Shown in pieces: positions 1 to 64,000 of a stretch of DNA of 64,000 nt (its first letter is position 1; each line of letters begins with the position of its first letter). The stretch lies in the NCBI RefSeq assembly GCF_002105155.1, contig NW_019028990.1:117501-181500 (forward strand). The letters are read 5' to 3'. A program made the position numbers and the translations under genes. The notes beneath the pieces are model-generated. The model was not told the origin of the DNA, ran no database searches, and saw only the letters and a program-made list of their open reading frames with translations. This stretch comes from Lobosporangium transversale (lineage: Eukaryota; Mortierellomycota; Mortierellomycetes; Mortierellales; Mortierellaceae).

Positions 1-117
1 AAGGAGAAGGATGAGGCAGCATAAGCACATAAAAGTGATTGGAAAAGTGAAACAATTGACCACTATCGTTCTTTCTACAATTACTAAAAAAAAAAAAAAA
101 AAAAGGAACGTACACAC

Positions 118-555
118 CACGAATTGCCTTCATCCGAAGATCATAGCAGTCAGCAGACACATTCCTTGGACCCATGATGTACTTTGCCTGTGAAATATGC
201 TCATGACCCTAGAGAATGGAGACGGATGGTCAGAAAGAAGAATTCTGGAACAGCGAGTATATCAACCAGCTGATAAATCAGCAGTAAACATGGAAAAAAG
301 AAGAACCCGTCCCCGTTAAGGCACAGATGTGTGAAGATATAAGGCTAGAAAGAGATAGAGAGACAGAAAAGAAAGAAAGAAAGAACAGTAGATAAAAAGA
401 AGAGGGAAAATGCAATGAATGAGCTTAACCTGTTGTAACTTTTCCGAGAGGCGATTCAATGCAGTAAGGTGCTCGTCAATGAGATCCATGTATTGCAGGA
501 CCAATGAATCGAGTTCTTGACAAACATCAGACGCAGAGAGTGCAGGCATGTTCAA
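118..555 (-). CDS. VMA22: V-ATPase assembly factor VMA22/CCDC115-like, 5' exons only
   Basis: Two exons can be read on the minus strand. Exon 1 (555..430) starts at an ATG and gives a 42-residue segment containing ELDSLVLQYMDLIDEHL, which resembles the N-terminus of CCDC115/Vma22, the ER-resident chaperone that helps assemble the V-ATPase Vo sector. The donor is GTTAAG at 429. Exon 2 (208..118) follows an AG and continues in frame with ISQAKYIMGPRN, the usual second conserved block of that family. The donor after 118 looks like GTGTGT, and later exons would lie at or beyond the left edge, so the gene is cut by the window. A minus-strand ORF that reads through the first intron is an artefact. 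Family call is by recognition of the two motifs, not by search. Confidence 0.7.
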
Positions 556-1059
556 GTTTGTTGTGAGGGTGATGCTGAGGCGGTGATGAAGGAATGGAGC
601 ATTTATTTAGTTGGTCACAAAGTAAAAAAAAAGACCATTGATAAGACGCGTTTGATTTTTTATCCTTTACCTTTACTGCGATGCAATTGCATGCACATAA
701 GCAAGCAAGCACGTGGATGTGATGTGGTAATCCAATCCACCGAAACTAATTCCTTCCGTCACTTTCCCACAGTTGGATTCGAACTGAATCGCATTTGTTT
801 TTTTTTTTTTTTTTTTTACTTTCTTTCTTTAACAATGGGCAAAGCAAGATTCTTACTGTCATTCTTCTCTCTTTCTCTTCCTTCCTCTCACAAACACACT
901 CACTCTCTTTCTCCTCCTCCTCCTTCTCCTTTCCATTCTCCTAGAACCCGTTTTACTCATTCATATAAATAAGGCTCCATCTCACTTTTTTTTTTTTTTT
1001 TTTCTTTTTTTTCTTTTGTCCTGTCTCATTCACGGATTCAACTACACCGGTTACTCATC
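556..1059. promoter_or_regulatory. Divergent intergenic region
   Basis: About 500 bp separate the divergent starts at 555 (-) and 1060 (+), so both promoters must lie here. The part next to the + gene is pyrimidine-rich, with CT-rich runs around 850-950 and two T tracts (about 798-817 and 987-1003), a layout seen before several other starts in this window. I see no separate gene; the 517-972 ORF is low-complexity and has no splice or domain support. Confidence 0.4.
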
Positions 1060-2015
1060 ATGCCAACCCCTGCAATGTTCACTCGTCCACCAAGCCCTCC
1101 TATCATCAAGATCCCTGGTCATTTTGGTGACATCATGTCTAGGAGGTATGTCTCCGGAGCCACATTAACATTCATACTGCTGATTTAATTTTATTTAGTT
1201 TGTTAGTTATTTATTTATTTATTTATATATTTATTTATTTATTTTTATAAATTCCTCCATGTCTTCATACATTCCTTTAGGGACACGACTTTGACTCTAC
1301 CTGAAGGCTTTACTGGTCAAGAAAGGATCATGCTTACTGCTAATGGTAACCTGCAGCGTCTTATCAGGTAATAACAAACAAAATTTTTAAAAAAAGAGAA
1401 AAAAAAATTATATTCCGGAAAGACAAGGGATTGGTTTTTGAAATGGCATTTGGTGCACGGTCGATCTTCTTTTTGATCTTTTTTCACAGTAACAAACAAG
1501 TAACAACCACAACAATGATCATTATCACTTTATCATGCATTAGCGCATACTTCAACAAAACCGTCTCCATCACCATCCTTGAAAATACTCGAGTGCCTCT
1601 GCTCCCTGATGAGGATCCGGCCGTCATTGCTCGGTTCCAACGTGAGGTCAACTTGCTCTGTAATGAGAAAGTCGTCTGTAATGCTAAATCCCAAGTCCTG
1701 ATCAAAGATCAAGCGGTCTATGATCTCGTGGTCGAGAAGGGCGTGGGAATCGGTCAGATCTTTCGGTATCTGGATAAATTACCCTCGTTTGAATTACATG
1801 GCCTCGGAAGGACCGACAAGACCTTTTGGAGAGAATACTCTCTAGAGATCCCTGGGGTTTATTGTCGGTTACTCGAGGTCTTGCCTTCCTCCTTATTTGA
1901 TCATAATTGGTTGGAAAAGGAACCAGAAGACATCTCTTGGGATATCGACATTGGCCAAGGACAGATGACATGGATCAATCCTGATCTCCAGGACTGTCGA
2001 GTGTCTAAAGTCTAA
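1060..2015 (+). CDS. Chorismate-lyase/UTRA-fold-like protein, 3 exons
   Basis: Join 1060..1145, 1281..1367, 1544..2015 gives 214 aa with all junctions in phase (donors GTATGT and GTAATA; acceptors TTTAG and ATTAG). The protein has ERIMLTANGNLQRLISAYF followed by a VSITILENTRV strand, then a second half with GQIFRYLDKLPSFEL, FWREYSLEIPG and CRLLEVLP. That order resembles the chorismate pyruvate-lyase/UTRA superfamily, in which a pair of sheets binds an aromatic acid or effector, including DUF98-type members. I cannot confirm lyase activity; in this superfamily many members are only ligand binders. No signal peptide or membrane segment is seen, so it is probably soluble. The functional call is weak; the gene model itself is well supported. 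Confidence 0.6.
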
Positions 2016-2710
2016 TGTCTCATGCCCAATGTCTAAACATCTCATACATAGAACCTTTAGATGAACTTTTTTTTTTTTTTTTTATTTTTATTTTTTTTAT
2101 TTTCATTCCCTTCCTCCATGTATTATATTATTCTACATAAAGCAAAGAGGTAAAAAGAAAGAAAATAACAACGATTATAATAACAACAATATTAATAATA
2201 ATAATAATAATAATAATAAAGGGTATGTTCCTTTCTGATACCAGCGTGATAATTAAAAGTTACAAAAGTTTGTAATTAACTCTCCAACGGTGGCAGCCAT
2301 TTCTCTGTATCTCTCTCTTAAGCAGTAGCAGCTATCTATCGACCACATTAAACCATTGACTGAGTTGAAGAACCATTACATATATATGCCCCCACCAAGA
2401 TTCTCTTGGGTAGCCCGTGATTGTAGTTTTGATGCTGGTCATAGTTTCAGCTATAGTAACATAATTGCTGGTGTTTATATATATATATACATAAATATAA
2501 ATATATATATAAACATCTATACAACATTTGTAGGGCCTTCCTGGCTCATCAGCTGTGATTTGATAACTGTTTACTCTTCAAACCTGTAGACTCTAGTTCA
2601 TTTAGCTCCTAGTCATCTCTGAGATTTTATTCAGTGATCTTAGAGTTTAGGGTGGTCAATATTTATATATACAAATAAGCGCAATTCTAAAGCTTGGGAG
2701 TGGAGGGAAG

Positions 2711-2746
<36 letters not shown>

Positions 2747-3310
2747 ATAGCCTAGCTGGTACCCTTTTACGTTTTGATAGATCCTTTTCTGTAAATCCTG
2801 CGGTAGCAAGTAGAATGAAAAGAGGTTTGCTTACGACAACGAAAAGATAACGATAGCGCAAGGGGGGCAATCGATGACACAAAAAGCAGATCGACCTGGT
2901 AAAAGTATGAAGACGATCTGACGCGCATTGTCCTGTTTGAATTCGAAGTTTCTCTTCTAAAAAAGACGTAACGATTGAAATCCATCCTACCCGGTTCCTC
3001 CTCGTGTCTTTGGAAAGATTGAACTGGAACACTCAAACGAAAAAAAAATAAAAAAAATAAAAGTCGATATCTCTTAATGATGATGATGAAGATGAAGGAG
3101 AACACCCTTGTTACATGTTATACACACATGTACCTTCAATGCTGCAAACGTTTGATTGTAGATGATTACTTTTTTTTTTTTTTATTAGATTAAGCTACAT
3201 GACTATTCATAAATTGATTCTAACGTTTTTTTTTTTTTTTTTTTTTTTTTTTTGCATGATGTTTTATATTCTATGTGTATATTTCTCATATTTCTCATAT
3301 TATAATTTGT
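2016..3310. other. Intergenic, A/T tracts, no gene seen
   Basis: This lies between the 3' ends of a + gene and a - gene, so it holds two terminators and no promoter is needed. It contains T tracts (2070-2082 area, 3171-3184, 3226-3253), a 28-nt A run at 2714-2741, an AAT microsatellite at 2193-2219 and TA-rich stretches. The ORFs here are built on homopolymer translations (poly-Phe or poly-Lys) and I do not accept them. Confidence 0.4.
2193..2219. repeat. (AAT)n microsatellite
   Basis: Nine or so uninterrupted AAT units are visible downstream of the chorismate-lyase-like gene. Confidence 0.9.
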
Positions 3311-4765
3311 CTATGCAATCAGCATCAATAGAGTCGCAAACATTGCAGTGCCTGTTGAAAGGATCATGAACGATGATGCACCATCCCTCTTCTGATAGAT
3401 GGTATGGGCACTGCTACGACTACGACTACCGTTAGGTTGGATGACCGCTCCACCTGGGACGGGCTCTCCAGAGAGACCCTCGACTCCCAAAGATGCATTG
3501 GACGGGTTCACAGGTGCAAGCCCGATCCTACTTGCACCTGGAGTGAAATCATATACAGTATAGACCTGTCTCAAGAATGGATCACCAAGGATGAAGATCT
3601 CGTAGTTGCCTAATGGCATCACCATTGAAATACAATTAGTGCTCCCCCGGATCCTGGCAACGTAATCCAGATAAGGGACTTCGTATTTGATACCGTTGAA
3701 CGTAATGCCAAAGGTTGTATTCCCAGTACAGGGCACATTATACACTTGATCGCTTTCAGAGAAAACTGCTCCCGGGAGTGTCGCATGGAACGCTCGGGCA
3801 AAGTCTATAGGCACTGCAATGAAGGAGGTACCGGTGTCAAAGAGCCAGGGCGATGTTTTGTACCCTGGCACGGGTGTGTTTCCTATATAGGCTCCATCAG
3901 CATCAATGAACCACATCCCCCTGCTCGTACCAAACCCTGTCGAGATGGGCACGTAGTTCAATGACCCTGTGTACTTTGTGCTGTCGATCCCTCCAAACAA
4001 GAACGAACCACCCTGTTTGTTGACCAGAGAAGGCGTCAAATAGACAGAGAAGACGTTCATGTCCAACAGTTTTTCCTTGAAGATTGTTTCCAACGGTGGG
4101 ATCGCATTCGTTACTGGGGACGTTGGCATCAGTCCGACCAGACCGGCGATACCTGGCCCATATGCAGAGAGATCCAATGCACTCCTTGTTACATCCAGAA
4201 TCTGTTGGTCATGGATGACTAGACCTCCAATGGCCACTGTATCCGCCACAATCGGTCCTGCGCCCCAGGAGCCATCACCATAAGTGATATTATAGGAAAA
4301 CGGTGTCTTTGAGCACGTATTACAGGTATAATGGGGCATTGACTCGCAAGTGCCTTGACATTGGTCGGATGTAATAACGATCATGTCCGAGCCAGTGTCA
4401 AAGACCACCTCGAACGATTGTGGTGGGGTTCCGAGGCTGATGATGCCAGTGTAGCCGAGATTCCTGGCATTGGTGAGGATAGAGTTGCCGAGGTATTTGG
4501 ACTGGATGAGATGGCCAGCACTTCCATTTAATTGACCCTTGGATGTTGAGGCGGTCGGAGAGGGCTTGGTGACGGTTACTTCGTATACTGCAGCGTCAGC
4601 AAGGGGACTGGAGGTGAAGGAGGAGAGGAGGATAGTGTTGATAATCAAGAAAAGTAAGAAGGAGAAAGAGTTACTCTTGGCAGCAGTAACTTTTCCACAC
4701 CTCCTTGATTGGTCTGTACTTGTGTTGGGGCTGAAAGTTTTATTGCATGAGGTTGTCATGGCCAT
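3311..4765 (-). CDS. Pepsin-type (A1) aspartic protease, probably GPI-anchored
   Basis: Single exon, 484 aa, opening at a true ATG. Residues 33-56 are a hydrophobic segment after a short polar leader, suitable as a secretory signal or signal anchor. The two A1 catalytic motifs are intact: FDTGSD with Asp123 and FDTGTS with Asp310; the flap region YGDGS (162-166) is present. After the peptidase domain there is a Ser/Gly-rich spacer and a hydrophobic C-terminus ending in LLMLIA, the layout of GPI-anchored fungal yapsin-like proteases that act at the plasma membrane or wall. The domain call is secure; the GPI call is inferred from the C-terminal hydrophobic tail. It is distinct from the vacuolar-type protease at 13207, which lacks such a tail. 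Confidence 0.9.
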   Translation of the reverse strand: MAMTTSCNKTFSPNTSTDQSRRCGKVTAAKSNSFSFLLFLIINTILLSSFTSSPLADAAVYEVTVTKPSPTASTSKGQLNGSAGHLIQSKYLGNSILTNARNLGYTGIISLGTPPQSFEVVFDTGSDMIVITSDQCQGTCESMPHYTCNTCSKTPFSYNITYGDGSWGAGPIVADTVAIGGLVIHDQQILDVTRSALDLSAYGPGIAGLVGLMPTSPVTNAIPPLETIFKEKLLDMNVFSVYLTPSLVNKQGGSFLFGGIDSTKYTGSLNYVPISTGFGTSRGMWFIDADGAYIGNTPVPGYKTSPWLFDTGTSFIAVPIDFARAFHATLPGAVFSESDQVYNVPCTGNTTFGITFNGIKYEVPYLDYVARIRGSTNCISMVMPLGNYEIFILGDPFLRQVYTVYDFTPGASRIGLAPVNPSNASLGVEGLSGEPVPGGAVIQPNGSRSRSSAHTIYQKRDGASSFMILSTGTAMFATLLMLIA

Positions 4766-5011
4766 GTTGACGATTTGCAGCGACTGTTAACGTCGTCTGC
4801 TTTCTGACAGACGAGAGGAGGAAAAAAAAAAAAAAAAAAAAAAAAGGAGAGTTTTCAGGGGAGGAGGAGTGAGGGAATAGGTCTGTTATTGTAGACAACA
4901 AGACAGCAATTGTTGTTTCTAGGAGATTGAAATGAAGGCTAGATTAGGGGTTGAAAGAGATGGATTGAATGAGAGGAGAGGAGAGGATCAACGAGATGGA
5001 TGGAATGCGAC

Positions 5012-5042
<31 letters not shown>

Positions 5043-6100
5043 GAATACCATACCAACCAGGTGAGACAACAGTGGCAATTGAGAGGAATGAAGGTTTAAA
5101 AATATAAAAAGAACGTGCTCTCACTCTACAACAATAGTTTGACACTTTTTTTTTTTTAATGTCTGAGCAATGAAGGAGAGGGTGCAGTTACTTGCAAGTA
5201 CAGTAATACAGGTGTACAGTAGTATATAGTCAAAGGATGGTAGATGAAGAAAAAGAAAGAAAATAGAAAACGATAGAAAACAAAGGGAAAAGAAAGAGAA
5301 AAGAAAAAACAACATAGCCCGAACGGAACATCAATGTTGAGGGCGGAACATGGTATGGTCAATGATCCCATGGCCATGTGTATTCTTGTATTGCACGCGG
5401 AAAAAAAAAAAAAAAAAAAAAATGGCTGTGTGTTTCCATGTCATTCTTCTTCAGTGACAGTTGCAGTTTCTATTGATATCATTAGGGGCAATATGATTTA
5501 TCCGGGAAGAAAAACGCGTCCTATTCTTTGGCCTATCCAACACCCTCCAGGCCGGAAAATAGTTTGCCACCCTAAAAAATGTACAAACTGCCATATAAAG
5601 ACGCAGACAAATATACATCAATGAAATGATATGAAACGAGAAAACGTTAACGGGATAGTTAATTGATAAATTGGACCTGAAAGACATAGAGTAGACTATG
5701 GACGTGTTCAATTGCTTCTAAACACGCCACTGATTCTAACGTACACTTTTTTTTTTTTTTTTTTTCCCACTTGTACAACCCAATGGCCAATAAGGTGTTG
5801 CTTCTTTATATACATCCTATTCTCGAGTTATTCTTTAATAAGTTGATGACAACATTTGTGTATGTGGGGTAAGAAGTCTCTTTTGAGTGATTGCTTCATA
5901 GAAACCTAGGACCCTCACTAAATTCAGCATTAATGTGCGTCATGCGTGCGAAAATGAAATAAAGAGAGACAAAAGCATCATACCGTAGCTTTTTTTCTTT
6001 TCCTTTTTTTCTTCTTTGTCTCCTTTTTTTTTTTTTTTTTACTTTCTTTCAACTCATTCAGCTCCTTTCATTTCAGTTCATTCACACGCTCTCATCGTTC
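4766..6100. other. Divergent intergenic region
   Basis: About 1.3 kb separates the starts of the aspartic protease (-) and the + gene at 6101. It holds A runs at 4820-4844, 5011-5039 and 5401-5421, T runs at 5147-5158, 5746-5765 and 6023-6040, and a purine-rich stretch at 5248-5310. The small ORFs translate these tracts and have no domain or splice support. No RNA gene was recognised. Confidence 0.4.
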
Positions 6101-8111
6101 ATGAGCGTCTTCACAATACCTCTAGGCCTGGGTCTTACTGCCGCGGCACATATACACCTCTGTCACACAAGCCTCACTCATGCATACCAGCAGTATCAGC
6201 AGCATGCCGACCATTCAGAGCAATGGGGGGTCGATATCCTCATTCAGTCACTCTCGGACAGAGCCTTGCTCTCCGAGCTTGTTAGCCTCCTAGACCAGAC
6301 TTTGCAATGCGTAGACGGTGATGAAAACCATAGTATGACCAGGACTAGCATCAGAACCAGAACAGGAACCAGTACAGCAACCAGGACAGGAACCAGAACA
6401 GGAACCAGAACAAGGACCAGATGCAGTAATAATGAATGCACTCATCATCAGTTCCTACAACAGTTACGATACGCCAGATTAACCCCTTCAAGAACAATAT
6501 CAACGTCGTCAGTAAGAAGAAAGACAAGTTGTCAGGCCAATCATGACCCTGCTACCACCAATATAACCCCAATGCCAACACCAGTGATCACTACAGCTCA
6601 TCAAGATCAACAGGATAGTAACAGGAATGAGTCTAGGCGGCATGACCATGACCAGCATGCGACTGTTGCTGAGTTGAACATTTCTGTTGGTAAGGAGTTT
6701 TTTTTTTATTTTTTTTATTTCCCCTCTACCTTGCGAGTGAGGGAACTTGGCAAATGTAACCTCTCCCCCTCCAAAGAGTAAAAGTGTTCTGATTGACATT
6801 TTTTATTTTTATTTTTATCTTCCATTCTCATCTTAGAGCAAATTGAATTGTGGGTCAAGGCATGTAGGGAGCTACGGGTGTCCCAGGAGAGGGGTCTACA
6901 AAAGACCCTTGCCCAAATGGGCACGAGGACAAACAATGTCATTCGCCCATCACCACTTAATACCCTTAAAACAAACTTATTTGTGTCGCTGGTGTATGTA
7001 TTTGTATTTATATCTGTATATTGTATTATATTATATTTATATGCAGTATAATTTAAAATGTCCTCTTTTGTTTGGGGTTTGTGTTGTTTGTTCTTTTTCC
7101 TTTCTTTGTTCGCATAATGCATATGAGAGCATAACGTTAATATATTTGACCCGTGGGATTTTTTTTCTCATAAGCCTTTACTTTTTTTTTTTAAAAAAAA
7201 ATAGGTTGGGTGTTACCACGGCAACATGTTACTTTGCCTCTAAATTCTCATGGCAATATCTCTTGACAAGTCAGAGTTGTTGGTCATTAGCGCATACTAT
7301 CTATCTTCAACTCCCAAGGTCCTTATTCTCTGCTTCCACGTTGGTGAGCATCATTCAAGCATCAATCTCGACAGAAGATGCTAACAATGACACTAGTACC
7401 AACACCAGTACCAGTATCAGTATCGTACCTACTACAGGTTCAGCAAGTACAGGAGCAGCAACAACAACAACAACAACAACATCCTCATCATCAACATCAT
7501 CGTCATTAGAATTACTCCCGCTAGCACCTACAGCCTTCATCGCAGGAATGCATATCTTGACGGCCTTGAGACTTCGTTGGACTCTTCAAACCATTAAACA
7601 GCACACAAAAGCCCAAAGGACGTATGTGAAACGTATGAGACTCCTCATATCAAAGTTGTTTATCCGTGAACAGCGATTGTCCTACTTGCACCAATATATA
7701 AAACCTCAACAACAGCAACAACAACAGCAACTACCTCCAGAATCTTTGGTACCATCATCACTGTCATTGCCAGCAGCAACACCACCCTCACCAACCCCGG
7801 TATCACCCCCATCATCTAATCCGTTTAGATGGCTTCATGGATCGCTTCCTCTAGACCAAACGTCTTCTAGACAAACACCCGGCACATCATGCAGAACTAC
7901 GCGTATCTCAGACTTGCTTCGGTCTTCATCATCATTATCGTTACCATCAAGCGATGGTACCCTGGAAATAGATATGGCTGCATTGGCTCACGAACCCAAT
8001 CTTCTTCTTTTGAACATGGACATGTTCATACGAAACCCTACAGAACAGAGCAAGGTCTTGAGGATGGAGTTGGAGGCGCTTAGAAAGGAATTGATGGTTT
8101 TTCTTGACTGA
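6101..8111 (+). CDS. Unrecognised protein with two hydrophobic segments, 3 exons
   Basis: Join 6101..6689, 6837..6993, 7205..8111 gives 550 aa with all junctions in phase (donors GTAAGG and GTATGT, acceptors CTTAG and AATAG). The N-terminus is hydrophobic (FTIPLGLGLTAAAHIHL) and is followed by a helical stretch ending in LLDQTLQCVD. A long Thr/Arg dipeptide-like repeat (TRTGTSTATRTGTRTGTR type) comes next. Exon 2 is a conserved-looking helix (EQIELWVKACRELRVSQERG). Exon 3 opens with a likely membrane segment (LVLGVTTATCYFASKF), then a Thr/Ser-rich linker, a second hydrophobic helix, a basic region and poly-Gln. I do not recognise the family. The second intron ends in a T10A9 tract directly before AG, which is unusual for a 3' splice site. 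Confidence 0.6.
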
Positions 8112-8439
8112 ATTCTTTTAGAATACCCATTATTGTGATCATAATAAACAAACTTCTTTCATTATTATTATTATTATTTTGCTTTCGTTTTTATTTTTTA
8201 ATCAATATCATCTGCCTAGAGGACGTCAACAAAAGAGAGGAGGAAAGAGAGAGGAGAGAGTTGAAGAGATAGGGGAAATAAAAAAAAAAAGACTGTACAA
8301 AATATATTCATAACCTGACAAGTGCTGAATGAAAGTGAGGTAGGGTGCATTCTCCTAGACTCTGATTGAGAGCGCGGGGGGGGTTTTTTTTTTTTTATTT
8401 TTTTTTGTTCGTCGAGATGACCATAAAGAGGGAGCTTCG
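8112..8439. other. Short convergent intergenic region
   Basis: About 330 bp separate the convergent stops at 8111 (+) and 8440 (-). It holds TTA repeats at 8162-8178, a purine-rich stretch near 8235-8290 and a G8T12 run near 8375-8396. Both 3' ends lie here; I see no gene. Confidence 0.4.
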
Positions 8440-10257
8440 CTAAGAACGAGGACTCTTGTTTGGGGGAACTGTAACTGTGGAAGGTGAGACACGCTTCTTT
8501 TTGTTCAAGCTCGATATACGATCCGGATTTGGAGGATGAGGCGCTTCTTTACCGGGAGGGGCCAAGAAACGATGATGGAGAATCAGGACACCATAGATGA
8601 TTGCGGATAGGAATCCAACACAGAGCGCAAACACATTATCGGGGACCATGGCTCCCAAGACTGCCGTGCCCAAGAAGAAATACTCTGCACGGACTAGAAG
8701 ACTCCATAGGAAATAAATCCAAGTATTATTATTATCATTATTATTATTATTATTGGCCTCTTCCGTAGTGCTTCTGGTACTGGTATTGATACTGCTGCTG
8801 GCGAGGTTGACGTGATCTACAGGGTTGGAGCCAACGTTTGTAGCGGCTTTCACAGACTGTCCTTGCGGTCCTTGTGTCTGTTGGTCCATTTTATCTCCTC
8901 CAGACTCAGATACGGTGTTGACTGAAGAATTTGAGGTTGAGGTTGAGGTTGATTGTGGAGCTGTGGTGGAGTTGCTTGTGGATGCTGAGTCAGCAATACC
9001 TGCACTCTTCTCAGTATTCAAGGATACGTCTACTGGAGTTATGGTTGTCGTTGCTGTTGCTGCTGTTGCTTCTATTGCCATTGGAGAGGCAGACGAAGCG
9101 TCGAGTTGAATAGGCTCTTCCAAATCAGGAATGATGGAGAGTGGCCTCGGCTTCAGGTTATAATTGGAAGAGTGTCGATCCTCAAACCCCTGACTCTTTT
9201 GTGAAGTATACGACAATGAGAGCGATGGGGTAGGAAAGAGCGATGATGTATTCACGGATGCCACCTTGGGTGTTAGAGGCGGCGAGCGCAACCCTATGGG
9301 TGCCTGTGTAACCTCCTGCTTTTCATTCTTTCTCAGATCCACATCGCTAAAAGTCGGATGAATAAACAAGTTCTTCAGCGCGAGACCAGCAGTATTTGTT
9401 CCATCACCTTCTGCTGCTGCCGTTACTGTTACTGCCGATGTTTCTGCTGTTTCTGTTGTTGGTACAGCTGCGGTTGCTTTATCTGCTTCTGCTTCTGCTT
9501 CTGCTTCTGCTCTGGCTTGCTTCAGGTTCTTCCACCATCCAACCGTTGTTGCTGCATTTCCGGCAGCCTGAAACTTTTTTCTCAAAGTCTTGACACCCAT
9601 TTTCAGGTCATCCAAATCGTTCGTCAGGCGTCTACTCCTCTTCCTCCTGGTCACCGACCCGGTCGCTGACTTGGGTGAGCCATCTGTTCCTTCTTCATCC
9701 TCGAATAGGCCTGGTTTACCCTGGAGTTTGAGCAAGTGATCCTCCACCAGATAAAGACGCTCGGCTTTATCTTGCATAACATTGTCCAGCTCTTGAACCT
9801 GCTTATGAAGCTCATGCGATTGAGCATTAAAATCATTCAGACGCCGAGTGATCCTATCGAGACGTCCTTGGATCATTGCCTCCATAGTAGATCGAGCGGC
9901 CTCAGAATCGGCTCGGGGTCGAGTCTTGAAGACAACTCCACCGGAGCTCCTGCTAGAGCTTCTGGCTCGGCCAAGGACCGTGTTATTAGTATTGCTATTA
10001 TTGTTATTGCTACTATTGAAATGGTATGATGGACTGCCTGAAGGAATTGGAGGTGCCGTCAACGGTGGAGGAGAGAGAAGAAACAAATTGGCACTTGGAG
10101 GAGACGTGGCTTTGAGAAGAGAAGAGGAAGTATTGAGAGTATGGATCTTGACAGGGTTATGTCTTTTAACGGACCGTCTTGGTGGTGGTGAGGAGCTTAT
10201 CATCGAAGGAGATGTGGCCGTGATGGCGGGACTAGGTTCTGTCATAGAATCGTTCAT
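8440..10257 (-). CDS. Coiled-coil protein with C-terminal membrane hairpin, unknown function
   Basis: Single exon of 605 aa from the ATG at 10257; the open frame extends 7 codons further only from a GTG. Residues roughly 1-120 are Ser/Pro/Asn-rich and disordered. They are followed by a predicted coiled coil (RLDRITRRLNDFNAQSHELH onward, with heptad-like Leu spacing) and a second basic helix. A long Ser/Thr/Asn-rich linker then leads to the C-terminus, which has two hydrophobic helices (YFFLGTAVLGAMV and FALCVGFLSAIIYGVLI) and a basic tail. The layout suggests a membrane-tethered adaptor with a cytosolic coiled coil. I do not recognise a family. Part of the linker contains AEAEAEAEA from a GCT-type trinucleotide repeat. 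Confidence 0.7.
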   Translation of the reverse strand: MNDSMTEPSPAITATSPSMISSSPPPRRSVKRHNPVKIHTLNTSSSLLKATSPPSANLFLLSPPPLTAPPIPSGSPSYHFNSSNNNNSNTNNTVLGRARSSSRSSGGVVFKTRPRADSEAARSTMEAMIQGRLDRITRRLNDFNAQSHELHKQVQELDNVMQDKAERLYLVEDHLLKLQGKPGLFEDEEGTDGSPKSATGSVTRRKRSRRLTNDLDDLKMGVKTLRKKFQAAGNAATTVGWWKNLKQARAEAEAEAEADKATAAVPTTETAETSAVTVTAAAEGDGTNTAGLALKNLFIHPTFSDVDLRKNEKQEVTQAPIGLRSPPLTPKVASVNTSSLFPTPSLSLSYTSQKSQGFEDRHSSNYNLKPRPLSIIPDLEEPIQLDASSASPMAIEATAATATTTITPVDVSLNTEKSAGIADSASTSNSTTAPQSTSTSTSNSSVNTVSESGGDKMDQQTQGPQGQSVKAATNVGSNPVDHVNLASSSINTSTRSTTEEANNNNNNDNNNTWIYFLWSLLVRAEYFFLGTAVLGAMVPDNVFALCVGFLSAIIYGVLILHHRFLAPPGKEAPHPPNPDRISSLNKKKRVSPSTVTVPPNKSPRS

Positions 10258-10528
10258 GGTCTCTTTTTTTTCTTTCACGGGTGTGTTGTTTTAAAAGGAA
10301 GGAGAAAATAAAAAAATATATATAAAAAATTGTTTGAACAGCAATTGATATTCTGATAAAATGATAGGTTGAAGATTGATATTCGTTCTAGTATAATCAA
10401 TAAGGCAAAGCCAAAAAAATGTGTGGGATCGTAATAAAAAAAGCAAAGCAAAAAAAAGGTTAACGACGTTAAAATATAGAAAGTAATAGAGGTGAAGTAG
10501 GTAAGGAAGGAAGAAGAAAGGAGCAAAG

Positions 10529-10562
<34 letters not shown>

Positions 10563-10579
10563 TCGCTGAAAGAAGAAAC

Positions 10580-10611
<32 letters not shown>

Positions 10612-10897
10612 AAGAGCCTTTAACAATAAAATAAAAGACCGAAAAGGACATGTCGAGGAGAGGATCATTGGCATGTTTTTTTTGTCCATGCCATGGCGTA
10701 ATGTTGTGTGAGCAGCTGAGCATGGGGCAAGCAAAAGAGGTCAGGGATAACTTTACATCAACGAATTTTTGTGTTAATTGGAACCAGGCAAAGCACATGC
10801 AAAGACTATAGACACAAGGAAAACAGGGGCTGAAGTAGTTGCTCAGATGACAACCATGTATAATGGACCCCATGTTAATTGTCAATGCCTTCTCTGC

Positions 10898-10932
<35 letters not shown>

Positions 10933-11452
10933 ATGTTTATTTTGATGATGTTATCGCTGTTTGTCAAAGAAGCAAGACGAATTATCTCAATTAGAATGAC
11001 TTGATCAAGGCTTAATTCTTTGACGTCTAGTCAAAGCGCCCAATGCAATTTGTGGGTTCTTGTTGGCACAACTGGCACAACCCTGGAAAAAGAAAAACAA
11101 AATAAAATAACAATGATAATGATAATGATAATGGTAATGATGATTATGAATCCGCCGTTGCATATAATGCTTTTGTCAGGTAAACAACAAGGTCATCGAC
11201 ATGAGCTTAGGCATAGTTTGGCACGGCATCAGCTGCATTGACGCATACTATCTTCAATGAATTCATACACGTGCTTAGGCACTTTCAAGGATCACAAGGA
11301 TCTTGATCCTGTCTTGTTCATCCTCTATTCCCTAAATTTGGTGTGAAATTAGTGGCTGTTGTCATGCAGCCGCAGTCTTCGTGGGATCGCTGATCAGACC
11401 TTTTCACATTCAAACAAATCCAAACCTCGATTCATTCATCCCTGTCACAGAC
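10258..11452. other. Divergent intergenic region with long A tracts
   Basis: About 1.2 kb between divergent starts. It includes an A32 run at 10529-10560, an A26 run at 10580-10605 and an A27-28 run at 10902-10929, plus a TAATGA repeat near 11110-11140. Reading frames here are poly-Phe shadows. No RNA gene recognised. Confidence 0.4.
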
Positions 11453-12640
11453 ATGACAAACAGATCACCATCGCCTGAGACTACCTCCGAGGCGCTTTCA
11501 GAGCTGTCCTCCGGTGACAGTGACACCGGTGATACCAGCACAACCTTTGATAATAATAGCCAACACCCATCGACGATCCCGCTTTGGTACAAAAAGGAAA
11601 CCTTGACCTACTATCCACTTGCTGGGATTCGTCCTATTGAACCCACATATTTGTCCATTGCTGATCAGGAGCCTGCTCTACTAGATATGGGGCCTTTTCC
11701 TCGAAAGCTTGTCGTCCTTGATCTCAATGGCACATTATTTTATCGTTCATTTCATCGGAATCGCAAAACAATTCATCAACGTCCATTTTTGAGGACTTTT
11801 CTAAACTTTTTGTTCCAACGCTTTCGCGTCATGGTCTGGTCCAGTGCTCGTCAATCCAGTGTTGATGCCATGTTGGAAGCAGGTTTTGCAGACCTGAGGA
11901 CCAATCTGGACAGAGTCTGGAGCCGAGAACACTTTGGAATGGCTGCATCTGAATACAATCGCAAAGTACTGACGCTCAAGGATCTGAGCCGTGTATGGAT
12001 GGAGATTGAGGATGAGCGGAAGAATGCCGCAGAATCGGAAATGCGGCCTGGCGGCAGATATGCAACACGATACGATCAAACCAATACAATCCTAATCGAC
12101 GACTCTGTAGACAAATCACAACTCCAGCCACAAAACTGCATAGTGGTCACTAGTTTTAATAGGGCTCAGTGGGACCTCGGGAAAGACGAGGAGCTGATTA
12201 AAGTCATGGCCTATATGAAGCAATTGATACCTCAACAGAACGTGAGTGCATATATGAAGAAACACCCATTCAATTCAGAAAGTAACGAATTTGATGAGTT
12301 CCTTAAAAAGTATCGGAAAAAGAAGGAGAAGGTGTCGTTGAAAAGAGCGCATAAAAAGGCCAAAAAGAGAGAACTAAGGCAAACCTACGAGGATGAACAT
12401 ACCAAGAAAATAGAGAATATCCTTGATGATGTGGCTCCAACAGAAGACTCTAAGAGTTCATTGTCAAAAGAGGTATCAATACCGGTTCTACCGGCATCTA
12501 CAGGGGCAGAATCGAATCCCCCTAGTCCACAACCGGAATTACAGTCAAAGCACCAACTAGCAAAGATATCAGGAAAACGCAGCAGATCAGGATCGGGGGA
12601 TAACAGACAAAAATTAAACAAGCAGCACAAGAACATGTAA
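11453..12640 (+). CDS. FCP1/NLI-interacting-factor-type HAD phosphatase
   Basis: The first ATG in the open frame is at 11453, giving 395 aa; the frame extends upstream only from a GTG. An acidic, Ser/Thr-rich N-terminus precedes an FCP1-homology (NIF) domain from about residue 85 to 290. It has a DLNGTL motif (Asp90 as the expected nucleophile), then VMVWSSARQ, a motif-III-like region, and ILIDDS. The C-terminus is Lys/Arg-rich (KKYRKKKEKVSLKRAHKK) and could act in nuclear or nucleolar targeting. FCP1/SCP enzymes dephosphorylate Ser/Thr, often on RNA polymerase II. The canonical motif is DxDx(T/V); here the second Asp, the general acid, is Asn. This may be a subfamily trait or loss of activity. 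Confidence 0.85.
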   Translation: MTNRSPSPETTSEALSELSSGDSDTGDTSTTFDNNSQHPSTIPLWYKKETLTYYPLAGIRPIEPTYLSIADQEPALLDMGPFPRKLVVLDLNGTLFYRSFHRNRKTIHQRPFLRTFLNFLFQRFRVMVWSSARQSSVDAMLEAGFADLRTNLDRVWSREHFGMAASEYNRKVLTLKDLSRVWMEIEDERKNAAESEMRPGGRYATRYDQTNTILIDDSVDKSQLQPQNCIVVTSFNRAQWDLGKDEELIKVMAYMKQLIPQQNVSAYMKKHPFNSESNEFDEFLKKYRKKKEKVSLKRAHKKAKKRELRQTYEDEHTKKIENILDDVAPTEDSKSSLSKEVSIPVLPASTGAESNPPSPQPELQSKHQLAKISGKRSRSGSGDNRQKLNKQHKNM

Positions 12641-13206
12641 TAAAACTTTGGATTCTTTCCAGATTTGGGAGGCAACTTTGTATTCTTTCAAACGCGTCAT
12701 GACATCGAATTTAACTCTGAATTAAGGCTACAAAACAATAAATAAATGGATGATGAAGAATGTGTGAGAGAGAGAGAGAGAGAGATACAGAGAAAAGATT
12801 ATATGCGATATCTTTTGTTGTAAATTGGACTCATCTACATGTTCTTGTCTATGCCTATTACCTCGACAATGCTAATAAAGGAGGCTATTGCTGCCAGGTT
12901 CCCATGTGATGTCTTTTTTTTCTCTCCATGGTCACAGCGGGAGTGACAAGCTGACAAGCGTAATTTTTGAAATGCATGATATGATTGAGATGATTACAAT
13001 ATGCCTGTCATTGCGTACGCACTAGACTCGACCCGTGCATTTGTACTGAGGTCGACTTACACATTTTTTAGTGCCCTCTAAAAAACATTACGGAATTTGC
13101 TTCTCTCTCCTTCAACTCAACTTTTTTTTTTTTTTGTTTTCTTTATTCAACTCACCTGCAGCAACTCCTATACACTACTCTCATCCTCACCCTTTCTTAT
13201 TAAACC
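12641..13206. promoter_or_regulatory. Intergenic region and promoter of the PEP4-like gene
   Basis: About 565 bp in tandem orientation. It contains the 3' end of the phosphatase gene, a GA microsatellite at 12766-12785, a T-rich stretch just upstream of 13207 (13122-13145) and CT-rich sequence before the ATG, as in other promoters of this window. No gene seen. Confidence 0.4.
12766..12785. repeat. (GA)n microsatellite
   Basis: An uninterrupted dinucleotide run is visible between the phosphatase and PEP4-like genes. Confidence 0.9.
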
Positions 13207-15061
13207 ATGAAGACCACTTTCCTTGTGGCCGGACTCTTGTCTCTGGCTGTCGCCTCGAACGCCGAAATGGCGCGGTATGTGTCAACTCATGTTGGAATTG
13301 ACATGCATTACACGTTGTAATGGAGCACTGCGCTATATTACTCTATGAATAAGAAAGAACCTCCTCCTCAACCGAAATACAACTTTTTTTTTTGCGATTG
13401 TTCAATCTTTTTTAGTCTTCAAATCAAGAAAACGGAGCTTAGTCCTGCTGAAAAGCTCCATGCCTATGCTGGCACTGGCTCCTACTTGGCACAGAAGTAC
13501 TTTGGTTCACCTGCCCGTAAGATGCAGATGGACCAAGCTAACCAGATTTTCGGTCTTGATGCTGAAGGCAAGCCATCATACGGAGTCCCTCTCTCCAACT
13601 TCATGAATGCTCAGGTAAAACAAACGCAACCCGGCAATCGTTTTCTTTTTTTTGTCTTTGTCAATGGTTCTCTTCCCCTATCTCTATTCTTTTTTTTTCC
13701 TCTCTCCCGCACATCCCCTAATTTGGATGGGAGCGGTGTCCCTGTCTGTGCGATTTTACCTTTGCACCGATTTTACCTTTGCACAGAAGAACTCCTTCCC
13801 CCTAAAATTTGCTTGGAGAGGACAGAAGATACTGGTTTTTACAATGAAATGAGAAATGCTCACACGACCAGTGACCAGTGGCCAGGGACACCATGACGTG
13901 TATCTATTGATGACAATTCATTTCTCTCCATACTTATATTTATAAGCGATGGAGTGTCGTCAGACCGCAGTCATGGTCTTAGGAGGATTAGCTCAGCTTA
14001 GTTCCAGTGCCAGGCCCAATTTCATATTTCTGATGTCTCATTTCATTTTTAGATTTATAGTAGCATCTATCTAACACTCTAAATTACTTGGCATTTTTTT
14101 TTTTTCCCTTTCTTTCATTTAGTACTATGGTGAGATCTCGATTGGATCGCCTCCACAGACCTTCAAAGTTGTTTTCGATACTGGTTCCTCTAATCTCTGG
14201 GTCCCTTCAACCCACTGCAACTCCATTGCCTGCTTCCTTCATAACCGCTATGATTCCAAGAAGTCGTCGACCTTTAAGGCCAATGGCACTGAATTCGGCA
14301 TTCAGTACGGCTCTGGATCGCTGGAGGGCATTATCAGCAATGACAACATCGAGGTTGGTGGTGTTGTGATCAAGCACCAGGACTTTGGCGAGTCGGTCAA
14401 GGAACCCGGCCTTGCTTTTGCCTTTGGAAAATTCGATGGTATCTTTGGTCTCGGCTATGACACCATCTCTGTCTTGGGTGTGGTCCCACCCTTCTACAAC
14501 CTTGTTAACCAAAAGTTGATTGATGAACCCGTCTTTGGTTTCTACCTTGGTCAGGCTGAAAGCAGCGTTGGTGGGCAGATGACTTTGGGTGGTGTGGATT
14601 CTAACCACTTTGAAGGCGATATTGATTGGTACAAAGTTCGCCGCAAGGGTTACTGGGAGATTGATCTTAACAAGATTCAGTTGGGCGATGAGTCTGTTGA
14701 CCTCGAGGCAGGTGCTGTCATCGACACTGGTTCGTCATTGATTGTCTTGGAGACTGCTCTTGCAGAGATGATCAACAAACAGATTGGTGCAACAAAGAAC
14801 TATGCTGGTCAGTACGTGGTTGACTGTAACCTTGTCCCTTCTTTGCCTGACTTCTCATTCTTCTTTGGCAAGAAGGAGTACAAGCTCTCTGGATCCGACT
14901 ATGTCCTCAATGCTGGAGGCTCATGCGTTTCTGGATTCATGGGCATGGATTTCCCTGAACAGCTTGGCGATCTTTGGATTGTTGGTGACGTCTTCTTGCG
15001 CAAGTATTACAGTGTCTACGACCTTGGCAAAGATCGCGTTGGTTTTGCTCCTGCAAAGTAA
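13207..15061 (+). CDS. PEP4: Vacuolar aspartic protease, saccharopepsin/PEP4-like
   Basis: Join 13207..13274, 13416..13614, 14123..15061 gives 401 aa, all junctions in phase (donors GTATGT and GTAAAA; acceptors TTTAG). Exon 1 encodes a signal peptide (KTTFLVAGLLSLAVASNA). Exon 2 is the propeptide (KLHAYAGTGSYLAQKYFG). Exon 3 carries the mature A1 peptidase with both catalytic motifs, FDTGSSNLWVP and IDTGSSLIVLE, the YGSGSLEG flap, and the usual end VGFAPAK without a GPI tail. Length and ending fit the proteinase A family, which activates vacuolar hydrolases. The second intron is long for this genome (508 nt). A likely AATAAA-type poly(A) signal lies near 15220. Confidence 0.93.
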
Positions 15062-15379
15062 AAGAAGAAAAAACAACAACAACCCACAACAACCCACCCC
15101 TCTATTGTCACTGTACTATATTAGATTCAACAAAGGCCTGAAAGGGAAGGGAGGAGATGATAAAGTGTACCTTAAAATCACACTTGAAACGTTCCACCAT
15201 CTCATATTTTGCATCTAGTTGAATAAATTGTAAACACTCAATATCAATTATAAAAAAAAAAAAAAACTGATTGTATTTACATCAATGCTCATTTTCCTTG
15301 ATGGTATCTTCTGGCCTATATATGGATATAAACATGTCATAGCAGGCTCGACCTAGAGTTATTGAAAGCATGCCAGCTT

Positions 15380-15415
<36 letters not shown>

Positions 15416-15695
15416 GTCAACCATGTTATAAAAGAGAGCCTTCGTGCGCAAAGAAGATGGTACGTGATCCACTCATGTTGTAAATAGTAGGTGTATCTTT
15501 GCTTAAGGGGCAAAAAGATAGACACAAAATCAGGAAAGGACAGAGCAAAGAGTGTCAACAAGAATAACAAGAGAAAATAGAGGCAAATAACCTTGACGAC
15601 AAACGGCGCTATAAGATGCCAAAAGAGAAGATGGGAGCTTTATAGATGAGCTCACAAACTGGGTTACCGGAAGATGGGAAAAGATAAATGGCAAG

Positions 15696-15731
15696 GGTAA
15701 AACTAAAGCTTATGGTAAAACTAAAGCTTAT
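15696..15731. repeat. 18-bp tandem duplication, with a partial third copy
   Basis: The unit GGTAAAACTAAAGCTTAT occurs twice in a row, and a diverged partial copy (GGTAAAACTGAAG) follows at about 15750. Confidence 0.85.
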
Positions 15732-16576
15732 GGGTACAAAAGATCTGTGGGTAAAACTGAAGACTTTATTGAGAAAGAAGTTCTTTGGCTTTTATAACTT
15801 AGCCTACAGGCCTGACTGTGATGCTTTCTAGGTGAGGTGGACTCACCTATAGCTTATACAAATATTCTTTTAACTGTGGATCGACGGAATGTCCCGATTA
15901 GTAGATACAAAATAAAAATAAAATAGTTATAATTAATTTTATATAACTATTAATGACCAGCCACAACACTCAGGCACAACACGTTCAAAAAAAAAAACAA
16001 CGCGCTCAAAAAATCTCTAAAAGAAGTACGTTCAAAAAAGCCTCAACGATCATTTTCGCGTTCATGTCTCATATTTCAACTCGATTTCTAGGTAAAGGTT
16101 GGGTATTTTTTTCAGTAAAATTGACTTTTATTTTTACTTACAGGGAAAAAGAAAAGTAAAATATCGGTAAGCATATATGTTTATATATAGTCCTTTTCAC
16201 TTGGTCACAACTTGTTCGCTTGCAAGCTTGTCCCGCTGTTCTCTATTTGCATGCAGAGTCGACGTGGCCAGAAGGGGTCTGTGGCATTGATATTAACTTA
16301 TGAGTCATCATATTTTTCTTCCATCTTGTCTTCACTCTAGCTTTCAAACAAGATGAGGGTCAAATTCACAGAGTTCCTTCAAGTAAGTAATAGGAAAATA
16401 AGAGCTATCTTTTTTTTTATCATCTATCTTCGTTTCCTAACCATCTGTGAGTAATCTTCTGTCTCCTACAAGGAATAGATGCGAACTCTCTCGATCCAAT
16501 GAGAACACCGCAGCTTCTTTCCCCCCTGGAAGCCGCTACGAGGAGATGCCAGGTGCCCTGTTGATTCATTACTGGC

Positions 16577-16704
16577 CACTATATGTAGTGATTGAAGCCT
16601 TTGAACAGGTCTATGGCCTACTGCTGTGACGCCAGACATCCCACTGACTCGTTAACTGCCCACTATACTTAGCAACACTATTCATAGTGACACTATACAC
16701 AGTG
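16577..16704. repeat. Cluster of 14-bp palindromes of the CACTAT..ATAGTG type
   Basis: CACTATATGTAGTG (16577-16590), CACTATTCATAGTG (16676-16689) and CACTATACACAGTG (16691-16704) are near-perfect dyads that share the CACTAT arm, with a fourth degenerate arm at 16661-16670. Confidence 0.75.
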
Positions 16705-16772
16705 ATGGAAACCCTTGGTCCTTGACCTTGGTTTCAGCAACCCAGTCGTATCGAGTCTGTCGAGGATGCTCT

Positions 16773-16803
<31 letters not shown>

Positions 16804-17236
16804 CTCTCCAAGACATGGTTCCGCCTTGGCTCCTACTATCTCCTGCCGGCTCGCCAAGCCTGACTACAAGTTGCCGCATGTTCTCCATCTCGGGAGAATG
16901 GACAGGGATGTGATTGTTCTTTAGCATAATATTATAAACGCAAGGCCTTGGTTCAAACCTGCAATCTGCAACTCGATATCGAGACCGATTTTAACCATTG
17001 TATCATATACTCTGAAAGTAATATTAAGGTCAATCAAGGCTTTGCCCATTCGCACCCTCAGATTCTTAGCAGTTATCGGGCAGCGGTTTTTGTCGAGAGA
17101 CGTGGATGAAGATATCGTGGGCAAGACTCTCAACGATGTTGTTTATAGTTTGTTGGAATATTAAAAAGTATCAAGCATTAAAGTCGAATAACAAAAAGCA
17201 TCAGGCATTAAACTCGAATAGCACAATAAACAATCC

Positions 17237-18319
17237 CTAGCTGGTGCAATTTATTCTTTTTTTTGTATGTTCTCTATCATCAATGGAGATATTGAGGTAA
17301 AACGATTGCCTCAACCATGGATGGTCATGTGTCACCGTGGGTCGCTCCTCGACAGCTTTCTTGGTGTTCAAGTAAATTGCCTAAAATTATAAGGAATGCT
17401 AAGTTAATACAAAAGCGTCTGCTGAAATAGGCCTTGACAAATAATTCAGATTCTAACCTTTGCAGCCTCCAGAATTGGCACTGCCTCTGCAATCCTTTCA
17501 AGAGTCTCCATACCCTCGAACAATGTAATCTTGCCCAATAATCTAGGGAGATAAAGGGCTTCGCAATCTAGGGACATTACGAAGATCTTCATTTGACCCT
17601 CTAGGAATGTAAATTAGTACCACTCTGTCTCCATTTAAATTTCATAGATTGTATATAATAAGGATGTAACATACTTTGGACAGGCAGACCCAGGACCTTT
17701 GGGTCTTTAACACTGTTGACGATCAAGAGATCTAGTGCCAGCTTCATTTCAGAAAGTAATTTTCTGAAATCTTTGTCAAGGAGATCTTGGGAGATTTTTG
17801 GAAGTTTTACCTCTGTAAGGAGCAGAGACAGACCGTTGACCAAGATCGTACTATCTGCGCTAAAGGACTCTCGATAGTACGCCGCTGTCGGGAAATCAAA
17901 GTCGCTAGAATAGCGGAGGCGTGTTATACCAAGAGTGAAGGAAAAAAACATGTTAGCATCCTACAGAAATGACAAATACCCGGTAAGCTCACTACTTACC
18001 AGAGTCCCACGGTTTCTGCAATGGCGCGCAGGTAGGGCCTGACATACAAAATGTCGTATGTCAACTCGTTCAATTTCCTTGGCGATGTCCAATACATCGC
18101 ATCATCAAGGCTATGGAAAAAGCTCTTGAGCATTTCACTTGCTCCTTCCCAATCCTCTTTGAGAAGATTGCGGATCTCGGAAGGAGATTTCGACGCCTTT
18201 GCTTTCTCAATGCAGGATTCGTTGAATGCCAAATCCTGCTCACTCAAGGCCATCTCAGACCTTGCAACCTTGAAAAGGGAATTGATACGACCCTTGTACT
18301 TCTGAATATATTTCTCCAT
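17237..18319 (-). CDS. Unrecognised accessory protein, at least 4 exons
   Basis: Minus-strand join 18319..18000, 17904..17675, 17600..17458, 17380..17237 gives 278 aa with every junction in phase (donors GTAAGT, GTATGT, GTTAGA; acceptors TAG). Clean splicing with matched phases argues that it is a real gene. Exon 1 is helical (RINSLFKVARSEMAL, and YDILYVRPYLRAIAETVG). The third exon has an amphipathic helix pair (LFEGMETLERIAEAVPILEA). No catalytic motif or signal peptide is seen and I do not recognise the family. The true start is uncertain: the frame continues upstream of 18319 to an acceptor near 18352, and a further exon ending at about 18439 keeps the phase, but that exon is interrupted by a T23 insertion flanked by direct repeats and no ATG remains. 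Confidence 0.6.
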
Positions 18320-18452
18320 AAACTCCTTCGTGAAAATGAAGTTTAAGGAGCTAGAAAATCATTAGAAGGGTTGTATCAGCATCACGACCTTCAGCGTGTT
18401 CTAAATAAACGAGGGTATATATATATAAAGCACTTACAGAATATCCTCCGAA

Positions 18453-18495
18453 GAGAAGAGTGTTTTTTTTTTTTTTTTTTTTTTTGAGAAGAGTG
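18453..18495. repeat. T23 tract flanked by 10-bp direct repeats
   Basis: GAGAAGAGTG occurs at 18453-18462 and again at 18486-18495, with only 23 T between (18463-18485). Removing the tract and one copy restores the continuous sequence that would join the upstream exon of the minus-strand gene. It reads as insertion of a bare poly(A/T) segment with target-site duplication. Confidence 0.85.
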
Positions 18496-18834
18496 TCCCG
18501 GTAAATAAATTTATTTAGTATTACGTGCATTAACTATGCATTAATATTTATCATGCGGTCAACGTCCAATAAACGCGATAAATACCAAAGGATATTTTTA
18601 TTTAATGTTGTTCTAAGCACTCAGGCACCTTTTTTTTACCTTTAATGAAGATCACGCCATGCAAGAAAAGATTGATTTGTAATGTCAGGAATGAATCAGG
18701 ATGAAGCTGGCAATAGGAACAATAAATTGAAGTTCATTTTGCTTCTCATTCTTTCCTTCCTTCCTTCCTCTTTAACTTGTCTATATCACAAACCCATGTC
18801 CTTAGATCTACTCGCTTTTCACATTACTTGCATT

Positions 18835-19086
18835 ATGTCATCCTCCAACAACGCTGCTTCCTCTTCTACCAGCAGAGTCGCTGGCAAAAAACGTGCTCGT
18901 GAGGAATTGGAAGAAGATAAGGGCGCGAGTCGCCAGACCTCGCCTTCACCAGACGGTCCACCTGCTGATCCAGCGTTCCACTACGTGCCATGGGAGCGTC
19001 CCGCCAGAGAAGTGAGCACGATTAAGAAGCTTTTTCTGGAGAGCGAACTCTGCAATTTCGGGGCGCGGACAGAGAGTGCGCTCTAA
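18835..19086 (+). CDS. Small Ser/Pro-rich ORF, possibly a truncated gene
   Basis: An ATG at 18835 opens 83 codons: a Ser-rich start, a basic patch (AGKKRAREELEEDKGA) that could act as a nuclear signal, a Pro-rich stretch, and a helix (VSTIKKLFLESELCNFG) before a stop. About 30 nt downstream a related sequence (CTCTTTCTGGAGGGAGGACG) resembles the segment before the stop. It may be the 5' end of a longer decayed gene. I do not recognise it and have no splice support. Confidence 0.3.
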   Translation: MSSSNNAASSSTSRVAGKKRAREELEEDKGASRQTSPSPDGPPADPAFHYVPWERPAREVSTIKKLFLESELCNFGARTESAL

Positions 19087-19715
19087 CAGGATAGAGATGA
19101 AGTACGACCTCGCAAGTACCTCTTTCTGGAGGGAGGACGACAACTCGATTTATCCAGGAAATCCATGAAACGTAATGATTTTGATATATTCTGGGTACAT
19201 GAGCGTCGTAACCTGATACTAGCTCCTATTGGAGTTATGCATCGTGTAAATAGTAACAATCAAAGGTGATCTTAGGTGGAATCGAAGGTCAAAGGATACT
19301 TTATTTAGCTATAACGTAGTGGACTATTTATACTGATTGTTTTTTTTTTTACTGGCGGCAAGAATGACGTGGGATTGGGTGTTCAACAACACGCAATGGG
19401 ATAGTTAGCGGTAGAAGTAGGCTTCTTCATCCAAAGCTGAGCAAACCATTGAAGGCAGAAGTGAAAAGAAGCCTTAATCGAGGAAAAAGAGGGCTTTGCA
19501 GTCATATTGATCTTAGACCCGCATATTCGACTTCATTTAGTTTTGTTTGTGTGGCCAGTGCATGTTTGTTTGCTCCACTGAAATCACTTTAGACTATCAC
19601 CCTATCTCAATTTTTTGATTTTATGAGAAAGGAGTGTGTAGCGAGCCTTAACTGATGACACTGATACAAATATATTTTTTTGAATACAGTCCTGTACATT
19701 TATAAGGACTCTTCC
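19087..19715. other. Stretch with no supported gene
   Basis: About 630 bp of moderately AT-rich DNA with stops in all frames. It may be decayed flank of the neighbouring fragments. No repeat or RNA gene recognised. Confidence 0.3.
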
Positions 19716-20242
19716 TTATATCAAGGTGTTATCTTGAGCACAATCAATTCCATCGATATACAGATATCCAAGTTTCCCGTAATCCGTTCTAAAGCTTCCA
19801 CCCCATGTCCCAATGCAGTGTGCTTCATCCACAACTACTGCAAGCAGTCGGTTCGTCCAACGCCGATCGCTCCAAAGTGTACTGAGCGCATTGCTCGTAA
19901 AGAGGATCTCTAGTGAAACGAATATGGCTCGATAGTATCCACGTAGCAATCTTTAGATAGGAATGAACAGCTCGCTCTTGAGATGAATGCTACTGACGCC
20001 TAGCAATGCCAGCTTTTCGGCTTGCTCGTCACCCAACACCTTCAGTGGTGTAACGATGAGTATAGTGATTTTTGGCCAAAGTATTAAAGGAAGGAAGTAG
20101 ATCAACGTCTTCCCCCTGCAGTGCCAGCAGATAGGTTGCAGTCTTGACGTTGTCCTATCTTGATCACAATCTCAAGCTGTTCATCTTTTAGGTCAAACCC
20201 GAAAGCCCTCTTCGCCTCTTGGCGAATATCCTCGCGGATCAT
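19716..20242 (-). pseudogene. Decayed RecQ-like DEAH helicase fragment
   Basis: On the minus strand three consecutive frame segments together follow a RecQ-type helicase core. First, from 20242, an ATG-led segment resembles the RecQ N-terminus (AFGFDLKDEQLEIVIKIG) and then a damaged Walker A region (SAGTAGG in place of TGxGKS). After a frameshift comes a motif-Ia-like segment (KITILIVTPLKVLGDEQAEK). After a stop comes motif II (VVVDEAHCIGTWGGSFRTDY). Motifs III-VI are missing. The stops and frameshifts show that it is not functional. It may be the remnant of a helicase gene or of a helicase-bearing mobile element. Motif identity is strong; the edges are approximate. Confidence 0.75.
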
Positions 20243-20967
20243 GGGAGAAGTCAAGTGTTGTCCGTACATTTTTTTTTGTATTCTTGTAATTTATTTAATT
20301 TGTAATTTTTAATTTTTATTTTATATATTTTTTTTAATTTGAGAAATAAAATTTATTTAATGTGCAGTGTGCAAAAGTGAAGAGAAGAAAGAGGGAGAAA
20401 GATGAAGAGAAAAGAGGAGAGAGGAAGAAAAAGAGAAAAAGAGAGGAAGAAAAGAAGAAAAGAGAGAAGAGAGAACTTTGGAGTGAGTGCAGACGGGAGT
20501 AATCGGGGGAATGAAGAGTCTTTCCCTGCTCATAAACGACAATGACAAAAAAAATGAGAGTTGTTCCCTACGACTTGAACGACATTTGTACCAAAAAAAA
20601 AAAAAAAAAATTTCTCTGCGGTTTGTGGACTTAGAAAAAATTCAAAAAAGTTGACATAAGCCACACAGGCTGGTGACGAGCCTACCATCATTGTTTTTTA
20701 CAATCACACCCTTCATTCATTACCATCTCTCTTTTACTTAATTACTCTACTTCTAAAATTTACTTCTCATCCTCTCGCAATTACCACTTTCTTCTTTTCT
20801 TGATAGCCTTCATATATAATCGCTTCTTGTATTTCATTTTCAGAATTTTATTTCATTGCGCCACCATTTTTATTTGCGATTATCAGAGTTATCAGAGGTA
20901 AAATATTACACTTGAATTATATGACAACGCACCATTTAAGCGCTCTTTACTGTTAATTACGTAAATT

Positions 20968-20970
<3 letters not shown>

Positions 20971-21001
<31 letters not shown>
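20971..21001. repeat. (CT)n microsatellite
   Basis: About 15 uninterrupted TC units. Confidence 0.9.
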
Positions 21002-21006
<5 letters not shown>

Positions 21007-21140
21007 TAAACCTAAGCTACTGCATATTCATTCTATCTTCCCTCACTTAGCACTCCTGTCATTATTTCTCTCTTTCTCGAAAATCACGTATTTCCACTTC
21101 TCGTAAGTCTTAGATACCCTCAATTCACCACTCCTATATT

Positions 21141-21572
21141 TCCAACATATGGCCTGTATATGCCCCCTGCATGTCCCCCAATGAGCTTACCCTCATTGCC
21201 CGACAGCAGCCCGCATGTATTCCCCATTTCCTTCTGTCATTGCCCGACATACTGCTCGCATATGCCTCCTATATGTTAACATTCGAATACTGTCAATGTA
21301 CAGCATACAGCCCGCATATTGCCCCCTATATGTCCTCCAATGTCTTTATTAGTGTTTCCAACATATGGCCTGTATATGCCCTCTGCATGTCCCCCAATGA
21401 GCTTACCCTCATTGCCCGACAGCAGCCCGCATGTATTCCCCATTTCCTTCTGTCATTGCCCGACATACTGCTCGCATATGCCTCCTATATGTTAACATTC
21501 GAATACTGTCAATGTACAGCATACAGCCCGCATACTGCCCCCTATATGTCCTCCAATGTCTTTATCAATGTC
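21141..21572. repeat. 216-bp tandem duplication with internal sub-repeats
   Basis: Copy 1 (21141-21356) and copy 2 (21357-21572) are almost identical, differing at only a few positions (for example GCCCCC versus GCCCTC, and CATATT versus CATACT). Inside each copy a roughly 35-bp degenerate unit recurs about four times, built on GCCCG/CATATG and CCTATATG followed by TCC(T/C)CCAATG. The period is exactly 72 codons and a single frame is open across both copies (21171-21614). Confidence 0.9.
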
Positions 21573-23127
21573 ACCAAACTTTTGGGGAGTATTTCCAATT
21601 CAATCCCTATCTAAAGTCTATTATTCCTATCAACATCTCTTTTTGAGTTCACTGCTTTCCTTAGTAAAACAAGTACACTATCTCAATAGATAAATGGAGC
21701 AGATGCCAAAAAGCCTGTCAAAGGATGTCAAGCCTAAGCACTGGAAAGATGAAATTGATTCCAGTCGAGTAGGCGCTGAATATTTCTTATCACAACCTGC
21801 ACGACCTGTCTTTATTCCAGCAAATTATATCCTTTCGTGCTTTGGGGCAGGAGGACTCAGATCAGCTATTGTCAGAATGGTCGCAGTGGATGGATGATCT
21901 TGGACGAAGCAATTATGAACATATTCGTCGAAGGGCAAAGTCAGCTGGGATCATGACAAAATATGACATCGACAAATATTATAAAACAATAGAAGCTAAA
22001 ACCTGGAGAGATGAGATTGATGCAAATCGTGAAGGAGCTGGCTATTTCCTACTACAGCGTGGACGCCTTAACTTTAATCCGACAGACTATATAGCCTTTC
22101 GAAGATTGGAAAGGTCAGAGTCATATAAACTACCAATAGAATGGTCACAGTGGATTCTGGATCTCAAGGAAAGCAGTGACGAGCATGTCCGTCGGAAGGC
22201 TGATGCGGCTCCTATAATGGGAAGAGATGACATACACGGATACTACAAGAATATTATTGTTGATGAACATGAGCTGGAGATTCTTGGATTATCATCAAAG
22301 CAAACAATTGGAGGGAGCCATCATCTTGCATCCCTTCTGGAAGATCGACAAGGTACAATACATTCAAGTCTTTCTGATAATACTACTAGCGATTTAATCT
22401 TTAGTTAACTTTTTTTTTTCATTGTATTCTATCTTGATAGCAGGGAAACCCAATACTACACAGTCGCCCACAAGATTGCCTTCAGTGCCTATGAGTCCTT
22501 CGGGTAAAGTTGATTTTCAAGAACTATATTATCATTATTATTACTATTGTTGTTGTTGTAATTACTATTTCATCATCATCTAAACAACGTGGTTTGCTAC
22601 CATTTTCTACTCTGTTACTCTGCTTTAATTAGAATCTACACAAGATCAGAACTTGCGAAATGATGACCAGCATCTTGACATGCCACGACAAAAGAAAGCC
22701 CGCATTTGTTTGTCGCCATTTCCACTTCATGGAGCGTCCTCAGTATCTTCCCGCCACACACCTCCTTATGCTGGGGGGTCAGCAGACTCCTCCCCTGAGT
22801 TGTCAACGATCTCACCTCCCTCATCTCCGGATTTTACTCTTGATGGCGTTAATGTGGAGCAGGAGGCGAACTCTTTTTTTTCCAATGTTGGTACTCTACA
22901 AGATATTCTCTTCAACAGTCTTCAGGAGGGTAAAAACATACCTTCATGGGCCAAAAACCGACCGCTAAACACCTTCATATTGCGGCTCAAGGAAGACTGG
23001 GGCGTTAGAGTTACAAGTTTGTATTACAAACCAGAGGCTCATACCGATGTCTTACCGCTGCCATTTTTGGTTAGTCCGCTATCAATTACAAAAGGTTTAT
23101 TAAGTGGTAGGCTTATAATTGACTAAT

Positions 23128-23139
23128 ACCGATATCGGT
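23128..23139. repeat. 12-bp perfect palindrome
   Basis: ACCGATATCGGT is self-complementary and lies 11 bp before the larger palindrome. Confidence 0.85.
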
Positions 23140-23150
23140 ATGAGTCTGTA

Positions 23151-23193
23151 GTTTTTGCAGCTTCATACAAAGTTTGTATGAAGCTGCAAAAAC
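23151..23193. repeat. 43-bp perfect palindrome (21-bp arms, 1-nt centre)
   Basis: The left arm (23151-23171) begins GTTTTTGCAGCTTC and the right arm (23173-23193) is its exact reverse complement, with a single G at 23172. It overlaps a likely 3' splice site in the accessory gene. Confidence 0.95.
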
Positions 23194-24434
23194 AAAACCT
23201 ATCCTTGACCATACCTATGTGGATGAAATAGCGTATGTATTTGCTCTTGATCTCGATTATTTTGTTAACACTTCTATGGTTGTGCTTAATGCTTAATATT
23301 TACTCACTACATTATTTGATTTTGTACCAGCTTGCTCTCAGGAATTGTGCATCTTAACAAGAATCATATCGGGTTCTCGCAGTCAGAAATATACAAGATA
23401 CATATCTGGGGAGGTGTTCAACATGTTTTACAGTAAAGAAATGGAGGACGCCGATATGAAAAGAGCCGAGGATGCCACAATCCTATGGGCAAACTGGGCT
23501 CAGGTAACGTTTAAATTGAATACATCATTCTTGTGGCTAAAGCTTAACGATCAGTTAAAGGAATGAATCTTAACACCAACATTATCTGTGGATACTTAGA
23601 AACTGAGATTGGACCAGTTGAAAGAGAGATTGGCGGCACAAAGGGATGGTCGGAAGCCTGTAGACATCAGTGTTGAACCATTGATCGAAACGATATTGTC
23701 CTCATATGCTGACTGTAAAGCCAAAAAAATCACATCAGTATTTTTTATTGCACTTCATGTATTCCGGCAATTTAATAGTTGGTCGGGGTTATGCTCAGAA
23801 TCAGATTGCATGACAGCAGTAGTGTCACCAATATTGAGAGAAATCATGGCAATTCAACACAAAATCAAGTTCACATGGTAACATTTTTGATTTCTAAATT
23901 TCACCATTCATTCTTGTGACTATAAAATTACTTATGATTATAAAACTAACATGATTTTTATATAGCGCCAATGCCTGTACAACTACTGGAAAAACGAGAA
24001 AGGTAAATCTCCAACAGAGTGGTCAGTCCCGCCAACCTATTGGACAGACAAAGGACAGGAACGAGGTTTTTTTTGGCGAGATGAAAGGAAAGCACCCAGG
24101 TTCAGAGGCTATCAACACAGATATTCTCCGCCTTGCAATATTCACCAAGGATTCATTAGATTTGCTTCATAACGCTTTGGAGAGAGGACCACCACTTATG
24201 ACTTTCCAGACTGTGGGGTCTGACGTTGTCTTTTTCCTTGGCGCCAGAGTCAATAATACCATCGTCCATATACGGCTGTCAACTGTGGGGCTACCCTCAA
24301 GCTTGACGGAAGTAGAGCTTGATTACGACTTTTTTTCCACCTCTTTCAAGTCCAAACTCTCATTAGCATTACCAAAGATTGCCTTGAGGAGAAACGCACG
24401 ACACCGTTGCAAGAAGACTCTTTCCCAACTCTAG

Positions 24435-25039
24435 GAACTCCAGAACGTAATGAAGCATTGAACAGCACAAAAAACCAAGGAAAGTAAAGAAAAATTTGCA
24501 ATGAGCATTTCGAGTCCCTTTAGATTTTAGAGGAAAGGAAATAAATATTCAGTCCTGAACTTAAAATTTCTTATTTCCGATATGCATCACATGACAATAA
24601 AATATTTTTGAGCGTGTATACTTCATTTTATTCAATTCAAAAAATGTGAAACATTTTTTTTGTTATAATTGTATGAAATACGACTTTGGATATGACTCCA
24701 GATCACGTTCGGGACATTGTTTTGCGCTCCTTTGCGACCTCACGCAACATATTTTTTTTTTTTGCGTTCCTTTGCGGCGTATTTTTTTGAGTTCCCTTTG
24801 TGGTGGTGCAATGCAACATTTTTTGCGTTTCTTTGCAACAATTTTGCGTCCCTTTGCGGTCTTACGCAACCAGCTGCAAGCTTGTCGCTGAGGAGTATGG
24901 GTGATCAATATGAATCATAGGAAAGTGAATGAGAAACGTTCATCTTTTTATTGATCACCTCCTCTTACTGATTTAAATAAGAGTGAAGGACCTCTAATTT
25001 ATAACTACTATATAATTGATAAGTGAAATTACTTGTGTA
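24435..25039. other. Non-coding stretch with a decayed TTTGCG repeat
   Basis: After the frameshifted gene, 24720-24872 contains about four degenerate copies of a unit built on TTTTGCGTYCCTTTGCGG followed in two copies by CTYACGCAAC. Flanking DNA is AT-rich with stops in all frames. Small ORFs here translate the repeat. Confidence 0.45.
24720..24872. repeat. Degenerate TTTGCG-type tandem repeat
   Basis: Four spaced units share TTTTGCG(T/C)(T/C)CCTTTGCG; some end in CTCACGCAAC or CTTACGCAAC. Confidence 0.7.
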
Positions 25040-25242
25040 CAGTACCAGGACAAAATGTATTGGAGTATCCTGAAGTATTCTATTTCAATTCAATTGAACT
25101 AGAAAAAGTTTAGTAGAACTTTATTTACTACCTGCTCCACAGTCGATGAAAAAAAAGATATACAATACTTTATTGAATTGGAAATCGACCTAATTCATTT
25201 ACTATTCTATTTTTTACTCCAATACATTTTGTCCTGGTACTG
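25040..25242. mobile_element. Tc1-like MITE, about 203 bp
   Basis: Exact 28-bp terminal inverted repeats: left 25040-25067 starting CAGTACCAGGACAAAATG and right 25215-25242 ending in its complement. The ends have the CAGT..GGACAAAA..TATTGG character of Tc1/mariner transposon termini, and the left end follows TA. The interior of about 147 bp is AT-rich with no ORF, so it is non-autonomous. The right flank has TCTGTA instead of an immediate TA, so the target duplication is not clean on that side. Confidence 0.85.
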
Positions 25243-25574
25243 TCTGTACAAACATTTTTTCCGTGGGTATTGTATTCAATTTAAAAATGAGAGAAATATG
25301 TTGGTCGACGACTTTAAACAAATATATTTGAATTGGATAGAATGCTTCCTTTTCTATGCGCTTTTTTTTTTTTTTTTTTTTTTTTTTTGGCCATAGCGTT
25401 TCTTGTTGTCAACAACTCGTCTCAGACTCCTATCCTCTGCATCAAACTCATGAGGTTCGTGCGTGGGTTTCTGTTTTCCGACTCTTATGACTTTTGGCGA
25501 AGATTTAAAATATTTTAAATGGCGTTGAAAATAGTCAAAAAAAATAAAAATCCCACATTCATTTTTCCATTACA

Positions 25575-26023
25575 ATGCCAAAATTACCCAAGTCTTGCAC
25601 CTTATACCACTGCGTGTTAAGCTCTGATTCAGAGAGCTTGACTTCCCCCAAAGACAAAGCCAGACATGCCAGAGAATATCATGTTAAGAAAGCAGTCTAT
25701 GAAGACCATGGCACTGGTGCCATCTTTGAGTGCACTCGCGACGAATCAAAAGAATCAAAATTTCACTGCATTTGCAAAATTCATATAAAGTCCACTCATC
25801 CTTCATACGACATCTTCAGAATAAGGAGCGTGAGCACCTAAATGGTTTGGTTCAAAAGAAAGAGGCATTCAAGGACGATTACTTTGTACTGAGATACTGT
25901 ATAAACCAGATAGAGGGTCAGCCTCCAGCGGTGATGCTCCAAATAAATCTAATGCGTACTTTTAAATATATAAAGCTAGAAGCGAAATCATCAGAGCTGA
26001 ATACGAAGGTTTGTAGTCGCTAG
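25575..26023 (+). pseudogene. Frameshifted zinc-finger-like gene
   Basis: The ATG at 25575 opens a frame with paired Cys/His residues (ARHAREYHVKKAVYEDHG, then FECTRDE and FHCICKIH). The expected continuation, a C2H2-like helix (IRHLQNKEREH), lies in another frame from about 25800, so one base has been lost or gained near 25810. The second frame runs on to a stop at 26023 through a helical segment (LVQKKEAFKDDYFVLRY). It may be a decayed transcription-factor-like or transposon-associated gene next to the Crypton. Family not recognised. Confidence 0.45.
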
Positions 26024-26529
26024 AAAATCATAAATACTCTCCACCTATATAAAAACTGTCAAGAACAAGAGACAACATTGTCAACGATTGTTTAATAACG
26101 TTCTGTGCCTTTATTTTATAATATGTATATAGAGCTCGCAAAAACAGTCGGCTATCTTGGAAGCAGTTGTTCATGCAATGTTTTAACCTAATTGATATAA
26201 CTTACTATGTACTGTAATATGGAACTAAAGTTCAATAGGACAAAGGGTTCTTTATTTCTGGACAGACGATATCTTATGTACTAAAAAATAAATCATAAAT
26301 AAGGTTGAAGTGAGTGAGTCATCAATTTTAAAATAACAAAAATATAGCGAAAATGATATGGAATGATGCATAGGACCTTGTGAAATACTTTGATTCACCC
26401 CTGATCCTCAATTAAACCATTAGCCCTCTCCTCATTCCCCTCATTCTCCTCATTCCTGGCGCTCAACACAGGTTCTAGGACTAGTGTACTAGTTATACTC
26501 TAGTATAGATACACCATATCGCTATATTT
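26024..26529. promoter_or_regulatory. Upstream region of the Crypton gene
   Basis: About 500 bp, AT-rich, then CT-rich from about 26400 just before the ATG at 26530. It contains an ACTAGT-type repeated motif (26480-26505). The left end of the Crypton presumably lies here; Cryptons have no terminal inverted repeats, so I cannot place it. Confidence 0.3.
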
Positions 26530-29500
26530 ATGCCACCAAGAAAGCCAAGGACAATACACCCACTGTTTGCTAATGTCGCTAGAGCAAAGGTCATGGATAA
26601 ATCTGGATATTATGAATACCATAACTCACCATCTCCAAGCGCCACTGCCACTACTGTCATGGTTGATGATGATAATCCCCAAGGTAGTGCCATAGACAGT
26701 GCTGAATCTTCAAGCATGATTGGCGGGACCAAGAGAATCAATTATTTTGGACTAGACGAAGAAAGTTCCGACGAGGAAGTGGACGAGGAACGGCGACAAA
26801 GCATCATCAATGGAAAGCGAAAAGCAGATGAACAACTAGAGCCTCTGCCGAACCCAAACCAGCGGGCTTTTATTCAGCTCCCACAACCAACTCTACTTGA
26901 AAGGCAGGATAGGAATCTCGATATCTCAGTCAAGATCGGTTTAAGAGAGCAAGGAGCAGTTACAAGAGCTTCGGCCATTGATCCGGAATTCGAGTCGCCT
27001 CAAAACAACAAAAGTCTAGAATCTAAAACGAAGGTGGAGTTCCGTGAAGCGCAGGCTATGGTACGTGCCCAAGGAGTGCGGGTAGATACTCTTCGAGACA
27101 GTAGTAAGAAGAGTTATGAACGATATATTCGACATTGGAAGGTACGTTAAAGTAATCAAATTTTGCTATAAATTATCAGGAATAAATCAAGCATTCAAGC
27201 CGTGAATTAACTCTCTTCTGTTAGTCTTGGTGTTTCCGTAAAGGATATGGAGATGACTACAGGGTTCGATATGCAAAATTCCACGTATATATGGAGGAAA
27301 ACTTGGCAGATGAGCCTTCCTTTGCGGAAAATCCTGAGGATTGTATTTTACCTATCCGTTGCAAATCAGTGAAGAAAAAGCCATCACCGCCATGCTATGA
27401 AACTGGAGATCGAGCACAGGATGTCAACGAATATCGCTCCAATTTGAATGGAAAGGCAGCTTCATTTGAACTGATTGATATGCATATAAAAGCCTGCGTG
27501 GATTTGTGGGAGCAGCAGATGGTCGATCCTGCCCTAGATATGAGTAATGAACGTCACCCACGATCAAAAGCGATTTGGACTAGGATGGATATTTATAGAA
27601 GGAAGATGAATATAGAGAAGGTTCCGCACAAAAGGCGAGTAGTGCTGGATCGGGGCGATGAACTGGAGGAAATTAAAGAAGTAATGAAAGCAGCGTGGAT
27701 GAAATCAAAAGGCCAAATCCGAATTGGGCTTCGTGATAGGCTGGATGCGGCTTGGTCTCACTTTCTAATGGCCCGAGGCGAGAGCCTAAGATACGCCACT
27801 CTTGGCAACATTGAGGCCCATACATTTCGCCAAAAGGATCCGGCTGGACAATATTGCCTAGGTGTCATCCTCACAATGTTGCAAGGCAAGACAAACGACG
27901 GCAGCCATGAGATGTACGGGGTCGCTGTCAGAAATATAGATGTTGAGCTCTGTCCTGTTGGTGCCCTAGGGTTTTATTTTCTTGACCAATTTGAGGTAAA
28001 TGCAGCTATTCGCTTATTTACAAAACTCTTTATATATACATACTATTTTCAAAGGCCATCGTGCTAATAGTTTCTGTAGTTCCAGGGCGGACCACCGGAC
28101 TTCAACACTCTTGGTGAGGATTGGACGAAGCTTCATTTAATTCATGGTGGCGATAGCACTAAAAAATTTAGTCAATCTGGACATCATCAACCATCCTTCA
28201 AAGCGCAATCAGGAGCTGGAGTGGCTATACCAAACAAAGTAACTCATAGGTATCGTGGCTCTGGAGCTCGTCATGCTCAAGAGGCTGGTGCAGATGTCAG
28301 GTCGATTTCACAGCATGGTGGATGGTCAACTGAGCGTGTTATTACACATTACTTGAGCAGGATTTCTCCAAATGTTGCTTTGCGTATGGCTGGCTTTACA
28401 AACCACGATGAGCCATTTTGGCTACCTAGGAATACTTTCCTCCCGCCAGCTGAGCTTCAGCGTGAGATCTTTCCATTCATCGAAAGTAGTTTTGGTGGAC
28501 ATCCTGACTGGAAAGCCATCGTTGAAAACGTTATGATGGACCGTAATCGTGGGTATGGTAGGCGTCCTGAGTCGAGGTTTAACCCTAGCAAATCAGAGCT
28601 AATATTATCACGCTTTCTTTTGCTGTTAGCTCACTTGCGAAAGGTGATTCTACAGGACGCTGTCGCTCTTTCTCAGACTCAGAATGATCCTGCGAGTAAC
28701 TACATGATGCATCGTATATTTGGCCTTCCATTATTTAGGAGTTCATTGTACTCGGATTTTAAATCGAGACTTATGGAGCGGATGATTACAGAGTCATCGC
28801 CTACCTCAGACAGCCTTCGCACTAATGCGCCAGCTATTCATTCAGAGTTCCGAGCGATGAAAAATAAGCTTAATGACATTGATCGGAAGCTTGGGACGGG
28901 ACTAGTCGGAGACTTCGAAGGAATGATGGAACGTCAACAGACTCTGTGGACACATGCGATTGGCAAGGCTTTTTTAGAAAGCACCAATATGACGGTTCGA
29001 GAACTTGAGCGGGTTGGTTCGTCCATTAAGATGAGCATAACCCAAAGTCGCCAATTATTTTTTGAAACACTGAGCAGAGTAGCTCAAGAAGCAGGAAGAA
29101 AGGAGTACATAAAAGTACAACAGGAAAAGAGGCAACTAAAAGCTAAAATACAACAACCTGCATTGCAAGGGATTCTGGGCAGGCTGTCGAGAGAAGTTCC
29201 ATCATCTAGTAGCTCTGGCATTGATAACTTATCACCACCTAGAGATCCAGAGGATTACCAGCAAGGGAGTGAGAGCGAGAGTGGCGAAAGTGATAGTGGC
29301 CAGGAGAGCGAGCCGGTTGAGCCGGTTGAGCCGGTTGTTATTAACGAAACCGTTATTGCTGTTGATGATCATTCTCATGATGATCAAGATCTATGTGATC
29401 AATTTAACGAGGCACTTGGCACTGACGCACTGGATCAAAATTGGGAGGACCAAGAAGGCCAAGAGGACCAGGAGGCTGGTCAAAATGCAGAAGGACAAAG

Positions 29501-29990
29501 GCGATGGGATAACGAGAAAGAGCTAGAGAAAGAGCTTGGAATGCGCTTGTGCCCATATGTACCTGAATTTCACTACATGGAAATGGAACCAAGGGATAGG
29601 CCGATTCGTGATCTTTGGAAGGAGTGGTTTTATGGAAACGAAGAAAAACCTTCAATATGTCGTATGGAAATTGAACATGGCAGTAGATGGCGTCCTGGCA
29701 ATGCCAAGGCTGCAGTATATTTATTCAAGAAGCGTCTAATCAACTCCGTTCTTAGAGAAATGACCAATGCGGAGCCCAATCTCACGGTGGAACAACGTAT
29801 TTTTTATGCATTGGACAGCGTTCATTTAAAGATATCTCAAGCAGGATCAATTAATAAGTATGAGAAATCTCTTCCAAAAGGCGCTCCAAAACGCCGCCGA
29901 GCTCCTGTACAAGAACCGGACCAGCAAGGTCAGTTAGACCAGCAAGATCAGTTAGAGCAGCAAGATCAGTTAGGCCAACAAGATGCATAG
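26530..29990 (+). mobile_element. Crypton-type tyrosine recombinase gene, intact, 3 exons
   Basis: Join 26530..27141, 27225..27995, 28080..29990 gives 1097 aa, all junctions in phase 0 (donors GTACGT, GTAAAT; acceptors TTAG, GTAG). After a disordered N-terminus a core-binding helix bundle spans the first junction (KKSYERYIRHWKSWCFRKG). The catalytic part has the Arg-I box (RGESLRYATLGNIEAHTF), the H-x-x-R box (VTHRYRGSGARHA), HGGW and the nucleophile region VITHYLSR, so R, H, R, H/W and Y are all present. Further on come helical and acidic linkers, then a GCR1_C-type DNA-binding domain (IRDLWKEWFYGNEEKP, GSRWRPGNAKAAVYLFKKR), the combination typical of fungal CryptonF. The tail is a Gln/Asp/Leu repeat. 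It would integrate circular copies by site-specific recombination; Ndc10-like domestication is an alternative reading. Confidence 0.85.
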
Positions 29991-30528
29991 ATAGACACTT
30001 ATAGTCACTTATTTAATGTTAATAAAAGAAGAATTTTGAATGAAGTTTGACTATTGTCTGTGGACAGCTGATATGGAAGATATATTGCTGTTGCCTATTG
30101 TTTTCAATTCAATCAGAATGGTGAGTACGCTCGGTATTCCACATTTGTGCCGCGAAAAAGATGGACAAACGCCAAGTTATGCTCCAAAATAAGGCACATG
30201 CTGCACGTGAAATATGTTTATGATTCAGAAATTTTATGACCCCAAATAAAAACATACTGTAAGTGCAAGATATCATCTGCCCCACGTGAGTGGTAATTTA
30301 AATCATCGTATACGCTATATGGGTTTAAATGGTGCAGTTGGTGTAGTATTTTTGTATATCACAAATGAGCTGTTTGGCAGCTCCCACAGCGCTGCAACTT
30401 CCAACAGTAATAATTTCAGACTCCTCCCTACTCTAGACTCACCTCCACTTATTTATATAAAGCCAGAATCATGTACAATTATCGAGATTCCGTAGGATAC
30501 ACGTTGCTGCTTGTAGATGAAATAGAGA
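29991..30528. other. 3' flank of the Crypton, no gene seen
   Basis: About 540 bp, AT-rich. The polyadenylation region of the Crypton (AATAAAAG near 30020) is visible. The ORF at 30286-30495 has no supporting feature. Confidence 0.35.
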
Positions 30529-32171
30529 CCCCGTGCAAATAAAAAAAGACCCTCGTGCAAATAACTTTTTTTTATTTGTATGGGGGGAGCAGTGTAAATA
30601 GAGTGTGTACGGGGCAGTGCAAATAGATTTTTTTATAAGTAAAAATTTATGGATTAATCTATTTGGCAGCCCAGTTGCTAAATATTATTTTTTTTTTTTT
30701 GATAACAAGGACCCTCAGGATCATGGGATTTATTTTCTACACTCTATGAACAAAATGCTCCAGAAACTATAGCCAATAAACAGCTATTACTGCACAAACG
30801 ACAAGAGCCGCTGTATCCATGATTTCATAAACCCTGACCGCCGTGGTTGGTACTCAAAGTCCACCTTTCCGACGTGGCCTGTTGCGCAACGCGACAAATT
30901 ATCCGCTATCCATAGTCATCAAAAACTTCATTCCACCTAGCCGCTCCATCACGTCCAGTTTGGTTTTCCCAAGGTAACTGTCCCGGACTCGGTCATCCGC
31001 GATCTTGTAGATCTCTTTTACATTCAGCTTCTGTGAAGGGACAAGGAAATCATTGCTACTACGTCTGTGCTCCCCAACACAGTTGCGTCCTCTAGCGCGT
31101 TTGCTCATAGCAGTGATTCCACGAGCCTTTTCCCATTCAACGGTGACTTTACACCGTTTGTTCCAGATTTCTGTACGACCGAATTCCTCTATGGCCTTGA
31201 CGAAGCGCCCTGCCATATATGTAGCTATCCTTGTTGTTGTCTTGAAGCCAACTTTCCAACTCTGAGCAATGGACTTGGGCGTAAGTCCATGGTAAATGTC
31301 CTGCACAGACCAATCTGGTGTGTGCTCTCTCTCTTCCTCATCATCGCCGTTCCTATCACCATGGCGTCGTACTTCTCGCACACCATCGATATGCATCTCC
31401 AGAGTTTTCCAAATGTAGTCCTCCTCTGCCGCAGTAAAAGTTGGCTCTTTTGTCCTTGGTGGGTCTACACCTCTCTCTCTGGCCCTTTGTGCTTGCTCCT
31501 GCACTGCTTTCAACTCTTTCCTCCATGTCCTCTCCCCTATCACATTCACATTTTGGATTATCTCCTTCCACTTCTCGGCCTGAGTCTCCATCGTCCTTGG
31601 ACATCTCCAGATGTGCGATGTGTCTTCATCCTCTGTCCCACACACTCTGCAGTTGCCGTCTTCATCCCAGTTGCTAAATATTATTTGGCAGCCCATTGCC
31701 AAATATAGTCAACTTTCAAGACTCTCTTTGGCAGCCCAGTTGCCAAATAACATTCATTATTTACTTGGCAGCCTACCCAGCGTTATTTGGCCTCTAACTA
31801 TTTTTTTTTTTTTTTTTTTCATTCCTAGGAACCGTATATGTTTATAACGCTCATACTTCAAATTAATAAAGCTCCCGTCTTCTACGTCATAGTTATGTGT
31901 AGTGACATTGTCTTCAAGTAGGTCGCTCATACAGTTTTGGAGGTGCCATTTGGAGATCAATGCCTATGAGAGGTTTTCGCTCGGAGCAAACGCGTCTCAC
32001 CTACTACCTAGACGTCTTCAATAAACCATTCCCTAGCCGTGTACATTGAAGGCTGTTTTGTGAAGATGTCATCGCCGCTGCCCTTAGTACCTCCGGCGGC
32101 ATTAGCTGTGCAAGGCAATGTATCCACAGAACGCTGCTTGTTTTACCACTGATGTTATGACCCTGTTTATC

Positions 32172-32203
<32 letters not shown>

Positions 32204-32343
32204 TGTATTTGGCAGCCCAGCTGCCACCCAAGAGTGCGAAGTTAAGTGGCAGCCCCCAGAAGTAGGCTGCCAAATAGAGGCAAAAATTACTATATTTGGT
32301 ATGGGCTGCCAAATAGATTAATCCAAAATTTATTTGCACGGGG
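30529..32343. mobile_element. 1.8-kb inverted-repeat element with TTTGGCAGCC units
   Basis: The ends match as inverted repeats: CCCCGTGCAAATAAA at 30529-30543 against its complement at 32329-32343, and a perfect 23-bp pair at 30651-30673 and 32302-32324 starting GGATTAATCTATTTGG. Inside, a palindromic unit of the form TTTGGCAGCCCAGTTGCCAAATA recurs, for example at 31684-31705 and 31727-31749, with partial copies near 30662, 31768, 32208 and 32250-32276. No transposase is present; the only coding sequence is a non-LTR retrotransposon fragment. It behaves like a foldback-type or nested non-autonomous element. It ends 90 bp from the tRNA-Lys gene. Confidence 0.7.
30899..31675 (-). mobile_element. 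Non-LTR retrotransposon 3' ORF fragment
   Basis: A minus-strand open frame of 267 codons, whose first codons come from an internal TTTGGCAGCC unit; the retroelement part begins at about 31675. It starts with the Cys/His cluster CRVCGTEDEDTSHIWRCP (C-x2-C, then H and C), the zinc knuckle found near the end of LINE-type reverse transcriptase polyproteins. A helical, basic region of about 230 residues follows (WKVGFKTTTRIATYMAGRFV, and RFVKAIEEFGRTEIWNKRC). The reverse transcriptase and endonuclease domains are missing, so this is a 5'-truncated copy. Open frame to the stop at 30899 suggests a recent insertion or selection. Confidence 0.65.
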
Positions 32344-32432
32344 CCGTACAAATAACTTCATCCTATCGCAGAATGCAAAAAAGGGATCTCTCAACTGTCC
32401 TTAAGACATTGAGATATCCATTATATGGATTA

Positions 32433-32505
32433 CGCCCAATGTGGGGGTCGAACCCACAACCTTGAGATTAAGAGTCTCACGCTCTACCGATTGAGCTAAC
32501 CGGGC
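32433..32505 (-). tRNA. tRNA-Lys (CTT)
   Basis: 73-nt cloverleaf on the minus strand: acceptor stem GCCCGGT pairs with ATTGGGC, D arm TAGCTCAATCGGTAGAG, anticodon loop ACTCTTAATC with anticodon CTT, T arm with GGTTCGACC. No intron. The A and B boxes are intact, so pol III transcription is likely. Confidence 0.97.
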
Positions 32506-33478
32506 TGATGTTCAGGTTGAAAATTAGGAGCTATTTGTAGCATTTTCTGGAACGTGACAAGCAGTTATTACAGATAATTGGCCAATATTCGTTTAAGGGG
32601 CAGTCCGATAGACACAAAAATAAGGAGGCAAATAACCTTGACGACAAAGAGCCAGGCTGAGTAACTTGTTTTTTTTACAGGCAAAAGGGAGTCATTATAA
32701 TGATGTTTGCGGCAAGAAAGATTGGTAATCAGCCTTTAAAGTGTTTTTTTATATATTATCACTTTCGCGACATCACACGTGCCAGTCCACTGGAAGTCTG
32801 ATTGAAGTCTTCCAAGTCTCCACAGTTAATCATCCACTGACCAAATTTAAAAACACTTTTATGTTCAAGCTGACCTAGTCCTTGGTTCCCTTTTACGATC
32901 AAGTCCTAGATTTTTGAATACTCAGATTTTGAGCTGCTCAATAAAGTTTTTTTTTTGTTGCTTGTCTTTGCTCCATATTTTATACATGTCGTTTTTAAAA
33001 TGTAAAGGTTCATATTCTTCAGTTTATACGATGAATGATATCGAGATGAACCTGCAGAGGTCGCTCACTTCCAAGCCATATTTATTCCATGAAATACAGT
33101 GTATGGAATGCGCTCTTGTTGTATGAGTAATAAAAACCCTTTGAAATTCTGATTGGGCAATCCTGAAGGGATCCACGCAACGGTCACGGAGGAAGTTTTT
33201 GTACTACTTGTGCAACATGAGAGATGGCCGTCAAGTCATTTCTCCAACAAAGGTGTGGATGCATTGCTTGTTTGCTGCAAAGTAAAAAAAGGGCAAGCCA
33301 CAGCCTCTTTCCAATCCCATTTGAACTTCACCAATAAAAAATAATGTTCATTTCTTTCTTCACTGTTATTCATCAGCACTAGTGCCGAAACAGGAAGCAC
33401 GGGTGTAGACAGGAACAACGACATCCGGATACTTGAAACTGAACCAACACTGAGCCTAGGCTCATCAAACATTCTGCT
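32506..33478. other. Upstream region of SWD1, including a dispersed repeat copy
   Basis: About 970 bp. The part at 32594-32648 matches the region at about 15500-15604 (see findings). The remainder is AT-rich with small ORFs lacking any support. The SWD1 promoter must lie in the right part. Confidence 0.4.
32594..32648. repeat. Dispersed repeat, second copy of the 15.5-kb repeat
   Basis: Shares TTAAGGGGCA, then GATAGACACAAAA, then exactly GGCAAATAACCTTGACGACA (32627-32646) with 15500-15604, where the same last block is at 15582-15601. The first copy has about 45 bp extra in the middle. Confidence 0.8.
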
Positions 33479-36190
33479 ATGAATTTAGAGCTACTGGGTA
33501 GATGTTTTTCCGATTTCATGTCGCGACCATGTGATGTATAATGTTAACTGGCAGAACCACCTCATATCATGGCTGATTGTTTTTCCCCCTTCTTCTCTGC
33601 AACACATTTTTTTATAGACCCCTTTGAGCAGGACTTTCCAGAGGTTATTGAGGACACACTCGAGGATGGCCCTGCAGTGACCGTCAAATTTAATCGTCGG
33701 GGCACGCTTTTGGCTGCTGGGTGTTCAGATGGAAAGATTGTCATCTGGGACTTTGATACGCGGGGTGTCTCACGATCTTTGATTGGACATGTCAAATCTG
33801 TGACCAGCCTGAGGTAACATGGGAAAAGATGTAAATGGTTATGCTGTCGATGCTATCGGCTCTTTGACTCACTTTTTTTTTTTTTTTTTTTTTTTGGTTT
33901 TGATTCATGATACTCGGATCATTGTTATCAGTTGGGCGCGTAATGGTAGATATTTGTTATCGTCATCAAGAGATTGGAGCTGTATTGTATGGGATCTATT
34001 GTCAGGGACAAAGAAGCACACCATTCGATTCGATACACCAGTTCTTAATGCACAATTTCATCCAAAAAATAAGTAAGATCTCGGAGGAAAAAAAAAAAAA
34101 AAAAAAAAATACACGAGTCAGCATAATGCGTCGAGGATTTATACATTGATCTAAATGCTTTTTTATTTATTTATTTTATTTTATTTATTTTTATTTTTTA
34201 TATATATTTTTATGGTGTTCAATAACTAAGCTCGGTATTCATTGCTGCTTTACATCAGGAGAAACCAGTTCTTGTTGATTTTTCTAATGGCGTAAATCGA
34301 TCTCCTATTTTTGAAGAAAATCCTCCCAACAACAACAACGACAATAGTAACAGAGAAGAGGACTCGACTAAACAAAACTCATCATCAGCAACGGGAACTA
34401 ATGCTGGGCAAACACAGCTGACACTGGTTGTTACGTTTGATCGGCAGGGCAAGCGAGTTTACACAGGATCAAATCGTGGTCTGATCAGCATTATTGACAC
34501 AGAGACGCGAACTGTATGTAATTAAAAAAAAAAAAAAAAAAAAAAAATACTGAACGTTTACAGCACGTGGATCAAAAATTAATTTCGGCGTCTGATTTAC
34601 TTTTCTTTTTTTGTTCAACATTTCGAAAAAAAATCTTAGCTTCTTCATGAAATACGAGCAACTACCAGCGCGATCAAAAATATTCAGTTTAGCAGGAAAG
34701 GGAAAGAATTTGTCGTTAATGCGAACGACAGGGTGATCCGGCTATTTACGGTTAATGAGCAAGGTCCACCAGAGCAAGTGCATAAATTCCAGGATTTAGT
34801 GAACAGGATTCAATGGAACCAATGCTGTTTCTCCAGCGATTCAGATTATGTTATTGGAGGCTCTGCACATCAAACTCAACACAACATCTACATTTGGGAT
34901 AAAATTGGAGGATTTCTTGTCAAGATTTTGGAAGGACCCAAGGAGCCATTGGAGGATGTAGCAGTAATGTCAATAATGTTAATAACAAATAGGAAGTTGG
35001 CCTTGTATAAAGTTGTCATAAAACAAGAAGACTATCGAGTGATATTGACTTTTCTTTTCTTTTTTTTTTATGAAAATGTATAACAAAAAAGTGGCATCCA
35101 ATTAGACCGATTGTGGCATCCGTCTCTAGTTATGGGATCATTCACATTTGGGCAACAAACTATCAAGAGAATTGGAGTGCATTTGCACCAGATTTCAAAG
35201 AACTTGAAGAAAACATAGATTATGAAGAACGAGAAGATGAGTTTGATATTGTAAGTTTCTGTTTGTTTTACTTGCCTGTTGTTTGTTTATTCTAAACAAG
35301 CATGTTACTATTGCTGCTATGATTTATTAATATATATATATATTTCCCTACGTCAGGTTCCGGAAGAAGAGGCCTCAAAACGAAAACATGATGATGAGGA
35401 TATACTTATAGATGTAACGACCATTGAAAAGGTTAATCCTTTTAACGACTCTGACAGCGATAATGGCGAAGAAGAAACATTTTATCTACCATTACTTCCC
35501 AGTGACCAGCAAGACGCGGAGTTACTCAACCAAAAACATCATCGCCGCCACCGTCGCCACCAGCACCGTCGCCATCATCACCATCATCGTAATAACAACC
35601 AAAGTCATCACACCAATGAGAACGATAATAATGGCCATCGATATCTCAGACATGATCAAAATAATAGCCATAGCCATAGTCACTCACAATCACATACATC
35701 GTCAAAGCAACAAATAGTACCATCATTGTCGCAAGGCCATAATGGTAATAGTATCATCAAAGATGAAGCAATGGAGCATTATACTGCTACGGAGGATCCA
35801 AAACGAGATTTGAAAGACCGGAGCCGTGATAGAGAACGAGATCGGGATAGGGACAGGGATCGAGAGCGTGATCACGAACAAGATCAGGACAGAGGACAAG
35901 AGAGAGAATATGACAGAACCAAGGATAAAGACATAGATCTTGATCATGAGGAGAAGCATAAGCGTAGGCAGCAACAACGGTCCGAAGAGAGTGACAATGA
36001 AGATGAGCAGGGTTTAGATGTAAGGAGTACAAACGGGGATGATCACGACTACAATCGAGACCGAGACCGAGATCTACATATCAGCAATAATAACAACAGT
36101 AATAATCATACCAATAGTAGTGCCTCAAGGCGAAAACTGGAAGAGCATCAACAACATTCACCCTCGCGAAATGTCAAGAGGCAGCGGTGA
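33479..36190 (+). CDS. SWD1: SWD1/RBBP5, COMPASS (SET1 complex) WD40 subunit
   Basis: Seven exons: 33479..33497, 33618..33813, 33932..34072, 34231..34513, 34640..34963, 35092..35250, 35357..36190; 651 aa, all in phase. The first exon is only 19 nt and gives MNLELL, as in RBBP5. WD repeats follow: GTLLAAGCSDGKIVIWDF, RDWSCIVWDLLSG, VTFDRQGKRVYTGSNRGL, YIWDKIGGFLVKILEG. The hinge NWSAFAPDFKELEENIDYEE is the diagnostic RBBP5 segment that contacts the SET/ASH2 module. The subunit supports H3K4 methylation in the nucleus. The C-terminus is unusual: a His-rich run, then long Arg-Asp/Arg-Glu repeats (about 600 onward). The acceptor of exon 4 (ACTAAG) was chosen because the nearer CATCAG breaks the frame. 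Confidence 0.93.
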
Positions 36191-36455
36191 TAAAATGAGT
36201 TCTCCATTATTTTGACCTTTTTTTTTTTTTTTTTTTTTTTTTCTGATATGTATTTGATGAACAGAGTAATATACAAAAGTGCAAGCAAAGAAGCTCCCCT
36301 ATTACAGATTTTCAATATGGCTTGAGAGCATGACATTGTGAGCATGAAGGAAAAGAAAAAAAAATAACGACTCTAATAATTATTGGCCAGGGAAGAGTGG
36401 GGAGTGTAGAAGGATGAGGAAATAGAAGTAGAGCAAGTAAGGGTAAATCTCAGTA
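36191..36455. other. Short convergent intergenic region
   Basis: Holds a T24 run at 36219-36242 and the 3' ends of SWD1 (+) and the acidic-protein gene (-). No gene seen. Confidence 0.4.
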
Positions 36456-39238
36456 TCATTCTGTACGAAGCGTGTCGTCTTCTTCGTCTTCTTGTCCTTC
36501 GTCAATTCTATCAACTGTCCGTAATGTTGCGATTGGATTGGTTTTCGCGGACGAGGCTTCATGGGTCTCTTCTTGCTCTTGACGCTCCAGCTCTAGCTCC
36601 TGACGTTCCAGCTCCAGCTCCTTGGCCATCTCCAACGCAATTTCTCTATCGAGATGAGTACCTTCACGTTGCATCCCTCCAGACTTGACAGTGACCCTGG
36701 TGGGCATCTCCCAAGGTGTTGATCCTACATAAGTCCTGGCAGAATACAAATGTGGTGGCTCAAAATCGACTTGATATGAGCCATTTTTACTTACAGAGTC
36801 AGCTTGCTGCTGTTGTTGTTGGTCTTGATGTTTCTCCAAATCACGACGGTGATTAATGGCTGAGAACGATTGACGGCGCCTTCTTGATCGACTATCACCA
36901 CGGACATCATCGTTGTCATTATCTTCTTCAAGTAGCATGAGAGGGTCTATCATCATTGAGCCTGGAGCTGTGCCCGTGATGGGTGGGACAAATGATGATG
37001 ATGTCGTGCTTCCTATTCCAACACCTCCCTCCATAAATGATCCCGTAAATGCCGAGGTAAGAGAGCGCGCTGCAGTTGCTGAATGAGAGATATTGCTGTT
37101 TTCTGCCATGATGTCAGCACCATAGGCGCGCGACAGTCTTCTCTGAAGCATAGCAGCCGCTGGAGTCGAGCTTGGGGGTATAGCCAAAGAGGTAGCCAAG
37201 GTCGAGGTAGTACGGGCTGCTGGCGGAGCTGGTTTAATGTTGGCAGAACGAGGCTGGATTTGAATAGGTAGTGAGGTACCAAACATTGCAGCCCCCGGAT
37301 GAGCAGCAGAGTTATCATTATCATCTTCATCAAACTCTTCGTCAAAGTCATCATCATCGATTGATTGACGATGGCGTTGTTCTAATCCTCTCTGACGTCT
37401 GAGATATTTGGCTCGAAGGGAACCTACAACCATTCCTGACTTGGGGAGAGAGCCTCTGCTCGGATCGGTAATTGCAATGCCATTGCTCTTACCGTTAGAA
37501 GTGACAGCCGCACCCGTACTGTCGTTCTCTGAATCTAAGCCTTGGTCATCATCTTCAGCATCCATATCGCTAGACACTTGTTCTTCATCCTCATCAAAAC
37601 CAAGCTCTTCATCCATATCAAAGACTACCCCCTCTTCATCTTCTTCACCATCCACCTCACCATCGTCACCATTAAGACCTGATAAATAGAGAGCTTATGT
37701 TAGTTCGATGGTGTCTGCATAACAGAAAGTAAATAAATATCAAATAAACAAAACAACCAAGACGCAATACTTGCCTTCGATATCGTTTTCTTCAACATTC
37801 TGTGGCTCTACAATTGATACCCTCCTGATAGTGTCACTGATAGTCACCTTCTTTTTAGACTTAGAAGAGGGTGACGATGTCTCAGGATTTAGTGCATCCG
37901 CTTGTGACTCATTGGCCATTGAAGAAGTGGCCGCATTGGCTGCAGTATTGGTCAGTGTTAGATCCACTGGTTCATCTATGGTTGATGTTGTCGCTGTAAT
38001 TTCAAGATCAGGCACAATGCTTTGTCGTCGTAGGCTGTTAGAAGCCATCCGTTGGTCAAACTCTCGAAATTGGAGAGACATGGCCATATCTGAGACGGAA
38101 GATCTTCTTCTATCCAAGAATTGACTATGGGCTCCCTCAACCCTCGAAGCATTAGTGAGTCGGATTGGCAAAGTATTTGGGACATCCAGTGTGTATTGTG
38201 ACCCGCTGGCGTTAGGGAAGCCGTCCTGGCTCCCGAGATCTGTGGTACCTGGCGTTGAGGGCTGTGGAGGAGGTGGGGGCGCAACTCTTTCCTGAATCAT
38301 CTTCCAAAGACGCTCTTTTTCCTTCTTTGTGATCTCTATTGACTCTCGTAATGCAAGGAGCTGCTGCGATTTGAAAGCCTCGATCCTAGCCTCGGTTCGC
38401 TGCTGCTGTGCATTTAGATTTGCCTCCAGCTCCTTATCCAAAAGAGTACGTACTCGTTCTAGATGTGGCCGGTAGAGCGGAGCATCCGATGGCTGCGCTA
38501 GTGATGGTGATGATGAAGGTCTAGGTGTTGATGATGGGAGCGTCGTGGCTGATGCGCTACGCATAGAAGCCGAAGAAGGAGGAGCAGTTGGAGTTAAGGT
38601 TGGGGCAAGGATAAGTCGAAAGGCTTTGGAGTAGTTGGGATCCTTGACGCGCATGTCAATATCTTGTCCTGTCACAACACCTTCAGAAGGCACGACGATA
38701 CCATTAGAAGGCGAGAAAAGGATGGAGCTGGCCAGGAAGGCAAGAGATGTGGGCTCCAAGTTGACAAAGCTGGAGCTCGGTTGGAAGGTATAGACTTCCT
38801 GATCGCAATTGAGGCACCGTACCGTCGCCACATCCTTTGATATTGAAAGGCTGCAGAGAATTTTTTGCTCCTATTAAATTACAGCGGAGGCCATTTTTTT
38901 ACACAATAAAATTAAGGCCAACAGAAATACAACATGATTAGATAGGAATGAAATTGTATATCATGTTGAAAATAATCATGTCAAGTTAACCAACTAAGAC
39001 TTTTTTTTTCTTTTTCTTTTTAAATTTTTTAGCTTTTAGCGCAACTTACGACAGACACGCCAGCTAGTCCCAGTTTTAGCTCCTTTCCTGTCAAGATAGT
39101 GTCATGCTCAGGTTCAGCCGCAAGATGCAATTTGACATTGAGGCATGGACATGCTGCCAGTAGCTTATGTTGAGCCGTGACGGTTATATTGGATGTCGAG
39201 GAATGTGCGCCTGAAATGTCCTGTGTTAGGGTGTCCAT
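36456..39238 (-). CDS. Acidic protein of unknown function, with a GC-AG intron
   Basis: Minus-strand join 39238..39050, 38870..37775, 37678..36456 gives 835 aa. Exon 1 ends at GTAAGT and joins an acceptor TAG at 38871 in phase 0. Exon 2 ends AAG followed by GCAAGT, a GC donor; using it keeps the frame (G+GT), whereas the nearby GT donor would give a stop within two codons. The N-terminal 150 residues look folded, with Cys pairs (ACPCLNVKLHL and VRCLNCDQEVYTF). A coiled coil lies near ARIEAFKSQQLLALRES. The second half is very acidic (MDEELGFDEDEEQVSSD) with an HR-rich basic patch (KYLRRQRGLEQRHRQS), and ends with a Glu-rich helix. I do not recognise the family; the Cys pairs could bind a metal. 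Confidence 0.75.
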
Positions 39239-41742
39239 GGTAAAACAAAAAGAAAAAAATAATAATAACAGTATAGGGTAAATATGACAGAGGCTATTCT
39301 GCCCACAAACAAAAGGTATTGGGTGGATCAGTATCAAGTAAAGGATGAGAAGTAAAAGGACGAGTCAAGAAGCCAAGTGGAAATTGAAGGGTTCGCAGTG
39401 GATTAAGCGATCAAATCGCGTTATTTTAAAGTTATTTTATTCAGCTTTTCCATGGAGCTTTCTTTTTTTTTTTTTTTTTTTTTTTTTGCGTCACTATAAT
39501 AGTGCACGTGATGAATAAATTTTAGATCTTGTCCGAAATTCGCACAGCCCTCATTATGCAGGAACAGTATTCCAAGTGATATTGTTTTCTAATGTTAACC
39601 TATTGATGCAAGTTGGCTCCAAAGTAGCCATCAACAGTTTTGATGGTAGAGCATTAAGTTATCTTTTCACACTTACGAGATGATTGAGGACATCTGCAGC
39701 TCTTTTTTTTTCTTCGACATTGTATTGGCTCATTAGAACAAGTTAATTGTAACAATAGCACGGTCTTCTATCGCCAAGACCAACAAATAATGGTGCATGG
39801 GACTCTGGCCACATGACCATATGTCAGATACAAGCCATGGAAGTTTTTATATCCTCGTTTAAGTAACAATAGTACTGGATAGATCATAGAATGAGACACA
39901 GCAATATTTACTTTTATGATAAAAAGTTGAATCCTGATTTTTTAGTCTATCCCGACGCTTTAAATGACCATTATTGTATTTTAATAAAATACATGCGATT
40001 ATAGTGTATACATACCTCTTCGATCGCATCTTCTAGAGAAGACTATGGGGAGAGAGAAGGCAAAAGATGTGCTGGCAATGATATAGGGCACACATGTAAG
40101 CATACCTCTTGGAGCTTTATTTAATTTTATGCTTTTTAAGCAGTTTTTCAAACATAGGTTAATCTGGCCAGACAAGTTAAAGCCCTTTTTTTATCGCATT
40201 GTGATACGGTACGTTCACTTATAAGGGAATTGTGTAGTATGGTCCCAACCTTGATTAACCAAAGAAACCGTAATAACGGATGTATCCACATTTACGGTAA
40301 AGGGCCTACGAAACACACTATGGTTACGAAAGCCCACCCTCCCCTAACTTTTAGTGTGTTTTATCTCACAATGACTGCAGTTGATATGCGGCTGCCCTGC
40401 AACCGAGCGTGGGAGACCAGAGCCCTCCTTCCTAATTCAGCATCCTTTCCCTTTAGGAAACTAAAAAACTAACATAGCCTCCTCCATTCGTTTGCTTATT
40501 GCCAAACCGACCATCAGAGAAAGGGAGATAGGCTTTGGGATACTGTATGGATGGGTATAGTATACTGGCAATTAGAATGGCTTGCTGAGCCAGCCAATTA
40601 GAGCGTGCGACAAGGCCACAGAATTACCGACGGATACCATTCATTAGTGACCTTGGGGAACTGAAGGCATATTCTTCAGCTTATGCTTTCTATTTGTGAT
40701 TGCGCTGACCCCGCCTTTTGCCGAAAGACTCCTATTTTTTTTTTCCTGCGTCCCAATTAACCTAAAAGGAGACAACTTTTAAAGAGGATTGCATAGTTGT
40801 CACCTCCTCTTTGTAGTCTGCTGCGACCTCTTCGCTAGTGGTTACGTGCCACTTGCCCCACTTGATCTAGCAGAGCCATTAGGTACTCATCAGTTATATT
40901 CAGGCATTGGACTCATGTACATGACTAGTGAGATTGGGGTGCTTTCCAACGCCTCGTGGTAGGCATGATTCTCGATGTTACTAAACCCAGCATTTCGTGC
41001 TTGCCAGTCATTATGACGGTCGCTAGAATTATATTCAAGGATACTATCTGCTTTTCAGTCTGAGTCTTTAGGGGTCTGAGTACGTAGCGGCAGCTACAGA
41101 CGGTCTTATAATTATATAAAGCGCCACAGGACATTGCATCCCATGATCAATAATACCATTCCTGTGATTTAGCCATTTCGGTCTTCTGTCTGCAAGGATA
41201 TTTTCAAAGCATTTAGCATCTCATTCATTAACAACGATGCGCTTTTGCATGTGCCTTTCACTGATTAAAGATTACCTTGCTATTAAAGCACGCTTTTCTT
41301 CAATAAATCTCTTTCCCCTGCTTCCCATTGACTACAAAAAAATACATGTTCACTTTTAAACAGCTCTTTTCCTTCCTTCTTTCTTTTTTTTTTTTTTTGT
41401 CCACATTTCTAGATGCTGACAATGATTTCGCAGGTGATGAGAGGAGCCTTTGCAAATAGTGAGAGCTACAATCTAATATTTGCCTACCCCTTCCCAGCTG
41501 CATCTTTCGCAGCTCAAACAGTGGTATTTTCGCTCTTCTCTCTTGCATTGATGCTGGAACGGCTCATATGAATGTACTTTTGTTGGCAATTTGTATATGA
41601 AGGATATTTATATCCTGTCCCCTCTTCTCGCCCCATCCGGCTTGCGTATCCATAAAGGATGCTTATTGGTATCCCTGCCCCATATTCTCCTCACCTCGAT
41701 CTCAATAGAGCTTATTAAGGATTTTATATATATAGTTGTACC

Positions 41743-41785
<43 letters not shown>

Positions 41786-42410
41786 GACGACGTTTGCAAC
41801 GACATTCAAAACTATTGATGTCACATAAGGAAATGGCTTTCGCGGGTTAGCAGATCAAGTAGAGGTAGGATTCTTTTGAAAAATCTAAAAGTTACTACTA
41901 GTGCTGATGTGGTTTGTGGACAGGAATGTTGTATAAAGGCGGTACGGCGATAGCGGTCAAGACATATAATTAGGGAGCTTCTTTATTTGCGCCCCTAACG
42001 ATGGGCCAACTCATTCATGGAGCTCTGTATTAATAAAAAGCATATAAACAAATTCGATGCACGAAGCACAATGGAGGGAATGCATGGCATTCTTCCTTCC
42101 TCCCACAAATAAGACTATCAGGGAGTAAATGATCAGCGGCGCGTCCTAATGATGGGCTATACGAATGATAATACATTCTGTCAGAAATACAAGGGATGGT
42201 GCCCACTATGGAATAGAACATGATGAAGCCATCCGTTACCGATTTGGGGCTCCGTACCATCAGAAAGGTAAGCTGGAGAAGCCAAATCGTAGAAATAGCC
42301 AACTCTCAGCCAGAGTTTGATCCCCTTTTCTTTGATCTCTTCATACATTCTTCTTCTTCTTCTGATCTTTTTATTTCTTGATACTCTTCGCCTTGTTTTT
42401 GTTTCCAAGT
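39239..42410. other. Long intergenic region, no gene supported
   Basis: Over 3 kb between divergent genes. Contains a T24 run (39464-39487), a T14 run at 41385-41398 and a T-then-A tract (41743-41781). The ORFs (for example 40230-40472 and 41300-41548) are short, lack splice or domain support, and I do not call them. No tRNA seen. Some of the base composition (GC-richer patches near 40330-40480 and 40800-40920) differs from the flanks and could be remnant coding DNA. Confidence 0.4.
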
Positions 42411-43678
42411 ATGAAACCTCAATCTGTCACCACATCGCATAATACCTCGTTGATCTCCTCCTATTCACCCTCTCTCCCTTCTTCTTCCTTGCCTCCTGAT
42501 TCACACTCATCCAAGCAAACATCATCCCTCCATTTTCATCAATATGATCGCTCTTGCGACGAAAACTGCAGAAGCAACAGCAGTTACGACAGTTGCAGCG
42601 ACCCATCCGCTTATGTTGCCGCTCCAAAAGAGACGGATGTTATGGTATCGTCGGCTGAAACAACGTCAACATCAACATCAACATCTGCACCAGCAGTTCC
42701 TGCACCCGACTATTCAACCCACTTCTCCTCATCTTCTCCTACCTCCATGATTAACTCCTCATCTCTTATAGCAACAAGTCCGATCAATACCTCAAGCAAA
42801 GATTCACCTCTGGGCACAATTTCTCTATTCAAGTCCATCACTAGCAGTAGTCTTCACTCTTCAAAAACATTGCCTAAAACTGGTGGCCATGATATTGATA
42901 GTATCACTACTACTACTAGTATAGTTACAACTTCTACTGCTTCTATTACTGCCACTACTGCCATATCACCCACTACAACACAAGATTTAGTGGATGGTGG
43001 CTGGAGAGCCTGGTGTGTGGTATTGGCTTCCTTCTTGATCCAGACTTTTGCATTTGCTCCAACGGAGTTTATTTATGGAGTCTTTCAACAAGAGTACTTG
43101 ATTCAGTACTCAGAGTCCAGCTCTTCTGCCGTTGCCTTGATTGGAACCATAGGCACGACAGTAACTTTCTTGGTCGGAATTTTCGCAGGTGCTTATTCCG
43201 AACGTTGGGGGTATCGTGTTTCGGCCTTACTGGGGACAATTACTATGACTATGGCTTTAGTCTTGGCATCCTTTGCAACAAAGGTAAAAAATAAAAATAA
43301 AAAAAAAAAAAATCGAGAAAACAACAGTAATAATAATAATAAAAATCTCACCGACTTGTCCAATGAGATCTATCCGAAAAAGAAACATGAGGAATGAAAG
43401 TTTAATTCCATTTGACTCCTTGAATCTTCTTAGCTGTGGCATCTCTTCCTGAGTCAGGGTTTATTATTCGGTATAGGAGCATCATTCGTTTATTTCCCTG
43501 CTATCGCCGCTCCAGGTCATTGGTTCAACAAACGACGTGGACTCGCCTTAGGGATCGGTGCTTCTGGATCAGGATTAGGAGGCTTCTATCTGGCGCCACT
43601 CGCTCAATGGGCGGTGGACCACCTGGGCATTCGTTATGCATTACGAACCCTGGCTCTTTATTGTTTTATCGTCTGGTT

Positions 43679-43713
<35 letters not shown>

Positions 43714-44122
43714 AAAAAGCTTAGGTTTAAGTTCCGTAAAAAATATATGCTCACGTTTTTTTTTTCGCCGTTTATTCGTTTGTTCATAGTGGTATCGCAA
43801 GTATGTTGCTCTTCCAAAGAAGAGATTCGATGCCGATCATAATAAATTCAAGATCAGAGCCAAAGTTTGAGTCAAAAAAGTCAACAGAAGGATCTGCCTC
43901 AGCATCGACGCAACCAGATGACTTTCTTTCAACAGCAACAGAAGCGAAATCAACAGAAAAAAGAACCAAATGGAGGATATCAGGACGTTACAAAGAATCA
44001 GCATTTATTACTTTGGTTCTTTTTCAGTGTCTACTTTCGTCGGCATATCTTGCACCTGTGTATTTCATGGAACGTAAGTCTTTTGTGTATAAAATAATGT
44101 TTAGAACGTTCATAAAATAAGG

Positions 44123-44153
<31 letters not shown>

Positions 44154-44516
44154 CGCTAATCCACTCGCCAAATTTCTAGTTTATGGTTCCCATATTGGGA
44201 TTTCAAAACAAGCGGCAGCTTCGATCAATGGTTGGTTCAATGCAGCTTCTTTTGTAGCCAGGGTTGTTTCAGGAGTCGTCGCCGACAGAATCTCGTCTAG
44301 CTGGTGTCTTTTGATTTCAACCTGGTTAATGGTTCTATCTATCTGCGTTCTCTGGGTCTTGTCAAAAACCTACACTGTCTTTCTCCTCTTTGCCATTGTC
44401 TACGGCTTTACTTTCTCGGGTGTCTCCACGGTCATGCCAATCCTTGTCATAGAGTATTATGGTAAGATTAGATAATATATTGATTTTTTTTATTTATTTT
44501 TATGTTTTTATTGTTG

Positions 44517-44547
<31 letters not shown>

Positions 44548-44836
44548 CCTTACCACCATTTTTGTTCGCTATTTCTAATTCGCAAATATAGGTGCTGAGA
44601 AGGCTGCTAGTGTTCTTGGAACAGTATATACCATGTCAAGTCCAGCACTCATGCTAGGAACATTGGTCTGTGGTGAATTACTGGAAATGACACGTCCTCA
44701 TATTTCCTACTTGCCCTTGATGGTATTTGTTGGCGCTTTGTTTGGAGTAGCTGGCATCTTTGCCACTGCTTGGGTGATTCTAGTACAACGCGTAGAGCGG
44801 AGACGTAAGCCAAAGCAGGAACCAGGCACCATCTAA
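42411..44836 (+). CDS. MFS transporter, monocarboxylate (MCT/Mch) type
   Basis: Join 42411..43283, 43434..43675, 43790..44073, 44180..44461, 44592..44836 gives 641 aa with all phases kept. The N-terminus of about 200 residues is Ser/Thr-rich and disordered. The first six TM helices follow (DGGWRAWCVVLASFLIQTF is the typical MCT TM1 start; GHWFNKRRGLALGIGASGSG lies at the TM4-TM5 region with its conserved FNKRR). A central Ser/Lys linker lies in exon 3. The second six helices contain SINGWFNAASFVARVVSG and FSGVSTVMPILVIEYYG, and the end is a basic tail. MCT relatives move monocarboxylates or related organic ions with protons; the substrate cannot be read from sequence. Start: first ATG; the frame extends upstream only from a TTG. 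Confidence 0.88.
44521..44547. repeat. (ATT)n microsatellite inside an intron
   Basis: Nine ATT units lie in the last intron of the MFS gene. Confidence 0.9.
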
Positions 44837-45091
44837 ATGGAAATGGTAAAAATTATCACAACAATAAAATCTAGTTATTTTTTATTTTTTTTTTATTTTT
44901 ACTTTTAAATTGGGTTATTTATGTACATTAATTTCTTCATTATGGAAGCAAGATAGCATGATAAATGTATAAAATAATGGTGATGATGAGAACGACAATG
45001 ATAATGATATAATGATAACGATAATATAGGCGACATCTGCCAATAAATAAATAAAATAATGATAAATAAATAATAATTATAGTGCTTTTCT

Positions 45092-48000
45092 TTATAGTCC
45101 GAATGGACTATTGTTGCTCATATTGGCATACATTCTCATAGCCTCACGCTCCTTCTCTAGTTGTTGTACAGACTTGACTGGGAGCATCGTCTGCTTCAAC
45201 GGCTCAACGCCCTCTGCCAACCGCAGTTCCTTCACTTGAACATGTCCATTCATATGGTGATGCATGGCCCCATTCAAAGCATTGCCATGATGGTTGTTGT
45301 GGTTGTTATTGCCCTTGAGAGAATTGTCGCTGTTGCTGCGAAGTCCGTTCATACGTATAATACCAGGGGCTCCTCCTGCACCACCAATAAGCGATGGTGC
45401 AAAACCATTACTCCCATTCACGGCGTTGCCCCCCATATGACCATTGTTATTAGTACTGCTGTTGATAATACTGTTGTTATTGAGATTGTTGTTAATGTTA
45501 TTGTTGTTATTGTTAATGATGCTGTTATTAGTGAGAATATTGTTATTGTTATTGTTGGTATTGTTGCCGTGGTGGCCGTGGTTATTATTGTTGTGATAAT
45601 CCGGATCTTGAAGTGGAACTCCAGCGCTTTCCAAAAATTCAATCGCCACCTGTGTCTGATCAATTGTCTTCATATCAGGTGTCCTCTGAACACGGAAGAC
45701 ACAATCCTGCGCCAACTGAATTCTTCGAAGTTTACCCTCCTTGCCCTGCCAGTCTGACAACAAGTTCTTGAATAAGGGCTTCGAATTCTTTTCAGGGCCA
45801 TCAGCTTTCGAGCACAGCTCATTTGCCTTTTTGATCGTCTCAGGCGCAGAAGACATCAAATCGTTCTCAAGCAAAAACCATGCACTCATCACTCTCAAAT
45901 ACTCTGCTGCTACACATAATGCGTTCCTCTTGTTGCTGTTCTTGATGCTTGGGTCTGCCCCATAGAGCAGCAACATCTGCACAAGCTCCTCATTATCCAT
46001 CCTCTCCAATACCAGATGCAGTGGTGTTGACTTTTTAGAATCTTGGGCATTGACATCAGCGCCCTTCTTCAGTAGAAGCTCGATAACCGGTGCAGGTTCC
46101 TTGCAATGCTGGATTGCGTAATGCAAAGGTGTTCGCTGCTGCTGATGATCCACAACTTTAATCTGTGCTCCAAACTTGAAGAGAACTCTCATACTCTCCA
46201 ACAACACTTTGGTTGATGCTATGTGTGAATTCTGAAGCAGTGCCATAAGTGGTGTACGCTTCTTGCCATCTCGACTGTTACAATCTGCACCAGCCTTCGT
46301 CAAGAAAACAATAGCTTCTGTCGGATTTGGGTATTGTTCGCAGACCAAATGAAGGACTGTGATCCCATTATGATCACCTCGATCAAGTGCAGCTCCATAC
46401 TTGACCAAAAGCTTCATGGCCTCAAGGGCATGTTTGGAGCGGGCTGCCACCAGAAGCACTGTCGGATATGGCCAGAACCCAACCTTCTCGTCGATCAGAG
46501 AAGGATGAACCTTTATCAGTCTCTCCATAGTCTCGAGATCACCCTGTGTGATGGCTGCGAAAAAATCAGTGGGCTCATCTACGTTTAAATCCTTGTATGG
46601 ATCTGACAGGCTGTAAAAGTTATCGAATTGGAAGCGCGGTTTGGCTGCTGTCTGAGAGCAAGGTGGTGTCGCTTCCTTGTGTATTGATCGCTGATCTAGA
46701 GCATTTTCTTCCGATCCAGATTGTGAAAAGCCTAATCGGGAACCAGACGTAGTGCATGTTAATAGATATTACAAAAAAAAAAAAAGCTCACTAATGCATT
46801 CCTGACCCTTGAATTCGTCCCAGTCTTTCCTTAGTAACATACCTAATCCATCCAGCTCTCTAAGAGTAGCGTCCGGAGATCTATTGCCATGTGCTGAAAA
46901 AGAAGTGTTTTATATGACCAATAAGTCTAAATGGCAAGAATAGTTTCTACTAAAAAATATATATACATATATTTTTACAAAGGCTTACCTTTAGGGTCTC
47001 GTGATTTGGTGAGACCTGCACGAATGGTTTCTACCACAGGGAAGAGTCCTTGAGCAGGGCGAGGCGATGCAGTGGTCCCTGCAGCTGTGAGTAAAGGACT
47101 ACCGTTTACGGCACGGTTGTTTGGTGTGGATGCTCCACTTTCCGATGACGTCGTCATCTTGTTCACATCAATAGGACGACTATTCCGGGGATCAGTGTCT
47201 CGACGTGATAAATCTGGACTCGCTGGGCAATTCGTAACAGATGTCTGGCCAGCACCAGCTGCTGGAGGACCAGTGCCAAAGGAAGGTGGTGGCGAAGGCA
47301 GCATCGTGGGACTTTGTTCCACACGCTTGCCAAACATATGAGGATCCATAGGAGCCACAACCGGGAATCCCATTGGAACGGGACGAGGAGGCGTTGGACG
47401 AGGCTCTGGAGAAGAAGACCTCGATGACTCGGAATCCTTTTTCTCGGCAGCAGCAACAGCAGCTATGGCTGCCTGTTTCTTATCCTGAGCCGATTTTGAT
47501 TTCGATGCCGAAGGAGTGTACGTAGTGGCAGGAACATACACAATGGGCGAGACAGGGTTCCTTGGAGGGGCTGAAGTAGGAGGAGCATTCATATAATTGC
47601 TTGGTGGAGGTCCAGCAGGCGGTTTTGGAATAGGATTTAGGGATGGTGATGGTGAGAGACTGGGTTTAATGGGAGGCGTACCGGGGGGAGGTGTACCTGG
47701 TGGCGGCGGTGGTCCGGAAGGAGGTGAGATCGTCTTTGATGAATAGCTAGGCGGCAAAGGTACTTGGTTCCGTGCATTAGGTGGGGATATCACCTTTGGA
47801 CGGCCTGATGGTGGCGATACCACACGTGGGTTATTGGCATGACCTGTGCTAGTAGGTGGTGGCGGTGGTGCGCCAGGGGGTGGTGGAGAGATCGTTGAAA
47901 TCTTCTTCATCGTCCCTAGGTTCAACTTACTGACAACAGAGGCCATAGGAATACCGTTAGCAAGAGCCAGTGATGCTGTTTCTGGCAGTGCTCCATTGTT

Positions 48001-50043
48001 GGGCTCCGCTGGCACTGTTGCCAGAATTGGAAGGTTATTATGCGCTGCAGTTAGAGCAAGTTCTTTGAATGCTGGGAGAGGTGGAAGGAGTTGAGGAGCA
48101 GTCGAGTCATCACCATGCTCGGAGGTCGATGTACTTCCGGTCAATTTAGCTTCATCTTGTGGCACCCCTGAATTAATATTCACATCGTTGTGCACGGTAG
48201 TGACTGTTGGGCTATCAGGAAGCGTTGCAGGTAGAGCACGTCTGTTTGGCGAGCCAAGTTTGTCTTCACTGACGTTCTGTCCTTGTTCTGGTGGCTGCCC
48301 TGGCCGTACATCATTTTCTCGCCTCTCGCCCATAAAAGATACGCGAGTTCCTGCACGATCTTGGTTTGCTGCTGCCAATCCCTGGGCAATTGAAGGAAGG
48401 ACTCCTGGCCTCTGCAAAGGTGGTGAGGAAGGCCGTGAAATTTCTGGTGAGGATGGGGGTGCCGCCTCATTTTCATACGGGAAAGGTGTACCCGGTGCAA
48501 CCATCGATTCACTCGACAGAGGTCGTGGAGGTCGAGGTGAGAGAGATGCTGGTCGAGGGTTGAGCTGCTCTGCTGCTAATAACTCTACTAGCTCGGAGAG
48601 AACGATATCCATAGTAGGTCTGTTTTGTGGCAATCCATCCCAGCACCGTCGGTAGAGCATCTCATATTCAACTGCTGTCCCTGGCACTGACTTTTCGCGG
48701 ACTCCTGCAATGATGTTAACGGCCAGCATCACATCCTGCAATTGTGCCTCGAATGGAATAACACAGCTCGACAGTTCCCAAAAGATAACGCCTAAACTGT
48801 AGATGTCGCACTTTGCGTTGTAGGTGTATGTTGGATTTTGCATGCGCTCGGGCGCCACATATGGAACGACACCAAAAAGTCCAGCTTTGGTGGTATAAAT
48901 GGTCTTATTCACAGATTTGCTCAGTCCGAAATCCGTGATCAATGCTTTTCCATGGGTGTCAATAAGGATATTACGTGAGTGTAAGTCTGTGTGAAAGATG
49001 TTTTCACGATGAATGAAGTCCAGGCCGCTGGAGATCTCCCAGGCCAGCCGATATTTCGTGAGCCATGTAATAGTGATATTTCGTGTCTCAAGAAAATCCT
49101 GTAGACATCCATTCTCTGCAAACTGCATGACAATGCAAGTGTCGTGTGTAAGCGGGTGTTTAGTGATGCCGAAAAACTTGACGATGTAATTGGAGTCGTG
49201 CACTTGCTTATGCATTTTGAGCTAAAAATTGTTTCATGTTTAACAAGGTGGATGGAAAAAAAAGGCACAGAGTTACTGGTTAGTAGCGCATAGTTAAAGC
49301 TGCATCTACCTAATATCTTTTGTCACTAGAATGAACTCGATGCTCTTTCTAAAGAGCTCACGATATGTTTCTATATTCATCTATCCATCCGAATTTTTTT
49401 TTTTTTGGCGGAAGCATCGGACTGGCGCACAATTTTGTGGATTATCTATCCTTTCAGCCTAAATTAACTCAACCGCTTCGTCCCTGCCGCTCTTGTTTGT
49501 GTATTTCTCACAATCACGCATATGTAAACAGATATAAGACAAGCAGATAGATAGAATCAAAGAGAGAGAGATTGAAAGACAGAAGAAGTTTGTGGGTATG
49601 GATATGTTGGGCTATATGTGGTTGCTGCAGGCTGCTTTCGTCTTGAGCTGATTTAAAAGACCATGCTTTGTGAATGTGTGAGGGATGTTTAAAGATATAT
49701 TATTATATCCAAGAGTACAATGAGCAATGAATGAGATGATGGGAAAGGTATTAATAGATGGAAAGGAATATGTCTATTCAATTACCTCCTTGATGAGATC
49801 ATTGGTATTGTGTTGTTCCTTGATGGCGACATGCATGTTTCTCCAAGCGCCTAGATGGATCGTTCCTGAGCCTCCTTTGGCTACATTGTACTTGACCTTG
49901 CTGATCTCTGAGAAAGGGATCATGCGTACATGCTTGTCCTTGACTGCATTCCTGAGCCATTCTTCTGCACGTGTATTCTTCTTCACCTGCGCACTTTGCG
50001 TCCTCTCCGTTCTATCGGTCCTATCGGTCTTGTCGTTGGCCAT
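45092..50043 (-). CDS. TKL-type protein kinase fused to ankyrin repeats
   Basis: Minus-strand join 50043..49786, 49221..46989, 46893..46843, 46647..45092 gives 1365 aa. Exon 1 has the Gly loop (AKGGSGT, 55-61) and VAIK (Lys75). Exon 2 has the catalytic loop HTDLHSRN (163-170, HRD with Thr for Arg), DFG at 183, and APERM; then a Pro/Ser-rich region with repeated PPPPG. Exon 4 encodes about six ankyrin repeats (NGITVLHLVCEQYP, RTPLHYAIQHCKEP, STPLHLVLERMDN), then poly-Asn and Gly/Asn/His. The kinase and ankyrin halves belong to one frame only if the exon 3-4 junction is right. The acceptor at 46648 (CAGACAG) was chosen because it restores phase; the stronger TTAG at 46733 would give a premature stop. 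Probably a signalling kinase scaffold; HTD/HSD-type catalytic loops are common in Mucoromycota TKL kinases. Confidence 0.75.
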
Positions 50044-50527
50044 TCGTAATTTATTGTGCACTTCTCACTCTGTTTACTGAATGTTGGCTCTGGAAGTGAG
50101 TGAGTGTGCTTTTTGTAATAGCACTCTGGCTATGATGAAATATGAGAAATATGCCTGATTATTTTCGATATACTGAAAAGAAAAAGTAAAGAGAGAAGAA
50201 AAACAGAGATGGGAAGGTGGATAAATGTGTCGAGTTTGGAAAGCACAGCTATTTTTTCTTGTCTGTCCGTCCCTTGGCACTATTTTTTTTTTTTTTTTTT
50301 TTTGGTCGTTGTAAGGAATGTGAAAATGAATCCTATTAGTTGATGCGTTTGCTCTGGTTGGGAGTAGAATTTGTAGCGAATGAAATGATGAATGAATGAA
50401 TGAATGAATGAATGAATGAATACGGAAAATAAAAATAAAAATAAGAATAAAATTAAATAAAAAAGTAATAATAAAAAAAGAGAAGAGAGTGAGATGATGA
50501 GACGAGCAAGGAAGAATGTGTGAATGT

Positions 50528-50558
<31 letters not shown>

Positions 50559-52951
50559 AGAAGCCCTATTTGCCAGCTGAAATGGTGGGCAATAATAGGA
50601 CTGTGTATGGGCGGATGAACAAATTTACAAGAATATAAAATTTAATGTTCAAACGGCACAAAAGTGGAATGAGAAAAGCAAATGTGAAAAATAATGTAAT
50701 ATGTAATTTGGGTGTTGATCAAATAGGCCAATTGCCCTTTGTTTATTATGATTACTCTTGTGATATTACATGTTAGACCGTATTCACAACCGAAACTTGA
50801 TCATTTATGAGTTACCATTACGTGAGAAGGAAACAACGTGTATTTATTGGACATACAACCAGTGAAATTAATAAAGGGTCAAGATATGTGCGATATCGGG
50901 GTAGGCAGGACAAGAAAAAAAGTTTTTTAAAAGTGAGCAGCGGAGATGGGCCAGGGGAGTAATCAATGAAGAAAAACAATAAGGATCCAGGCGTTTGTCC
51001 TTCCAAACTTTTAAATTTGAATCAGATCTCGAGGAAGTAGCACTCACATCTGTATCACACAAACGGCATCATTGTTCATTTGCCCACCCATTCAGTGTGT
51101 CCAATATTCATACAATGCTTGGTGAAGATGACAAGTAACGCTCGTTCATTAACAAGGCAGAGAAGTGAGAAAAGCGAAGCGAGGATGAGGAACGAGGGCC
51201 ACCCTTTTTTCTTTTTTCTTTTTTTTTATTTTAAGCGACGATCGATCCATATTTTTCACCCAAGAGATCATCATCAGCATTTCCCTTTCTCTCTCTCTCT
51301 GTTGGCGTCCGACTAGGAATAACCAGACTTCTGTCTATCCTTTGATGCTCTATTTGATTGGCCTGATCGTATTGCATAAACAGCTTTTAATATCTAGCCT
51401 CTTTGCTTAACACATGCGTACAAACCGCAAACAAACCTTTCATGCATCTCTTTTGTTTGATGAAGTAACTTTCAATTTTGTACAAGATCTGCTCAAACTA
51501 TTTTATTAACCCACTGGATTGTTTGGATAAAAACATGGGGATTTCACGCCATAGTCTCTTCAACATCCACTGGAGGACCCTTCTATGTGTTTTGCATCCG
51601 CACTTTTGGTTACTTCAATAATGCAGTATGAATGCAATGGCAACACTTTGCATGCATTTCAGTTGTTCCGAGTTCCGCTGCTTGTGGACAGGGATAAAAC
51701 CTTTTGTTGTTTAAAATGAGGCACTGGGGTACTTGGGCCATACTTGGACAATCTGCACATGATTCATGTTGGCATTTTTTGGGGAGATCAATTCAGGTCT
51801 GTAATCACATCTACTTATCTATAAACCTGTCTCTATTTCCATGTGCGGATGGCGTTTTTCGTGTTTAATTGTCATTATTGAAGTTTTTCAAAATGAACTT
51901 CATTTTCTAGTTTGAGAGCCAATTGTCTTTTTTTTTTGTGTGTGGGTTTGTGTATTTTTATTGTTGATGTGTTCTCTATCCGTTGCTTTTTCTGCCCTCA
52001 TCGAAAAGGCACCCTCCGATGGGATTGATTCGTCTATATTTCTTCCTTTTCAACCATGAGCACTAGAGCTGCTACAGAGCTCCTTTATTGCTCCAACCAA
52101 TCATTAAATCTTTATCAATGCACATCATTAGTACGCCAAGTACACAACCGGCGTCAATCTTTTCTCTCTTCCCGTATTTTGTCAGTTGACGACTCCCCCC
52201 GTATGTAAGTAGAGTGAGGCTCATCAGCAGCAGCAGCAAAGAAAAAAAAAAGAGAGCGTAGAGTAATAGAAGAAAGAGGTTCAAAGGGAGACGAGCGCGT
52301 TCTTCTATGTCCTACCCTCTCTTAAGGTTCATCTCTGAATTTATCAGCCCAGTCAAGTAGCACTCAAACTTTTATTCTTATCGTATCAAAGTTACGCGAT
52401 TGTATAATTTGATCGTTAAGATTTTGACGCCCTCAACAAGTATCAGCAGTTATTCATGGTGGCTCATTTACCTTATTTTATTTCAAGTTCTAGAAACATG
52501 TCACTTTTCTTCTATGCTATTTATCTCTTTGAGGAATAGGTTCTGAATTGGTCTTTCAGCTGGCGTGTTTCTTTTATATAAGGTTTGTAAAAGATGATTG
52601 GCATGCGCGACTAGGAAAAGAGGATTGTTGTCACTAGCAACACAAAGAAGTAGTGGGTTGTCAGGCGCCATGGCAAAGTAAATTCATTCCAATGACTATT
52701 TAGCCAATGAAATCGCCCTTTCCAAACGGGGCGCGTCTTGATCAACTTCTGTATCCCTCCTTACTGCCAAATGTGGTCGATGACGACGCAGATCTCGACC
52801 CCCTTGATTTTCACTCAAGTAACTTTCCCCAACATGGTCATGAGCTTCTTTTTTTCCTTTTTTCATTCATTCACCATCTCATTCATCAATTCAACTACAC
52901 ATCTCTTTTCCTATTTTCCTTTTTGAACTTCACCTTACAAGAAAAAAAAAA
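50044..52951. promoter_or_regulatory. Divergent intergenic region, about 2.9 kb
   Basis: Contains a T22 run (50283-50303), a (GAAT)n microsatellite (50389-50421), an A27 run (50528-50554), AT-rich DNA, and CT-rich sequence just before the dehydrogenase ATG. The ORFs at 50818-51316 and 52072-52284 have no domain or splice support. No RNA gene recognised. Both promoters lie here. Confidence 0.4.
50389..50421. repeat. (GAAT)n microsatellite
   Basis: Eight GAAT units in the divergent region upstream of the kinase gene. Confidence 0.9.
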
Positions 52952-53615
52952 ATGTCTTCGCAGGACCAACCCCATCTTCGCAACTGGATCAACGGCGAGT
53001 TTGTAGAGCCAGTGTCATCATCGTCTACAGAGTCTAGTAGCGGTGCGCAGACGCAGTATCTTCCTGTGACCAGTCCATTCGATGGCAAGGTCATTGGTCA
53101 TGTCCCCTTGTCGACAGCTGCAGATGTGGAAAAAGCGGTCGCAGCAGCCAAGGCAGCCTTTCCAGCTTGGTCTGCGCGAACAATAAAGGACCGTGCTGGG
53201 ATCCTAATCCGTTTCCACTCCTTGTTGACCAAACATGCTGAGGAACTGGCAGATATGGTGGTGCTCGAGCATGGTAAAAACAAGGCTGAGGCTTTGGCAA
53301 GTGTCTTGAAGGGACAGGAAACGGTTGAGTATGCATTGTCACTGCCTCAGGTCGCTCAAAGCAAAATGCTGGAGGTTTCCAGAGGCATCACTTGTTATGA
53401 TACCCGTGTTCGTAAGTGAAAATTTTGGGCTTGTGACATGTTACCAATGAAATTGATTGTAGTACACAAATTCATCGATGGCCATATAATTTAACTGCCC
53501 CTGTTTGTCTATGTTCCAACCATTAGCGATTGGAGTTGTTGCCTCCGTTGTGCCATTTAACTTCCCAATCATGGTGCCCATGTGGACATTGCCTATCGCC
53601 ATTGCTATGGGTACA

Positions 53616-53647
<32 letters not shown>

Positions 53648-53860
53648 GGCCAGAGAAAAGCGAACGTTGGAGACACAAGCTTCCATGATTCAACATCCTG
53701 ATGTTGTATTGCCATCACTATTTACTGCATAGGCAACACAATGGTTCTCAAGCCAAGTGAAAAGGTTCCTTTCACGATGAGCAAAGTAGTAGGATTGCTT
53801 AAAGAGGCAGGCGTGCCAAATGGTGTTGTCAATCTTGTTTATGGAACAGCTGACCGTAAG

Positions 53861-53896
<36 letters not shown>

Positions 53897-55002
53897 GTCT
53901 GATAGAGCCTCTGCTATCTGTTTTATTAATCGTTTCCTTGAATTCTACAGCTGTTAATGCCTTAATCGACCACCCAGATGTCAAAGCCGTAACCTTTGTT
54001 GGTACTTCGCATATTGCTGAGATGGTGGCACAGCGCTGTCACAAGCTGAACAAGCGCGTTCTGGCCCTTGGCGGCGCAAAGGTAGATTACATTACACGAA
54101 GCTTTTCTAGATTGAACAGTAAATATAATAATAATGAAGTGCATTTGATATTGATAATCTCCAGTCCTAACAACCTTTTAACTTTACAAAACTAAACTAG
54201 AATCATATGATCTCAGCCCCAGACTGCAATATCGAAATGACTTCCACCGATGTTGTTAATTCATTTAGTGGATGCAGCGGACAGCGATGCATGGCGGCAA
54301 CAGTCCTGCTCACCATTGGAAAACAGCAAGACTTGATTGATCGAATTGTAGCGAAAGCAGAGGCACTTTCCCCTGGCAGCTCGCCTGGCGAGGTAGGCCC
54401 TGTGATTGACCAAGCATCGGTTGATAAAATCACGCGCTATATCAACGAAGCCGAAGCCTCAGGTGCAAAAATCTTGGTTGATGGCCGGCCATGGGCCAAG
54501 AGAAATAAAGAGGGGTTCTGGGTTGGACCAACAGTCATTTTGCATACTAACAAGAATGATGCGGCCTTGCACGATGAGATATTTGGGCCCGTATTGTCCA
54601 TCCTGGCTGTAGAGAACGCAGAGGAGGCAATTGCCATTGAAAATGCAAACCCTTATGGTAATGCTGCATGTATCTACACAAGTTCCGGGGCGACTGCAGA
54701 CCATTTCATCAAGCGCTTTAGTGCTGGAATGTGTGGTGTCAAGTAAGTCAAGGGAGTTTTTTTTATCCTTTAGACAATCGTTCGTATTTATTAATATCCA
54801 AGGCTCTAATGAAACTGCTTTGCTTTGCTACAGTATTGGAGTTGCCGTTCCTAGGGAGCCATTTTCATTCGGAGGTTGGAACAAAAGTCGGTTCGGCAAT
54901 CACTGTGACATCACAGGCGATGGTGGTGTAGAGTTCTTCTCAACAAGAAGAAAGGTTACGACCAAATGGGTCCCTCAGGAGAACGCTTCTTGGATGAGCT
55001 AA
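52952..55002 (+). CDS. Methylmalonate-semialdehyde dehydrogenase (acylating), ALDH6 type
   Basis: Join 52952..53411, 53527..53610, 53733..53855, 53951..54081, 54201..54742, 54834..55002 gives 502 aa, all junctions in phase. Features of the CoA-acylating ALDH6 family: [52 protein letters not shown] and the active site SGQRCMA with Cys296, then EIFGPVLS and [11 protein letters not shown]. Members convert methylmalonate and malonate semialdehydes to propionyl- or acetyl-CoA in valine and pyrimidine catabolism. The usual mitochondrial presequence is missing: the protein starts within six residues of the folded domain ([13 protein letters not shown]). It may be cytosolic or peroxisomal, or a paralogue. 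The C-terminus ends NASWMS and is not a clear PTS1. Confidence 0.9.
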
Positions 55003-55332
55003 ACAAAAAAAAAAAAAAAAAAAAAACACAACCAAAAGAAGCTTGATGGGTCTTGATCCATGGTATAGAGTTTAGCTTCTGAACGTGAAATAAATAAAAT
55101 ATTAAGGTACCGATTGAAGCAAGGAAAACGCGAAAATACTCTGAAAATCAACATGACTGCTAGAAATCGCGTGGTCTCACAAAGGTTTACGGGGCATTTG
55201 TTTGTGATTTGTTTTTTGCCCTGGAAAAAAAAAAAAAAAAAAAAAAAAAACACGTCCCCGCCACTCTTCGCCCTATTCTTTACAAACTATTCGAAAGCTT
55301 GCCACCAATTCTTAACTCTCATCTCCACAGAA
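55003..55332. promoter_or_regulatory. Tandem intergenic region
   Basis: About 330 bp between the dehydrogenase stop and the MT-A70 start. Two A runs (55003-55026 and 55224-55250) lie within it. No gene seen. Confidence 0.4.
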
Positions 55333-56063
55333 ATGTCAACTCGGAGGTCAAAACGAAGGCCTCGTAAGGCTATCAACATTAAGTGCGTCGTAAGGGAGTG
55401 GAAAAAAAAAAAAAAAAAAAGGAAGAGACCCTAATGCATTACATTGGGTGCATCTCTCTCCAAGTTGAAATTCAATGCTGAGGTACTACATTCTTTCTGT
55501 TTATATGCTGCGAGGTGCTAAATTCTGCTTTCTTTCTTTTTTTTTTTTTTTTTTTATTTCTTTAAAAAAAATTACTGATAGTAATGCGCATTATGTCGGA
55601 TATGTTGAAGAAAATGAGTCCATTGAGGCTATTATGAAGAAGTTTGAGGAGCTTGCGCGTATTGAGGAGGAGATTGCAAAATCCAAAGCCGCAGCTTCAT
55701 CTAGCAATCCAAAGAATGACAATGAGGCATCAGGATCGAGTCCAGGGCCAGGATTAGGGGCGGATCCAGACTCGGGATCGGGATCAGGATCGGGATCAGG
55801 ATCGGGATTAAGAAGCGGACCATTCGAGGCTGACGGAGAAGTGATCTTTGGGGTAGAAAAAAAGCAAAATACTCCTAATGAAGACCAAGGATTTACAGAT
55901 GAACAACTCCAGGAGATCTTTAGAAGGACTTCAGGTTTTACAGTCAGATCAATGCTTAGAGATACACCCGATGATATTTATGAGGAGGACTTGTGGCAGG
56001 CAAGCATTGCAGATGAAGATTACCTTTATGACTTTGAGGAGGAAGAGTAAGTCAGAATCTTTG

Positions 56064-56099
<36 letters not shown>

Positions 56100-56610
56100 T
56101 TTCCCAGAACATATTACGAGGCCTAATAGGATCCCTTGATTTCTTTTTTTTTTTTTCTCTCAACTTATTAACACGATTTTCTCCTGGCCTATCTCCTTCT
56201 CTACTTTATGACATGTTAGCGATTACTTGATGGCTATGGACGATGCCTTCTGGGATGAAGAAATGAAGACATCAAAGAAACGTGGCCGTAAAGAGAAGGA
56301 GCCCCGACCGCCTAAAGCGCCCAAAGAACCCAAGATCAGGGGAGTAGGAGAGAAGAGGAGGCTTCAAGGAGCGGACCGGGAGTCGATTCTACAAAGGTAC
56401 AAAGTTATGCAAGTCCGTCTGCAGGACCGAAATGGAGTGTTTTATACCGTAAAGAAAAAAGTCTTGACTATGGACCCTAGTCTACCAACCTATGTGCGCA
56501 TTCCACCTGTCCCTATACCTCGATCATGGATCCATCCTATCAAGACGCTGGAAAAGCAGGCGCAGCTACAGAATAATATTCCTGGTTCGCGGTAAGTTTT
56601 ATTATTATTA

Positions 56611-56657
<47 letters not shown>

Positions 56658-57582
56658 TTTGGAAGCAAATATTTATTTCTACCTTTCTCTCCCTGTATAT
56701 TCGCCAATCAAGGTACGAAGAAACGACAAATATTCTAGAAATGGACTTGACGCGATTCGGGACTGACTTCCAAGCTATTTACATGGATCCACCGCTTTTG
56801 CGTAAAGGAGAAGAGGCAGGACCCAACAAGATTACAATGGAACAACTGGGTGCCATCAATATTAACGCGATCCTACCCAGGGGATTTCTGTTTGTGTGGT
56901 TGGAAAAGGAATTTTTACCGGAGATGGTTCGTATGGCTGAAAAGTGGGAGATGCGGTATGTGGAGAATTTCTGTTGGATCAAACGAAATGTGAACAATCA
57001 GATCGTACGCGACAAATCGCCCTATTTCAACTCATCCAAATTATCTCTGTTGATTTTCCGCAAAGTAAGGAATGGAATCAAATATCCAAGCGATAGGTTT
57101 CTGCTTTTATTTTTATTTTATTTTATTTTTTTAACTTTTCGAGCGGCTTTAATACTTTAAATGGACTTTTAGGAGGCTGATGTGGACATTAGACATCAAA
57201 GAAGTCCGGATTGCGTGTTTGATTTCGTCAAACCCAGTGATCCAACAGAGCTCTCAGAAGAAAAACCAGTGTTCATGTATGAGCTTATTGAAACTCTATT
57301 GCCTCAGGCCGTCTATTCAGAGAGTAATCCCAATGGCGAGCGGATGCTAGAACTGTAAGTTTTTTACTTTACAAACATGATGACTCCAATCGATTGAGAC
57401 CAAAGACCTTTTTTTTTTTTTATACATCTATATTTTTGCTTCTAACTTTTTATTTTTTATTTTCATTTTTTTTATACATGTATATATATTTTATTCCTAC
57501 TTTTCTTTTTTGTTCATACAGCTGGGCCCGGAAAGGAACAAAACGTAAAGGTTGGACTTCGATCTGTCAATTGAAGGTATAA
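55333..57582 (+). CDS. MT-A70 family methyltransferase, DPPL type (candidate 6mA complex subunit)
   Basis: Join 55333..55382, 55582..56046, 56220..56591, 56713..57064, 57173..57354, 57522..57582 gives 493 aa, all in phase. The N-terminus is basic (RRSKRRPRKAINI), followed by a Glu/Lys helix, a Gly-Ser run (SGSGSGSGSG), acidic and Lys-rich segments, then the MT-A70 domain: DFQAIYMDPPLL (DPPL at 321-324), FLFVWLEKEFLPEMV, YVENFCWIKRN, and the C-terminal MLELWARKGTKRKGW. MT-A70 enzymes methylate adenine N6 in RNA (METTL3/14) or DNA (METTL4, MTA1/MTA9). Canonical active subunits have DPPW; DPPL/EPPL marks METTL14-like or MTA9-like partners. The best reading is a partner subunit or divergent enzyme. 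Confidence 0.8.
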
Positions 57583-57747
57583 AGTAGATGTTTAATGTAA
57601 TACAAAATAAAAGAAAATAAAAGAAATAAAATACAAGAAATGAAACAAAAAATACATATTTGTTTGGACAGAATATGTTATGCAACGCCCGATTGAAATA
57701 CAAACCCCAAATCGTCCGTGCTTCATTCTTACTGGAATTGATTTATT

Positions 57748-58742
57748 TCAGAAACGCAATTTCGTGTTTTCAAACAGAAAATAGAGAGCACATATGACTA
57801 GACTGATGATGCTATTGATTAGGTTCAGCTGAACGATGCAGTAAACAAGAGCGGTGATGACACCAGGTGCGCGTCTCATGATCCCAAGTGTGGGAGATTT
57901 GGCAACAAGTGTTGTTTTCAAAAAATAGCAACCACATATGGTTGCGGCTAAGAACATGATCGCCTGAACCATTTGGTTCCCCTTTTTCCTATTGGAAAAA
58001 TAAACCATGACGAGGATTGCTTGGTGGAAGAAAAAAAAAATAAATAAATAAAAAGAAGGAAAGAAAAACAATAGAGTTAGCTTCTTTAGCAGCACATTAA
58101 ATTTTGTTGTCTTTTAATCGAGGTCTTCATTCATTGTTCTTATTACTGTTATTATTATTAATCCCATTTTTCCGATAGCGAATAAGGAAAATGTGCGAAC
58201 GAGCGACATTAGATTAGTAAACAGGCTGTTTCATTATAAATTTTTTTTTTTTTTTTTTTTTTTTTTTACCTGGAAAAATTCTTAGGATTTTTTGAATAAT
58301 CATCTCCGTTGTATACTCCTCGTCTAACTGCCGGTGGACAAGGAAATCCATGACAATAAAGAGACAAACAGAGGTGATGGAAAAGAGGATGCCCTCAAGG
58401 ATGTAGTCCTGTTCAGAATCCTCGCTGGCTTCTTCTTCCCGACCATCGTATGTCAGATTCGTAGTTGTAGTGTTAGCCTCGATCTTGTTTAAGAGCTTAT
58501 TGTTATCAAGCTTGCCTGCGATGTCTTTATTGGGCGTTTTCTGTAATATCGCCGCCTTTTCGATTAGGCGCCACTTATCCTCATCTAACAGAAAGGAAAC
58601 AGGTGAAAGTTATATATATTTGTGTGTGTGTGTGAGATACGAGTCTTTGTTTTTTCGTCCAGGGTCTTTTTTACGCAATTATCTTTTTTTGAAGTGGTCT
58701 ACCATTAATTTTACTCTCAAAACGGATGGTTTTTTGACTCAT
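57748..58742 (-). CDS. Four-TM membrane protein of unknown function
   Basis: Minus-strand join 58742..58703, 58584..58270, 58019..57748 gives 208 aa with phases kept (donors GTAGAC, GTAAAA; acceptors TTAG, AAG). Exon 2 starts with a soluble N-terminal part (DKWRLIEKAAILQKT) and acidic residues (EEEASEDSEQD), and contains TM1 (LFSITSVCLFIVMDFLV) and a conserved-looking loop (HRQLDEEYTTEMIIQKILR). Exon 3 carries three more TM helices, including QAIMFLAATICGCYFL and a long pair near the end (VITALVYCIVQLNLI and SLVICALYFLF). I do not recognise the family with confidence. It converges with the methyltransferase gene, 165 bp apart. Confidence 0.7.
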
Positions 58743-58842
58743 ACTGCTATCTTGTTGTTGTATTGTGGATTTTAGAAGCGTCGGATTCTTTTGTTAGAAT
58801 TTGAGCTGGAATGAGCTGAAATGAATTGACAAGAATGAAGAG

Positions 58843-58876
<34 letters not shown>

Positions 58877-59708
58877 TATTGGAGGCTAGTGTAATTTCCT
58901 TCTTTTTTTATTTGTGGGAATCATTAAAAAAAAATTTTCCAGGCGAAAGGATACTTTTTAAGCTTTTGATGCCCATGTTGCCGAAATGGACCATTCTCTC
59001 CCCCACATCCACAGCCAATAAAACTTGGTCCAGAATGGAAACTTTAAAAATAAGAAATGGAAGGATTTAAATTTAACCGGTTGAAAAGCGTTCTCAACAT
59101 CCAGTGCATGAGATGCATAGGTTCTGTGAAATAAACTCTTGCCATTGTTAGAGAAGCTTGAGCGTGTCAAGATGTCCCCAGTCCGTGTGTGAGATCTGTC
59201 TCCCCTTCCTCTCATGATGGGCGATGCTTTATTGCTACTATATTTACCATACGATATATTCGCTTTTTTATGATAATGACGCGCTCTCTGAAGAGCGGTT
59301 TGCCAACCCATTCACCGTGTCTATCCCGTATGGCTATTTGTTTCATTACTATGAGCAAAATTTTTAGGATCGGTTCAGTTACAATGCTGCCATCTTCTCA
59401 AAGTAGGACCGTCATCATTTACTCGAGAATGTTCTATCTATGCCACTAGAGTGTTTTCGTTAGCATGAAAAGCAAAGCGGATCAGGCAAGCAGTAGATGT
59501 GTCGATCTTCTGGTGATGCGCTTTGCATCACCTTGTGCCGAATACTGTTGACTCTGTCCAAGTGCAGCGGTTTCTCTAATCGTGAGATTGCGATTTCATG
59601 GCTCAATGTTTAACTGTTAATTCCCTTCACATGGTCCTTCACAAGCGCAATAAAAACATTGATCTTTAGGCGTTACACTTTAACAGAGTCGACAGTATCT
59701 TCAGCTGC

Positions 59709-59739
<31 letters not shown>

Positions 59740-62375
59740 GGTCTCCTCTTATACCATAGCTGTACAACAGCGTCACAGACTGCATGGTGATCAACAGGAC
59801 TAAGCTCAGGTAAATTGGACAACAGCTCAATGTGACCTTTTTTTCAATCATGATTTAGTAGCTATTGTCAGCTAACGTTTATAAAGTCTTACTTGGATAT
59901 GGCACGGCTGATTCCCTAGAGACAGGTCACTTTAAATGTTTTACAGTTGTAATAAAAGCGAGTTTACTCTTCTTACAACATCTTCGTTACCGAATTATTG
60001 CTTCTTTTTAAGACATTATATACAAATAAGCAACTTACATAATCTTTATTTCTCATTTTGAAGTGTCTAAACTTTCCATAAAAGGAAAAGGAGATTCAAT
60101 GAGATTGTTTTACCTTCATTAAAAAAAAGACATGAGACATGAGATCATTTCTTTGAGGATGTAAAGTGAGTCAAGGAAGGGTGGACAAAAAAATCCGCGC
60201 GGCATGTCCAAGTAAAAAAGAAATAAAAAAAATTTAGACAACTTAATTTGAGCACGAGCCACATCCACTCCGACTCGACGAATTCGCCACGCGACATGTG
60301 GCAATGCACTATGCACTACTGGCCATGACGTGAAGTTTTTACAGATGTAAACAGACAAATTAGAGTACATGTAGAGTGCTCGCATTGCTGGTCATTCATG
60401 GACTCGGTGGATGTAATGTAAGTCCTTCTCGTCCGTCCTCCTGTCTCTTACGGATTTGTTAAATATGCTTTTTTTTTTTTTTTTTAAAGGGGAGGGGGGG
60501 GGGGGAGCCTGTCAATCCTACAATTCCCCGGGCTTGGGAGCAATGGCCTATAGCAATACTCTCCTTTCATTTAACTAAGCTTCCTATCTCCTCGCTAGCC
60601 CTTTCATCTCTTCCATTAGGTTTATCCTCATTGTCCAATATTTTGAACACGTTCAAAAAAGCTACTCTACGGTTTATGTATGATCCAATCAACCATGCAG
60701 CTACCCAGCTGATGCTGCATGCCTACCAACCAGTAGCCTAAAACTAAGATCAGAGGCACCGCATCGACCTTTCCTGAGACCATGCAAGAGAATGAAGAAG
60801 TTATAAGGAAAGATCATAATATCTCATTGCAGACTAAAACTTCTTTCCGATAGAGCATAGGTAGTGTCGACTATGACTTTTTCTTTTATATTTTTGCAAC
60901 GTTCCAGTGGGGCAGACACATACACATCCGACAGACCCCCTATACATTGGAGAGGTGCGGATTCTCCTTTCTTCCTCCTTTTACGAGCAACTGAAGAAAT
61001 TATTCAAAGACTGATTTAAACGAAGAGAAACAATTAAAATAAGGAGTTCATTTCCTTTGTTATCCTATGCTCTTCAGTCTCCATAGGCTATTCAATGTAC
61101 TATCCTGTCTTATCCCAGTCCTTTTCCAGACCATAATTACGAGAACATCATGTAGACTTTAATGCTCTTGAGATAATAATAGCAATAAAAGCAGATAAGT
61201 ATTAACAACAACCATGAGTAGACTATGGAGGCCATCGTTACCGTATACTGATACATATTAAAGTATAACAAGGGAGTAGTGAGTATATAGTATAGATTAT
61301 AATGGGGGGGGGGGGGGGGGGGGAGGTTAAATAGCACGCATGCAAAGGTTAATTGCCTAGAAGACCATATTATGATGCTTCATCGGCTTCGTCTTCTTCA
61401 ATAAAAAAAAAGAACCCTTAACCAATGGCGACGTTGTATTTCATGAAGGAAAGGGGAATGTCTGAATGTGGGGGAAAGTGTGTTTTAATTGTCACGAAGC
61501 AATAAGCTTTTTGCGGATCAGTCTTTTTTTTTTTTTTTTTTTTTTTCACACTTGACTCGGTGGAATAGTAAAAGATTCCACCGTGTCAAAACTTTAAAAA
61601 GTGAGCGGAAGTCAACAGCGCACACACCACAATACAGATTTTTCTTTCACTTTTACTCGGTGGAACAACAAGAAAATGATCTGCTGCGGTCTATGTCCAT
61701 CATTAGAGTAAAAAAAAATAAAGAAAAGATAAAAATAAGTACCGGAAAAGTGATCAAGTCTGCAAAAAGGGTCCTAAGGATACTTCTCGCATGAGCTATA
61801 TACATCCAATGGCTTGAATCAGCAGGATCCTCTAGGGAGAAAGGGAAACAGACAATGAGAAAGCAAGGGTGCAACCAGAACAAGGGTTTCTTTTTTGTTC
61901 GTTTTTTTGGGGTTATGTATGTGTGAAGTATCTATTAGGACTGGTTGCTTCTTATTCTTAATTGGGTATGACAAAGCGGGCAAAACTTTTTCTGTAGTCG
62001 CTTGTATTCTCTTTAGACTTGTCAGTCTCTAGAATTGATTATGCATCATGATGGGTGCTGGTTGTATGACAGTTCATTCTATCAACCTTTCATTGAACGA
62101 ATGGAATGGGCGCAAGCAAAAGAGGTATCGGAAAACAATCAATTGGTGGAAGTCTTTTTTTTTTTTTTTTTTTGTCCTCGTGTATAAATTAATTTCCTGC
62201 TTCTCACTCCTCTCCTTTTCATTATCATTCATCCCGAATCTCATTTCTGTTTGTTGAATTTGTCGATTCATTCCTCATTCTCACCTTCTCTCCCCTCTTT
62301 CTCCTCTCTCCTCTCGTTCTCTTTACCTTTTTTTTCTTTTCTACTAATCTTGCTTACATCAATCCATATCCAAAC
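58743..62375. promoter_or_regulatory. Long divergent intergenic region with G runs
   Basis: About 3.6 kb with no supported gene. Contains A/T runs (58849-58873, 59711-59739, 60471-60485, 61525-61546, 62156-62173) and two G runs (60488-60505 broken by one A; 61303-61323). A short inverted repeat (GGTGGAAT..ATTCCACC) lies at 61558-61582. The SHMT promoter is CT-rich (62280-62340). ORFs here are short and unsupported. No tRNA recognised. Confidence 0.4.
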
Positions 62376-63624
62376 ATGTTCCGTTCACTTTCCACAACTG
62401 CTGCCACATTCGCGAAGCGTGGTCTCACGCCCGCCGTCTCCACCCGCATCCTTACAGTAAGTATATTACTAACTCTCCTCCCGTGCAATTCATTTATAGA
62501 GCAGAGGCAGTTAAACGAAGCAGTAATAGCAGCAAGCTCTCTGTCTAGTATTGTGCGATCAATTGACAAGGGATTACCAAGTTCATGTTGCTTGTTTCTT
62601 TGGATTCTGCAATCCACACAGAGAATAAATTTTCCCAGGATGCAAAAGCAATAAAATGAATAAAGGACTTATATTATTTCCTTAAACCTTTTTTTATTAT
62701 ACATAGCGTGGTATGGCCTTCCCTGCCGGACAGAAGGAGGTAAGCTGCAATAATATGAACTTTTTTTTTTTTTTTTTAAGAAAAGCATGTTTAGACAAAA
62801 GAAAGGATCCATTCTAACTCGTGATTTTTTAATATGTCAACATGATGAAATCTTCAGCTTCTCAACAGATCTCTCAAGGAACAGGACCCTGAGATGTATA
62901 ACATTATTGAGCTTGAGAAAAAGAGGCAGCGCGAGTCCATTGTCTTGATTGCTTCCGAGGTATGCCGACCGAGTATTTTTTTTTTTTTTTTTTTTTTTGC
63001 CATTTGATGAAGCATGGAGGATTATTTGCTATTATCCAAAAGTTCCAGGAGTCATTAGAAAATATGGGACATGAAACATTGACTCAGATTTTTATCTTCT
63101 GTGTACGTAATCATCCTGGTTTAGAACTTCACTTCACGCTCAGTCATGGGTGCTTTGGGATCCATTCTTCAGAATAAGTACTCTGAGGGATACCCTGGTG
63201 CTAGGTACAGCATTATGGATATATATTTTTTTTATATAATGTTTTCTATAGCCAATGATACGAGTATATTTTAAGAGGCATTGTCAACCCAACTGACTTT
63301 TATATTGCTTGACTTTTCAAACTATAGATACTACGGCGGTAATGAGAACATTGACATGTCGGAGCGCCTTTGCCAGAAGCGTGCCCTTGAGGCATTCGAT
63401 TTGAATCCTGAGGAGTGGGGTGTCAACGTTCAACCTTTGTCTGGAGCACCTGCTAACCTCTACGTTTATGGCGCCCTCATGAAGCCCCATGATCGCTTGA
63501 TGGGTCTTGATCTTCCCCACGGAGGACAGTAAGTGATTAATTTAGAAAACTCGAAAGTGATGTGTTGACACATGAGTTTTTATAGAGCGCTGAGTGCTGA
63601 CCTATGAAATTATAATTTTGGTGG

Positions 63625-63672
<48 letters not shown>

Positions 63673-64000
63673 CTTGTCACATGGCTACCAGATTCCTGGC
63701 AAGAAGATTTCTATGGTCTCTGCTTACTTCGAGACCCTTCCTTATGAGATTAACCAAGAAACCGGCTTGATTGACTACGATGCTCTTGAGAAGAACTCCA
63801 AGCTGTACCGCCCAAAGATCATCGTTGCTGGTACCTCTGCCTACGCCCGTGAGATCGATTACCCTCGCATGCGCAAGATCGCTGACGATTGCGGCGCATA
63901 CTTGATGTCTGATATGGCTCATATTTCTGGTTTGGTCGCTGCTGGTGTTTTGAAGTCACCCTTCCCTCACTCGGACATTGTCACCACTACCACTCACAAG
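62376..64000 (+). CDS. Serine hydroxymethyltransferase, mitochondrial type, 5' part
   Basis: Six exons to the window edge: 62376..62456, 62707..62739, 62858..62959, 63125..63204, 63328..63528, 63673..64000 (open), all in phase; 275 codons visible. The first exon is a mitochondrial presequence ([16 protein letters not shown], rich in Arg/Ser/Thr). Then [59 protein letters not shown] and [12 protein letters not shown] are diagnostic. The final codon at 63998-64000 is the Lys of TTTTHK, the residue that binds PLP. SHMT interconverts serine and glycine with tetrahydrofolate. The rest of the gene, including the C-terminal domain, is outside the window. Confidence 0.95.

Follow-up and report, generated by a model that had tools for sequence, protein, structure and literature searches.

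A tract of 23 T residues flanked on both sides by the same 10-bp sequence is found in the 64,000-nucleotide stretch of the Lobosporangium transversale genome analysed here (hereafter the window), and we consider it likely that this tract, referred to as T23, is the product of a retrotransposition event reduced to its tail. In this reading, T23 is one well-supported instance of an already known type of event, and, judging from a 224-kb sample of the genome, such events are not the origin of the A/T runs of the window.

The T23 tract and its unoccupied site in paralogous loci

The arrangement GAGAAGAGTG - T23 - GAGAAGAGTG occupies positions 18453-18495 of the window sequence, where both 10-mers are identical and adjoin the T run without any spacer, exactly as the preliminary description had reported. 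A T follows both copies of GAGAAGAGTG, so that the duplication has 10 or 11 bp, depending on how it is read, and the insertion, composed of the tract and one copy of the duplication, has a length of 33 bp. The features of this locus are as follows.

17530..18500, minus strand: gene copy in which the insertion lies; 74% match of related loci over 17530-18464, extended by eye to ~18500
18453..18462, no strand assigned: left copy of the putative target-site duplication, GAGAAGAGTG, or 11 bp with the first T included; exact sequence
18463..18485, minus strand: T23 on the plus strand, A23 on the minus strand; presumed copy of an RNA poly(A) tail, with no other body
18486..18495, no strand assigned: right copy of the putative target-site duplication, GAGAAGAGTG, followed by TCCCGG; exact sequence
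18504..19204, plus strand: second, unrelated repeat family (genome search), which starts a few bases to the right of the insertion and ends the homology of the gene copy

Among the 84 homopolymer runs listed for the window (A/T runs of 10 or more and G/C runs of 8 or more), T23 is unique in having an exact flanking repeat of at least 8 bp within 3 nt, the runners-up being matches of 7 bp at 55537 (TTTCTTT) and of 6 bp at 44885 (TTTTTA). From the base composition, the chance of an abutting exact 10-mer repeat is 1.3e-6 per run. A harsher empirical estimate is given by the 10-bp repeats found across any 23-nt gap, which occur at 6 of 63,867 window positions (~9e-5 per run); this rate corresponds to a chance of ~0.5% over the 51 window runs of 15 or more and to about two chance cases over the 24,353 genome runs of 17 or more. 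Because the harsher rate allows these two or so cases genome-wide, the repeat by itself is not proof. When the flanks of 180 runs were mispaired in 60 reshuffles, abutting repeats never reached 7 bp.

A genome search with positions 17900-19300 returned at least 43 matches, 40 of 90 candidates having been scored. Among the matches listed, the left part of this query recurs at 71-85%, while the right part, from 18504, belongs to the other family (72-94%), and the T tract is located just inside the end of the left repeat family. The comparison was made with diverged paralogues (~74%), namely all 11 listed places matching the left part, rather than with an allele of the orthologous site in a different strain. 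In nine of these 11 loci, which represent about three sequence classes and are not nine independent witnesses, the site is unoccupied: a single GAGAGGAGCG, identical to GAGAAGAGTG at 8 of 10 positions, runs into TTCCCTGG without a T run. The remaining two loci diverge before the insertion site. The TCCCGG found after the right GAGAAGAGTG is close to the TTCCCTGG of the unoccupied paralogues, although the homology on this side is cut short ~6 bp beyond the second 10-mer by the start of the second repeat family. Since related copies carry an unoccupied site, the T tract and its duplication are, on the basis of sequence comparison, an insertion relative to the empty site of the paralogues.

In L020, the paralogue that was translated, the site lies in an open frame ending ..EEERQGTLLSPHDIL before a splice-donor-like GTGAGT. 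Its frame ..QGTLLSPHDIL corresponds to ..TGTLFS-K7-TLFSSEDIL in the window, where the donor-like site is GTAAGT. Because the two frames match on either side of the tract, both sides are homologous to one uninterrupted exon. The 33-bp insertion preserves the open frame of this paralogous exon, to which it would add seven lysines, a one-in-three coincidence.

Poly(A)-tailed LINEs and the proposed origin of T23

The window also contains a copy of a poly(A)-tailed LINE, composed of the following features.

30670..30687, no strand assigned: LINE target-site duplication on the tail side, CCCAGTTGCTAAATATTA, 18 bp; exact sequence
30688..30700, minus strand: T13, the poly(A) tail of the LINE copy; junction TTTTTTTTTTGATAACAAGG
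30701..31665, minus strand: body of the LINE copy, 965 bp, 5'-truncated, with most of the open frame 30899-31708; from genome copies
31666..31683, no strand assigned: second copy of the 18-bp target-site duplication of the LINE; exact sequence

The tail junction TTTTTTTTTTGATAACAAGG is found 154 times in the genome and its reversed control 0 times, and the tails at 32 clean LINE junctions range from T6 to T35. A genome search was made with the window LINE region, in which the best 40 of 449 candidates were scored. Among the matches listed, the long LINE copies are 89-98% alike, and most of them share the tail end (query 282-304) and have ragged 5' ends, the stop points being, among others, 1265 (the limit of the window's own copy), 1218, 1129, 1094, 1086, 1072, 1041, 1001, 974, 881, and 876. 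A short repeat bearing TTTGGCAGCC is present in several copies in this part of the window (30657-31773, 32208-32320), one of them being the target of the LINE.

The C-terminal protein of the window LINE subfamily has relatives in stop-free frames of up to 1692 aa, and PF14529 endonuclease matches occur in 1676-aa frames located ~4-5 kb from copies of this subfamily on C37. A sister subfamily, with a C-terminus 47-48% identical to that of the window subfamily, has 2002-aa stop-free frames at C39, C51, and C83 containing both PF14529 and the C-terminus. The tail junction is common to this sister subfamily, being found beside the C39 and C51 frames among the matches listed. A match to RVT_1 (E 2.2e-8, 34.5 bits vs. 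a cut-off of 29.6) is given by 600 bp of the C39 frame, and hence comes from the sister subfamily, not from the window's own. From these domain matches, the genome holds poly(A)-tailed LINEs with a predicted endonuclease and a predicted reverse transcriptase in related copies. A different LINE, that of L046/L047 (99.6% alike over 3.26 kb, RVT_1 1.4e-32), was rejected as a source model, its shared end GTTGTTGTT being without poly(A); read by eye, this end overlaps an antisense open frame.

Twenty tail junctions were examined, corresponding to the first listed after exclusion of the known long copies and with two already-seen places skipped. In four of them, bodies of 26, 22, 18, and 41 bp are enclosed by exact duplications of 17-20 bp, and in a fifth a decayed duplication surrounds 21 bp of body; at least four others (L081, L089, L093, and L094) leave the LINE sequence inside the stretch examined, by eye, without a recognisable duplication. 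In a further copy, which neighbours a longer one, T13CT10 is followed by ~20 bp of body, with a 17-bp duplication around both. Of the 11 end pairs of longer LINE copies that were scored, two had exact duplications, of 17 bp (body of ~840 bp) and 20 bp (body of ~600 bp). The duplication abuts the T run in eight LINE copies, always with a size of 17-20 bp (18 bp in the window copy), and the layout of the small copies is duplication, T run, body, duplication. A tail-only T23 would represent the limit, with zero body, of this 5'-truncation series, whose members have 18 to 965 bp of body. In the window sequence, no LINE 3' end (GATAACAAGG) is found beside T23, the duplication adjoining the T run directly, and the 10-11 bp of its duplication fall outside the 17-20 bp range of the eight exact LINE duplications.

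In the mechanism proposed here, a LINE-type endonuclease would nick the chromosome after GAGAAGAGTG(T), and the freed 3' end would serve as the primer for reverse transcription, with the poly(A) tail of an RNA (LINE, SINE, or mRNA) as template. Copying would then halt inside the poly(A) tail, and a cut of the second strand ~10 bp away, followed by filling in of the ends, would yield GAGAAGAGTG - T23 - GAGAAGAGTG. The T23 is on the strand whose 3' end would prime, and a pure T run cannot reveal an RNA origin. We infer such a LINE as the maker of T23, and likewise the RNA that was copied, which cannot be named because no RNA-derived base besides T remains. Because the duplication has 10 (11) bp instead of 17-20 bp, a different endonuclease or an atypical cut is needed, and this size mismatch could possibly be due to the same endonuclease with an unusual second cut, to another LINE, or to the repair of a staggered break.

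Other routes to the same arrangement must be weighed against this one. An 11-bp tandem duplication (GAGAAGAGTGT twice) could have come first, the single T between the copies having later slipped to T23. The repeat is readable as two adjacent GAGAAGAGTGT copies, and run lengths do vary between copies in this genome (19 to 30 and 23 to 35 at the same sites, and T6 vs. T27 elsewhere). However, it is well established that a single T offers no substrate for slippage, and the two 10-mers are still identical, leaving little time for the growth from T1 to T23. This order of events is also at odds with the threshold of ~5 units above which unit-wise instability is reported for human repeats (PMC12769509), and it appears unlikely to us.

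A staggered break could also have been repaired by end joining, with 10-nt 5' overhangs filled in and a T-rich filler ligated, either a captured poly(A) cDNA or an untemplated addition. Such a repair yields the same duplication and filler with any overhang length, and the 17-20 bp of the LINE duplications are therefore not required. Nevertheless, a filler made of a pure 23-nt homopolymer needs a poly(A) template or a special polymerase, neither of which is seen here, and a source is more simply provided by LINEs, which deposit poly(A) tails at duplications, making end joining a very improbable origin. Finally, an ordinary T run could lie by chance between two similar purine-rich 10-mers, as would be expected in about two cases genome-wide (24,353 runs of 17 or more at the harsh rate of 6 in 63,867), but for the window this rate amounts to ~0.5%. 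Moreover, the unoccupied paralogues, with one 10-mer, homology on both sides, and no T run, largely refute such a coincidence, which can hardly be credited.

Other A/T runs of the window and the genome

The genome comprises 42.7 Mb in 127 contigs, with 12,159 T and 12,194 A runs of 17 or more. A repeat protein of the window finds its best matches among Lobosporangium transversale records (96% over 74% and 87% over 37% of the query), whose names belong to two locus-tag series, BX616 and BCR41DRAFT. The preliminary description had proposed tail copying as the mechanism behind the many A/T runs of the window, with an excess of flanking direct repeats as its mark. Runs were sampled in 224 kb, consisting of the window and a further 16 stretches (10 kb each), of which ten belong to the same contig as the window, and the tests of this generalisation used exact, offset, and one-mismatch repeats, shared k-mers, imperfect repeats, and a mixture fit. 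An abutting repeat of 7 bp or more was found in only one of 180 sampled runs of 15 or more, namely T23 itself. In the mixture fit, the fraction of runs with a duplication was estimated at 0.7% for an identity of 95% (upper limit 2.9%) and at 4.5% for one of 65% (upper limit 10.5%). The same fit without T23 gave 0% (upper limit 1.3%) and 3.1% (8.8%), respectively, and the mispaired controls averaged 0.1% and 1.9%, with maxima of 1.4% and 7%. When a body of up to 1100 nt was allowed, repeats of 10 bp or more were found in 3 of 179 runs vs. 2.6 expected. The full GATAACAAGG LINE 3' end was present behind 0 of 181 sampled runs of 15 or more, with prefix matches of 3-5 bases in eight.

Contrary to this picture, a small excess was observed at offsets of up to 2 nt, with repeats of 6 bp or more in 5 of 180 runs (0.8 expected, highest control 3) and of 7 or more in 3 of 180 (0.42 expected), and also for k-mers shared within 20 nt of the runs (four 8-mers vs. 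1.2 expected, two 9-mers vs. 0.34). Apart from T23, we put this excess down, by eye, to pyrimidine-rich flanks and do not take it as a signal. Abutting repeats of 10 or more were also found in 4 of 255 short runs of 8-14 (0.13 expected), which may be interrupted homopolymers.

The idea that all A/T runs are retro-insertions was thus rejected, as there is no excess of abutting repeats in the 224-kb sample; the fitted 0-3% for the other runs (upper limits 1.3-8.8%) is similar to the controls. What stands from the preliminary description is the poly(T)-only insertion by LINE-type copying at the T23 locus, favoured by the empty site in nine of 11 paralogues, by the poly(A)-tailed LINEs, and by bodies as short as 18 bp; its extension to the many A/T runs of the window does not, with one of 180 runs having an abutting repeat of at least 7 bp.

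The paralogues of two other runs also speak against insertion, as they already hold a shorter run at the site: the A18 at 20593 corresponds to A14, within one alignment, and the T27 at 25362 to T6, by eye in a diverged stretch. The copies of another repeat family have their runs in common, mainly with differences in length. A search for the empty sites of 210 runs recovered only shared length-variable runs, from one family; it is a weak test, as it missed T23's own empty site because of too little right-hand homology.

The lengths of the A/T runs in the 224-kb sample (the window and L022-L037) are two-humped, with a second mode at 26-29. A preferred run length resulting from an expansion bias that turns into a contraction bias has been modelled for mammals (PMC12769509). 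The growth of existing runs with a preferred length would explain the A/T runs of the window better than insertion. For T runs of 15 or more, the share preceded by C is 59-65%, depending on the length bin, vs. 34% for T2-T4 runs, and a C is found before the LINE tails in 15 of 32 junctions. We consider it quite improbable that tail-only retrotransposition has repeatedly seeded long A/T homopolymers in this fungal lineage, with a small supply of fresh insertions (the duplication being visible in at most ~3% of long runs), slippage to 26-29, and decay of the duplications. If true, such recurring seeding would also explain the two-humped run lengths and the excess of C before T runs.

Several other features of the window were recorded. 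The 224-kb sample has only three G/C runs longer than 8, and two of these, the G20 at 61304-61323 and the G12 at 60494-60505, lie in the window. Two adjacent open frames at 27225-29990 contain NDC10_II (in the first, just under the cut-off) and GCR1_C domains, a pairing that we take to be typical of Crypton-like tyrosine recombinase elements. The translation of the open frame at 21114-21614 displays, by eye, a long near-exact internal repeat. Finally, an open frame at 56468-57160 contains an MT-A70 adenine methyltransferase domain, and a T13A31 tract is located upstream of this domain in the stop-to-stop frame.

Significance and relation to known systems

As a retrotransposition event reduced to its tail, T23 would be a clean non-mammalian example, found in nature, of a retrotransposon insertion as short as it can be. 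The intermediate bodies present in the same genome (18 to 965 bp, each in an exact duplication) could inform on how early reverse transcription fails after priming. In addition, the lack of this mark in the other sampled runs cautions that the A/T runs of a genome of this type should not all be taken for retrotransposition scars. In the literature on fungal homopolymers and on Mortierella retrotransposons, retrieved by searches not aimed at such insertions, no title concerned tail-only insertions in fungi.

Within this genome, the length-variable A/T microsatellites resemble T23 in their base and length range (sample mode 26-29) but lack a flanking duplication, and the compared paralogues already carry a run at the site. 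The genome's own poly(A)-tailed LINE is similar to T23 in the order of its parts, that is, duplication, T run, (body), duplication. In contrast to T23, which has no body and a duplication of 10-11 bp, the measured LINE copies keep at least 18 bp of the 3' end and have exact duplications of 17-20 bp.

Outside fungi, bare poly(A)/poly(T) insertions have been reported in human disease genes: a T(n~120) in NF1 exon 25 was interpreted as an Alu, L1, or processed pseudogene with severe truncation, and three simple poly(A) insertions published earlier are cited in the same paper (PMC3219598). This human case differs in its tail of ~120 and in the comparison with the parent's allele, whereas T23 is fungal, has 23 nt, and was identified in a reference sequence compared with paralogues; the T23 nick site is also unlike the AA-TTTT consensus given there for human LINE-1 (PMC3219598). 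Nevertheless, T23 shares with the human LINE-1 simple poly(A)/poly(T) insertions the bare homopolymer, located in that case at a LINE-1 endonuclease site, and the duplications of 6-17 bp reported in that paper for all but one of its insertions take in the 10 bp of T23 (PMC3219598).
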